42,124 bases of DNA from Desulfobacula sp. Its GTDB lineage: Bacteria; Desulfobacterota; Desulfobacteria; Desulfobacterales; Desulfobacteraceae. The position numbers and the translations under genes were made by a program. Each line of letters begins with the position of its first letter. Position 1 is the stretch's first letter. The stretch is from the NCBI RefSeq assembly GCF_014237455.1, contig NZ_JABZFL010000025.1, positions 1 to 42,124 on the forward strand, in the 5' to 3' direction. Shown here piece after piece: positions 1-42,124 of this stretch. Below the pieces are notes generated by a model that had not been told where the DNA came from, did not search any database, and saw only the letters and a program-made list of their open reading frames with translations.

Positions 1-144
1 GTTCAGCATTTTGCCGGCATGAAGACGTCTAAGGTTATTGTGGCCATTAATGAAGACAAGGATGCCCCTATTTTTTCCAAGTGTGATTATGGCATTGTGG
101 GAGATATTTTTGATGTTGTTCCGGTGCTGACTGAAAAACTTTAA
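1..144 (+). CDS. etfA: Electron transfer flavoprotein alpha subunit, C-terminal fragment
   Basis: This is the 3' end of a gene cut by the window edge; 47 codons are readable before TAA. The residues include [15 protein letters not shown], then a YGIVGD segment and a terminal LTEKL. These match the FAD-binding C-terminal domain of EtfA, where the conserved I-N-x-D-x-x-A-P-I-F stretch contacts the cofactor. EtfAB carries electrons from flavoprotein dehydrogenases to the quinone pool or other acceptors. Its nearness to a methyl-oxidising and choline-oxidising cluster may be meaningful, but the rest of the operon is outside the window. Identification is firm; the physiological partner is unknown. 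Confidence 0.9.
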
Positions 145-159
145 TAATGTGAAATCTTA

Positions 160-1071
160 ATGACGCTGCAGATGAATGAACGGCTCGGACGAATAAACGG
201 ATCAGCTGCCGGCGCTGCTTTGGTTGTCGCAGCTGCGGCTTTCTGGGGTATGTCCGGCATCTTTGTGACCATTATTCTGGAAAACTCGAACGGTACTTCA
301 GTCTCCCTGGCTTTCTGGCGGGACACGGCAGCATTTGCCACCCTGTTTTTGTTCACCCTTTTGACCCGTCCGCAGAATCTGAAAATAGAGAGAAAGGATT
401 TGCCCTGGCTTGTGGGCATGGGATTTTTTCTGGGCGGATTCCACATTTTTTACAATGAAAGTGTTGTGCTCAACGGTGCTGCCGTTACCACAGTGATGCA
501 GGCAGCCATGCCTGCTGTGGTGACAGTGGCGGCTTTTTACCTTTGGAAAGAAGAATTAACCCGGGAAAAGATCGGGTCCATGATGATTATTTTCATGGGG
601 ACTGCCATGGCCTCGGGCATAAATATTTTTTCTTTGGAACAGACAAATACGGCCGGACTGATGGCGGGGTTTACCGTGCCGTTTTTCTATGCCGGCTGGA
701 GTCTTTGCGGTAAAAACATGGTGTCAAAATACGGAGCAACTGCCTGTCTTTCCATTGCCTTTGGCGTTGCATCCATTATGCTGCTGCCCCTCCAGCCCTT
801 TACAAACCAGCCGTTTCCATTGAATTCGACAATGGCCTTTGCATTTTGTGGATTGATCGCCATCTCCACCTTTGGCGCTTTTACCCTGTATCTTCTGGGA
901 ATGAAATATATCCAGGCCGGGATTGCCAGTATCCTTGTCATGTCCGAGATTCTTTTTGCAGGGGTCTATGCCTGGTTTCTTCTGGGAGAACGGCTCACGC
1001 CTGTTCAACTGGTGGGAACCCTTCTTGTGATCGCAGGTGTTGTCTGGCTTTCATACCGCCAGAGCAAATAG
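160..1071 (+). CDS. EamA/DMT-family membrane transporter
   Basis: A 303-residue, very hydrophobic protein with about ten membrane segments in two five-helix halves, the usual size and layout of drug/metabolite transporters of the EamA family. The end of each half carries the typical pattern: first a WKEE(L) segment near residue 130, then LGERLTPVQLVGTLLVIAGVV near the C-terminus. It probably exports an amino acid or small metabolite across the inner membrane; the substrate cannot be read from the sequence. It starts 15 bases after etfA and could be co-transcribed with it. The first ATG has a poor ribosome site and a second Met lies four codons on, so the start is uncertain by a few residues. 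Confidence 0.85.
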   Translation: MTLQMNERLGRINGSAAGAALVVAAAAFWGMSGIFVTIILENSNGTSVSLAFWRDTAAFATLFLFTLLTRPQNLKIERKDLPWLVGMGFFLGGFHIFYNESVVLNGAAVTTVMQAAMPAVVTVAAFYLWKEELTREKIGSMMIIFMGTAMASGINIFSLEQTNTAGLMAGFTVPFFYAGWSLCGKNMVSKYGATACLSIAFGVASIMLLPLQPFTNQPFPLNSTMAFAFCGLIAISTFGAFTLYLLGMKYIQAGIASILVMSEILFAGVYAWFLLGERLTPVQLVGTLLVIAGVVWLSYRQSK

Positions 1072-1100
1072 CAGAAAGGCTGAATTCTTAGTAAAGTTGT

Positions 1101-1143
1101 AGCCCTACTCTTTGGATTCCATAGGGCTTTGGATTGTTTTTTT
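1101..1143 (+). terminator. Probable intrinsic terminator after the EamA gene
   Basis: AGCCCTA (1101-1107) pairs with TAGGGCT (1122-1128), followed shortly by a run of seven or more T. The stem is short and the loop long, so it is a weak candidate, with the much stronger hairpin 60 bases on as backup. Confidence 0.5.
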
Positions 1144-1186
1144 AATTAAAAATTCGAATGCTTTTCGATAACCAGGGCCAGCACAT

Positions 1187-1230
1187 GTATAAAAAATCCC
1201 GCTGAGCAGAACCAGCGGGATTTTTTATAC
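1187..1230. terminator. Strong bidirectional terminator between convergent genes
   Basis: A perfect 18-bp inverted repeat: the left arm 1187-1204 (ending in ATCCCGCTG) pairs with 1213-1230 (starting CAGCGGGAT) around an 8-base loop. A-run and T-run lie at the two ends of the same stem, so it can terminate transcription in both directions. It serves the EamA gene from the left and the methyltransferase operon from the right. Confidence 0.9.
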
Positions 1231-1254
1231 AACTATCTTTAATAAGTTGGAGAG

Positions 1255-2055
1255 TTAGCTTTCAATGACCCCGGAACGAACCCCCTTAAGAAAGTTCATG
1301 CAGAAATCATCATGGGACAGGAGCATATCTGCGGTTCTGATGGTGGCCATGATTTTTTTGTCCAAGGGATCAATAATGGCGGAATCCATACCTGCATCCA
1401 TCATAAGGCTGACAAAGGTCCGGTTGATGATGTGGCGCTGGGGCAGGCCGTAGGAAATATTGGACAGGCCACCAGTGATGTGGACATCCGGGAATTCAGC
1501 TTTGATGGACCGGACTGCATCCAGAACCATGACGCCTTTGTTGGAGTCGGTGCTGATGGGCTGGACCAGGGGATCCACATAGATGGAGGCTGTGGGGATG
1601 CCGATCTTGTTGAGTTCTTCCACCAGGCCTCTGGCACGGCCCAGGATGTCATCGGAAGACGAAGGCATGCCGGCATCATCCATGCAAAGGGCAATGACCT
1701 TGCAGTCTTTTCCTTCAAGGAACGGCATCATAGCCTCAAACCGTTCTTTCTCCAGACTGATGGAGTTGATCATGGGGGTTTTCCCCACCATCTTAAACGC
1801 CATTTCCAGGACAGCTGGGTCCGGGCTGTCCAGAGTAAGGGGAACGGTGGCAATGGGCTGGATGGTGTCCAGAAGCCATTTCATATCTTCGGTTTCATGA
1901 CCGATGCGGGCTCCGGCATTGACATCAATATAGTTGGCGCCTGCTTCCTGCTGTTTTTTTATATCATCAATGATATAGTCAGCATCCCTTTCTGCCACGG
2001 CTGCCTGAACAAATTTTCTGGAGGTATTGATTCTTTCACCTATTACTTCAAACAT
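1255..2055 (-). CDS. Methyl-corrinoid:tetrahydrofolate methyltransferase (MtgA-like, pterin-binding)
   Basis: A 266-residue protein of the dihydropteroate synthase-like TIM-barrel family found in MetH pterin domains, AcsE and MtgA. Characteristic segments are the N-terminal V-I-G-E-R-I-N, the Y-I-D-V-N-A-G strand around residue 42, PLTLDSPDPAVLEMAF, N-S-I-S-L-E-K, and ITGGLSNISYGLP. In the family this enzyme takes the methyl group from a methylated corrinoid protein and gives it to tetrahydrofolate, feeding the Wood-Ljungdahl branch. It is the last gene of the operon, 29 bases after the corrinoid-protein gene, with a good AGGAG site before ATG 2055. Length fits the stand-alone MtgA form. The MtgA assignment depends on the neighbours; the fold assignment is firm. 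Confidence 0.85.
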   Translation of the reverse strand: MFEVIGERINTSRKFVQAAVAERDADYIIDDIKKQQEAGANYIDVNAGARIGHETEDMKWLLDTIQPIATVPLTLDSPDPAVLEMAFKMVGKTPMINSISLEKERFEAMMPFLEGKDCKVIALCMDDAGMPSSSDDILGRARGLVEELNKIGIPTASIYVDPLVQPISTDSNKGVMVLDAVRSIKAEFPDVHITGGLSNISYGLPQRHIINRTFVSLMMDAGMDSAIIDPLDKKIMATIRTADMLLSHDDFCMNFLKGVRSGVIES

Positions 2056-2084
2056 GGTTTTTCTCCTGTGTTTATACGTCCAGC

Positions 2085-2717
2085 TTAGCTGACAAATGAT
2101 TTGGCAAGTTTTGAAGCAGAGCCTGCATCAGCTGCAAACCCGTCTGCCCCGATTTCATCGGCAAAGGTCTGGGTGACAGGTGCACCGCCCACAAGAATTT
2201 TGACCTGGTCCCGCAGGCCGCTTTCCACAATGGCATCCACAGTTTGTTTCATCATGGGCATGGTGGTGGTCAAAAGAGCTGACAGGCAGACAATCTGTGC
2301 ATTTTTTTCTTTGATCTGGGCCACAAAATTTTCAGGCGCAATATCCACCCCGATATTGTGAACTTCCATGCCGGCGCTTCCCATCATCATGGCCACGAGA
2401 TTTTTACCGATATCATGGAGGTCGCCTTTAACCGTTCCAATGATCACGCTGGCACTGGTGGCGGATTCATCTTCTCCCAACAGGGGCTTTAGGATGGTGA
2501 CGCAGTCTCCCATGGACTTGGCTGCCATGAGGACTTCGGGGATAAACATATCACCGCTTTCCATTTTTTCGCCCACAATGTCCATACCGGCAATCAGGCC
2601 TTTGTTGAGAATATCACCGGCCGGGGTATTCTGGGCCAGGGCGTCGTTTACAAGGTCTGTCAGTTTGGCGCCGTCACAGGAAACCAGGGCATCTGTCATT
2701 GCATTAAAATCAGTCAT
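2085..2717 (-). CDS. Methyltransferase corrinoid protein (MtbC1/MtgC-like)
   Basis: A 210-residue protein with the two-part layout of methyltransferase corrinoid proteins. Residues 1-85 form a helical cap containing a MESGDMFIPEVLMAAKSM segment, and residues 90-210 form the Rossmann-type B12 domain. The base-off cobalt-binding motif D-x-H-x-x-G is present as GDLHDIGKN, with His101 the expected lower axial ligand. Later S-x-L and GG motifs (LSALLTTTM and VGGAPV) also match B12 binding. It should carry the methyl group between the MttB-type enzyme and the pterin methyltransferase. It starts 11 bases after the MttB-family gene behind an AAAGGAG site, consistent with tight translation coupling and a shared complex. 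Confidence 0.92.
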   Translation of the reverse strand: MTDFNAMTDALVSCDGAKLTDLVNDALAQNTPAGDILNKGLIAGMDIVGEKMESGDMFIPEVLMAAKSMGDCVTILKPLLGEDESATSASVIIGTVKGDLHDIGKNLVAMMMGSAGMEVHNIGVDIAPENFVAQIKEKNAQIVCLSALLTTTMPMMKQTVDAIVESGLRDQVKILVGGAPVTQTFADEIGADGFAADAGSASKLAKSFVS

Positions 2718-2728
2718 TTTTCTCTCCT

Positions 2729-4150
2729 TTAAGGGTTTTTACGTTTTTCAACATATTGGGTTAATTGTTTTTCAATTTCCGGGTCAATGTCAGGTTTTTC
2801 ATAGGAAGCCAGCCGCTGTGCTACCTTGTCTTCTGCAATCTGGTTAATGTGTTTTTTTCCATCCTTTGCCCAGGCATCCGGGTTCTTGCGGCTCATAAGA
2901 GTGGGCATGAAAAATTCGGTCCGGCACAGTTTAAAGGTCTTGGGATGGGTCAGGTACTGGCCGCCGATGCCCACCTCCTTGATCACGTCAATATCAATTG
3001 AATCATCGGTGAGGGCAAGGGGTTTGAGCATGTTCAATATCATGCCGCAGGCTTCCTCGTCAACAAGGAATTTCTCAAAACTCATGGCAATATAGGAACC
3101 CAGAATACCGCAGGAATGGAGAATGAAATTGATCCCGCTCCTGGCTGCAGTGGAAAGGGCCAGGGCAGATTCCACACCGGCCTGGGCATCGGCACACAAG
3201 GCATCGGTCAGACCACCGCCGGACCTTGAGGGGAGATTGTAGAACCGTGCCATCTGAGCCACCAGGTGAATGTTTTTAGACAGCTCGGGTGCACCAATGG
3301 AGAGAGCGCCTGTTTTCATGTCCATGGCAGAAGAGGTGGATCCATAGATTACAGGGGCTCCCGGTCTGACCAGCTGGGCCAGGGTGATACCGGCCAGGAT
3401 TTCAGCATTCTGGAGGGCCAGTACTCCGTCCAGGGTCACGGGGCCGGAGCCGCCGGCCATGATAAGGGAGGCCACCACACAGGCCTGGTTGTGACGGGCA
3501 AGTTCAATGAGTGATCCAATCATTTCATCGGCAAACTGCAAAGGGGACAAAGAGTTGATCAGAGAGACAGATACGGTCTTGTCCATAATGTTTTTCTTGC
3601 CGCCCCAGAGGATACCGGCCATTTCAATTCCGTCCAGGGCGCCCTGTCGGGATACCGGGCTTCCCATAAAGGGTTTGTCGCACAAAAGCATATTGGACAG
3701 GTTCAGGTCCAGGTGGACCGTCTCATGGGGCATATCAGCCGGTTCCACCATCATCCAGCCGTTCATGTTGATGTACGGAGATGTCTGGATCAGTTTGCAA
3801 AAATTGTCATAATCTTCCATGGTGGCCTGGCGTTGATTGCCCTGGACGTCCATGACAAAGGGAGCGCCGTATCCGGGCAGGAAGACAAAATCATCTTCCC
3901 CGATTTCCACATTTTTTTCCGGGTTCCTGGCATGGACGGTGAAACGTCTGGGTGCGGTTTTCAAAGCCTTTTGAATGTCGGATTCTTCAAAAAATACTGT
4001 GGCACCTTTCACCCTGTGTCCGTTTGCCTTGAAAATTTTGAGCGCCTCTTCTTCATTAAAGGAAACACCGGTGTTTTTTAGAAGATCCATGGCGGCATCA
4101 TGGATTTTTTCCATGTTTTGGATACTCAGTTCCTGCATTCTATCATACAT
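2729..4150 (-). CDS. Trimethylamine methyltransferase family protein without pyrrolysine; probable glycine betaine:corrinoid methyltransferase
   Basis: A 473-residue protein of the MttB superfamily (COG5598). Family segments include E-x-x-x-K-I-H-D-A-A near the N-terminus, LPGYGAPFVMD, and NLSNMLLCDKPFMGSP. The frame runs through with no internal TAG codon, so it is the non-pyrrolysine branch, whose characterised members demethylate quaternary amines such as glycine betaine (MtgB), proline betaine or carnitine rather than trimethylamine. The companion corrinoid protein, pterin methyltransferase and an upstream BCCT carrier all fit quaternary-amine use. Glycine betaine is preferred here because choline-oxidation genes lie nearby, but another betaine cannot be excluded. 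ATG 4150 follows a good GGAG site. Confidence 0.85.
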   Translation of the reverse strand: MYDRMQELSIQNMEKIHDAAMDLLKNTGVSFNEEEALKIFKANGHRVKGATVFFEESDIQKALKTAPRRFTVHARNPEKNVEIGEDDFVFLPGYGAPFVMDVQGNQRQATMEDYDNFCKLIQTSPYINMNGWMMVEPADMPHETVHLDLNLSNMLLCDKPFMGSPVSRQGALDGIEMAGILWGGKKNIMDKTVSVSLINSLSPLQFADEMIGSLIELARHNQACVVASLIMAGGSGPVTLDGVLALQNAEILAGITLAQLVRPGAPVIYGSTSSAMDMKTGALSIGAPELSKNIHLVAQMARFYNLPSRSGGGLTDALCADAQAGVESALALSTAARSGINFILHSCGILGSYIAMSFEKFLVDEEACGMILNMLKPLALTDDSIDIDVIKEVGIGGQYLTHPKTFKLCRTEFFMPTLMSRKNPDAWAKDGKKHINQIAEDKVAQRLASYEKPDIDPEIEKQLTQYVEKRKNP

Positions 4151-4165
4151 TGTTTCTTCTCCTTT

Positions 4166-4228
4166 AAGAGGGGTAGTTCCTCTTTTTTAGATAGATAATC
4201 CCTGTGGCCCCTAAATACAGGGCCACAG
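4166..4228 (-). promoter_or_regulatory. Two hairpins between the BCCT and methyltransferase genes
   Basis: The 87-base gap in the operon holds two inverted repeats. CTGTGGCCC (4202-4210) pairs perfectly with GGGCCACAG (4220-4228) just after the BCCT stop, and AAGAGG (4166-4171) pairs with CCTCTT (4179-4184) right before the ribosome site of the methyltransferase gene. On the minus strand neither is followed by a convincing U-tract, so they look more like processing, stability or translation-control elements than terminators. Confidence 0.5.
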
Positions 4229-4237
4229 ACAGATTGC

Positions 4238-5743
4238 TTATTTGTTGTTTTCTTTTTTATATTGGTTCAATCCCTTGAATGTGCCGTAAAGTACCAGCAG
4301 CAGCAGGAACATGAGGGGAAATGCCGTTGCAATGGAGGCGGTCTGGATGGCTTTGAGGCTGCCGCTTCCGGCCAGCACGGCTGCCACGGCACCCAGAGCA
4401 ATGCCCCAGAAGGCTCGCAGATTTCGTCCGGGATTTTCATGACCGGATACAAACATGGCAAGGGACAGGGCTGCGGAATTGGCAGAAGTCAAAAAGAAGG
4501 TGCCGATTAAAAAGATCAGGGCAACGGCCAGAAGCCCTGTCATTGGAAGGTTCTGGGCAATAGCGAATATAGCACTTTCCATTCCGTGTTCCTTCATGGT
4601 GGCACTGACGTCAAAATGAATTCCGGCCCCGCCTACGACTCCGTACCAGAGAAAATTCCCCAGAGTGGGGAGAATCAGGGTGGCGGCAACGGTTTCACGG
4701 ATAGTTCTTCCCTTGGAGATCCTGGCGATAAATACGGCCACAAAGGGCGCCCAGCTCATCCACCATGCCCAGTAGAACACGGTCCAGGAGCCGATCCAGT
4801 TACCTTCAAATCCCGGAGCGGTAAAAAGGCTCATGGGAATAAAATGCAGAAGATACTGGCCCATGGAATTTATGGTAAGGTTGATCAGGAAAATACTGGG
4901 GCCGAATATCAGGACAAAAAACCAGACTAGGACAAAGATCCACATGTTGATATCTCCGATGAGCTTTACCCCTTTTTGAAGTCCTGTGTAAACCGACAGG
5001 GTGAAAATGGCGGTGAGGATAGTGATGATGATATAAGTGCTGGAAGAGCCCAGCTGCATACCGTACTGGAATTTCAGTCCGGAAGAGAGCTGGAGGGCCA
5101 CAAAGCCCGTGGTGGTGGCAAGGCCGCCCAGGGTGGCAAACACGGCAAAGATGTCCAATATTTTTCCCCAGGTGCCGTGGATCTTGTCGCCGATAACATA
5201 GTAAAAAGCACTGGAAAATTTTAAAGGCAGGTTATGGGTAAAGCAGGCATGACCTATGGCAATGGTCAGCATGGCATAGATAGACCAGGCACTCAACCCC
5301 CAGTGGAAAAAGGAATAGGTCATGGCATTGGAACCTGCGGCCGGGGTGTTTGCCTCTCCGCCAAAATAGGGAGGTGGGCTCATATAATGGTAGGCCGGCT
5401 CGGCAGGGCCCCAGAATACAATGCCTGCGGCAATGGCAGAGCCAAAGAGCATGGCAAACCAGGAAAAATTGGAAAACTCGGGTTTGTCACTGGGAAGCCC
5501 CAGTTTCATGCTGCCGTATTTTTGTCCCATGAGAACAAAACAGCCAATGACCAGCATGAAGACAGTCAATAGATAGAGCCATGCCCATTTGGTGGTGGTC
5601 CAGCTGAAAACCGCATTGATGACCGCAGTCATATTTTCGGGAAAGAGAATGGACCAGAGGACAAAAAGGACGGTTACAGAGGCAGAAACCCAGAACACAA
5701 ATGGATCAAAAGGTTTTGTTGATGTTGTTGTTGTATTATTCAA
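4238..5743 (-). CDS. BCCT-family betaine/carnitine/choline transporter
   Basis: A 501-residue protein with about twelve membrane segments. The BCCT signature is very clear around residues 310-350: G-S-W-T-V-F-Y-W-A-W-W-M-S-W-A-P-F followed by F-I-A-R-I-S-K-G-R-T-I-R-E. The family imports quaternary ammonium compounds using sodium or proton gradients. Placed first in the operon, it should import the methyltransferase substrate, probably glycine betaine, possibly choline. The start is a TTG (5743) behind AGGAG at seven bases, so the annotated start is non-ATG but well supported. The cytoplasmic tails are short, so an osmosensory role is less likely than catabolic uptake. Confidence 0.92.
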   Translation of the reverse strand: MNNTTTTSTKPFDPFVFWVSASVTVLFVLWSILFPENMTAVINAVFSWTTTKWAWLYLLTVFMLVIGCFVLMGQKYGSMKLGLPSDKPEFSNFSWFAMLFGSAIAAGIVFWGPAEPAYHYMSPPPYFGGEANTPAAGSNAMTYSFFHWGLSAWSIYAMLTIAIGHACFTHNLPLKFSSAFYYVIGDKIHGTWGKILDIFAVFATLGGLATTTGFVALQLSSGLKFQYGMQLGSSSTYIIITILTAIFTLSVYTGLQKGVKLIGDINMWIFVLVWFFVLIFGPSIFLINLTINSMGQYLLHFIPMSLFTAPGFEGNWIGSWTVFYWAWWMSWAPFVAVFIARISKGRTIRETVAATLILPTLGNFLWYGVVGGAGIHFDVSATMKEHGMESAIFAIAQNLPMTGLLAVALIFLIGTFFLTSANSAALSLAMFVSGHENPGRNLRAFWGIALGAVAAVLAGSGSLKAIQTASIATAFPLMFLLLLVLYGTFKGLNQYKKENNK

Positions 5744-5830
5744 AATATAACTCCTGCAAAATTGGTTTATATTCTATTCACCTTTGCGGTACTTTGTACG
5801 GTTAGGCCAGTGGACTTTTATTCGATAAAA

Positions 5831-5846
5831 TGCAGGTTGTGTGCCA
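5831..5846 (-). promoter_or_regulatory. Sigma-54 promoter for the BCCT-methyltransferase operon
   Basis: On the minus strand the sequence reads TGGCACACAACCTGCA. The invariant GG (-24) and GC (-12) are exactly ten bases apart, and the -24 half is a full TGGCAC match; the -12 half is CTGC instead of TTGC. It lies 88 bases upstream of the BCCT start, and the gene immediately upstream encodes a sigma-54 activator. Confidence 0.8.
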
Positions 5847-5965
5847 GAGTTCTATACAGGCAGTTTTTCTGTAAATAAATAATTTAAGTGATTGATATTA
5901 TATATAAATTTTATCTGATACTATGGATAACATTTTTTTAGTTCAGTCGGATAGAAAATTTTTTG

Positions 5966-6011
5966 TCACTTGGTTCAAATGTGAATAGAAAAAAAAATTT
6001 TCACTTGAAAA
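5966..6011. promoter_or_regulatory. Candidate activator-binding (UAS) sites
   Basis: The heptamer TCACTTG occurs twice, at 5966-5972 and 6001-6007, and the second copy sits in the palindrome TTTTCACTTGAAAA (5998-6011). They lie about 120 and 155 bases upstream of the -24 element, the usual distance for enhancer sites of sigma-54 activators. The region is very AT-rich, so chance occurrence is possible. Confidence 0.35.
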
Positions 6012-6019
6012 AAAATTGA

Positions 6020-7519
6020 CTAAATGGTCGGACGGCGGATAAAATCCAGGCGGTACAATCTGTGTTTTTTGATCTTATAATGGAGTAGCTGTCTTGAAAT
6101 TCCCAGGTGTTTTGCCGCCTTTGTCACATTACCGCCAGCAGCGGAAAGGGCGGATTTGATGGCTGATTTTTCCCGGTCTTCCTGGGTCTGGGCAAGGTTG
6201 TGGGGCCGGGTCAGATCAAGGGCTTCGACCGGTTCTTCAACCCGGGGACTGTCAGGATTTCCGGGTATGGAAAAGGGAGTTTCCAGGCAGGTAAAATCAA
6301 TCTGTTCCAGGCAATCCAGACCCGGCGTGAAATGCTCTATTCCAATAGTTTCTTCCCTGCCTGCCATGTTCATGGCACCCTCTATCAGGTGTTCAAGTTC
6401 CCTTACATTTCCTGGCCATTGATAGGTGGTGAATAAGTCAAGAACTTCCTCTGAAATATAGGTTACATTGGTGCCCAGACTGTTATTGTATTTTTCAATA
6501 AAATGGCTGATCAGTTCATTCATGTTGTCCTGCCTTTCACGAAGGGGTGGCAGCTTGACCATAACCACCGCCAGTCGGTAAAACAGGTCTGTGCGCAGAC
6601 GATTTTTCCGGATGTCGGTTCGGGGATCCTGGCTCACCGAACTGATGATTTTGACATCCACTGGGGTTTCTTTGGCAGAACCCACCCTTCGGACACGTTT
6701 TTCCTGCACAACTCTTAACAGCTTTGCCTGGAGGTCTATGGGCATGGCCAGCAGTTCGTCCAGGAACAGGGTGCCGTCATGGGCAATTTCAAAAAGGCCG
6801 GGCTTGTCTATTGCACCAGTAAAGGCTCCCCGGGCAGTGCCAAAAAGAATGCCTTCCAGAAGATCATGGGGAATGGCCCCACAATTGATGCCGATAAATT
6901 TTTGTTCCCGCCGCTGGCTGTGATTGTGAATGGATTGGGCAAAGAGTTCCTTGCCTGTGCCTGTTTCCCCCTGGATCATGATGGGGGAGGATGAAGAAGC
7001 CGCTTTTCTGGCCATTCCCACCACCCGCTGGAAATTCGGGTCGTTGCCGATGAGGTCGGCAAAGGTGTATTGGGTACCGTTGCCAAGGTCTGGCCTGGAT
7101 TCAGTGATGGCTGATGAAGGAGTGGAGCGGTACAGGAGTTCATAATCCTTGACAAAGCAGATCACCCCATTGATGGTTTCTCCATTAAAAAGGGGGTAAA
7201 CACTGGTAATGGTGTTGGCAACTTTTCCTGAGCGGGTCCTGTAGAAAAACGCCTTGTTTTTAATGGCCGCATGTCGGAAAATGACTTGCATGATCATGCT
7301 GGTACGGTTGTTGAGTTCATAAATATCTGTCACCTTGAGCCCGATCACGTCCTTGGGCACTAATCCATCTATCTTGGATTGAGCAGTATTGTAAAAAAGG
7401 ATGGTCCCGTTAACGTCGGCAATAATCACCCCGTCATCCAGGTGGTTCAACACAGATAAAAAATCAATGCTTTTCATATCCAGCAGGCCGGAAAGATTAA
7501 AATTTTCAGGAAAAGGCAT
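6020..7519 (-). CDS. Sigma-54-dependent PAS-AAA-Fis transcriptional activator (RocR-like)
   Basis: With the ATG at 7519 the protein has 499 residues. A PAS domain (about residues 15-130, with LNHLDDGVIIADVNG) would sense a metabolite. It is followed by a sigma-54 AAA+ domain with Walker A GETGTGKE (184-191), the sigma-54 contact loop GAFTGA (231-236), a Walker B-like GTLFLDELL, and an RLRTDLFYRL sensor region. The C-terminus carries a Fis-type helix-turn-helix with GNVTKAAKHLGISRQLLHYK. A longer TTG-started reading from 7600 exists, but ATG 7519 has an AGGGA site at seven bases. The gene sits directly upstream of the betaine operon, whose promoter is of the matching type, so it most likely activates it in response to the substrate or a breakdown product. 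Confidence 0.9.
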   Translation of the reverse strand: MPFPENFNLSGLLDMKSIDFLSVLNHLDDGVIIADVNGTILFYNTAQSKIDGLVPKDVIGLKVTDIYELNNRTSMIMQVIFRHAAIKNKAFFYRTRSGKVANTITSVYPLFNGETINGVICFVKDYELLYRSTPSSAITESRPDLGNGTQYTFADLIGNDPNFQRVVGMARKAASSSSPIMIQGETGTGKELFAQSIHNHSQRREQKFIGINCGAIPHDLLEGILFGTARGAFTGAIDKPGLFEIAHDGTLFLDELLAMPIDLQAKLLRVVQEKRVRRVGSAKETPVDVKIISSVSQDPRTDIRKNRLRTDLFYRLAVVMVKLPPLRERQDNMNELISHFIEKYNNSLGTNVTYISEEVLDLFTTYQWPGNVRELEHLIEGAMNMAGREETIGIEHFTPGLDCLEQIDFTCLETPFSIPGNPDSPRVEEPVEALDLTRPHNLAQTQEDREKSAIKSALSAAGGNVTKAAKHLGISRQLLHYKIKKHRLYRLDFIRRPTI

Positions 7520-7535
7520 TGGTGAATCCCTTGCA
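7519..7535 (+). promoter_or_regulatory. Second candidate sigma-54 promoter, facing the QueG-like gene
   Basis: TTGG (7519-7522), eight bases, then TTGCA (7531-7535), with GG and GC ten bases apart. The -12 half is perfect; the -24 half lacks the CAC. It would start RNA about 160 bases before the Fe-S protein gene and overlaps the start codon of the divergent activator gene. If real, the activator would control both flanks. Confidence 0.45.
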
Positions 7536-7706
7536 ATATCATTGTTAAAACACCCTGTTTTCGATTTGTGATCTATACCATATCCGGAATGGAATATCAA
7601 AGCGCCTGGTTTTTTTTAAAGGGGATACAGCCATATTGTTTTTAAGTAATTTATGATAGGTTAATATTTTTTGGACTGTTTTAATAAATGATAATTAGAG
7701 GTGATT

Positions 7707-8498
7707 ATGACTGCACCTGTTACATCCGGTGACTTAAGAGAATTGATTGAAAAATATGTAGCAGATTATCCAAAGGCCGCAGGTGGAAAGAATTTCTGGC
7801 GGACACCCCTTGCAGTCACAGCAAAGGCGGACGAACGCTTTGATATTTTGCCCAAAATTGCAGCAGATGACCATATTCTTCCAAAAGATCTTCTGGCCAC
7901 GGGTAAGTCTGTGATCGTTTTTTTTATTCCTTTTATCAAAGACCTGGCCAGGGAAAATCATAAAGGGGATATCCCCTGCCGGAACTGGGGACTGGCATAT
8001 GAATCCACCAATACATTGATTAACAAACTGTGTGAGCAGATCAAGCTTTTCCTTGAAGATGCCGGATACCATTCTGCCCTGGTCCCGGCAACGCATAATT
8101 TTGATCATAAGAAATTGATGGCCCGCTGGTCCCATAAACATCTGGGATATGTAGCAGGCCTGGGCCGCTTTGGTGTTAATGCTCAGTTCATCACGCCATC
8201 AGGCTGTACCGGTCGTTTGGGCAGCCTGGTCACCCAGGCTGATCTCGGTGACAGCCCTCTGGTGATTGAAAAAGAGCTTTGCCTTCATAAAAATGGTCAT
8301 AAATGTTTGGTCTGTGTCAAACGCTGTCCTGTAGGAGCCGTATCTGCCGAGACAGGAATAGACCGGAAAAAATGCTGGGCCAGACTCAACTCCAATCTTC
8401 ATGATACAGAAGAAATGGCAGGCCTGGAGAAAACCACCCATGTTTGCGGGAAGTGCCAGGTTATCGTTCCCTGCAGTTTTAAAATTCCAAAAGCATAA
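7707..8498 (+). CDS. QueG-like Fe-S protein with two [4Fe-4S] sites; possible corrinoid-activating reductase
   Basis: A 263-residue soluble protein resembling epoxyqueuosine reductase (QueG), itself a relative of cobalamin-dependent reductive dehalogenases. The segment KHLGYVAGLGRFGVNAQF matches the cofactor-domain region of that family. Two cluster sites follow: C-x-x-C-x-x-x-C-P around KCLVCVKRCP with a further Cys after GIDRKK, and CGKC...PC near the end. It is shorter than true QueG, lacks the HEAT-like tail, and no queuosine genes are nearby. Between corrinoid methyltransferase and choline-oxidation genes, a role in reducing inactivated Co(II) corrinoid is attractive but unproven. ATG 7707 has AGAGG five bases upstream; the in-frame GTG at 7701 overlaps that site and is less likely. 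Confidence 0.75.
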   Translation: MTAPVTSGDLRELIEKYVADYPKAAGGKNFWRTPLAVTAKADERFDILPKIAADDHILPKDLLATGKSVIVFFIPFIKDLARENHKGDIPCRNWGLAYESTNTLINKLCEQIKLFLEDAGYHSALVPATHNFDHKKLMARWSHKHLGYVAGLGRFGVNAQFITPSGCTGRLGSLVTQADLGDSPLVIEKELCLHKNGHKCLVCVKRCPVGAVSAETGIDRKKCWARLNSNLHDTEEMAGLEKTTHVCGKCQVIVPCSFKIPKA

Positions 8499-8519
8499 AT
8501 TAAATATTGATCCGATTTT

Positions 8520-10172
8520 TCAGGCGTTGTGCCGATAAAATCCTGCCGTTGAAGGTGGCTCCAAAGTATTGCCCAGTATGAGGTCACAGGCTTTTTCCGC
8601 CACCATCATGACCGGAGCATAGATATTTCCGTTGGTCACATAGGGCATGACCGAGGCATCCACCACACGCAGGTTTTCCACGCCGTGAACCTTCATGGTA
8701 TCCGGGTCCACCACAGCCATATCATCTTTTCCCATTTTGCAGGTGCAGGAAGGGTGAAGCGCAGTTTCTGCGTCCTTTGCCACCCAGTCCAGAATATCAT
8801 TGTCTGTCTGAATATGGTTGCCCGGAGAGGTTTCCCCATCGTTAAATTCGTTAAAGGCCGGCTGGTTCATGATCTTTCTGGCACACCTTATGGCTTCTAC
8901 CCATTCTTTGCGGTCCTGGTTCGTGGATAAATAGTTGAAGTGCAGGGCCGGGTGGTGCCGGGGGTCCGTAGATTTGATTTTAACCGATCCCTTGGAATTG
9001 GAATACATGGGGCCCACATGGACCTGATAGCCGTGGTCATGGCTGGGCTGGCTGCCGTCGTAACGAATGGCCAGGGGCAGGAAATGGAATTGGATATTCG
9101 GATATTCTACATCATTATTGCTTCTGATAAATCCACCTGCCTCAAAATGGTTGGTGGCGGCTGCACCAGATCTGTGGAAGAGCCATTGGTAGCCGATAAA
9201 GGGTTTTTTCCACCACTTGAGGGACGGGTTCAAGGATATAGGTTTTTTGCATTTATACTGGACATAGACTTCCAGGTGGTCCTGCATGTTTTCTCCCACT
9301 CCGGGAAGATCATGGACTGGCTTGATGCCGAGTTTTTCAAGCTGTCCGGCATTTCCAATGCCTGATAACTGGAGGATTTGTGGGGAGTTTATAGCGCCGC
9401 CACAGCAGATGACTTCTCCTGAATGGACGGTTTTTGGGCTGCCTTTCCTGCCTTTGATAAATTCCACACCAATGGCTTTTTTGTTGTCAAACAGGATTCG
9501 GGTGGTAAGAGCCCGGCAGATTACATCCAGATTGGGCCGTTTTTTCAGGACGGGGTGAAGATAAGCCCTTGCCGCAGAAAGACGGCGGCCCCGGCTGATA
9601 TTTCGGTCAAAGGCGCCAAATCCTTCCTGCTGGTATCCATTGACATCTCTGGTCAGGGGGTAACCCGCCTGTTTGGTCGAATCGAGAAATGCCTGGAATA
9701 GCGGGTTCTTACAGGGTCCTGTTTCAAGTATGAGGGGACCGTCCGTGCCATGGTAGTCATCTCTTCCTTTAAGACGATTTTCAGCTCTTTTAAAATAGGG
9801 CAGGTTATGAGCATAATCCCAGCTTTCCATACCTGCATCTCTGGCCCATTTTTCATAATCCATGGCATTGCCCCTAATGTAGATCATGCCATTGATACTG
9901 GAGGAACCACCAAGGACCTTGCCCCGGCCATGGGAAACTTTTCGGTTGTGCATATGGGGTTCAGGTTCGGATTCGTAACACCAGTCATAATATTTATTAC
10001 CCAAAGGATAGGTCAGGCCAGCCGGCATGTGAATGAAAATATCCCAGATATAATCCGGCCTGCCAGCCTCTATAACCAATACTTTATTAGCCGGGTCCTG
10101 ACTGAGTCTGTTGGCCAGAACACAACCGGCAGAGCCGCCGCCTATAATGAGATAATCATATTTTTCTTTCAT
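8520..10172 (-). CDS. betA: Choline dehydrogenase-like GMC oxidoreductase (BetA type)
   Basis: A 550-residue flavoprotein of the glucose-methanol-choline family. It has the N-terminal FAD motif GGGSAGC, GMC signature 1 ([20 protein letters not shown]), signature 2 around [16 protein letters not shown], and the BetA-like HPSCTCKMG with the expected catalytic His473. [17 protein letters not shown] and the closing PPSTAGFY are especially BetA-like. BetA oxidises choline to betaine aldehyde and passes electrons to the respiratory chain rather than oxygen, which suits an anaerobe. It is the last gene of the ferredoxin-AOR-tetR-betA operon, 21 bases after tetR, with AAAGGAG before the ATG. Another alcohol substrate is possible, but the surrounding quaternary-amine genes favour choline. 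Confidence 0.85.
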
Positions 10173-10193
10173 TATTTTAACTCCTTTTCAGTA

Positions 10194-10784
10194 TTACCGG
10201 TTTTCAGACACCAGGCTGATAAATCCAGCCACCAGGTCATCAATATCCATTTCATCGTCCCTGACAAGGGCCTGGAGTGCAACGCCCTGTAGGCCTGAAA
10301 TAAAACAGACTGCCGCAGCCCGGTTGGTTTTATTTTGGGAAACCCGGTTCAGGGCATCTTCAAAGGCATCCACAAATTTATCATAGGCAGCCTGGATTTT
10401 TATAATTACAGGCCCCCTGATACCGCTGAATTCAGCTGCCAGGGAAGCCAAGGCAATGATTGTGTCAGGATGGTCTTGAAACCGGCCCATAAAAATATCC
10501 ATCATGCCGCTGACCATTTTTTTATAATCTGTATGGTCTTGGCTCAGATACTCAATATATTGGTCAAAGCTATGGTCAAGCTCTTCCACCACTTCTTTAA
10601 GGATATCAGGTTTTGAATTGTAGTGGTGAAACACAGCTCCCGTGGTCATGCCAATGTGATAGGCGATATCTTGAATCGTGGTTTTATGGTACCCCAGCCG
10701 GGCAAATAAATGGGTTGCGGTTTCAAGAATCAGCCTTTTTGTGGCAATCCGTTTGGCTTCTTTTTTATTGATGGGGACCGACAT
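10194..10784 (-). CDS. TetR-family regulator (BetI-like position)
   Basis: A 196-residue protein with a TetR-type helix-turn-helix over about residues 15-62: ILETATHLFARLGYHKTT, then DIAYHIGMTTGAVFHHY and the usual N-x-K-x-D-I-L-x-E-V. The C-terminal ligand domain is not specific enough to name an effector. Its start overlaps the end of the oxidoreductase gene by 20 bases, so it is translated with that operon and probably autoregulates it. In classic bet operons a TetR repressor, BetI, responds to choline; this gene has the same context. A TetR-style palindrome (13158-13176) lies upstream of the operon. Confidence 0.88.
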   Translation of the reverse strand: MSVPINKKEAKRIATKRLILETATHLFARLGYHKTTIQDIAYHIGMTTGAVFHHYNSKPDILKEVVEELDHSFDQYIEYLSQDHTDYKKMVSGMMDIFMGRFQDHPDTIIALASLAAEFSGIRGPVIIKIQAAYDKFVDAFEDALNRVSQNKTNRAAAVCFISGLQGVALQALVRDDEMDIDDLVAGFISLVSENR

Positions 10785-12609
10785 ACTTTATTCCCAAACG
10801 GTTCAGGGTTTTATCAAGGGGGACGCCTTTTTTGTTCCATCCCCGCAATTGATAATATTCCTGCCGCATATAGTCCATATCATCCCTTGAAATCCTGTGG
10901 CCCTTTGAAGGACCGTCGGGAAGAGGTTCCTCTACAAACCTGCGGGGAAGGATATCTTTTTGGGCAGTAAGACCCTGGGCCAGGTTAAAATACCTGACAA
11001 GGTTCCAGATCCGCTCACCTGTTTCCATGAGGGTATTGGTATCTGCTTTTTGTCCCGTTGCCGCACTGAGAAGTTCGGCATAGGTGTCGGCAGGTATGCC
11101 GTAACTGCCAAAGTCACAATTCACCAGGGTGTCACGACCAGCGGAATAATTCTGCAGCGCTACCACCATTTGCGCTTTGTCCTCGGGCGAGAGCGGATCA
11201 AGGGGGTGTCCTTCCCATTCTCCTGACAATTCATAGGACACGGGAAATCCCCTCTGGTGACATCCGCCCCGGTCCGTTGTCATATATGCCAGGCCCATGC
11301 CCGAGACCCCTCTGGGACCCCATGCAGGAGCTTCAAGTCCTTTGGTGTGTACGGCCAGTTCCTCTGCCGTTCCCGCGATTTTTTGGGCAGCCTTCTGTAC
11401 GCCCTGGGACAAAAGTTTTCCCAATTCACCTTTTTTGTTTGCAATGGCATGGATCAGGTGTTCAGCTGCCGCCACGTTACCGAATTTTAGATCAATACCT
11501 TTGGGAGAAGGGATCAAGCCTTTTTCACAGGCCTCCATGGCAAAACCGATAATATTGCCCGTGGACATTGAATCCATTCCGTAAAGGTCACAGAGCTTGA
11601 CCAGGTGGGCCACAGCCCTGATATCGGAAATGTCCAGGTTGGCCCCCATGAGGGCGACAGATTCATACTCTATAATATCTGTAATAATACCTTTATATTT
11701 TCCGGTCCGGACCGCTCCGATTTTGGAACATCTGATGGGGCACCCCATACAGGCAGAGCTGCCCAGCCACAAATGTTTAGACTGGCCCTTATCCCCCAGA
11801 TCAGATGCCTTTGAAAAGGTTCCATTTTGATAATTTTTATGGGGCAAAAGACCGGTCTCATTGGCAAATTCAACGGAAGCGGCTGTGCCGGCCTGACGGA
11901 AGGATTCTACGTCCGGACTTTCTTCAAGTTCTTTGAAAGCCCTGGCACAGGCTGTTATAAATCGCTGCGGGTCATGAACTAGGACCGGTTTGGTACCCTT
12001 TATGGCAATGGCCTTAAGATTTTTGGAGCCCATGACGGCACCGGCGCCGCCCCTACCTGCCTGGCGGTTGTACTCACCGCAAATCAGAGCGAAAGGAATC
12101 CGGGCCTCACCTGCCTGGCCGATAGTGGCAATTTTGATAGTTTTATCCTTGAGTTCGGTTTTGATCAGCCTATTGGCTTCCAGAGTATTGGTTCCCCATA
12201 AGTGCCGGGCATCCCGGATTTCCACATGATCATCATTAATCCATATAAAGACCGGCTTTTTGGCCTGGCCTTTGATGATGATGCCGTCATATCCGGCATA
12301 TTTGATTTCAGGAGAGAAACTGCCGCCAAAATAGGAATCCAGGAAAATACCGGTCAGAGGAGATTTGGTGACCACACACCCCCGCATGGCTGGGGCCATG
12401 GTACCAGTTAAGGGCCCTGTCATAAATATGAGCGGATTATCTTTGCTCAAAGGATCAGTACCCGGGGAAACCATGTCACAGAGAAGTTTTGCTCCAAATC
12501 CTTTTCCGCCGATAAAGTTTGTCTTAAGGGCATCAGGGACCGGGAGAATTTCAAAAGACGCATGGGACAAATCAATCATCATCAGTTTGTTTGTGTAGGC
12601 AGAACTCAT
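10765..12609 (-). CDS. Tungsten-type aldehyde:ferredoxin oxidoreductase
   Basis: A 614-residue member of the AOR family, the normal length. The N-terminal pterin-binding part has G-G-K-G-F-G-A-K-L-L and AGRGGAGAVMGSKNLKAIAI. The [4Fe-4S] ligands are Cys287, Cys290 and Cys294 in CMGCPIRC, with Cys498 (NCDFG) as the fourth. The family oxidises aldehydes to carboxylic acids, reducing ferredoxin, with a bis-pterin tungsten centre. It starts inside the stop codon of the polyferredoxin gene (ATGA overlap), so the two are coupled and form the usual AOR-ferredoxin pair. With betA downstream, betaine aldehyde is the likely substrate, making glycine betaine for the methyltransferase. This would replace the NAD-dependent BetB; it is an inference. 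Confidence 0.9.
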   Translation of the reverse strand: MSSAYTNKLMMIDLSHASFEILPVPDALKTNFIGGKGFGAKLLCDMVSPGTDPLSKDNPLIFMTGPLTGTMAPAMRGCVVTKSPLTGIFLDSYFGGSFSPEIKYAGYDGIIIKGQAKKPVFIWINDDHVEIRDARHLWGTNTLEANRLIKTELKDKTIKIATIGQAGEARIPFALICGEYNRQAGRGGAGAVMGSKNLKAIAIKGTKPVLVHDPQRFITACARAFKELEESPDVESFRQAGTAASVEFANETGLLPHKNYQNGTFSKASDLGDKGQSKHLWLGSSACMGCPIRCSKIGAVRTGKYKGIITDIIEYESVALMGANLDISDIRAVAHLVKLCDLYGMDSMSTGNIIGFAMEACEKGLIPSPKGIDLKFGNVAAAEHLIHAIANKKGELGKLLSQGVQKAAQKIAGTAEELAVHTKGLEAPAWGPRGVSGMGLAYMTTDRGGCHQRGFPVSYELSGEWEGHPLDPLSPEDKAQMVVALQNYSAGRDTLVNCDFGSYGIPADTYAELLSAATGQKADTNTLMETGERIWNLVRYFNLAQGLTAQKDILPRRFVEEPLPDGPSKGHRISRDDMDYMRQEYYQLRGWNKKGVPLDKTLNRLGIKYVGPHQ

Positions 12610-13025
12610 TGATCTTTCCTTAGTTGAACCAGTTCAAGGGCTCCAGTGGGGCAGGCTTCAACACACAGAGGCTTCCCCTGGCACAATTCGCATTTAACCG
12701 CTTTTTTTGTATCAGGATCCAATGATACCATTCCCATGGGGCAGTATTGGGCACATAAACCGCAGTTGATACATTTATCCGGATCAATACAGACAATGCC
12801 GTCATCATTTCGATGGATGGCTTTAACAGGACAGGCAGTCATGCAATAGGCATTTCCGCACTGACTGCAGACCACAGGCATATGATATAGGTTTTCATTT
12901 TTGTTTTGAATTAAAAGACGGGCCCGTCTCGGGTTATAGCCCCCTATCAGGTCCATGCTGCATGCCAGCTGACAGATACAGCATCCCGTGCATCTGTCAA
13001 AATGTGTGTGGATAAAGGCTTTGAT
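12606..13025 (-). CDS. AOR-associated polyferredoxin with four [4Fe-4S] sites; apparent AUC start
   Basis: Read from 13025 this is a 139-residue ferredoxin with four cysteine groups: CTGCCICQLAC (Cys12, 15, 18, 22), CSQCGNAYCMTACP, CINCGLCAQYCP and CELCQGKPLCVEACP. It is the electron partner usually encoded next to AOR. The first ATG in frame is at 12956 and would remove the whole first cluster. Upstream the frame stays open to a TAG with no ATG, GTG or TTG, but the codon ATC at 13025 stands six bases after AGGAG and would give (M)KAFIHTHFDRC, close to the usual M-K-A start of the family. It may be a rare AUC start or a mutated or misread ATG. The ferredoxin identity is firm; the start is inferred. 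Confidence 0.8.
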   Translation of the reverse strand: MKAFIHTHFDRCTGCCICQLACSMDLIGGYNPRRARLLIQNKNENLYHMPVVCSQCGNAYCMTACPVKAIHRNDDGIVCIDPDKCINCGLCAQYCPMGMVSLDPDTKKAVKCELCQGKPLCVEACPTGALELVQLRKDQ

Positions 13026-13067
13026 GGCATTCTCCTAAATATATTATCTATCTTTAAAAAAAGAAAA

Positions 13068-13083
13068 TATCACGTATTATGTA
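13068..13083. promoter_or_regulatory. Operator-like site, proximal copy
   Basis: TATCACGTATTATGTA matches the distal palindrome at 13158-13173 in 14 of 16 positions. It lies about 45 bases upstream of the polyferredoxin start, where a repressor would block the operon promoter. Confidence 0.45.
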
Positions 13084-13137
13084 CTATGTAAATAAGTTTC
13101 ATTATTGTTTTTAAAAAAAATATATGGTATGCCTTGG

Positions 13138-13165
13138 ATCACATATCACATATCACATATCACAT
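13138..13165. repeat. Four tandem heptads ATCACAT
   Basis: Four perfect copies of the 7-base unit run head to tail (13138, 13145, 13152, 13159). The last copy forms the left arm of the palindrome that follows, so the array looks like multiplied operator half-sites, possibly produced by slippage. Confidence 0.85.
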
Positions 13166-13176
13166 ATTATGTGATA
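13158..13176. promoter_or_regulatory. TetR-like palindromic operator
   Basis: TATCACATA and TATGTGATA form a perfect 9-bp inverted repeat around a single T. Size and symmetry suit a TetR dimer; the TetR encoded in the leftward operon is the obvious candidate, and the site also lies 90 bases before the liv promoter. Confidence 0.55.
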
Positions 13177-13264
13177 GAAAAAATGCGCTAAACTTGAAGG
13201 AAGGAACAGGGGCAGTCTCAGGGAAAATATTTGATAGTGGGAATTGTTGGTTTTTTTTCTTTTG

Positions 13265-13293
13265 TTGATAAAAAGCAAGCTCTTATCTAATAT
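13265..13293 (+). promoter_or_regulatory. Sigma-70-type promoter of the liv operon
   Basis: TTGATA (13265-13270), 17 bases, TAATAT (13288-13293). The predicted start, near 13300, leaves a 60-base leader with a GGAGG site eight bases before the livG ATG. Confidence 0.6.
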
Positions 13294-13360
13294 ATAGCTT
13301 TTGCTATTAATGCTTGGAATAAATTTTGGATAGGGATTCAGAGAATCGGAGGAATGTAAG

Positions 13361-14074
13361 ATGCTCAAGGCGACCCATATTACCAAAAAGTTTGGAGCGT
13401 TGGCAGCTGTCGATGACCTAAGTTTTGAGGTGAAAGAAGGGCAGGTATTTGGAATAGCCGGTCCAAACGGTGCGGGTAAATCCACTTTATACAACCTCAT
13501 CACGGGATTTTACAAATATGAAGGCAAAATAGAGTTTGACGGTAAGAATATAACCGGATTTCCCACGCACAAAATTGCTCGTCTTGGGATTTCAAGAACG
13601 TTTCAAATTCCTCAAATTTTTGAAAGCCTGACAGTGGAAGAAAGCGTGAATTTGGGCTGCCGTTTCGGCAACCCCGGCAAATACCACCCCGGCTATTCCG
13701 ATGAGATGATCTCTTTTACCAGTCTTAAAGAAGAGCGCAGCAATAAAACTGATCTTCTAAACTTGTTGGGCAAAAAAAGATTGATGATAGCGGCTGCTCT
13801 GGCAACAAAGCCAAAAATATTGATGGTTGATGAGCCCATGGCAGGGCTTAACGCTTTGGAGATTAAGCAAATGACAAATCTCATACAAAAAATCAATCAA
13901 GATCTTAAAATCACCGTCATCATTATTGAACATTTTATGAAGGTTTTAACAGAGCTTGCCAATCCTATCTTAGTTATAGAAAACGGGAGCGAGATCTGTA
14001 CCGGGACGCCTGAAGAAATAACCTCAAATCCCGAAGTTATTGCCTGCTACCTGGGAGATACACATGATGCTTAG
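13361..14074 (+). CDS. livG: LivG-type ABC transporter ATPase with degenerate signature loop
   Basis: A 237-residue ATPase of the hydrophobic/branched-chain amino acid (HAAT) uptake family. Walker A is GPNGAGKST (34-42), the LivG-type IARLGISRTFQIPQIFESLTVEE segment follows, and Walker B is ILMVDEPMAGLN. The ABC signature, normally LSYGQ or similar, reads LNLLG (133-137), and the stretch before it is shorter than usual; the whole protein is some 15-20 residues short. The flanks (KKRLMIAAALATKPK) are normal. Either the loop has diverged or a pair of compensating frameshifts lies here. It is first in a five-gene operon and overlaps livF. The family is certain; full ATPase competence is not. Confidence 0.85.
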   Translation: MLKATHITKKFGALAAVDDLSFEVKEGQVFGIAGPNGAGKSTLYNLITGFYKYEGKIEFDGKNITGFPTHKIARLGISRTFQIPQIFESLTVEESVNLGCRFGNPGKYHPGYSDEMISFTSLKEERSNKTDLLNLLGKKRLMIAAALATKPKILMVDEPMAGLNALEIKQMTNLIQKINQDLKITVIIIEHFMKVLTELANPILVIENGSEICTGTPEEITSNPEVIACYLGDTHDA

Positions 14075-14771
14075 TATTGAAAACCTGAACGCGTATTACG
14101 GACAAGCCCACGTACTCAAAGATGTGTCTATTAATGTTAACAAAGGAGAAGTAGTGGTGATGCTGGGACCTAATGGTCACGGCAAAAGCACTTTGTTAAA
14201 AAGCCTTTGCGGCATGGTGGATTATAGGCGGGGCAAAATAGTTTATAAAGATCAGGATATTATTAAATTCTCATCTGAGAAGATCGTCAACCTGGGAATT
14301 ACATATATTGCTGAAAATCGGGAACTGTTTCCCTATATGTCAGTCATGGAAAATCTTAAATTAGGGGCGTATTCAAGAAATGCCCGCAAATATGAAAAAC
14401 AAAATCTGGAAAAAGTTTTTTCACTGTTTCCTCGCTTGGCCGAAAGAAAGAAACAATATGCTAGCACCATGAGCGGTGGCGAAGCCAAAATGTTGGCTAT
14501 TGCCCGTGGATTGATGTCAAATGCTGATTTTCTGGCCATTGACGAACCAGCTTTGGGGTTACAGCCAAATTTAAGGGTGGAGGTGACCAAGATTATTAAG
14601 GAGATTAACAAGCAGGGTAAAACAATTCTGGTGGTCGAACAGAACATCCCCCAGATAACCGATCTGGCTGACAAGCTATATGTTTTGGAAGAAGGGCGCA
14701 TAACGTTTTCGGGGAGTAAAGACGATGCCTTAAGTAACGAGGATCTAAAGGAAATTTTTTTGGGGATGTGA
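14064..14771 (+). CDS. livF: LivF-type ABC transporter ATPase
   Basis: An ATPase of about 235 residues starting MMLSIENLNAYYGQ. Walker A is GPNGHGKST, the signature is intact as M-S-G-G-E within STMSGGEAKMLAIARGL, and Walker B is FLAIDEP followed by LGLQPN, all typical of LivF. It pairs with LivG on the cytoplasmic face of the LivHM permease. ATG 14064 overlaps the livG stop and has GGGAG six bases upstream; ATG 14067 is equally in frame. A longer frame from 14040 exists but lies inside livG and adds atypical residues, so it is not used. The intact motif here contrasts with livG, so one active site of the pair is clearly complete. Confidence 0.92.
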   Translation: MMLSIENLNAYYGQAHVLKDVSINVNKGEVVVMLGPNGHGKSTLLKSLCGMVDYRRGKIVYKDQDIIKFSSEKIVNLGITYIAENRELFPYMSVMENLKLGAYSRNARKYEKQNLEKVFSLFPRLAERKKQYASTMSGGEAKMLAIARGLMSNADFLAIDEPALGLQPNLRVEVTKIIKEINKQGKTILVVEQNIPQITDLADKLYVLEEGRITFSGSKDDALSNEDLKEIFLGM

Positions 14772-14843
14772 CAGTGCTGGGGAATAGGGATTGGGGTGAA
14801 TATATTGCAGGTTGAACTCGCTTATCGGGGGAGAAAACACTAG

Positions 14844-15716
14844 ATGTTTATAGAGATTCTTGACGTTATTATCAGCGGTTTATTGAATGGGTCAGTTTAT
14901 GCCCTTATGGCTATTGGCCTCGCACTTGTCTACGGTGTAACAAAAGCCTTTAATTTTGCATATGGATCTTTTTATACTATGGGCGGTTATTTTGCCTGGG
15001 TGCTTCTGGTCTCTCTGGGAATAAAAGGCGGATACTATACGGTTTTTCTTGCAGCTATCCCCTTTCTCTTTGTTGTGGGGTTCTTCCTGGAGAAAGCCTT
15101 GATATCTCCCTTACGAAAACGGTCTGACTGGCAGATGAAAGCCATGATGTTAACCCTGGGGTTGTCACTCTTTCTGGATATCGGATATATCTCCGTGTTT
15201 GGTCCGCGGCTCAAATCATTACCCGATATCGTGGAAGGTACCCTTACCATTGGCCCGTTTGTATTTATGAACCAGGATATGGTTATCTTCATATTATCCA
15301 TCACAGGCTTACTTTGCTTTGCCTGGCTATTAAACAATACCCGTGTGGGAATGGCGGTACAGGCCGTTGCCCAAAACCCGGTGGGTGCTCAGATTGTCGG
15401 CATTCCCAAGGACCGTGTTTTTGCCGCCACCTTTGCCATCTCAACCATCATGGTGGGGATTGGCGGGATTTTACTGAGCCAGAAAAATTTTGTTAATCCA
15501 CAGGCCAGCACAGGCATTATGATCAAGGCCTGGGTTATTACCGCTTTTGGCGGTATGGGGTCTATCAAGGGCAGTCTTTATGCCGCGCTTATTATCGGAA
15601 TGCTGGAGGCGTTTGTTGGTTATTATCTGGGAATGATACACATTGAGATCGCTGTTTTAACATTACTTTTAATCACCCTGGCATTTCGTCCCCAGGGTCT
15701 GATGGGAAGAGAATAA
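14844..15716 (+). CDS. livH: LivH-type ABC transporter permease
   Basis: A 290-residue integral membrane protein with about eight hydrophobic segments. LivH landmarks are the N-terminal GLLNGSVYALMAIGLALVYG, FNFAYGSFYTMGGY, and the cytoplasmic loop with QNPVGAQIVGIPKDRV that contacts the ATPase. It ends with TLAFRPQGLMGRE, the standard C-terminus. It forms the channel with LivM. A 72-base gap separates it from livF, ending in a GGGGGAG ribosome site before the ATG. Confidence 0.93.
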   Translation: MFIEILDVIISGLLNGSVYALMAIGLALVYGVTKAFNFAYGSFYTMGGYFAWVLLVSLGIKGGYYTVFLAAIPFLFVVGFFLEKALISPLRKRSDWQMKAMMLTLGLSLFLDIGYISVFGPRLKSLPDIVEGTLTIGPFVFMNQDMVIFILSITGLLCFAWLLNNTRVGMAVQAVAQNPVGAQIVGIPKDRVFAATFAISTIMVGIGGILLSQKNFVNPQASTGIMIKAWVITAFGGMGSIKGSLYAALIIGMLEAFVGYYLGMIHIEIAVLTLLLITLAFRPQGLMGRE

Positions 15717-15720
15717 GATT

Positions 15721-16722
15721 ATGAATACTAAAAGTATGGTCACAATTCTTGCGGTTACATATGGTTTTCTTGGCATCCTGCCTTTGTTCCTGGGCGGCAG
15801 CTCAATTTATATGAGGATACTGACCATGATTTTGATATGGTCTGTTGTGGCCTCATGCTGGGATCTTATCATGGGGTATGCCGGTATATTTTCTTTTGGG
15901 CAGGTGGCGTTTTATGTCATCGGCGCCTATTCATCTGCCATATTTTCAGTATCCTTAAACGTGACGCCTATTGTATCCATATTCATGGCCGGAACGATTA
16001 CCGCAATTATTGGTGTCATTATAGGGTTACCCTGTCTTAAACTCGCAGGACCCTACATTGCTCTGGTTACATTTGCATTTCAACTGGCTCTGGAGCCTTT
16101 CCTTAAAGGTCCCCTTGGCAAAGCCATTGGTTCAGGAGGATCACGGGGCATTATCAGTGTTCCCCCGATTCATCTTTTTGGCATGGATTTTTCTTCCTCC
16201 GAGCTGGTGCCGTACTTCTATCTTACGCTTGTTCTGACCCTTATTTGCAGTGCTGTCATTGTGGTGATCTTAAAATCACACTGGGGCACGGCTTTTCTGG
16301 CGTTAAAGGATTCTGAAGATTTTGCAGCGAGTCTGGGTGTCAGTGCCTTCAAATACAAACTTCTGGTGTTTGCCATTACCTCTTTTATAACCGGTTTGTT
16401 TGGCGCCCTTTATGTCCACTATGTCGGTATTTTGTCGACGCGGATGCTGAGTATGGAAGTATTTACCGTTTTGCTGATCATGATTGTAGTGGGGGGTATC
16501 GGCCAATATCCGGGTGTTGTCCTGGGCGCGGTGGTCACGGTCACCATGAACGAGCTTCTTAGACCCATGGGTATTTACCGCCTCCTGATCATGGGCGGAA
16601 TGGTGGTTGTCATCGTATTACTGCTTCCGGATGGTGTTACCGGTTTGATTCGGAAGTTTTCTTTTTCCAGGTGGACAAACAAAGAGAGCAGGTCCATTGA
16701 AACACATGAATCAAATCTTTAA
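15721..16722 (+). CDS. livM: LivM-type ABC transporter permease
   Basis: A 333-residue membrane protein with about nine to ten hydrophobic segments. Typical LivM features are WDLIMGYAGIFSFGQVAFYVIGAY near residue 45-65, the ATPase-contact loop LKDSEDFAASLGVSAFKYKL, and VVGGIGQYPGVVLGAVV. It starts four bases after livH, indicating coupled translation. The short charged tail after the last helix is unremarkable. Together with LivH it should import an amino acid or related zwitterion; the substrate is set by the binding protein. Confidence 0.92.
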   Translation: MNTKSMVTILAVTYGFLGILPLFLGGSSIYMRILTMILIWSVVASCWDLIMGYAGIFSFGQVAFYVIGAYSSAIFSVSLNVTPIVSIFMAGTITAIIGVIIGLPCLKLAGPYIALVTFAFQLALEPFLKGPLGKAIGSGGSRGIISVPPIHLFGMDFSSSELVPYFYLTLVLTLICSAVIVVILKSHWGTAFLALKDSEDFAASLGVSAFKYKLLVFAITSFITGLFGALYVHYVGILSTRMLSMEVFTVLLIMIVVGGIGQYPGVVLGAVVTVTMNELLRPMGIYRLLIMGGMVVVIVLLLPDGVTGLIRKFSFSRWTNKESRSIETHESNL

Positions 16723-16783
16723 GATGGAATGGATATTTATGTGATGTACAGATATTATTAACTTGTAAAATGGAGGGATTAAA

Positions 16784-18004
16784 ATGAAAAAAATCGGTTT
16801 GATGTCGTTGGTTGTTGCAACCTTTATGGTACTGGGATCATGGGCTTTTGCAGCCGATACCATTAAGGTGGGTTGTGCGTTTTCTTTGACCGGAGATTAT
16901 GCCGGTTCCGGAGATAACTATTTTAAAGGTGTTGAGATGGCCGTGGAAGAGCTCAATGCAGCAGGTGGTCTGTCAGGCAGACAGCTTGAGATTGTTATGT
17001 TTGATAATCAGGACTTTGCACCTGAAGTGGTTATGCAAGGTGCCGATTATCTGTGTGCCCAAAAAAAGGTTGCAGTTGTGGTTGCAGGCTGGGCAGGTGC
17101 TGGAGCGGATGTCAGGGCTTATGGGAAATATGATGCCCCCTTTTTCATTGATGATGGTTCCCAGGCCTCGGTTGATGTGTACAAGGAAGACCCGAAAAAA
17201 TATTATAATGCTTACTTTATGACCGATGTCGCAGCGGATCAGGGGGGCAGTGTGTTTAAAGCATTGCAAAAATTGCCCTATGATTATCCCAACAAAAAAG
17301 TCGTGCTCATCAATACGGATGATGCCTGGGGTGGGGAAATTGGGGCAGTTATGTCAAAAAGATTTAAAGAAATCGGCTGGGATATAGCGCTGCATGAAGT
17401 TGTTCCCTATGGTACCAATGAGTGGGGTCCGATTTTAACCAAAATAAGAAGGATCAAACCAGCAGTTATTCATTTTGAAATAGCAGCATCACAGGAACCC
17501 ATCACTTTTGTTCGACAATTTCTTAAAAAACCGACCAATACAATTATCAGTCTGGGCTGGAGTATTACTCCTCTTGAGGTAGTAGGTACCCTGGGTAAAA
17601 AAGCTGATGGTGTTCTGGGTCAGATGCCTGCGGGTGTGCCGACACCTGCAGCACCCACTGCCGAAGCACAGGCATGGTTGGACAAGTACGAAAAACGGTA
17701 CAAACATAGTCTTGGGGTAGGCTCCTTTATCACCTATACGAGCTTTATGGCCTGGGCTGAGGCTGCTAAAGTTGCAGGCGATCCCTATGATTTCAAGGCA
17801 GTAAATAAGCATCTCAAAGAAGTCCCTTATAAGGGATTAATGGGGGGCATAAGCTGGGGTGAAAATAATACCCTGCATGCACAACCAGGCGCTCCCATAG
17901 TTCACTACCAGGTACAAGACGGTGAACTGGTAACCCTGTTTGCCGATCCACCGCTAACACCTTACAAGGATAGTAAGTTCATTAAACCGCAGTGGATTAA
18001 GTAG
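16784..18004 (+). CDS. Periplasmic binding protein of the HAAT transporter (LivK-like)
   Basis: A 406-residue exported protein. A cleavable signal peptide (MKKIGLMSLVVATFMVLG, cleavage likely after SWAFA) is followed by a type I periplasmic-binding fold beginning TIKVGCAFSLTGDYAGSGDN and containing KGVEMAVEELNAAGGLSGR. It captures the substrate for LivHMGF. The family binds branched-chain amino acids, amides, urea, aromatic acids and other small ligands, so leucine uptake should not be assumed; closeness to the choline/betaine cluster leaves open a related ligand. It lies last in the operon behind a strong GGAGGG site and before a terminator, which suits the higher expression usual for binding proteins. 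Confidence 0.9.
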   Translation: MKKIGLMSLVVATFMVLGSWAFAADTIKVGCAFSLTGDYAGSGDNYFKGVEMAVEELNAAGGLSGRQLEIVMFDNQDFAPEVVMQGADYLCAQKKVAVVVAGWAGAGADVRAYGKYDAPFFIDDGSQASVDVYKEDPKKYYNAYFMTDVAADQGGSVFKALQKLPYDYPNKKVVLINTDDAWGGEIGAVMSKRFKEIGWDIALHEVVPYGTNEWGPILTKIRRIKPAVIHFEIAASQEPITFVRQFLKKPTNTIISLGWSITPLEVVGTLGKKADGVLGQMPAGVPTPAAPTAEAQAWLDKYEKRYKHSLGVGSFITYTSFMAWAEAAKVAGDPYDFKAVNKHLKEVPYKGLMGGISWGENNTLHAQPGAPIVHYQVQDGELVTLFADPPLTPYKDSKFIKPQWIK

Positions 18005-18045
18005 AATGTATAAGAAGTTTATAAGATAATTAATTTGTAAATGCC

Positions 18046-18084
18046 AAACTCCCTGGCTGATTCTGTCAGTCAGGGAGTTTCTTT
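18046..18084 (+). terminator. Intrinsic terminator of the liv operon
   Basis: AAACTCCCTG (18046-18055) pairs perfectly with CAGGGAGTTT (18071-18080), with a partly paired inner loop, followed by CTTTT. It lies 40 bases after the binding-protein stop. Confidence 0.85.
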
Positions 18085-18112
18085 TGATATACCTTAATAA
18101 ATAAGGGGGACC

Positions 18113-18307
18113 ATGACAGGCTCGAGATTATCCTTTGAGAGAAAATACCAGATATGGGGGTGGGCACTTTTTATCGTATCATCTCTTTTTTATGGGGCAG
18201 CCAGCATCCGGGCCGGTGATCTGCTTGGCGTTCTGGGCAGCCTGTTTTTTCTGGTTGCCTGCATTGTTTTTCTTGTCCCCTTTCTCTTTCCAGGCAGGCC
18301 CGGTTAA
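18113..18307 (+). CDS. Small two-helix membrane protein of unknown function
   Basis: A 64-residue protein with two hydrophobic segments, about residues 14-30 and 37-58, joined by a short loop with a charged Arg-Ala-Gly-Asp turn. An AAGGGG site precedes the ATG. It lies 33 bases before the MFS gene and is probably co-transcribed with it. I do not recognise the family; an accessory subunit for the exporter is only a guess. Confidence 0.6.
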   Translation: MTGSRLSFERKYQIWGWALFIVSSLFYGAASIRAGDLLGVLGSLFFLVACIVFLVPFLFPGRPG

Positions 18308-18340
18308 AAGTTTTGATTTAAAAGGGTTATAAACAATAAG

Positions 18341-19867
18341 ATGGGAATGAATCAAAACATAAAAACCAGGCGAATATACATCATTGGCGCGGCACTTTTA
18401 GCACTTTTTCTGGGTGCCATGGATGCCCTTGTCATGTCTGCTGCAATGCCGACCATTGTCACTGAGCTTGGGGGTCTTCACCTTTATGCCTGGGTCTATT
18501 CTGCATACTTTCTTGCCAGGGCAGTTGCCTTGCCTGTATTTGGGAAGCTGTGCGATTTGTTAAATACAAAAAAGTTATTTTTGTTTTCCATAGGACTCTT
18601 TGTTTTGAGCAGCGTGGCAGCAGGCGCATCCCCATCCATGTCTTTTCTTATTGCAGCCCGGGTATTCCAGGGAATCGGGGCAGGAGGGGTGTTTGCATTG
18701 GTCTATATCGTACTTTCAGATGTCTCCCTGCCCGGGCAGAGGGCAAAGACCCTGTCCCTTGCAAGTTCGATCTGGGGGATTTCAAGCGTGATCGGGCCGA
18801 CTCTGGGTGGGTTTATTGTTACCTACTTTTCATGGAGATGGATTTTTTATATTAATGTACCCTTGGGGGTTCTTTCATTTATCGGGATTGGTGTTTACTT
18901 AAAGGAATTCAGGGAAAAAAGAAAAACTATTTATCTCGATATTGCCGGGGTAACCTTTTTATCCGGATTTATTCTCTCTCTGTTAACCCTGTTTATTACC
19001 GGTGGCAGGGAGTTTGAATGGAATTCCTGGCCGATTATGACCTTATCTTTTACAACCCTGATTTTTGCAGCAGGATTTTATCTGGCTGAAAAAAGGGCCA
19101 AAGACCCGATTCTTGATCTTAGGTTTTTTAAGTATAAAAGATTTGCCTATGGTAATCTGGCGGTTTTTTTCAGCAGCTTATCCATTTTTTCCCTGTTTGC
19201 ATATGCGCCGCTCTTCCTCCAGGGGGCATTGGAACAGACCCCTATGCAGGTGGGCTGGGCCATGTTGTCATTGAGCCTTGGCTGGTCTTTGGGGTCTCTT
19301 GTGCTGGGCAGGATCATGGGCAGAATCGATGCGAAACCAGCCGCTCTGGCCGGTGGTTTGATGATGGTGACCGGCAGTGCCATGACCCTTGGATTTAGTC
19401 TGACAACTACCATGGTTCAAAGTTTTATCGTATTCCAGGTGGTGGGGCTTGGCATGGGATTTATTACCCTCGCGACCTTGATTCTGGTCCAGGAAAGCCT
19501 GCCGGAAAAAGATTTGGGTGTAGCAACTTCTTTTCATCAGTTTTCCCGGACGCTTGGTGGAACCATCGGCGTTGGGATTTGCGGAGGTCTTGCAACCTCA
19601 GGTCTCTTAAACCGCCTGGAAGAGACATCAACGTTATTGAATCCGCAACTTTTAGCCCGGCTCCGTGAGAGTGTGGAGAGTCTGTTTAAACCTGAATTTG
19701 CAGTTATGCTGACCCAGAGTGCAAGGGAAATTCTTCAGGAAGCTGTCCTAAAAGGGGTCTCATCCATTTTTTGGGTCGGTTGTATATCCTCCATACTGGG
19801 TTTTTTATGTTGCATTCTGCTTCCTGGCGGATTTGGACAGAAAAATAAAAAATCTCTTGAAGTATGA
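18341..19867 (+). CDS. MFS multidrug exporter, DHA2 (EmrB/QacA) type
   Basis: A 508-residue protein with about 14 membrane segments, the size and layout of the DHA2 drug:proton antiporter family. Early motifs are LDALVMSAAMPTIVTELG-like residues (here MDALVMSAAMPTIVTELGG), GKLCDLLNTKK between helices 2 and 3, and RVFQGIGAGGVFALVYIVLSD, matching antiporter motif C surroundings with WRWIFYINVPLG. It should export toxic organic compounds from the cytoplasm. The gene ends 21 bases before the convergent nadE. The nearby marR gene is a possible regulator but is closer to other genes. Confidence 0.9.
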   Translation: MGMNQNIKTRRIYIIGAALLALFLGAMDALVMSAAMPTIVTELGGLHLYAWVYSAYFLARAVALPVFGKLCDLLNTKKLFLFSIGLFVLSSVAAGASPSMSFLIAARVFQGIGAGGVFALVYIVLSDVSLPGQRAKTLSLASSIWGISSVIGPTLGGFIVTYFSWRWIFYINVPLGVLSFIGIGVYLKEFREKRKTIYLDIAGVTFLSGFILSLLTLFITGGREFEWNSWPIMTLSFTTLIFAAGFYLAEKRAKDPILDLRFFKYKRFAYGNLAVFFSSLSIFSLFAYAPLFLQGALEQTPMQVGWAMLSLSLGWSLGSLVLGRIMGRIDAKPAALAGGLMMVTGSAMTLGFSLTTTMVQSFIVFQVVGLGMGFITLATLILVQESLPEKDLGVATSFHQFSRTLGGTIGVGICGGLATSGLLNRLEETSTLLNPQLLARLRESVESLFKPEFAVMLTQSAREILQEAVLKGVSSIFWVGCISSILGFLCCILLPGGFGQKNKKSLEV

Positions 19868-19888
19868 ATAACAACAGAGGATTGTCGA

Positions 19889-20668
19889 TTATTTTTTAAA
19901 ATTCTCAGGAATACGGCATACCGGTATGGGGTCCATTTTATGCTTGTTGGTGGTATGAAGTTTTTCATAGATGGCAAGAATTTTTTCTTGTCGCTCACTC
20001 AAGGATTCTTTTTGGGGAGACTCCAGATACTGCATCCCCCATTCCAACTCTGCATAGGTGGCACCGATCTGGCTTTCGTCTGTTCTATTATCTTCCCAAA
20101 GGCCATCTGTTGGGGGTGCTGTCAGAATATCTTTAATGATTTTTAAGTTTTTACCCAGGGCATAAATTTGAGTTTTCATGAGATCTGCAATAGGGGACAG
20201 GTCCACGCCGCCATCCCCATACTTGGTATAAAACCCCACACCAAAGTCTTCAACTTTATTGCCCGTTCCTACAACCAGCATTTTATGGCTGGAAGCAAAA
20301 GCATACAAGGCGAGCATGCGAAGCCTTGCCCGGGTGTTGGCCATTGTCATGCCGTCTTGAATATGATTGGGAAGGCTTTTTTTAATTTGATCAAAAACAG
20401 GCGAAAGCTCCACATCAATGCCATTGACATTATCAAAGTTTTTTTCAAGCCATGCAATATGGGCCGAAGATCTGGATACCTGGTCTTTTGCTTGGTGGAT
20501 GGGCATGTTAAGCGTCAGAACAGGGTTGCCGGTTTTGGCACATAAAGTCGATGTAACAGCAGAATCAATGCCCCCTGAAACACCAATGACAAATCCTGTT
20601 AAACCTGACTTGTCAAGATAGGTATCAAGCCATTGGACAATATGATCAATTACTTTTTTTGTTTTCAT
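19889..20668 (-). CDS. nadE: NH3-dependent NAD+ synthetase
   Basis: A 259-residue enzyme that amidates deamido-NAD to NAD in the cytoplasm. The ATP pyrophosphatase loop is SGGIDSA (residues 31-37). Later family motifs are QDGMTMANTRARLRM, VGTGNKVEDFGVGFYTKYGDGGVDLSPI and LGKNLKII, then P-P-T-D-G-L-W-E-D-N-R-T-D-E. No glutaminase domain is present, so free ammonia is the nitrogen donor. The length is normal for this form. It is the third gene in a marR-trmH-nadE direction group, with a 60-base gap before it. Confidence 0.95.
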   Translation of the reverse strand: MKTKKVIDHIVQWLDTYLDKSGLTGFVIGVSGGIDSAVTSTLCAKTGNPVLTLNMPIHQAKDQVSRSSAHIAWLEKNFDNVNGIDVELSPVFDQIKKSLPNHIQDGMTMANTRARLRMLALYAFASSHKMLVVGTGNKVEDFGVGFYTKYGDGGVDLSPIADLMKTQIYALGKNLKIIKDILTAPPTDGLWEDNRTDESQIGATYAELEWGMQYLESPQKESLSERQEKILAIYEKLHTTNKHKMDPIPVCRIPENFKK

Positions 20669-20728
20669 AAATAGTGTTCCTGTTCTTTTATTATTGTCTG
20701 CAACAACACCTTATGTTTATCGATGATA

Positions 20729-21304
20729 TTAAGAACCCGGGTTATTTTTGTCAATTATTCCATATTGTCTGGTATATTCATATAAAATAATTGAAGCTGC
20801 AACACTCACATTCAGGCTTTGGGATTTTCCAAACTGGGGAATGGTCAGGCGCTTGATATGGGGGAACAAGTCCGGTTCAAAGCTGATTCCAAACTCTTCA
20901 TGCCCGAAGATAAAGGCACTTTTTAGGGGCAGCACTGTTCCTGTGACGGGCTTACCTTTTCCGGGTTCCAGGATAAACGGCATATAACCTTGACTGATCA
21001 GGCTTGTATAACAGGAATAAAAGTTGCGGTGAAATATGGCTGGAACCCATTTAAAGGCCCCCATGCCCGGGGCTGGATCAAAAAAATCAATATCGACCAG
21101 GTGGATTTCATGGACCCCAAAGGCATCGGCACTTCTAAAAATTTTTCCGATATTATAGGTTGGCTTTAAATGATCCAATACGATTACACATTCATGGATG
21201 CCGGGTTTGGCAAGATAGTTTTTATTCCTTTGCCTTCTGAACCGTCTTTTGGCCATATCTCTTTCGGCCTTCATCATCTGTCTGACTTTATGAGGTCCTC
21301 CCAT
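20729..21304 (-). CDS. TrmH/SpoU-family RNA 2'-O-methyltransferase
   Basis: A 191-residue SPOUT methyltransferase. The three family motifs are present: motif 1 as N-I-G-K-I-F-R-S-A-D-A-F-G, motif 2 as FIFGHEEFGIS, and motif 3 as IPQFGKSQSLNVSVAASIILYEY, which together form the knotted AdoMet site. It methylates ribose in tRNA or rRNA; the target is unknown. The N-terminus is rich in Arg and Lys (AKRRFRRQRNKN), suitable for RNA binding. It starts four bases after the marR stop, so the two are co-translated. An internal Met is a possible alternative start because no separate ribosome site is needed. Confidence 0.9.
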   Translation of the reverse strand: MGGPHKVRQMMKAERDMAKRRFRRQRNKNYLAKPGIHECVIVLDHLKPTYNIGKIFRSADAFGVHEIHLVDIDFFDPAPGMGAFKWVPAIFHRNFYSCYTSLISQGYMPFILEPGKGKPVTGTVLPLKSAFIFGHEEFGISFEPDLFPHIKRLTIPQFGKSQSLNVSVAASIILYEYTRQYGIIDKNNPGS

Positions 21305-21308
21305 ACGA

Positions 21309-21806
21309 TTATGATGACTCTATTGGACCGACTGAACCGGTTATCATGATTGGGGAGGCGTCAATATTTTCTGCAGACATCATAGCTACAACACGTTCAA
21401 ATGCACTTTCAATCATTAATTGCTCCCAGCGTTCCAGTTTGGAGAATCGATCTGTGAATTGTTTCTGGAGAAGCGGAGGCACTGTATTCAGTATTGTTTT
21501 TCCTTTTTCCGCAAGCGCTATATTTGTTTTGCGTTTATCATACAGGCTTCTTTCCCTTGTAATATACCCCTTTTTTTCAAGGCGTTTTGTAATATCCGTC
21601 ACTGTGGCCTGGCTTAAGCTGACTTTTTTTGAAAGCTGTGTCACAGAAATTTGACCATCTGTGGATATTGACTGCAGGATAATAAGCTGAGGCCCGGTCA
21701 ACCCAAATTTTTTTTTCAGGGTTATTGAATGCTGGTCTATGGCTTGGATAATTTTTCGCAGAGCGATTAAAAAATTTTTGCATGGGTCGTCATTTGTGTT
21801 CTGCAT
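21309..21806 (-). CDS. MarR-family transcriptional regulator
   Basis: A 165-residue winged-helix protein. The DNA-binding part (about residues 35-105) has LTGPQLIILQSI, ISVTQLSKKVSLSQATVTDITKRLEKKGYITRERS and the wing D-K-R-K-T-N-I-A-L. MarR proteins are dimeric repressors released by small phenolic or other ligands. It is divergent from the Dpp-type transporter operon and upstream of trmH; the shared 223-base intergenic region contains a short palindrome that could be its operator. Which genes it controls cannot be told from sequence. Confidence 0.92.
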   Translation of the reverse strand: MQNTNDDPCKNFLIALRKIIQAIDQHSITLKKKFGLTGPQLIILQSISTDGQISVTQLSKKVSLSQATVTDITKRLEKKGYITRERSLYDKRKTNIALAEKGKTILNTVPPLLQKQFTDRFSKLERWEQLMIESAFERVVAMMSAENIDASPIMITGSVGPIESS

Positions 21807-21870
21807 GAAAAGCCCTTTTTTATATCATCAAATTTAAGGTTATTGGCGCTATTAAAATAAATACTAAAAA

Positions 21871-21884
21871 CATAGAACACTATG
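21871..21884. promoter_or_regulatory. Short palindrome, possible MarR operator
   Basis: CATAG and CTATG flank a four-base centre (CATAGAACACTATG), bordered by A- and T-runs. It lies 65 bases upstream of the marR start in the divergent region. Confidence 0.35.
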
Positions 21885-21959
21885 ATTTTTAATCCTGAAA
21901 ATATAATGTCTTATATATTGTATGTCAATTAAAATAAAGGATTAGCATAAAAAACGCAT

Positions 21960-21988
21960 TTGACAAATTAGTTAGAGTTCGATATGTT
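21960..21988 (+). promoter_or_regulatory. Sigma-70-type promoter for the Dpp-type operon
   Basis: A perfect -35 TTGACA (21960-21965), 17 bases, then TATGTT (21983-21988). The predicted start lies about 35 bases before the first permease gene. Confidence 0.6.
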
Positions 21989-22029
21989 TTTTATGGGAAA
22001 TAGCGATAATAACAAAGACGGATTCATTT

Positions 22030-22989
22030 ATGAAAAATGTTTTGATCTTAATTTTGAAACGCAGCGGTGCAAGTCTGATAACTGTATTTATTATCTCTGT
22101 GATTATTTTTATTGGTGTAGAATTGCTGCCAGGTGACGTGGCACAGACCGTTCTGGGACAATCTGCCACCCCTGAAACAGTCGAGGCATTTCGAAAAGAA
22201 CTTAAACTTGATCTGCCCCCGCATATCCGATATGGTGCATGGCTCAATGACTTTATCCATGGTGATTTTGGCAATTCCCTTGCCAATGGCAGGCCTGTTT
22301 CCGAATTAATCGGCTGGCGGTTTGCCAATACGTTGTTTTTAGCCCTGTCCACTGCCGCAATTGCCATTCCTCTGGCAATTCTTTTAGGTATGCTGGCAGC
22401 ATTTTATCGGAATACCTTGTTTGACAAGCTGATTTCAACCACCACCCTTTCGTTTATTTCTTTTCCGGAATTTTTTGTAGCCTATATTTTGATCAGTCTT
22501 TTGTCTGTAAAATTCAATATTTTCCCCAGTCTGGCAATCATTGACGAAGACATGGGCTTGGGCAGCAAACTATATGCAATCTTACTGCCTTCTTTAACCT
22601 TGACCTGTGTGGTGACAGCACACATGATGCGGCAGACAAGGGCGGCCATAATCAATGTGCTGGCCAGTGCCTATATTGAAATGGCCGAAATAAAAGGGAT
22701 AAAACGATTGAGAATAATTGTGCATCACGCATTTCCCAATTCATTGTCACCAGTGATCAATGTGATTGCCATCAACCTGGCATATCTTGTTGTGGGCGTT
22801 GTCATTGTTGAAGTGGTGTTTGTATACCCGGGACTGGGGCAATTATTGGTTGATTCGGTTGCCAAGAGGGATCTTCCTGTGGTTCAGGCGTCAGGATTGA
22901 TTTTTTCCATTGCTTATATTTTTCTAAACCTCTCGGCTGATATCCTGTCCATGCTTTCCAACCCGAAACTGAGACAATCTCAAATTTAA
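22030..22989 (+). CDS. DppB/OppB-type ABC transporter permease
   Basis: A 319-residue membrane protein with six predicted helices. Features typical of DppB are the N-terminal RSGASLITVFIISVIIF helix, a LPGDVAQ motif in the first periplasmic loop (as ELLPGDVA), and a cytoplasmic EAA loop with IEMAEIKGIKRLRIIVHHAFPNS. The helix after the loop carries VVGVVIVEVVFVYPGLGQLL. With the next gene it forms the pore for peptide, nickel, opine or similar substrates. It is the first gene of the operon. Confidence 0.92.
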   Translation: MKNVLILILKRSGASLITVFIISVIIFIGVELLPGDVAQTVLGQSATPETVEAFRKELKLDLPPHIRYGAWLNDFIHGDFGNSLANGRPVSELIGWRFANTLFLALSTAAIAIPLAILLGMLAAFYRNTLFDKLISTTTLSFISFPEFFVAYILISLLSVKFNIFPSLAIIDEDMGLGSKLYAILLPSLTLTCVVTAHMMRQTRAAIINVLASAYIEMAEIKGIKRLRIIVHHAFPNSLSPVINVIAINLAYLVVGVVIVEVVFVYPGLGQLLVDSVAKRDLPVVQASGLIFSIAYIFLNLSADILSMLSNPKLRQSQI

Positions 22990-23002
22990 AGGGAGTTCCT
23001 TT

Positions 23003-23821
23003 GTGCTGAAATTATTAAGACAATCCCCTCTCTCCGCTCGAATTGGTATGGGCATCGTTCTTTTAAATTGTCTGGTAGCTATTTTTGCACCCTTGATCGC
23101 CCCTTATGGAGAAACCAGTGTGGTCGGGGATGTATGGGAAGGTTTTTGTGCCCAGTTTTATTTTGGTACCGATCATATTGGAAGAGATCTTTTTACCCGG
23201 ATGGTCTTTGGTGCAAGGAATACAATAGTGCTTGCATTTATCACAACGGTTCTTTCATTTGGGTTTGGATCATTCCTGGGGTTTATTGCAGCGGTTAAAG
23301 GCGGGTGGACCGACCAGATAGTAAGCCGGGTTGTTGATATCATCATGGCATTTCCAACATTAATTTTTGCTTTGATGATTTTATCCGTGCTGGGATCATC
23401 CATCCCCACCTTGATTTTTACCATAGCCCTTCTGGACTCCACACGGGTTTACCGCCTTTCCAGGGCCGTTGCCATGGATATTGAGGTAATGGAATTTGTA
23501 GAAGCAGCCAAATTGAGAGGAGAGGGGCTTTGGTGGATCATACGACATGAAATTCTGCCCAATGCCATGCCGCCGCTTGTGGCCGAATTTGGTTTAAGGT
23601 TTTGTTTTGTATTTCTTTTTATCGCTTCTTTAAGTTTTCTTGGATTAGGCCTGCAGCCGCCTCTGGCAGACTGGGGAGGAATGGTCAAAGAAAATGCCGG
23701 GGCCATAACATTCGGCATCTATACCCCTTTAATCCCGGCCGCTGCCATTGCTTTTTTAACAGTGGGCGTCAATTTAATTGTTGACTGGTTTTTACATTTA
23801 TCAAGCGGTTTGCATGAATAG
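23003..23821 (+). CDS. DppC/OppC-type ABC transporter permease
   Basis: A 272-residue membrane protein starting at GTG with GGGAG seven bases upstream. It has the DppC landmarks: an F-G-T-D-H-I-G-R-D-L-F-T-R motif after the first helix, GFIAAVKGGWTDQIVSRVVDIIMAFPTLIFAL, and an EAA loop around EFVEAAKLRGEGLWWIIRHEI. The end LGLGLQPPLADWGGMVKE is also characteristic. It pairs with the DppB-type protein encoded 13 bases upstream. Confidence 0.92.
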   Translation: MLKLLRQSPLSARIGMGIVLLNCLVAIFAPLIAPYGETSVVGDVWEGFCAQFYFGTDHIGRDLFTRMVFGARNTIVLAFITTVLSFGFGSFLGFIAAVKGGWTDQIVSRVVDIIMAFPTLIFALMILSVLGSSIPTLIFTIALLDSTRVYRLSRAVAMDIEVMEFVEAAKLRGEGLWWIIRHEILPNAMPPLVAEFGLRFCFVFLFIASLSFLGLGLQPPLADWGGMVKENAGAITFGIYTPLIPAAAIAFLTVGVNLIVDWFLHLSSGLHE

Positions 23822-23835
23822 AAAAGGAAGATAGC

Positions 23836-25452
23836 ATGAATAATCTGCTCGAAATAAAAAATTTGTATATTGAAGGGTTTTATGAAGAACGATGGCATCC
23901 CATTGTCCGTGATATCAGTCTTGATCTGAAAAGAGGAGAAGTCCTTGGTCTTATCGGTGAATCCGGTGCCGGCAAATCCACCATTGGCCTGGCTGCCATG
24001 GGATATGCACGCCAGGGGTGCAGGATCGTATCCGGATCTATCAACCTTGAAGGAATCCAATTGTTTGATGCGACTGAGGAGGATTTAAGACTGGTCAGGG
24101 GATCCAAGATTGCCTATGTGGCTCAGAGTGCGGCGGCTTCCTTTAATCCGTCCCATCGTGTCATAAAGCAGTATGTAGAAGCACCCGTCCACCATGGGGT
24201 TATGAGCTATAAAGAGGCTGAAAAAGAGGCCATAGAAATCTATCGACGCCTGTTTTTACCCACACCTGAAAAAATCGGATACCGGTATCCCCACGAACTT
24301 TCAGGGGGTCAGCTCCAAAGAGCCATGGTGGCCATGGCCATGTCCTGCAAACCGGATATCATTGTGTTTGACGAACCCACAACTGCCTTGGATGTCACCA
24401 CCCAGATTGAAGTTCTGGCCGCTGTTAAGGAAATCACTGAAAAAATGAACAAGGCAGCTCTCTATATTACCCATGATCTGGCGGTGGTAGCCCAGGTAGC
24501 TCACCGGATTATGGTGTTACGGAACGGCCGGCTTGTTGAAGAGGGCGAAACCAGGACATTGATTAAAAAGCCCAAAGAAAAATATACCAGGGAGTTGTTA
24601 AATGTCAGAGCGTTAAGGGAAACAAAAGCCATAACAGATAAAATGGATGTGATTCTGGAGGTCGAAGATGTGGCGGCAACCTATACGGGCCATGAAAATG
24701 TTCTTGAAGATATCGATCTTGTCGTTAGAAAAGGAAGGACGGTTGCGCTGGTTGGAGAATCCGGCAGTGGAAAAAGTACCCTGGCACGGGTGATTACAGG
24801 TCTTCTTCCTGCTATTCATGGATCCATAACGTTTCTTGGCAAAGAACTTCCCGGTTCATTGAAAAAGAGAAAAAAAGAAGATTTAAGAAAAATGCAGATG
24901 ATCTATCAAATGCCGGATACGGCATTAAACCCAAAACAGACGGTTAGAAAGGTGATTGGCAGGCCCCTCCAATTTTATTTTGGTATAAAGGGTAAAAAAG
25001 CCGAGGAACGGATAAAGGATTTGTTACGGAAAATCGAACTTGATCCGGATATCTATATTGACCGCCTGACCACAGAGCTTTCCGGCGGGGAAAAACAGCG
25101 GATCTGCATTGCCAGAGCTCTGGCAGCAGAACCGGACCTGGTCATCTGCGATGAAGTCACGTCAGCTTTGGATCAGCTTGTGGCAGAAGGCATACTGGAT
25201 CTTTTGCAGGACCTGCAAAATAAAACTGACATGGCGTACCTGTTTATCACCCATGATCTTGCAACGGTCAAGGCCATTGCAGATAAGATTGTGATTATGC
25301 TGGAAGGCAAAATCATTGAACAGGGTGAGAAGAAGAAAGTTCTGGCTCCCCCTTATCACGAATATACAGACAAGCTTTTGGCATCCGTACCTGAAATGGA
25401 CCCGGACTGGCTGGACAACCTTCTGAACGAGCGGGCCTCAACCTTTATTTGA
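23836..25452 (+). CDS. Fused double ATPase (DppD-DppF) of the ABC transporter
   Basis: A 538-residue protein with two complete ABC domains in one chain. Domain 1 has Walker A GESGAGKST near residue 41, signature LSGGQLQRAMVAMAM and Walker B IVFDEPTTALD. Domain 2 has Walker A GESGSGKST near residue 306, signature LSGGEKQRICIARAL and LVICDEVTSALD. Both sites look active. In most systems these are two proteins; the fused form, as in E. coli YejF or GsiA, is a recognised variant. It drives the two permeases at the membrane and starts 14 bases after the DppC-type gene. Confidence 0.93.
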   Translation: MNNLLEIKNLYIEGFYEERWHPIVRDISLDLKRGEVLGLIGESGAGKSTIGLAAMGYARQGCRIVSGSINLEGIQLFDATEEDLRLVRGSKIAYVAQSAAASFNPSHRVIKQYVEAPVHHGVMSYKEAEKEAIEIYRRLFLPTPEKIGYRYPHELSGGQLQRAMVAMAMSCKPDIIVFDEPTTALDVTTQIEVLAAVKEITEKMNKAALYITHDLAVVAQVAHRIMVLRNGRLVEEGETRTLIKKPKEKYTRELLNVRALRETKAITDKMDVILEVEDVAATYTGHENVLEDIDLVVRKGRTVALVGESGSGKSTLARVITGLLPAIHGSITFLGKELPGSLKKRKKEDLRKMQMIYQMPDTALNPKQTVRKVIGRPLQFYFGIKGKKAEERIKDLLRKIELDPDIYIDRLTTELSGGEKQRICIARALAAEPDLVICDEVTSALDQLVAEGILDLLQDLQNKTDMAYLFITHDLATVKAIADKIVIMLEGKIIEQGEKKKVLAPPYHEYTDKLLASVPEMDPDWLDNLLNERASTFI

Positions 25453-25494
25453 TCAATCACTTAACTTCAATACTTTAATGAAGAGGAGAGAATT

Positions 25495-27087
25495 ATGACT
25501 GACTTATCATTTTTAACACAGATGTTTAACCAGAAAAAAATTACCCGCAGGCAGTTTATCAGCGGCCTCTCTGCCCTGGGGCTTGCCGCAGCCGTGTCGC
25601 CCACCCTTTTGTCGGGTAATGCCATGGCAGCAACTCCCCAAAAAGGCGGACGGTTTATAATGGGCTGCACTGGTGGGTCAACCACTGATTCCATGGACCC
25701 TGGAACGCTGACGTCCAACATGAACCAGAACCTCAACTGGCAAATAAGAAACAATCTTGTGGAAATCGACCACAATTTTAATGTCATCCCTGAACTGGCT
25801 GAGTCCTGGGGCGCGACTCCGGACGCAAAAGTGTGGACGTTTAAGCTGCGCAAGGGCATAGAATTTCACAATGGCAAAACAATGACAGCAGAGGATGTGA
25901 TTTTTTCCATAAACCATCACCGTGGTGAAGAATCCAAATCTGCAGCTAAAGCATATTTAAAAAGTATTGAAAATATTAAAACTGACGGAAAATATGAGAT
26001 TATTTTTGAACTTTCCGGCGGCAGTGCTGATTTTCCGTTTATCTTGGGCGATTATCACTTAGGCATTTGTCCGGCTGGAACTAAAGGCCCGGAATGGGAA
26101 AAAGGCGTAGGTACCGGAGGTTATATCCTGGAGAAATGGGAACCGGGTGTCAGAGCTTTTGCAAAACGTAATCCTAATTACTGGAAAGAGGGAAGAGCTC
26201 ACTTTGATGAAGTTGAGACCCTGTCTATAGTTGATACCAATGCCAGAACAAATGCTTTAAAGACAGGCCAGATAAATTACATGGATCGCACTGAACTTAA
26301 AACAGTCCATCTTTTGAAAAAGATGCCCGGGATAAATGTCTTAGCTACAACAGGAACAGCACATTACACTATACCAATGCTTGTAGATAAAAGTCCTTAT
26401 AATGACAATAATGTTCGCATGGCTTTAAAGCTTGCTGTTGACCGTGAGGCACTAGTGAAACAAATTTTGCGGGGTTATGGCCAGGTTGGCAATGACCACC
26501 CCATTGCACCCGTAAATAAATATCATGCAAAAAATCTGGAGCAAAGAAAATATGATCCGGAAAAAGCCAAATTTTATATGAAAAAAGCGGGCAAGCTTGA
26601 CCATGTTTTTAATCTGCATGCTGCAGATGCTGCATTTGCCGGAGCCGTGGACGCTGCCGTCCTCATCAAAGAACAGGCAAAAAAAGCCGGCATCAACATA
26701 AATGTTGTCCGAGAGCCGGATGACGGATATTGGAGCAATGTCTGGATTAAAAAAGAGTGGGTTATGTGTTATTGGGGCGGACGTCCCATTGAAGACATGA
26801 TGTTCTCAGTTGCATACGCAGCCGATGCCCCTTGGAATGATACCCACTGGAAAAATGCTCCTTTTAACAAGCTGCTGGTTGCTGCAAGAGCAGAACTGGA
26901 TACAGATAAACGCAGAAAGATGTACGAGGATATGCAGGAAATATGCAGAAATGATGGCGGAACTGTTGTTCCCATGTACAACCAGATGGTTGAAGCTAGT
27001 TCAGATAAGCTGGAACATGGACCAATGTCAGGACACATGGCTATGGATGGCATGAGAAATGCCGAACGTTGGTGGTTCAAATCATAA
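25495..27087 (+). CDS. Tat-exported substrate-binding protein (family 5, peptide/opine/nickel type)
   Basis: A 530-residue binding protein. The N-terminus has a twin-arginine motif in KKITRRQFISGLSALGLA and a likely cleavage after AMA-A, so it is folded before export. The mature part fits SBP family 5: an E-L-A-E-S-W segment, W-T-F-K-L-R-K-G-I-E-F-H-N-G-K, the T-A-E-D-V-I-F-S motif, and VRMALKLAVDREALV. Ligands in this family range from peptides to nickel, glutathione and opines. Tat export hints at a cofactor-bearing or fast-folding protein. It lies last of the transporter genes and precedes a terminator-like hairpin. Confidence 0.9.
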   Translation: MTDLSFLTQMFNQKKITRRQFISGLSALGLAAAVSPTLLSGNAMAATPQKGGRFIMGCTGGSTTDSMDPGTLTSNMNQNLNWQIRNNLVEIDHNFNVIPELAESWGATPDAKVWTFKLRKGIEFHNGKTMTAEDVIFSINHHRGEESKSAAKAYLKSIENIKTDGKYEIIFELSGGSADFPFILGDYHLGICPAGTKGPEWEKGVGTGGYILEKWEPGVRAFAKRNPNYWKEGRAHFDEVETLSIVDTNARTNALKTGQINYMDRTELKTVHLLKKMPGINVLATTGTAHYTIPMLVDKSPYNDNNVRMALKLAVDREALVKQILRGYGQVGNDHPIAPVNKYHAKNLEQRKYDPEKAKFYMKKAGKLDHVFNLHAADAAFAGAVDAAVLIKEQAKKAGININVVREPDDGYWSNVWIKKEWVMCYWGGRPIEDMMFSVAYAADAPWNDTHWKNAPFNKLLVAARAELDTDKRRKMYEDMQEICRNDGGTVVPMYNQMVEASSDKLEHGPMSGHMAMDGMRNAERWWFKS

Positions 27088-27110
27088 TTCCATAAGTTTT
27101 ATTAAACCTA

Positions 27111-27147
27111 AAATAGGCCGGAGTTTATCCCTCCGGCCTATTTATTT
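27111..27147 (+). terminator. Terminator or attenuator hairpin inside the operon
   Basis: A perfect 13-bp stem, AAATAGGCCGGAG (27111-27123) with CTCCGGCCTATTT (27131-27143), around a seven-base loop and followed by ATTT. The T-tract is poor, so it may cause partial termination before the thiamine-binding gene. Confidence 0.7.
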
Positions 27148-27172
27148 GGATGAAAGCAAAAGGAGTTTGAGA

Positions 27173-27469
27173 ATGAATGTGATCATAGATCTGTGTGTGG
27201 TACCCATCGGGGTCGGCCTTTCCGTATCAAAGTATGTGGCGGTCTGCCATGAAATTATCAATAAAGCCGGACTTGAATCTCAGCTTCATGCGTATGGCAC
27301 TAATATAGAAGGGGACTGGGACAAAGTATTTGATGTGGTAAAAAAATGCCATGAAAGAATCCATGAAATGGGAGCTCCCAGAATAACGACCACAATAAAG
27401 GCTGGCACAAGGATTGACAGAGAACAGACCATGGCAGACAAAATTGCCAGTGTTAAAAGTAAACTTTAA
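27173..27469 (+). CDS. MTH1187-family thiamine-binding protein
   Basis: A 98-residue protein of the MTH1187/YkoF-like family (Pfam Thiamine_BP), with VIIDLCVVPIGVGLSVSKYV at the start, LHAYGTNIEGDWDKVF in the middle and RITTTIKAGTRID near the end. These small ferredoxin-fold proteins bind thiamine or its precursor and are often linked to uptake systems. A longer frame from 27059 would overlap the binding-protein gene; ATG 27173 has AGGAG at seven bases and matches the family's usual N-terminus. It overlaps the convergent DHH gene by four bases. Its placement after an ABC transporter suggests import of a thiamine-related ligand, but no TPP riboswitch was seen. Confidence 0.85.
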   Translation: MNVIIDLCVVPIGVGLSVSKYVAVCHEIINKAGLESQLHAYGTNIEGDWDKVFDVVKKCHERIHEMGAPRITTTIKAGTRIDREQTMADKIASVKSKL

Positions 27470-28365
27470 CATTCTTTTTTATTTTGAAACAGGATTTCAA
27501 GAATCTGTTCAATGGCATTATCGGCGACCTCTGCTTTCAATGAACAGCCCCCGGCACCGGCATGACCGCCACCCCCAAATCGGGCTAGAAGGTTTCCAAT
27601 GTTGACATGACACTGCGGGTTAAAAATACTGTGACCGATACTGAGCTGCACATGTTCGCGTTCAGGGCCGTCAAATCTGATTTTTACACTGGCAATACTT
27701 TCCGGAAAGAGTGAATAGGTCAGAAACCGGTTCCCATCGGCCACGGTATCAAGGAATCTGAAATCAGTAATTGATATGTTGTGAAGTATTTTTGTATGTT
27801 GTAATAAATATTTTTCATAGGCTGCATTTTCTACAACGACTCTGCTACATCGCTTCTTGACTTCCAAGTCCTCAAGGACATGCTCAATGTCTGTTTCCAT
27901 CAAGAGGGTAACCAATTTGTTCCAATAGGGCACATCTTTATAATCCTGGTTTCTGATGGTCATGGATAAAATAATATACGGGTAATTTTCAGGATATCTT
28001 ACCTGGTCCTGATTCAGATCAGCAGAGTCAATGATATCCGTATGAAAGATCAGTTCATCAAAATGGTCATCCAGTTTTCCCAGGCTTTTATAGTAGTTAT
28101 AAACAACACCGGCAGCAGAAGGCGCAATTTCAAATGCGCCCTTAAATTTTTTTTTGGGTTTATTAGAAACATGGTGGTCAAACCATAGGGAACAATTGGG
28201 TGAATAGGGGAGATTTGCAAGGATATCGCCTTTTAGGATACTGGCTTTCCCGGCTTGAATTTCACTGGGTTCAACCCAATAAATATCCGTATCAATATTT
28301 TCAGCCTGATAAAGCAGGACAGCACATACAATTCCGTCAAAATCAGGCCGGGTGACGATTCTCAT
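27466..28365 (-). CDS. DHH-family phosphoesterase
   Basis: A 299-residue protein of the DHH/DHHA1 superfamily. The metal-binding Asp residues are seen in RPDFDGIVCAVLL (near residue 5) and the namesake motif in SLWFDHHVSN. The C-terminal DHHA1 domain ends in GGGGHAGAGGC, which grips the substrate. Relatives are nanoRNases, pAp phosphatases, c-di-NMP hydrolases and exopolyphosphatases; which of these applies is not clear because the first motif differs from NrnA. It is a single gene, convergent with the thiamine-binding gene with a four-base overlap of stops. Confidence 0.85.
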   Translation of the reverse strand: MRIVTRPDFDGIVCAVLLYQAENIDTDIYWVEPSEIQAGKASILKGDILANLPYSPNCSLWFDHHVSNKPKKKFKGAFEIAPSAAGVVYNYYKSLGKLDDHFDELIFHTDIIDSADLNQDQVRYPENYPYIILSMTIRNQDYKDVPYWNKLVTLLMETDIEHVLEDLEVKKRCSRVVVENAAYEKYLLQHTKILHNISITDFRFLDTVADGNRFLTYSLFPESIASVKIRFDGPEREHVQLSIGHSIFNPQCHVNIGNLLARFGGGGHAGAGGCSLKAEVADNAIEQILEILFQNKKEC

Positions 28366-28627
28366 AGATTAACTCTTTCCGGGTCAAATATAGCACCCGC
28401 TGATATTATTTTATTCCTCATCAGGTCACTAGTGTTTATTGATAATGCATAAAAAAGGACTTTTCAAGAATGTTTTTTGTAAAGCTCTTGACGGAACCTT
28501 TTTAATTTTTACCTTTCATACTGTCATTAAAGTTTTCTGCTTGACCCATACCGGGTTTTCTGGTTTTATTGTTGTCGGTGAACTATCTGGTTTCATTTTC
28601 ATTTTTTTTATATGAGAGATTAAGATT

Positions 28628-30913
28628 GTGGCAAAAATAGAAATAGATATTGAAGAGATCGAAAAGAATTTTTTTAAAAGAGGAAATTCCTTAAAAAAGC
28701 TTTTAAAAGCATCCCTTGATCTTTTTGAAGCCAGGCACACCGGTATTTTATATGGTACAAATCAGACAAAGCTTAAATTTTTACCCACCAGCATGTGGGA
28801 CCGGGGAATCATGGACAAATTTGATGGCAGAGGGATCAAAGGCCTGATTCTAAAGATATTTGGGAGCAGTATCGTCACTGCCAGAAAATTGAGTCCTGTA
28901 TTTTTTTTTAAAACAGATCAAAATGGTGAGGTTAAAGATAATGACGGTATTATTTCATACGTACTTCGAAATTGTGCAGATTATTATAAAAAGGGTATCG
29001 GCGTTATTATCTGTCCGGATACGGACAAGTATGTGTATAAGAAGAGTGAAAAATATTTGCAAATTCCTTTTTTCAGCTATGCCGGAAACGGCATAGAAAA
29101 ATCTGAAGACACGATTCTTGTAGATACAAGAATCGTCAAACACTTTAATTCCAGTAATTCTATCTATATTTATCTGCCGGATTACGGCATCCTGGTTATC
29201 AACACTGCTGATGTGGCCCTGCTTGAAACAAAAGGATCAAAATTCATAAGAGAAAAAGAGTTGACGCAGCGGCTGGATGTGTTGATTAAGCTGGTTAACA
29301 CCTCTTCTCTGGCATCTCTTGGACAACTCAAAGGAGAAAAAGGGTCCCAGCTTTTGTGGAGAAAAGAAAGGCATCTCCGCAAAACTTCCCTGGAATTGAT
29401 TGAAAATGAAAAGAAGTATCGCGATTTGTATGAAAATGCACCCGTTGCCTATTTTTCCATGGATAATCAGGGGATAATTATTAAATGTAATTATACCACC
29501 TCAAAACTTTCAGGCTATGAAAAAGAAGAACTAACAGGCCGGTATGTAATGGAGTTCTCTGTGTATGATGGAGGGCTCATTCCTGACCAGGTCTGGGCAA
29601 TTTTTGCCCAGGGCGAATCTGTTCGGGATGTTGAAATGAAATTCAAACATAAAAATCAGGGAAATATCTGGATCAGCCTTTCCCTGGATGCTATCAGGGA
29701 TAAAGATGGAGACATTTTTGAAATCCGGGCCACGGCCATTGATATATCGAAGCGTAAAGCGCTTGAAAAACAATTGCTTCAAGCCCAGAAGATGGAAGCG
29801 ATAGGGACGTTTGCCGGTGGCATCGCCCATGATTTTAACGATATTATCGCCCCTGTCTCCGGTTATACGGAAATGCTTTTAATGGATACCAGGGAAGGTG
29901 ATCCTGAAATAAAATATCTGGATATTATACTGGAGTGTGCGAAGCATGCAAAAGGGCTTGTTAATCAAATCCTTACTTTCAGCAGACAGAAAGAGCATGA
30001 CTTAAAGCCTTTAAGCATAGGGGATGCCGTCCGGGAGTCAGTGATACTTGTTCGAGCATTCTTACCGGCAACGATAAAGGTAAATACAAATATTGATAAA
30101 ACTTGCAGGTATATTCTGGCAGATCCCGTTCAGATTCACCAGGTCATTATGAATCTTGTAACCAATGCATATCATGCAATGCAAGAAAAGGGCGGCACTC
30201 TTGATATATCCCTGAAGGTGGAGAAGAATCTTGAACAGATTTTTTCAGAACTGGCTGCTGAGGTACGAGAATATGTCCGACTGACGATAAAGGATACGGG
30301 TACAGGAATCGATCCTGATATTTTCAACAAAATATTTGATCCTTATTTTTCCACAAAAAAGGAGGGTAAAGGATCAGGCATAGGCCTTTCTGTGGTACAT
30401 GGGATTGTCGAAAATCATGACGGGTATATCAGAGTTGAAAGCAGTAAAGAAAAAGGAACCTGTTTTGATATTTATTTTCCAATGTGTCAGAAATGTCTGG
30501 ATGTTGAACAAGCAGACCCGGAAGAGATATCAATCCAGGCAGGAACCGAAAGAATTCTTCTGGTTGATGATGATAAAAAAGTGGCGGTTATGGGAACTCA
30601 GATGCTTGAAAAATTGGGATATACGGTTACCTGTTTTACCAGCAGTCTGGATGCGCTCACTGTTTTTAGAAGTAACCCGGATATGTTTGATGCCATTGTG
30701 ACAGATTTGATCATGCCGGATTTAACAGGGGATCAGCTTGCCGGTAAAATCTATGATATCAGGCCTGATGTGCCGGTCATCCTTTGTACGGGATTCGGCG
30801 ATACCGTTGACAGACATAGACTTGAGTCGCCATCTATCAAAGGATTTTTAAAGAAACCTGTTCCTATTAAAGAATTGTCTTATGCGTTGAGGCAGATTCT
30901 GGATAAAAATTAA
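28628..30913 (+). CDS. Hybrid sensor histidine kinase with a novel-looking N-terminal domain
   Basis: A 761-residue soluble kinase with no transmembrane helix. Residues 1-205 form a domain I cannot name, GAF-like in predicted character. A short coil leads to a PAS domain (about 265-380, with YENAPVAYFSMDNQG), then HisKA with phospho-His401 in AGGIAHDFND, a HATPase domain (NLVTNAYHAM, DTGTGID, GSGIGLSVVHGIV), and a C-terminal receiver with phospho-acceptor Asp693 in VTDLIMPDLTG. The H-box reads HDFND instead of the common HDFNN. It starts at GTG 28628. No response regulator gene is adjacent, so its output is through another protein. It is followed after 25 bases by yigZ. Confidence 0.9.
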   Translation: MAKIEIDIEEIEKNFFKRGNSLKKLLKASLDLFEARHTGILYGTNQTKLKFLPTSMWDRGIMDKFDGRGIKGLILKIFGSSIVTARKLSPVFFFKTDQNGEVKDNDGIISYVLRNCADYYKKGIGVIICPDTDKYVYKKSEKYLQIPFFSYAGNGIEKSEDTILVDTRIVKHFNSSNSIYIYLPDYGILVINTADVALLETKGSKFIREKELTQRLDVLIKLVNTSSLASLGQLKGEKGSQLLWRKERHLRKTSLELIENEKKYRDLYENAPVAYFSMDNQGIIIKCNYTTSKLSGYEKEELTGRYVMEFSVYDGGLIPDQVWAIFAQGESVRDVEMKFKHKNQGNIWISLSLDAIRDKDGDIFEIRATAIDISKRKALEKQLLQAQKMEAIGTFAGGIAHDFNDIIAPVSGYTEMLLMDTREGDPEIKYLDIILECAKHAKGLVNQILTFSRQKEHDLKPLSIGDAVRESVILVRAFLPATIKVNTNIDKTCRYILADPVQIHQVIMNLVTNAYHAMQEKGGTLDISLKVEKNLEQIFSELAAEVREYVRLTIKDTGTGIDPDIFNKIFDPYFSTKKEGKGSGIGLSVVHGIVENHDGYIRVESSKEKGTCFDIYFPMCQKCLDVEQADPEEISIQAGTERILLVDDDKKVAVMGTQMLEKLGYTVTCFTSSLDALTVFRSNPDMFDAIVTDLIMPDLTGDQLAGKIYDIRPDVPVILCTGFGDTVDRHRLESPSIKGFLKKPVPIKELSYALRQILDKN

Positions 30914-30938
30914 TCCCGGATGAAAAGAGGTATATCCA

Positions 30939-31598
30939 TTGTTGAGTATGAATAAAGACATGATGGATGAAAATTATTTTTACTCAATTGACCATCGACG
31001 GACAACAACCATAAAAATCAAACGATCCATTTTCATTTGCACTCTGGAATATGTAGAATCCATTGAAAAAGCAAAAAACGTTATTTCCCGGATTGCAAAA
31101 GAGAATAAAACTGCTACCCATAACTGCTGGGCATATATTTTGGGAGAAAAAGGGGATATTTTTCATTGTTCTGATGCAGGAGAACCCTCGGGAACTGCTG
31201 GAAAACCTATCCTGAACACAATGCAAAGCTATAACATGGCCCATATTGCAGCTGTTGTGACCCGGCATTTCGGTGGCGTCAAGCTGGGTGTAAGGGGATT
31301 GATTGATGCCTATGGTGCTTCTGTGAAAAATACCATAGAGCTGAAAAAACTTAAAAAACTGGTTCAGACTGTCAGCATGCTTATCGAGGTTTCTTATGAA
31401 TTTAATGATACCCTTCTCAATCAGATAAAAAATGATTTAACTCAGATTAAAGATACGACCTATACCGATAAAATTGTTCATACGGTTGAAATTGAACTTA
31501 AAAATTTTGCCAGGGTGGACAGACTTCTCTCTGAATATCAATCCCGGGGAAAATTGAAATTCAGCAGGATACCGCAAGCGGATAAAATTTCAGTTTAA
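30939..31598 (+). CDS. YigZ/IMPACT-family protein
   Basis: A 219-residue protein of the UPF0029/YigZ family. The N-terminal domain shows RSIFICTLEYVESIEKA, ATHNCWAYILG, DAGEPSGTAGKPIL and VTRHFGGVKLGVRGLIDAYGASV, all strongly conserved in the family; the C-terminal EF-G-like domain (about 145-210) is more variable. The function is not settled; eukaryotic IMPACT relatives act in translational stress control. The frame opens at TTG 30939, eight bases after AGAGG; ATG 30948 is the alternative. It may be co-transcribed with the preceding kinase gene. Confidence 0.88.
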   Translation: MLSMNKDMMDENYFYSIDHRRTTTIKIKRSIFICTLEYVESIEKAKNVISRIAKENKTATHNCWAYILGEKGDIFHCSDAGEPSGTAGKPILNTMQSYNMAHIAAVVTRHFGGVKLGVRGLIDAYGASVKNTIELKKLKKLVQTVSMLIEVSYEFNDTLLNQIKNDLTQIKDTTYTDKIVHTVEIELKNFARVDRLLSEYQSRGKLKFSRIPQADKISV

Positions 31599-31605
31599 AA
31601 AGATA

Positions 31606-31633
31606 TTGACAATCATTTTTATTTAAGTATTAT
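31606..31633 (+). promoter_or_regulatory. Sigma-70-type promoter of the XRE-cupin/dehydratase operon
   Basis: A perfect TTGACA (31606-31611), 16 bases, then TATTAT (31628-31633). The initiation point falls inside the palindrome that follows, so repressor binding would block it. Confidence 0.7.
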
Positions 31634-31655
31634 TAAATTTAAATTAATTATACTT
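31625..31655. promoter_or_regulatory. 31-base near-perfect palindrome, probable autoregulatory operator
   Basis: AAGTAT at 31625 and ATACTT ending at 31655 bound an inverted repeat whose inner ATTAA/TTAAT and central TTTAAA also match; only four symmetric positions disagree. It overlaps the -10 element and lies 15 bases before the regulator's start. Confidence 0.6.
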
Positions 31656-31670
31656 AAAAATGGTAAGTCT

Positions 31671-32255
31671 ATGAAAACAAAACTCGGTGCACTTCTCAGA
31701 GCCATCAGAACTTCAAGGCAACTGACGATTAAAGAAGTTGCAGCAAAGGCCGGTGTCAGTTCCAGTTTGTTGTCGCAAATAGAAAGAAACCGGATATCTC
31801 CTTCCCTGGATACCCTGTTACAGATTTTGGAAGTATATGGTGTTCCACCGAATAAATTTTTTAAAGACTATGAAACCAATTCCCGGGTTGAGATTATCAG
31901 AAGGGATGACCGAAAGATTTATCAACGAAAAGGCTTTAAATATGAAAAGCTTTGCGGTGATAGTCAGGCCAGGGGGAATCATTCTTTTAATGCCTTTTTT
32001 ATGGAGCTTTCGCCTGGCCAGCAAAGAGGTGATGCAAGTGACGGACACCTTGGACGTGAGCTGGGGATTGTTGTTGAGGGATCTGCACAGCTTGTTTATG
32101 GTGAAGAGATATATGAAATTCATAAAGGCGACTCCGTTTCCTTTTTTTCGGAAATACCTCATGTAATTAAAAATTCATCCGATCAGATTTTCCAGGCATA
32201 CTGGGTGGTTACCCCAGCTGATGGAGAAGATTATTTTGGAGATAAAACATTATAA
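31671..32255 (+). CDS. XRE-family regulator with C-terminal cupin sensor domain
   Basis: A 194-residue regulator. The helix-turn-helix covers residues 5-60 (IKEVAAKAGVSSSLLSQIERNRISPSLDTLLQIL), followed by a linker and a cupin barrel (about 105-185, with GRELGIVVEGSAQLVYGEEIYEIHKGDSVSFFSEIPHVIKN). Such proteins (PuuR/SutR type) bind a small acid, amine or amino acid in the cupin and adjust transcription. It is 15 bases upstream of the dehydratase large-subunit gene, so it most likely senses that enzyme's substrate or product and controls the operon through the palindrome. Confidence 0.92.
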   Translation: MKTKLGALLRAIRTSRQLTIKEVAAKAGVSSSLLSQIERNRISPSLDTLLQILEVYGVPPNKFFKDYETNSRVEIIRRDDRKIYQRKGFKYEKLCGDSQARGNHSFNAFFMELSPGQQRGDASDGHLGRELGIVVEGSAQLVYGEEIYEIHKGDSVSFFSEIPHVIKNSSDQIFQAYWVVTPADGEDYFGDKTL

Positions 32256-32270
32256 TATTTGGAGAGAATA

Positions 32271-33566
32271 ATGGGAAAAACCATTGCCGAAAAAATTTTT
32301 AAAGCCCATTTAGCAGATGAGCCTTTTGGAGATGTCAGTGTTTTGAAACTGGACAGGGTTTTTTGTCATGAAATCACAACTCCGACAGCCATTCTGGACC
32401 TTGTGTCAAGGGGAAAAGACCGGGTGTTTGATCCGGATAAAATTAAAGTGGTTATTGATCATGTGAGCCCTGCAAAGGATTCTAAAACTGCCCTGCAGGG
32501 TAAAATCCTGCGGGAATGGGCAAACCGGCATGGGGTCAAAGATTTTTTTGATATTGGCCATAACGGCGTCTGCCATGCCATATTTCCCGAGAAGGGATTT
32601 GTCCATCCCGGATTCACCATTATCATGGGAGATTCCCATACCTGCACACATGGGGCTTTTGGGGCTTTTGCCGCCGGTGTCGGAACCACCGATCTTGAAG
32701 TGGGTATTTTAAAAGGCGTCTGTACGTTTAAACCCCCGCAAACCTATAAGATTGAGATTATTGGAACGCTGCCAAAAGGTGTATTTGCCAAAGATATTAT
32801 CCTTAAGGTTATTAAAGAAATAACCGTAAACGGGGCCACCAATATGGTCATTGAATTCAGAGGAAGTATTGTAGATGAGATGACCATGGATCAGCGGATG
32901 ACCCTTTCCAACATGGCGGTTGAAGCAGGTGCGACAAGCGGGATATGCCTTCCTGATATGACAACGGTTGAATACCTCTGGGAGTTTATTAAAGACGACT
33001 ATTCGAGCAGGCAGGCTGCGCTGGATACATTTTCCAGGTTTAGATCGGATGATGATGCTGTTTATGCAAAACATAAAACAATTGATGTGAGTGATCTTGA
33101 ACCGTTAACAACCTTTGGATATAAGCCGGACAATGTAAAACCCGTATCCCAAATGAAAGGGATACGGCTCGATCAGGTCTATATCGGTTCATGTACCAAT
33201 GGCCGGCTTGAAGATTTAAGAATTGCCGCAAAAGTGCTTGACGGCCATACCATCAACGACCATGTCCGGGGGATTGTATCTCCTGCCACCCCTAAAATAT
33301 TTTCACAGGCCATGGAAGAAGGCATTCTTAAAATTTTCATGGATTCAGGCTTTTGCGTGACAAATCCCACTTGCGGCGCCTGTCTTGGCATGAGCAATGG
33401 AGTTCTTGCAGATGGTGAAGTGGCGGCTGCCACAACCAATAGAAATTTCAACGGTCGCATGGGCAAGGGCGGCATGGTTCATCTGATGAGCCCGGCAACA
33501 GCAGTAGCCAGTGCGATTAAAGGCGAAATTTTTAACTCCAGTCTTTATTGTGAACAAGGAAGATAA
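32271..33566 (+). CDS. Aconitase-superfamily dehydratase, large subunit (LeuC/HacA-like)
   Basis: A 431-residue protein of the archaeal-type isopropylmalate/homoaconitate dehydratase group. It has D-H-V-S-P near residue 65, GDSHTCTHGAFGAFAAGVGTTD, M-T-L-S-N-M-A-V-E-A-G-A, and the [4Fe-4S] ligands Cys308 (GSCTNGRLEDL), Cys368 and Cys371 (TCGACLGMSNG). It should interconvert hydroxy-acid isomers with the small subunit in the cytoplasm. No leuA, leuB or homocitrate synthase is nearby, so leucine biosynthesis is not supported by context; 2-methylmalate, homoaconitate or a catabolic acid are alternatives. Start ATG 32271 has GGAGAG just upstream; the in-frame TTG 32259 overlaps that site. Confidence 0.88.
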   Translation: MGKTIAEKIFKAHLADEPFGDVSVLKLDRVFCHEITTPTAILDLVSRGKDRVFDPDKIKVVIDHVSPAKDSKTALQGKILREWANRHGVKDFFDIGHNGVCHAIFPEKGFVHPGFTIIMGDSHTCTHGAFGAFAAGVGTTDLEVGILKGVCTFKPPQTYKIEIIGTLPKGVFAKDIILKVIKEITVNGATNMVIEFRGSIVDEMTMDQRMTLSNMAVEAGATSGICLPDMTTVEYLWEFIKDDYSSRQAALDTFSRFRSDDDAVYAKHKTIDVSDLEPLTTFGYKPDNVKPVSQMKGIRLDQVYIGSCTNGRLEDLRIAAKVLDGHTINDHVRGIVSPATPKIFSQAMEEGILKIFMDSGFCVTNPTCGACLGMSNGVLADGEVAAATTNRNFNGRMGKGGMVHLMSPATAVASAIKGEIFNSSLYCEQGR

Positions 33567-33568
33567 TA

Positions 33569-34093
33569 ATGAAAGAATTTAAAGGAAAAGGGTTGTTTCT
33601 GGATCGTTCAGATATCAATACAGATGAAATCATTCCGGCCAAATACCTCACTGAAATTGAAAAAGCAGCCATGAAACCGCATTTGCTTGAAGATTTAAAA
33701 TTAGATGGCTTTCATCCAAAAACAGATATTAAAGACAGGGCTGTGATTGTTACACAAGACAATTTCGGATGCGGATCATCAAGGGAACATGCCCCCTGGG
33801 CACTTGAAGTAAACGGTATCAATGTTGTGATTGCCCCAAGTTTTGCCAGAATATTCAGGCAGAACATGTTCAATTGCGGACTGCTTGCCATTGAACTTTC
33901 CAAAGACCGGATCAATACTATTTTTAAAGAATTTGGAAAGAGCAATGTCCAGATCACAGTGGATATTGAAACGTCTGTGATCATGGTTCAATCAAAAAAT
34001 CAAACAAAAAAAATTGAATTTCAAATTTCAGAGTTTGACAGAGCCCTTATTAAGACCGGTGGATGGGTAGAGTACGCAGATAAATATTATTAA
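33569..34093 (+). CDS. Aconitase-superfamily dehydratase, small subunit (LeuD/HacB-like)
   Basis: A 174-residue swivel-domain protein that completes the active site of the large subunit encoded two bases upstream. It has RSDINTDEIIPAKYLTEIEK, the loop that in this family sets substrate choice, and then the well-conserved D-N-F-G-C-G-S-S-R-E-H-A-P-W-A-L. IAPSFARIFRQNMFNCGLLAI follows. The loop after YL reads TEIEKAAM, which I cannot assign to a known substrate class. It ends one base before the convergent nadK stop. Confidence 0.88.
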   Translation: MKEFKGKGLFLDRSDINTDEIIPAKYLTEIEKAAMKPHLLEDLKLDGFHPKTDIKDRAVIVTQDNFGCGSSREHAPWALEVNGINVVIAPSFARIFRQNMFNCGLLAIELSKDRINTIFKEFGKSNVQITVDIETSVIMVQSKNQTKKIEFQISEFDRALIKTGGWVEYADKYY

Positions 34094-34094
34094 C

Positions 34095-34922
34095 CTATCT
34101 TCCGCCGCTCCATTTAAGACGGGTTTTTAAAACTTTAAAATAGGACTGCTCTTCAAAAGAGAGCATCTTTATGTCATCCTTGCTTTTTTTGATAAAGATT
34201 TTATCCTTTGGATCCATTTCAAATCCCTCCTGGCCGTCAAGGGTGAGGATTATATCTTCAGGACTGCCTTCCAGACGGATTTCAATTTTTGTCGAGTCCG
34301 GTATGATCAATGGTCTGTTCGTCAGTGTAAACGGGCAGATCGGGGTCAGGATAATGGAGGGAACTTGTGGGTTCACCACAGGTCCGCCAGCTGCCAGAGA
34401 ATAAGCAGTTGAGCCGGTCGGAGTTCCGACAATCAGGCCATCAGCCCTGTAAGTTGTCAAATAGGTTGAATCAAGATATACTGCACACGAAGCCAGCCTT
34501 GACAGGGCTGATTTGTTAATCACCGCATCATTGAGGACATCCACATCAATAATTTGTTCATTGTCACGCACAACTTTGATATTAAGACGGGTTCTTTTTT
34601 GGATGAGATATTTTCCTTCAAGCAGTGAAGCGACTGCTTTAAAAAGATCGTCTTCAGTGGTCTCGGCCAGAAATCCGACTTCACCGAATTTGACGCCCAT
34701 CAGGGGAATTCCCCGGTTTTCTATGAATCGCGCAGCACTCAAAAAAGTGCCGTCTCCACCCAGAACAATCATGCACAAAAGATCATCAGGAATGTCTTTG
34801 TTCTTTGACTGTTGGATATCGATGATAACACACTGGTTTCCCAGTCTTTTTTTAAGCTCACGGGCCTTTTTTTCAGCATGGGCATCATTTTTTATAACAA
34901 GCCCGATCCGTTTAGTATTCAT
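34095..34922 (-). CDS. nadK: NAD kinase
   Basis: A 275-residue NAD kinase making NADP from NAD and ATP. The signature GGDGT lies at residues 55-59, followed by [29 protein letters not shown], and the [21 protein letters not shown] motif that binds the substrate ribose. The open frame runs 38 codons further upstream, but those residues are atypical and overlap a likely leader; ATG 34922 gives the normal family N-terminus ([10 protein letters not shown]) and has GGAGG thirteen bases before it. The gene follows the second hybrid kinase after 143 bases. Confidence 0.93.
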
Positions 34923-35065
34923 GATTTGTTCACTGCCTCCATCATGTAATCTGCAACGTTTATTGCCGTATATACACCATAAAGTCAAGTTTAAAGGCGA
35001 GTGATCGCAGTAGATTTGAAAAATTATATATACCATATGTGGTATTGGGAAAACGTGTTTAAAGA

Positions 35066-36961
35066 CTATTTTTCAAGTTCTTCTTTGATCACAAGGCCGA
35101 CTTTTTCAACGGAATATGGTTTTTTTATATATTGGCCTGCCCCCAGTCTCTGGGCCTCTTTTACCCTCTCGCTTTCTGAGAAGCCACTTGCAATGACAAC
35201 CTTTTGGCTGGATTTTAGTTTTCTAATTCTCCTATAGGTTTCAAGCCCGTCAATACCGGGGTCCATTATCATATCCAATAACAAAAGATCACAAGGATAA
35301 TTTTCCAAATATTCAATAGCCTCCTCTCCGCTAGACACAGTTTCAACTGTGTAGTTCAGTCGGGTCAAAATAATTTTTGCAATCTGCCTTTGTTCTTTTA
35401 CATCGTCCACAACCAGGATGGTTTCTTTGTTTCCCGCATATTCTTCGATAGGGAGTGGTTTGCTTCTCTTTGCAATTTTCTGTCTTAAAATTGGAAAGTA
35501 CAGACAAAATTTCGTGCCTTTGTTTTCGATACTTTCAATATTAATATAACCGTAATGATCCTGAACAGTTCCCCACACGACTGCCATGCCAAGCCCAGTT
35601 CCACTGCGGCCCATTATTTTTTTTGTATAAAATGGTTCAAATATCCTTTGCAGATCTTTACCATTGATCCCGACCCCCTTGTCTTCAATGGTAACAACGG
35701 CAAACTCTCCTTTTTTTATCGATTCATATCCTTGTATGGGTTTATCAATATGCTGATTCCCGGTAGAAATTATAATTTTTCCTCCAGACGGTTGGGCTTC
35801 AGCAGCATTGGAGACCAGGTTCATGATTGTTGTTCGCAAGTGGATCTCGGACCCGTCTATGTTAACCAGGTTTTGGGCAAGGTTGGTTTCTATCCTAATA
35901 TTAGTATAATAGGATAACAGGTTATGATGCTCGGGAGACTTTAAGTAATCCACAATAATGTTATTCAGGTTTATTACTTCGGTAGCCATCACCCCTCGCC
36001 GTGCAAGAGTCAAAAGATCGCTAACTATGGCAGATGCCTTTAACCCGGAGGTGTGAATCAAATCCAAAGGTTTTCTAAAACGATGATCTTTGGGAAGGCC
36101 TATCAACAAAATTTCGGGATAAGAGACAATCCCCGAAAGAACATTATTCAAATCATGAGCAACACCACCAGCCAGAAGACCCAAGGCCTCCATTTTTTCC
36201 ATGCGGACAAGTCGCTTCTCCAATTTTTCTTTTTCTTTTTCAGCTTTTTTTCTTTCACCGATATCAAGGATTGCCGTCTGGGTAGCAGGCTTACCTTCCC
36301 ATGAAATCAAAGAAGACCTTAACTCGCAGTTTATCTCTTCCCCACCTGGCTTTACCAACCTTACTTCATAGGCATCCGCCATTTTTTCCCCTTTTATCCG
36401 CCGTTGGTATCTGTCGAGTATATTTGCCATATCATCAGGATGTATAAAGTCTAAAAAAGAAGTTCCAACAATGCTTTCCATCGGGAATCCCAGTTTGTCT
36501 CTTAACGTTTTGTTGATAAAACAAATTTCTCCCTCTCTTACTACGACGATGCCTTCAGCAAGATTTTCCACTAGCTCCCGATATCTTTCCTCACTTTTTT
36601 TTAATGATTCCTCATGTATTTTGTTTTGAGTTTCATCAATCAGAAATGAAATCAGGGCCGGCTTTCCACAGTATTCAACAACCCTAGATCTGATTCTGAT
36701 CCAAAATATATCTCCTTTTTTGCCTATGATTCTATACCTGAGTTTCTTAGGGTGGTACTGGCCTGTCATTATATCATTGTCTCTGGTGGTAAGTTTTTTA
36801 TGGTCTTCAGGGTGAACCAAGTCAAGAAAAGATTTGTTTTCGACTTCTGTAACTGAATATCCTGTAAATTGGTATGCCCATTCGTTCATATGACAAATTT
36901 TGCCATCCTGTGTCAAAATTACTCCCAGAGGAATATTTTGGGCGATTAGATCACTTAACAT
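35066..36961 (-). CDS. PAS-PAS hybrid sensor histidine kinase
   Basis: A 631-residue cytoplasmic kinase without membrane helices. Two PAS domains, about residues 8-125 (with [21 protein letters not shown]-like features) and 128-245, are each followed by PAC-type WIRI and [11 protein letters not shown] segments. HisKA has phospho-His269 in [12 protein letters not shown], the HATPase has [16 protein letters not shown] and [13 protein letters not shown], and the receiver has Asp563 in [14 protein letters not shown]. There is no DNA-binding output domain or neighbouring response regulator. It lies between polA and nadK on the same strand, 66 bases after polA. Confidence 0.92.
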
Positions 36962-37027
36962 TCTTACCTTTTAAAAAATTGGATGATTAAAAAAAACATT
37001 AGCTTTCCGTAAAGTGTGATTACCCTG

Positions 37028-39709
37028 TTAATGTGCTTGGGCCCAGTTTTCACCGGTTCCGAAATTGACTTCTAATGGGACTTTAAGGGGATGAACATTT
37101 TCCATGACATTTTTTGCAAGCTCAATCAATTGGTCTTTTTCTTCAAACGGGGTTTCAAATATGATTTCATCATGGACGGACAGGAGCATTTTTGAGGCCA
37201 TGTTGTTTTTTTGTAAGGCAGCCTCCATTTTTATCATGGCCAGTTTGATTAAATCGGCAGCACTGCCCTGAATAGGAGTGTTGACGGCTGCCCGCTGTGC
37301 GAAGTTTCGAATGTGGACATTGGAAGAATTGATATCATCCAGGCGCCGCTTTCTGCCAAAGATCGTATGGACCTCACAGGTTTTTTTAGTCTCTTCTATG
37401 GTGTCATCAATGAATTTCTTTACACCGGAATACCGTTTGAAATAATTATCAATATAGGTATTGGCCATTTTACGACTGATATCCAGATCATTGGCTAGTC
37501 TGAATCCGCTCATGCCGTATATAATGCCGAAATTAATGGTTTTGGCCTGGTTCCTTAAATCCTGAGTGACAAATTCGGGCAAAACCTGGAAGATTTCCAG
37601 GGCAGTCCTGGTGTGAATATCTTCACCATTGTTAAATGCTTCAATGAGGATTTCATCTTGGGCGCAATGGGCCAGGATTCGAAGTTCTATTTGGGAATAG
37701 TCTGCTGAAATCAGCACATGGCCACTTTTGGGGATAAAGGCTTTCCGGATTTTTTTACCTTCCTTTTTCCGGATGGGAATATTTTGAAGATTTGGCGTGG
37801 AACTGCTTAGACGGCCTGTCACGGTAATGGTTTGATTAAATGAGGTATGGATTCTCCCCGTCTTTTTATTGATGAGTTTTTGCAAGGCATCTACATAGGT
37901 TGATTTGAGCTTGCCAAGGGTCCTGTATCTTAAAAGTTTTTCAGGCAGTTCATGGCTTTGGGAAAGCTTGGTAAGGACTTCCACATCCGTTGAATAGCCG
38001 GTCTTCTTTTTTGTTTTTTTAATGACTTTTAAGTGTAGTTTTTCAAACAGGATGACGCCCAGCTGCTGGGAAGAATTGATATTAAATTCTTCCCCGGCAA
38101 GGGAATAGATTTCTTTTTTAAGGTTTTTCAGTTCCAAATTAAAGGTGTTGGAAAGATGCTTTAAAGCATTCTTATCCACTTTAATTCCTTCCATTTCCAT
38201 GTTGCCTAAAACCGTGATAAGGGGTACCTCGATCTTCTCCATCAGATCGGAAAAGCCCTGATCCTTTATTTCTTTTTTAAACTGCTGATAAGCCATAAAA
38301 GTGATGTCAGCATCTTCACTGGCATAATTCACTGCTTCGGAAATAGGGACTTCCTGGAAACCGATCTGGTTTTTACCTTTACCTGCTACCTCTTCATAGG
38401 AAATGGTTTTATAGCCAAAAAGGTTCATAGCAATACTGTCAAGACTGTGACCCCTTACAGACGGATTTAAAAGATAAGATGCAATCATGGTATCAAAGGC
38501 AATACCCTGCATGACAATACCGAATTTTGACAGGACAATATAATCATACTTGATGTTTTGTCCGACTTTTTTAATTTCCTGGTTTTCAAGGACAGGTTTG
38601 AAAATTCTCAATATGTCGTCTTTGTCAGGTTGCTCGAATTCGTCGGGAAAGGTGTGTCCGATGGGAATGTAAAACCCCTGGTTTTCCCTGAAAGAAAAGG
38701 AGATCCCCACGAGCTGCGCCTTCATTGGATGCTTGGAAGTGGTTTCCGTATCAATGGCAAAAATCTCTTTGTTTTCAAGAACCTGGGCTAGTTTTTCAAG
38801 CTCTTTGGTTGCTGTTATCAGTTTATATATTTTTTCGGATTTATCTGCATTTTGTGCAAATTGGGTGGCAAGGGCTTTGAATTCAAGTTCCTGGAATAAT
38901 TCGAATGCTTTTTTCCTGTCAAACGCTTTCAACTTGAAATCTTTAAGGTCTTTTTTTACGATAACAGATGTATCAATGGTGGCAAGCTTACGGCTTAAGA
39001 ATACAATATGTTTGCTGTTGAAAAGATTTTCATATAATTTTTTCTTCTTTTTAAGGCTGTCAAGATTTTCATAGATATTTTCAATGGAGCCAAATTGGGA
39101 AATCAGCTTTATCGCCGTTTTGGGTCCAATTCCCTGGACACCGGGAATATTGTCCGCACTGTCTCCGGCAAGCCCCAGAACATCGATAAACTGCCCGGGT
39201 TCTATTCCCATATCTTCTTTTATTTGTTCCACATCTTTTATGGTGTCTTTCATGGGGTCCCACAGGGTGCATTTTTCGGTAATCAGCTGGATAAAGTCTT
39301 TATCACCGGTCACCATGACCACCTCAAACCCTTTTTTCTGTGCAAGTTTTGAATATGTCCCCACAAGATCGTCTGCTTCAAACCCCTGTTTTTCAACAAT
39401 GGGAATATTTAATGCTTCGATGATTCGTTTGATATCAGGAATCTGAGCTGCCAGTTCTTCGGGCATGGGTGGGCGGTTGGCCTTGTATTGATCATACATT
39501 TTATGTCTGAATGTAGGACCTTTAACATCAAACAGAACAACGGCATATTCAGGACTGTTATCCTTTAGTAATTTTAACAGGATTCTGGTAAAACCAAATG
39601 TGGCATTGGTCGGATGCCCTTTAGATGTGGAAAGACTTCTGATGGCATGAAATGCGCGATACAAGAAAGCACTGCCGTCGATGAGGAATATTTTTTTTGG
39701 ATCTACCAT
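37028..39709 (-). CDS. polA: DNA polymerase I
   Basis: An 893-residue polymerase of normal length with three domains. The 5'-3' exonuclease (about 1-290) has FLIDGSAFLYRAFHAI, VTGDKDFIQLI and GLAGDSADNIPGVQGIGPKTA. The 3'-5' proofreading domain (about 310-500) keeps its acidic motif as FAIDTETTSKHP. The polymerase domain (about 520-893) has motif A SADYSQIELRILAHC, motif B R-N-Q-A-K-T-I-N-F-G-I-I-Y-G and motif C LLSVHDEIIFE. It fills gaps and removes RNA primers in replication and repair. All catalytic motifs look intact, so it should be a full three-activity enzyme. ATG 39709 follows the AAAGGATG region. Confidence 0.97.
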   Translation of the reverse strand: MVDPKKIFLIDGSAFLYRAFHAIRSLSTSKGHPTNATFGFTRILLKLLKDNSPEYAVVLFDVKGPTFRHKMYDQYKANRPPMPEELAAQIPDIKRIIEALNIPIVEKQGFEADDLVGTYSKLAQKKGFEVVMVTGDKDFIQLITEKCTLWDPMKDTIKDVEQIKEDMGIEPGQFIDVLGLAGDSADNIPGVQGIGPKTAIKLISQFGSIENIYENLDSLKKKKKLYENLFNSKHIVFLSRKLATIDTSVIVKKDLKDFKLKAFDRKKAFELFQELEFKALATQFAQNADKSEKIYKLITATKELEKLAQVLENKEIFAIDTETTSKHPMKAQLVGISFSFRENQGFYIPIGHTFPDEFEQPDKDDILRIFKPVLENQEIKKVGQNIKYDYIVLSKFGIVMQGIAFDTMIASYLLNPSVRGHSLDSIAMNLFGYKTISYEEVAGKGKNQIGFQEVPISEAVNYASEDADITFMAYQQFKKEIKDQGFSDLMEKIEVPLITVLGNMEMEGIKVDKNALKHLSNTFNLELKNLKKEIYSLAGEEFNINSSQQLGVILFEKLHLKVIKKTKKKTGYSTDVEVLTKLSQSHELPEKLLRYRTLGKLKSTYVDALQKLINKKTGRIHTSFNQTITVTGRLSSSTPNLQNIPIRKKEGKKIRKAFIPKSGHVLISADYSQIELRILAHCAQDEILIEAFNNGEDIHTRTALEIFQVLPEFVTQDLRNQAKTINFGIIYGMSGFRLANDLDISRKMANTYIDNYFKRYSGVKKFIDDTIEETKKTCEVHTIFGRKRRLDDINSSNVHIRNFAQRAAVNTPIQGSAADLIKLAMIKMEAALQKNNMASKMLLSVHDEIIFETPFEEKDQLIELAKNVMENVHPLKVPLEVNFGTGENWAQAH

Positions 39710-39729
39710 AGTAACATCCTTTTTTAGAT

Positions 39730-39747
39730 ATTGAATTTTTATTCAAT
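39730..39747. promoter_or_regulatory. Palindrome in the polA/Cys-rich gene divergent region
   Basis: ATTGAAT (39730-39736) and ATTCAAT (39741-39747) flank TTTT, twenty bases upstream of polA. It could be an operator or a small hairpin; the divergent region is only 85 bases long. Confidence 0.35.
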
Positions 39748-39794
39748 CAAAGGCATATATACTATCTTTTTTATTAAAGGAGAAGTATATTTGT

Positions 39795-40016
39795 ATGATG
39801 AATCAAAAAGTTAAAACAAGAAAAGAAAAAAGGCGTGAGAAAAAGTCAAAACAATGTCATTGTTGTGATCAGGAATTTATGTTTTGCTGGAATTGCAGGT
39901 GCGGATTCTCTATGTGCCAGGAATGCATGTATGAGAATCTTTGGGGCATGACCTGCAACGGGATTACCTGGAAATGCCCTGATTGTGGAGAACAGAATGG
40001 GTATGGCAATCAATAA
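39795..40016 (+). CDS. Small cysteine-rich, probably zinc-binding protein
   Basis: A 73-residue protein with a Lys/Arg-rich start (residues 6-19) and eleven cysteines after it, arranged CHCC, CWNC, C, CQEC, C and CPDC. The closing K-C-P-D-C-G-E-Q-N-G resembles a zinc ribbon half. It may bind two zinc ions and nucleic acid. I do not recognise a named family. ATG 39795 or 39798 follows an AGGAG site. It is 21 bases upstream of purN and divergent from polA. Confidence 0.75.
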   Translation: MMNQKVKTRKEKRREKKSKQCHCCDQEFMFCWNCRCGFSMCQECMYENLWGMTCNGITWKCPDCGEQNGYGNQ

Positions 40017-40037
40017 GAATTCTTAAAAGGAGATACT

Positions 40038-40757
40038 ATGGCAAAGAAAATTAGTGTTGGGACTTTGATATCAGGCGGTGGGACAAACCTTCAGGCAATT
40101 ATCGATGCATGCCTTAACAACTCGATTGATGCCAATATTCTTTTTACAGGTTCTGACAGTCCCGGTGTGAAGGGGCTGGAACGTGCTCAAAAAGCCAATA
40201 TTGATACCTTTGTAGTGGATTATTCTCAAATTATTCAGTCCTGTAAAAAAGGAATAAATGACACAGATCTCCCAAAGGATTTCAATTTAGAAGAGATTCA
40301 GTCAAAACAACAACTGGTTGCAGGGGATGCATCAAAAGAACAGATTGCTTTTTTTTTAAAAAGCCGTGCCATCGCAGAAAGAAAGTTTCTGGATATAATT
40401 CTTGCTTATAATGTGGATCTTCTCGTCCTGGCAGGATTTATGCGGGTGTTGACACCCTATTTTATTGACAGGATCAACACAGATCCGGGGAGGTATAAAA
40501 TAATGAATATTCATCCGGCGCTTCTTCCTTCTTTTCCGGGCACGGATGGATATGGAGACACCTTTGCTTACGGCTGTAAGGTGGGTGGCTGTACAGTCCA
40601 CTTTATTGATTACGGGGAAGATACAGGTCCCATTATCGGTCAAAAAGCATTTGAAATCGAAGATGATGATACCCTTGATGATATAAAGAGAAAAGGCCTT
40701 AAAAAAGAGTGGAAACTTTACCCCCACTGTATTCAAAAATTTGCTGATTCCTTTTAA
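40038..40757 (+). CDS. purN: Phosphoribosylglycinamide formyltransferase with an internal insertion
   Basis: A 239-residue enzyme of purine synthesis that transfers a formyl group from 10-formyl-THF to GAR. The N-terminus has TLISGGGTNLQAIID, and the catalytic core has VLAGFMRVLTPYFI, N-I-H-P-A-L-L-P-S-F-P-G with the catalytic Asn and His, and IDYGEDTGPIIGQ with the conserved Asp. Between about residues 65 and 110 (SQIIQSCKKG to KSRAIAERK) it carries some 35-40 extra residues compared with the typical 200-215-residue enzyme. The rest is standard, so activity is expected. It links one-carbon folate pools to purines. Confidence 0.92.
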   Translation: MAKKISVGTLISGGGTNLQAIIDACLNNSIDANILFTGSDSPGVKGLERAQKANIDTFVVDYSQIIQSCKKGINDTDLPKDFNLEEIQSKQQLVAGDASKEQIAFFLKSRAIAERKFLDIILAYNVDLLVLAGFMRVLTPYFIDRINTDPGRYKIMNIHPALLPSFPGTDGYGDTFAYGCKVGGCTVHFIDYGEDTGPIIGQKAFEIEDDDTLDDIKRKGLKKEWKLYPHCIQKFADSF

Positions 40758-40784
40758 CGAACGGATTTTTCACATCAAACCCCG

Positions 40785-40813
40785 GGGGCAAAAAGGGATC
40801 TGCCATTCGGCAG
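40785..40813 (-). terminator. Probable terminator of the TraB-family gene
   Basis: On the minus strand CTGCC-GAAT-GGCAG (40800-40813) forms a compact hairpin directly after the stop codon and is followed by ATCCCTTTTTG. The stem is only five bases, but the tetraloop and T-run support it. Confidence 0.55.
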
Positions 40814-42046
40814 TCAGTTGATCAGTTTGAGCATCAATGGTACGGCTGTCATGGTTCCTATGGTCGACCCCAGGTTAGTAAAAATAACCACCAGAAGAAT
40901 CCGGGTTACATTATTGCGCCAGAAGCCTTTTATGGATACGATATCTTCAGGGATTGCTTCAAGATCTTTTACTTTTGGTTTTCTGGAAAAGGCTTCTACA
41001 AGCCCGGATACCCAGCCAGCCGCAATCATAGGATTCAAAGAGGTTAAAGGGGCTGCAATGATTGATGAGATAATGGTAAGGGGATGAGCAAGCGCAAGAA
41101 TAGCACCAATTCCCGCAAAAATACCATTTGCAGCGATCCAGATCCAGACCATATCAGTTCCTGCATTTTTGCCTTCCATTAGAAATCCTGCTGCGAACAG
41201 CAGGAAAATGGCTGCCGGGATAGCCCATTTTAAAATTTTCCCGGCCTTCCCCGAAGGGGGAATCTTATTGAGTTCATCAAGGTCTATCTTTTCATTGCCG
41301 GCAAGATATCTTTTAATTCCCGGGGCATGGGCAGCACCCACAACAGCAACGATTTTTTTACCCGGGGCAGACCTGATTTTTTCTGCCAGGAACTGGTCCC
41401 TTTCATTGATCAGGGATTTTTCAATAATAGGATGTGTCTTTTTCACATCAGCCAAAAGAGTTTGTAGGATATCTTCCTGTTTCATCTTTTCAATATCTTC
41501 CTCTTCAATGTCATCCGAAGCACCAAAAGAGAAGATAAGAGAGAACACGAGCTTTAATTTTTCCCACAGCCCCATTCCTCTCCAGACCCGTGAAAGGGTG
41601 ATTTGGATTTCACGATCCGATGGAACGATCAAGGCATTGATTTCCTCCGCTGCCTTGATGGCATTGATCATTTCCTGGCCGGGTTTGATATCAAATTTGT
41701 CAGCCATTTTTTTCTGGAAAGAGGCCAAAAGAAGGTTTATGAACAACAGCAGTGCTTTTTTTTCTTTAATGACCTTTACAATATCCATGTTGCGCCATCT
41801 GTCCGCATCTTTGAGTGATGCAAGCCTTGTCCCACAAAGTTCAACACAGACTGTGTCCGGAGTTTGTTCGTGGATGGTATCTTCCACAAGCTTAGCGCTT
41901 TGTCTTGACACATGGGCAGTGCCGATTAGAATTATTTCTTTTCCATTGCAGGATATTTGATTTATCATGCTGTCTTTTTTTTTCTCTTTATTTACTTTAT
42001 CCGGTTTACCCGATTTGCCCGATCTTTCTGGGGAGGAATTTTCCAT
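40814..42046 (-). CDS. TraB/PrgY-family membrane protein
   Basis: A 410-residue protein of the TraB/PrgY/GumN group. The N-terminal domain has the family motif GTAHVS within IILIGTAHVSRQS, then DTVCVELCGTRLASL with the conserved Glu and Arg, and VVGAAHAPG later; these resemble a metal-dependent hydrolase site. Three to five membrane segments fill residues 270-410. PrgY of Enterococcus reduces pheromone activity, but the role in bacteria like this is unknown. The frame extends to a TTG at 42067; ATG 42046 is preferred, while the ATG at 41968 would remove a Lys-rich leader absent from most relatives. The start is therefore uncertain. Confidence 0.85.
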   Translation of the reverse strand: MENSSPERSGKSGKPDKVNKEKKKDSMINQISCNGKEIILIGTAHVSRQSAKLVEDTIHEQTPDTVCVELCGTRLASLKDADRWRNMDIVKVIKEKKALLLFINLLLASFQKKMADKFDIKPGQEMINAIKAAEEINALIVPSDREIQITLSRVWRGMGLWEKLKLVFSLIFSFGASDDIEEEDIEKMKQEDILQTLLADVKKTHPIIEKSLINERDQFLAEKIRSAPGKKIVAVVGAAHAPGIKRYLAGNEKIDLDELNKIPPSGKAGKILKWAIPAAIFLLFAAGFLMEGKNAGTDMVWIWIAANGIFAGIGAILALAHPLTIISSIIAAPLTSLNPMIAAGWVSGLVEAFSRKPKVKDLEAIPEDIVSIKGFWRNNVTRILLVVIFTNLGSTIGTMTAVPLMLKLIN

Positions 42047-42124
42047 GAACCTTATAAACCTTTTCAAATCAATTAAAATAGACTCGTATTATAACCATTA
42101 TCTGATTCATGGCAATATAAAATC

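Follow-up and report, generated by a model that had tools for sequence, protein, structure and literature searches.

Sediments are rich in choline, which in the absence of oxygen is usually considered to be cleaved to trimethylamine by CutC. In classic bacteria, betaine aldehyde is oxidized with NAD by BetB, and the GbsB/GbsA pathway of Bacillus leads from choline via betaine aldehyde to glycine betaine. The window analyzed here, a stretch of 42,124 nucleotides from Desulfobacula sp., carries a choline dehydrogenase gene next to one for an aldehyde:ferredoxin oxidoreductase (AOR) and, as the initial annotation had pointed out, no BetB-type dehydrogenase is found in it. Which enzyme, then, would oxidize betaine aldehyde in this organism? 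The unit under consideration consists of four genes:

12606..13025, minus strand: polyferredoxin subunit (139 residues, 18 Cys), with matches to 4Fe-4S families
10765..12609, minus strand: AOR-clade aldehyde:ferredoxin oxidoreductase (AFOR_N and AFOR_C domains), proposed betaine aldehyde:ferredoxin oxidoreductase
10194..10784, minus strand: TetR-family regulator by profile matches, not BetI
8520..10172, minus strand: BetA, FAD choline dehydrogenase, by TIGR01810 and PDB 9lq0

On the minus strand the order is polyferredoxin, AOR, TetR and BetA, with overlaps of 4 and 20 bases and a gap of 21, and the ORF coordinates agree with the arrangement originally described. These four genes very probably represent a choline oxidation module of strict anaerobes, in which the AOR would take the place of BetB and act as a betaine aldehyde:ferredoxin oxidoreductase, an activity predicted from sequence. 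BetA would convert choline into betaine aldehyde, with electrons passing to FAD and then presumably to the quinone pool, and the AOR with its polyferredoxin subunit would oxidize betaine aldehyde to glycine betaine, delivering electrons at ferredoxin potential. More generally, it appears that in many anaerobic bacteria the second step from choline to glycine betaine would be carried out by a ferredoxin-linked tungsten-type enzyme and not by an NAD enzyme.

BetA scores 861 bits against the curated choline dehydrogenase model TIGR01810 (cut-off 732), and its closest PDB chain is the choline dehydrogenase 9lq0 (666 bits). The regulator reaches 29 bits against the BetI model TIGR03384, whose cut-off is 201, which rules out its identification as BetI. 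The description of the locus as a bet-like operon stands for BetA and falls for the regulator, and the commonest additional neighbor of the unit is a LIV-type transporter and no classic bet gene.

The AOR matches AFOR_N (252 bits) and AFOR_C (419 bits), and the top PDB match of its AlphaFold model (pLDDT 93) is 1aor, with a TM of 0.94. It belongs to a sharply bounded clade, since in a scan of named genomes in which the best 80 of 134 relatives were kept, identity is 53-89% inside the clade and at most 42% for the next AORs returned. In the tree, a branch with SH-aLRT 100 sets the clade apart, and 23 conserved positions are specific to it. Every one of 25 aligned rows keeps C287, C290, C294 and C498, which we take to coordinate the 4Fe-4S cluster, as well as Thr242, Glu314, Glu316 and His451; moreover, Thr242, Glu316 and His451, the equivalents of second-shell Thr243, Glu313 and His448, are present in all 50 clade rows. 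Two positions have changed: the second-shell Tyr427 of the P. furiosus AOR corresponds to Trp430 (47 of the 50 clade rows have Trp here and the other 3 have Phe), and Tyr452 to Phe. Because of its alignment to Tyr427, Trp430 is a candidate pocket residue, by alignment position and not by measured distance. A passage of a review ties the inactivity of WOR4 to a Tyr-to-Trp change (PMC12096430), and with both replacements in the clade it could be argued that this AOR does not oxidize aldehydes, as proposed for WOR4, and serves some other redox function next to the choline genes. We regard this as extremely improbable, as the cysteines and catalytic residues listed above are invariant and such a loss would leave the aldehyde step with no obvious enzyme in the genome.

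Choline genes are found near 44 of the 49 clade loci (BetA in 40, GbsB in 2, ChoX/OpuAC-type genes in 9), with BetB in none of the 49. At the same thresholds, choline genes lie near none of 38 non-clade AOR loci, comprising 31 from the named-genome scan with flanks of up to 10 kb and 7 paralogs from the window's genome with flanks of about 1.5 kb (median locus length 12.7 kb over all 38); one control locus (L138) contains an aldehyde dehydrogenase (ALDH) 31% identical to BetB, under the threshold used. The gene order noted at the outset is found again in other genomes as ferredoxin-AOR-BetA (19 of 23 stretches around orthologs, from 22 other genomes), with TetR detected in only 22 of the 49 clade loci, some of which are clipped by contig ends. 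The unit is also present in further families and in Bacillota, a recurrence that goes beyond chance. Cultured carriers include Desulfocicer vacuolatum DSM 3385 (L098) and Desulfatibacillum alkenivorans DSM 16219 (L103), whose genomes apparently have no BetB match at E 1e-170, although the former apparently encodes other ALDHs. In two Clostridiales loci (L100 and L111) ferredoxin and AOR are followed by GbsB (601 and 626 bits, cut-off 550), with no match to a BetB-type aldehyde dehydrogenase at either locus. In L108, a choline-type permease (TIGR03416, 424 bits, cut-off 363) and ATPase (TIGR03415, 513 bits, cut-off 484) lie just upstream of ferredoxin-AOR, and the order BetA-OpuAC-ferredoxin-AOR is present in L107, L109, L116 and L118, the OpuAC proteins scoring under the choline binding-protein cut-off. 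The five clade loci with no choline gene include two that reach a contig edge (L084, L099), two whose genomes apparently carry BetA on another contig (L113, L115) and one, L101, in which BetA is absent from the 2.1 kb that remain past the AOR.

A replacement of BetB by the AOR is also supported by the partners of BetA. The 389 genomes of the order that were searched, sampled evenly out of a larger set, contain 66 betA genes. Up to a distance of 6 kb, 41 of these have a clade AOR as neighbor, 16 have BetB, 9 have neither and none has both, with only 3-4 candidates scored per genome and kinship ignored in the counts. Across the phylum, BetA matches were too few to be of use (3 of 297 genomes). 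In a quick BetA tree of 69 rows both partners are intermixed, and 5 changes between AOR and BetB are needed. BetA is present in 43 of 45 AOR-clade genomes (G417 and G587 lack a match at E 1e-150), and a single one of the 45, G034, also has BetB (E 1e-170), unlinked and on another contig. Five of 23 clade-AOR genomes (G000, G006, G025, G057 and G081) have no BetB-model match at E 1e-60; outside these, the absence of BetB rests on the 1e-170 cut, because other ALDHs are common. As for the window's own genome (97.8% complete), a choline-induced betB gene elsewhere would have counted against the original reading, and the BetB model gives no match at E 1e-60; the sole match to PF00171, the ALDH superfamily, is ProA, and a hidden BetB was therefore rejected. 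The proposal that an AOR takes the place of BetB is thus borne out by three observations: BetA adjoins AOR or BetB but never both, with repeated exchange; the clade also pairs with the unrelated GbsB and with choline ABC genes; and the genome holds no candidate BetB. The CutC choline lyase route was likewise discarded, the sole glycyl radical match to the CutC model being HypD.

The AOR might also be a general scavenger, co-expressed with BetA, that detoxifies leaked betaine aldehyde, the main flux passing through another aldehyde enzyme. Broad substrate ranges are frequent among AORs, according to a passage of the review (PMC12096430), the window's genome encodes 11 further AORs, and other ALDHs occur in most relatives with the unit. 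Nonetheless, this explanation is quite unlikely: ProA is the only ALDH-superfamily match here, the clade is distinct at its 23 specific positions and tied to choline genes, and the 7 checked paralogs fall outside the clade, their flanks of about 1.5 kb being free of choline genes.

A dedicated role of the AOR in choline oxidation raises the question of how choline enters the cell. Divergent from the unit lie a presumed operator region and five conserved LIV-type transporter genes:

13068..13091, minus strand: operator-like palindrome 5' of the ferredoxin gene, differing from TTACATAGTACATAATATGTGATA at 1 position
13153..13176, plus strand: second operator-like site, in the divergent region towards the LIV genes, differing from TTACATAGTACATAATATGTGATA at 4 positions
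13361..14074, plus strand: LIV-type ABC ATPase (LivG), conserved neighbor of the unit
14040..14771, plus strand: LIV-type ABC ATPase (LivF), conserved neighbor
14844..15716, plus strand: LIV-type permease (LivH), conserved neighbor
15721..16722, plus strand: LIV-type permease (LivM), conserved neighbor
16784..18004, plus strand: LIV-type substrate-binding protein (Peripla_BP_6), co-conserved, putative binder of choline or a choline precursor

The names LivG, LivF, LivH and LivM are those we presume to apply, LivG from gene order and homology. No TTACATAGTACATAATATGTGATA site was found at up to 5 mismatches in 8 Markov-resampled windows. The operator-like site is conserved; it is present in L045 and L052, which carry GntR and no TetR match, and absent from five other loci with GntR and without TetR (L103, L105, L120, L121, L132) and from the eight BetB loci scanned (L063-L067, L159, L165, L170). 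LIV-type genes are the commonest further neighbor (25 of 49 clade loci), never together with ChoX/OpuAC genes (0 of 49). Divergent and under a common palindromic operator, this transporter probably imports choline or a precursor. We know of no LIV-type binding protein for choline, the 25 loci show LIV genes in place of a known choline transporter, and the regulator is not BetI, all of which would fit a pathway from some other LIV-imported alcohol to its acid, with the choline label as a family-level artefact. Such a reading is improbable, if slightly less so than a scavenging role, given that BetA exceeds the choline dehydrogenase cut-off with 9lq0 as its closest solved structure, that in other taxa the clade accompanies GbsB and ChoXWV-type genes with LIV absent, and that AOR and BetB partners intermix in the BetA tree.

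How does a betaine aldehyde:ferredoxin oxidoreductase module relate to known systems? The classic bet operon of Pantoea soli (L194: choline transporter, betI, betB, betA), whose BetA is 55.1% identical to the window's, shares BetA, a TetR-type regulator and a nearby transporter, but the window has polyferredoxin and AOR for BetB, a regulator other than BetI and a LIV-type ABC transporter, and its electrons would go to ferredoxin and not to NAD. Compared with GbsB/GbsA of Bacillus, GbsB is the partner of the AOR clade in the two Clostridiales loci, with ferredoxin-AOR as the proposed aldehyde enzyme, whereas in the window the partner is BetA. AorABC of Aromatoleum aromaticum (8c0z) and the P. 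furiosus AOR resemble the window's AOR in fold and in all catalytic residues except one, and the polyferredoxin subunit is as in AorA; what differs is that the other genes of the window's operon are TetR and BetA, with no FAD/NAD subunit among them, and that Trp stands for the second-shell Tyr. Alcohol dehydrogenase plus AOR is described for ethanol in Desulfovibrio (PMC6491731) and for methanol in D. kuznetsovii (PMC11505543), where alcohol passes to aldehyde and then to acid with AOR second, as proposed here, although the alcohol dehydrogenases and substrates differ; for the choline pathway, passages of these two papers name ordinary choline and betaine-aldehyde dehydrogenases. WOR5/ASOR of P. 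furiosus, like the window's AOR, is an AOR-family enzyme with a polyferredoxin subunit. A WOR5-type identity was rejected, as the window's clade keeps the Thr and has Trp at the Tyr site, while WOR5, in the passage on it, has lost the Thr and has His at the Tyr site; its TM to the window's AOR is 0.85, against 0.94 for 1aor, which places it in another subfamily. Among the matches listed from titles and abstract openings of open-licence PMC papers, none describes an AOR that acts on betaine aldehyde when choline is oxidized. The nearest wording is in the review passage on WOR5/ASOR, according to which this enzyme turns taurine into betaine aldehyde and glycine betaine, a naming that looks chemically odd (PMC12096430).

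If the proposal is correct, the route would leave the methyl groups on one molecule that can feed demethylation, and the low potential of the aldehyde/acid couple would be conserved as reduced ferredoxin and not as NADH, saving more energy. One AOR clade would also gain a physiological substrate, and the pathway from choline to betaine may be complete in genomes scored as incomplete for want of BetB. The full picture would combine a dedicated subfamily in Desulfobacterota and Bacillota, several exchanges with BetB, two unrelated choline dehydrogenases, a cation-pi hold of Trp430 on the trimethylammonium group, a LIV-type choline importer in one family, low-potential ferredoxin for energy conservation and a conserved AUC start of the ferredoxin gene; that all these parts hold jointly is an even bet.

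The next steps for glycine betaine may be encoded in the same window:

1255..2055, minus strand: methyltetrahydrofolate:corrinoid methyltransferase-type protein (NF005719, 328 bits vs 259)
2085..2717, minus strand: cognate corrinoid protein, MtbC/MtgC-like, under curated cut-offs
2729..4150, minus strand: MttB-superfamily methyltransferase, no in-frame stop, closest to MtgB, the glycine betaine methyltransferase; candidate for a downstream step
4238..5743, minus strand: BCCT-family transporter, by profile matches

The MttB-superfamily protein scores 468 bits against both 9yce and 2qne and 173 against the trimethylamine methyltransferase 7xcl. The BCCT protein remains under both the BetT cut-off (349 vs 695) and that of the betaine model (508 vs 650). 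Glycine betaine could thus feed nearby MtgB-type corrinoid demethylation genes here and in a few relatives, the BCCT and MttB genes adjoining the unit in few genomes only.

A last observation concerns the start of the ferredoxin gene, which spans 12606-13025 only with an ATC start; the ORF finder places the start at 12956. No ATG, GTG or TTG occurs from the in-frame stop up to the first Cys cluster, and the ATC is preceded by AGGAG. This start is conserved, and L092, L093, L095 and L099 have ATG at the equivalent position.

The gene order polyferredoxin-AOR-TetR-BetA claimed in the initial annotation, together with the stated 4- and 20-base overlaps and 21-base gap, matches the minus-strand coordinates of the window, which is contig 108 of a 97.8% complete genome of 3.48 Mb:

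12606-13025, minus strand, polyferredoxin, first gene of the unit
10765-12609, minus strand, tungsten-type aldehyde:ferredoxin oxidoreductase (AOR), both AOR domains found
10194-10784, minus strand, TetR regulator, far under the BetI cut-off
8520-10172, minus strand, BetA, over the curated choline dehydrogenase cut-off

The strong BetA-likeness of the last gene is borne out by 861 bits on the curated choline dehydrogenase model (cut-off 732), and its nearest solved structure is choline dehydrogenase 9lq0 (666 bits). The suggested resemblance to a bet operon through a betI-type regulator falls away, as TetR reaches 29 bits on the BetI model against a cut-off of 201. The AlphaFold model of the AOR (pLDDT 93) superimposes on 1aor and WOR5 with TM scores of 0.94 and 0.85, respectively. 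Adjoining BetA, at 7701-8498, is a gene for a weakly QueG/reductive-dehalogenase-like Fe-S protein, which a few relatives likewise retain in the vicinity of the unit.

A search of 97 genomes separated AOR orthologues (54-89% identity) from paralogues (45% or less) in 23 genomes including that of the window, three of them with partial orthologues (G006, G020 and G036). The unit, sought in other genomes as the initial annotation had proposed, recurs there: among 23 stretches fetched around the orthologues of the other 22 genomes, 19 carry BetA alongside ferredoxin and/or AOR. The remaining four comprise three that stop at or near AOR (L051, L061 and L062) and one, L060, that extends 3 kb beyond AOR with no BetA in that span; the genome concerned has its BetA on a separate contig. 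When named genomes were scanned with the clade alignment, the best 80 of 134 loci fell into 49 at 53-89% identity and 31 at 42% or less. Clade members include Desulfospira joergensenii, Desulfamplus magnetovallimortis, Desulfocicer vacuolatum, Desulfatibacillum alkenivorans, Desulfosarcina alkanivorans and three Bacillota MAGs. In a quick tree, a branch with SH-aLRT 100 separates the 50 clade rows from the 38 non-clade rows, among which several branches are long.

Ferredoxin lies immediately upstream of AOR in 46 of the 49 clade loci (among the best 80 of 134), and BetA is present in 40 (35 downstream, 4 upstream, 1 divergent). LIV-type ABC transporter genes (in the window, LivG/F/H/M plus binding protein) occur in 25 clade loci, ChoX/OpuAC-type binding proteins in nine and GbsB in two; LIV and ChoX/OpuAC never share one of the 49, and none contains BetB. 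At the same thresholds, 44/49 clade loci have some choline gene versus 0/38 non-clade AOR loci, a control that is weaker for seven loci, paralogues from the genome itself, because their flank is only about 1.5 kb. One control locus, L138, has a distant ALDH. The gene order BetA-OpuAC-ferredoxin-AOR is found in L107, L109, L116 and L118, and L108 holds a ChoXWV-type permease and ATPase, both over their cut-offs; on the choline binding-protein model, with its cut-off of 379, the seven OpuAC proteins scanned (drawn from AOR and BetB loci) reach no more than 278-356. In two Clostridiales loci, ferredoxin and AOR are followed by GbsB (601 and 626 versus a curated cut-off of 550). One of these (L111:4817-9406) has molybdopterin-synthesis genes (radical SAM Mob_synth_C, MoaC, MOSC, MobB and ThiF) upstream of a choline-type binding protein, ferredoxin, AOR and GbsB. 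An alkaline phosphatase gene (PF00245) adjoins the unit in 6/49 clade loci (L077, L079, L080, L083, L084 and L105), where it might release choline from phosphocholine.

Among 389 genomes sampled evenly across the taxonomic order (E thresholds of 1e-150 for BetA, 1e-220 for clade AOR and 1e-170 for BetB), 64 have BetA, 45 clade AOR and 19 BetB. AOR accompanies BetA in 43 genomes and occurs without it in two, while BetB accompanies BetA in 17; AOR and BetB coexist in a single genome (G034), on different contigs. Five genomes have BetA with neither, one of which (G651) has a piece of clade AOR in its fetched locus L177. The 66 betA genes lie within 6 kb of AOR in 41 cases, of BetB in 16, of both in none and of neither in nine. 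Fisher tests, uncorrected for relatedness, give 1e-38 for the co-occurrence of AOR and BetA, and 6e-10 for AOR/BetB exclusion among BetA genomes. A quick BetA tree of 69 rows (AOR 45, BetB 17, neither 7) requires five AOR/BetB changes; if only well-supported branches are considered, 4 or 5 are still needed, with the neither-rows counted as outsiders. Partners differ even within one genus code (G503 vs G519; G607 vs G648). The GntR proteins of BetB loci L064-L067 fall into one cluster (identity 40% or higher) with GntR regulators near LivG in three AOR loci:

L044:4868-5629, GntR regulator gene
L045:3014-3775, GntR regulator gene
L052:405-1166, GntR regulator gene

The central claim of the initial annotation, that AOR stands in for BetB in choline oxidation, is supported by the choline genes of the clade loci, their lack of BetB and the absence of any betA near both AOR and BetB, with the enzyme activity predicted. 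This would be choline oxidation in a new variant built on an already known enzyme family. The lack of a BetB-type enzyme, noted for the window, extends to its whole genome, where the BetB model finds nothing at E 1e-60 and the only match to the ALDH family PF00171 is ProA (511 bits, cut-off 289). Such clean absence is not general: BetB-model matches at 1e-60 are missing from 5/23 clade-AOR genomes (the window's own, G006, G025, G057 and G081), and the others contain lower-scoring ALDHs. The window's genome has 12 AOR genes, counting as one a gene on contig 97 (11942-12949) read as two pieces with an in-frame TAG; the title of one paper refers to dual genetic code expansion in marine Deltaproteobacteria (PMC8318568). 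A CutC-like glycyl radical enzyme of this genome is HypD rather than CutC.

Thr243, Glu311, Glu313 and His448 of P. furiosus AOR are retained in 50/50 clade rows, and Tyr312 in 49. The Tyr427 site holds Trp in 47 and Phe in three, and the Tyr452 site Phe in 48 and Leu in two; at the former, 31 non-clade controls have Tyr (20), Gln (8), His (1), Trp (1) or Cys (1). We propose that the aromatic residue at the Tyr427 site touches the trimethylammonium group. A Tyr-to-Trp exchange is cited for the inactive WOR4 (PMC12096430).

Aldehyde/acid couples have a low potential. In the proposed pathway, choline would be imported via LIV or BCCT and converted by BetA to betaine aldehyde, from which AOR and polyferredoxin would yield glycine betaine and reduced ferredoxin; glycine betaine could then be demethylated or retained as an osmolyte. 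The window's MttB-superfamily protein is nearest to glycine betaine methyltransferase, scoring 468 bits with both 9yce and 2qne against 173 with trimethylamine methyltransferase, and a corrinoid protein, a methyltransferase and a BCCT transporter are also encoded. Similar genes adjoin the unit in L042/L075, whose contigs are of equal length, and also, though with no BCCT match, in L059; a BCCT at 38% lies near L058/L098, and BetB locus L065 likewise has corrinoid and methyltransferase genes nearby. Desulfobacterium strains are described as turning glycine betaine into dimethylglycine (PMC6716910).

Of the 25 loci with LIV genes, 15 have them divergent from the unit and 10 have them in the same orientation as it. 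The divergent region of the window, which separates the LIV operon from the unit, contains two conserved operator-like sites:

13068-13091, operator-like palindrome TTACATAGTACATAATATGTGATA, 1 mismatch
13153-13176, second operator-like site of the same kind

At up to 5 mismatches, the palindrome occurs in 12/36 loci scanned (window included), all in the window's family; it is absent from eight BetB loci scanned, and 8 Markov-resampled windows gave no match. Since L045 and L052 have the palindrome in stretches lacking a TetR match, TetR is at most a candidate binder.

The ferredoxin gene of the window appears to start with ATC (13023-13025, minus strand). The ferredoxin motif was located in 45/50 clade loci, window included, and codon 8 before it is ATC in 17 (including the window), ATT in 4, ATA and GTC in 1 each, and ATG in 4. 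The ATC rows come from Desulfobacula, Desulfotignum, Desulfospira and their kin, and the four ATG rows are sister loci; in rows beyond this fixed-position group, ferredoxin starts elsewhere. To our knowledge, conserved non-AUG starts are rare, infC being a known case. Every one of the 17 ATC codons is preceded by a Shine-Dalgarno-like sequence. In 14 of these rows no ATG, GTG or TTG occurs from the in-frame stop to the motif; the other three, L080, L090 and L094, contain a GTG farther upstream.
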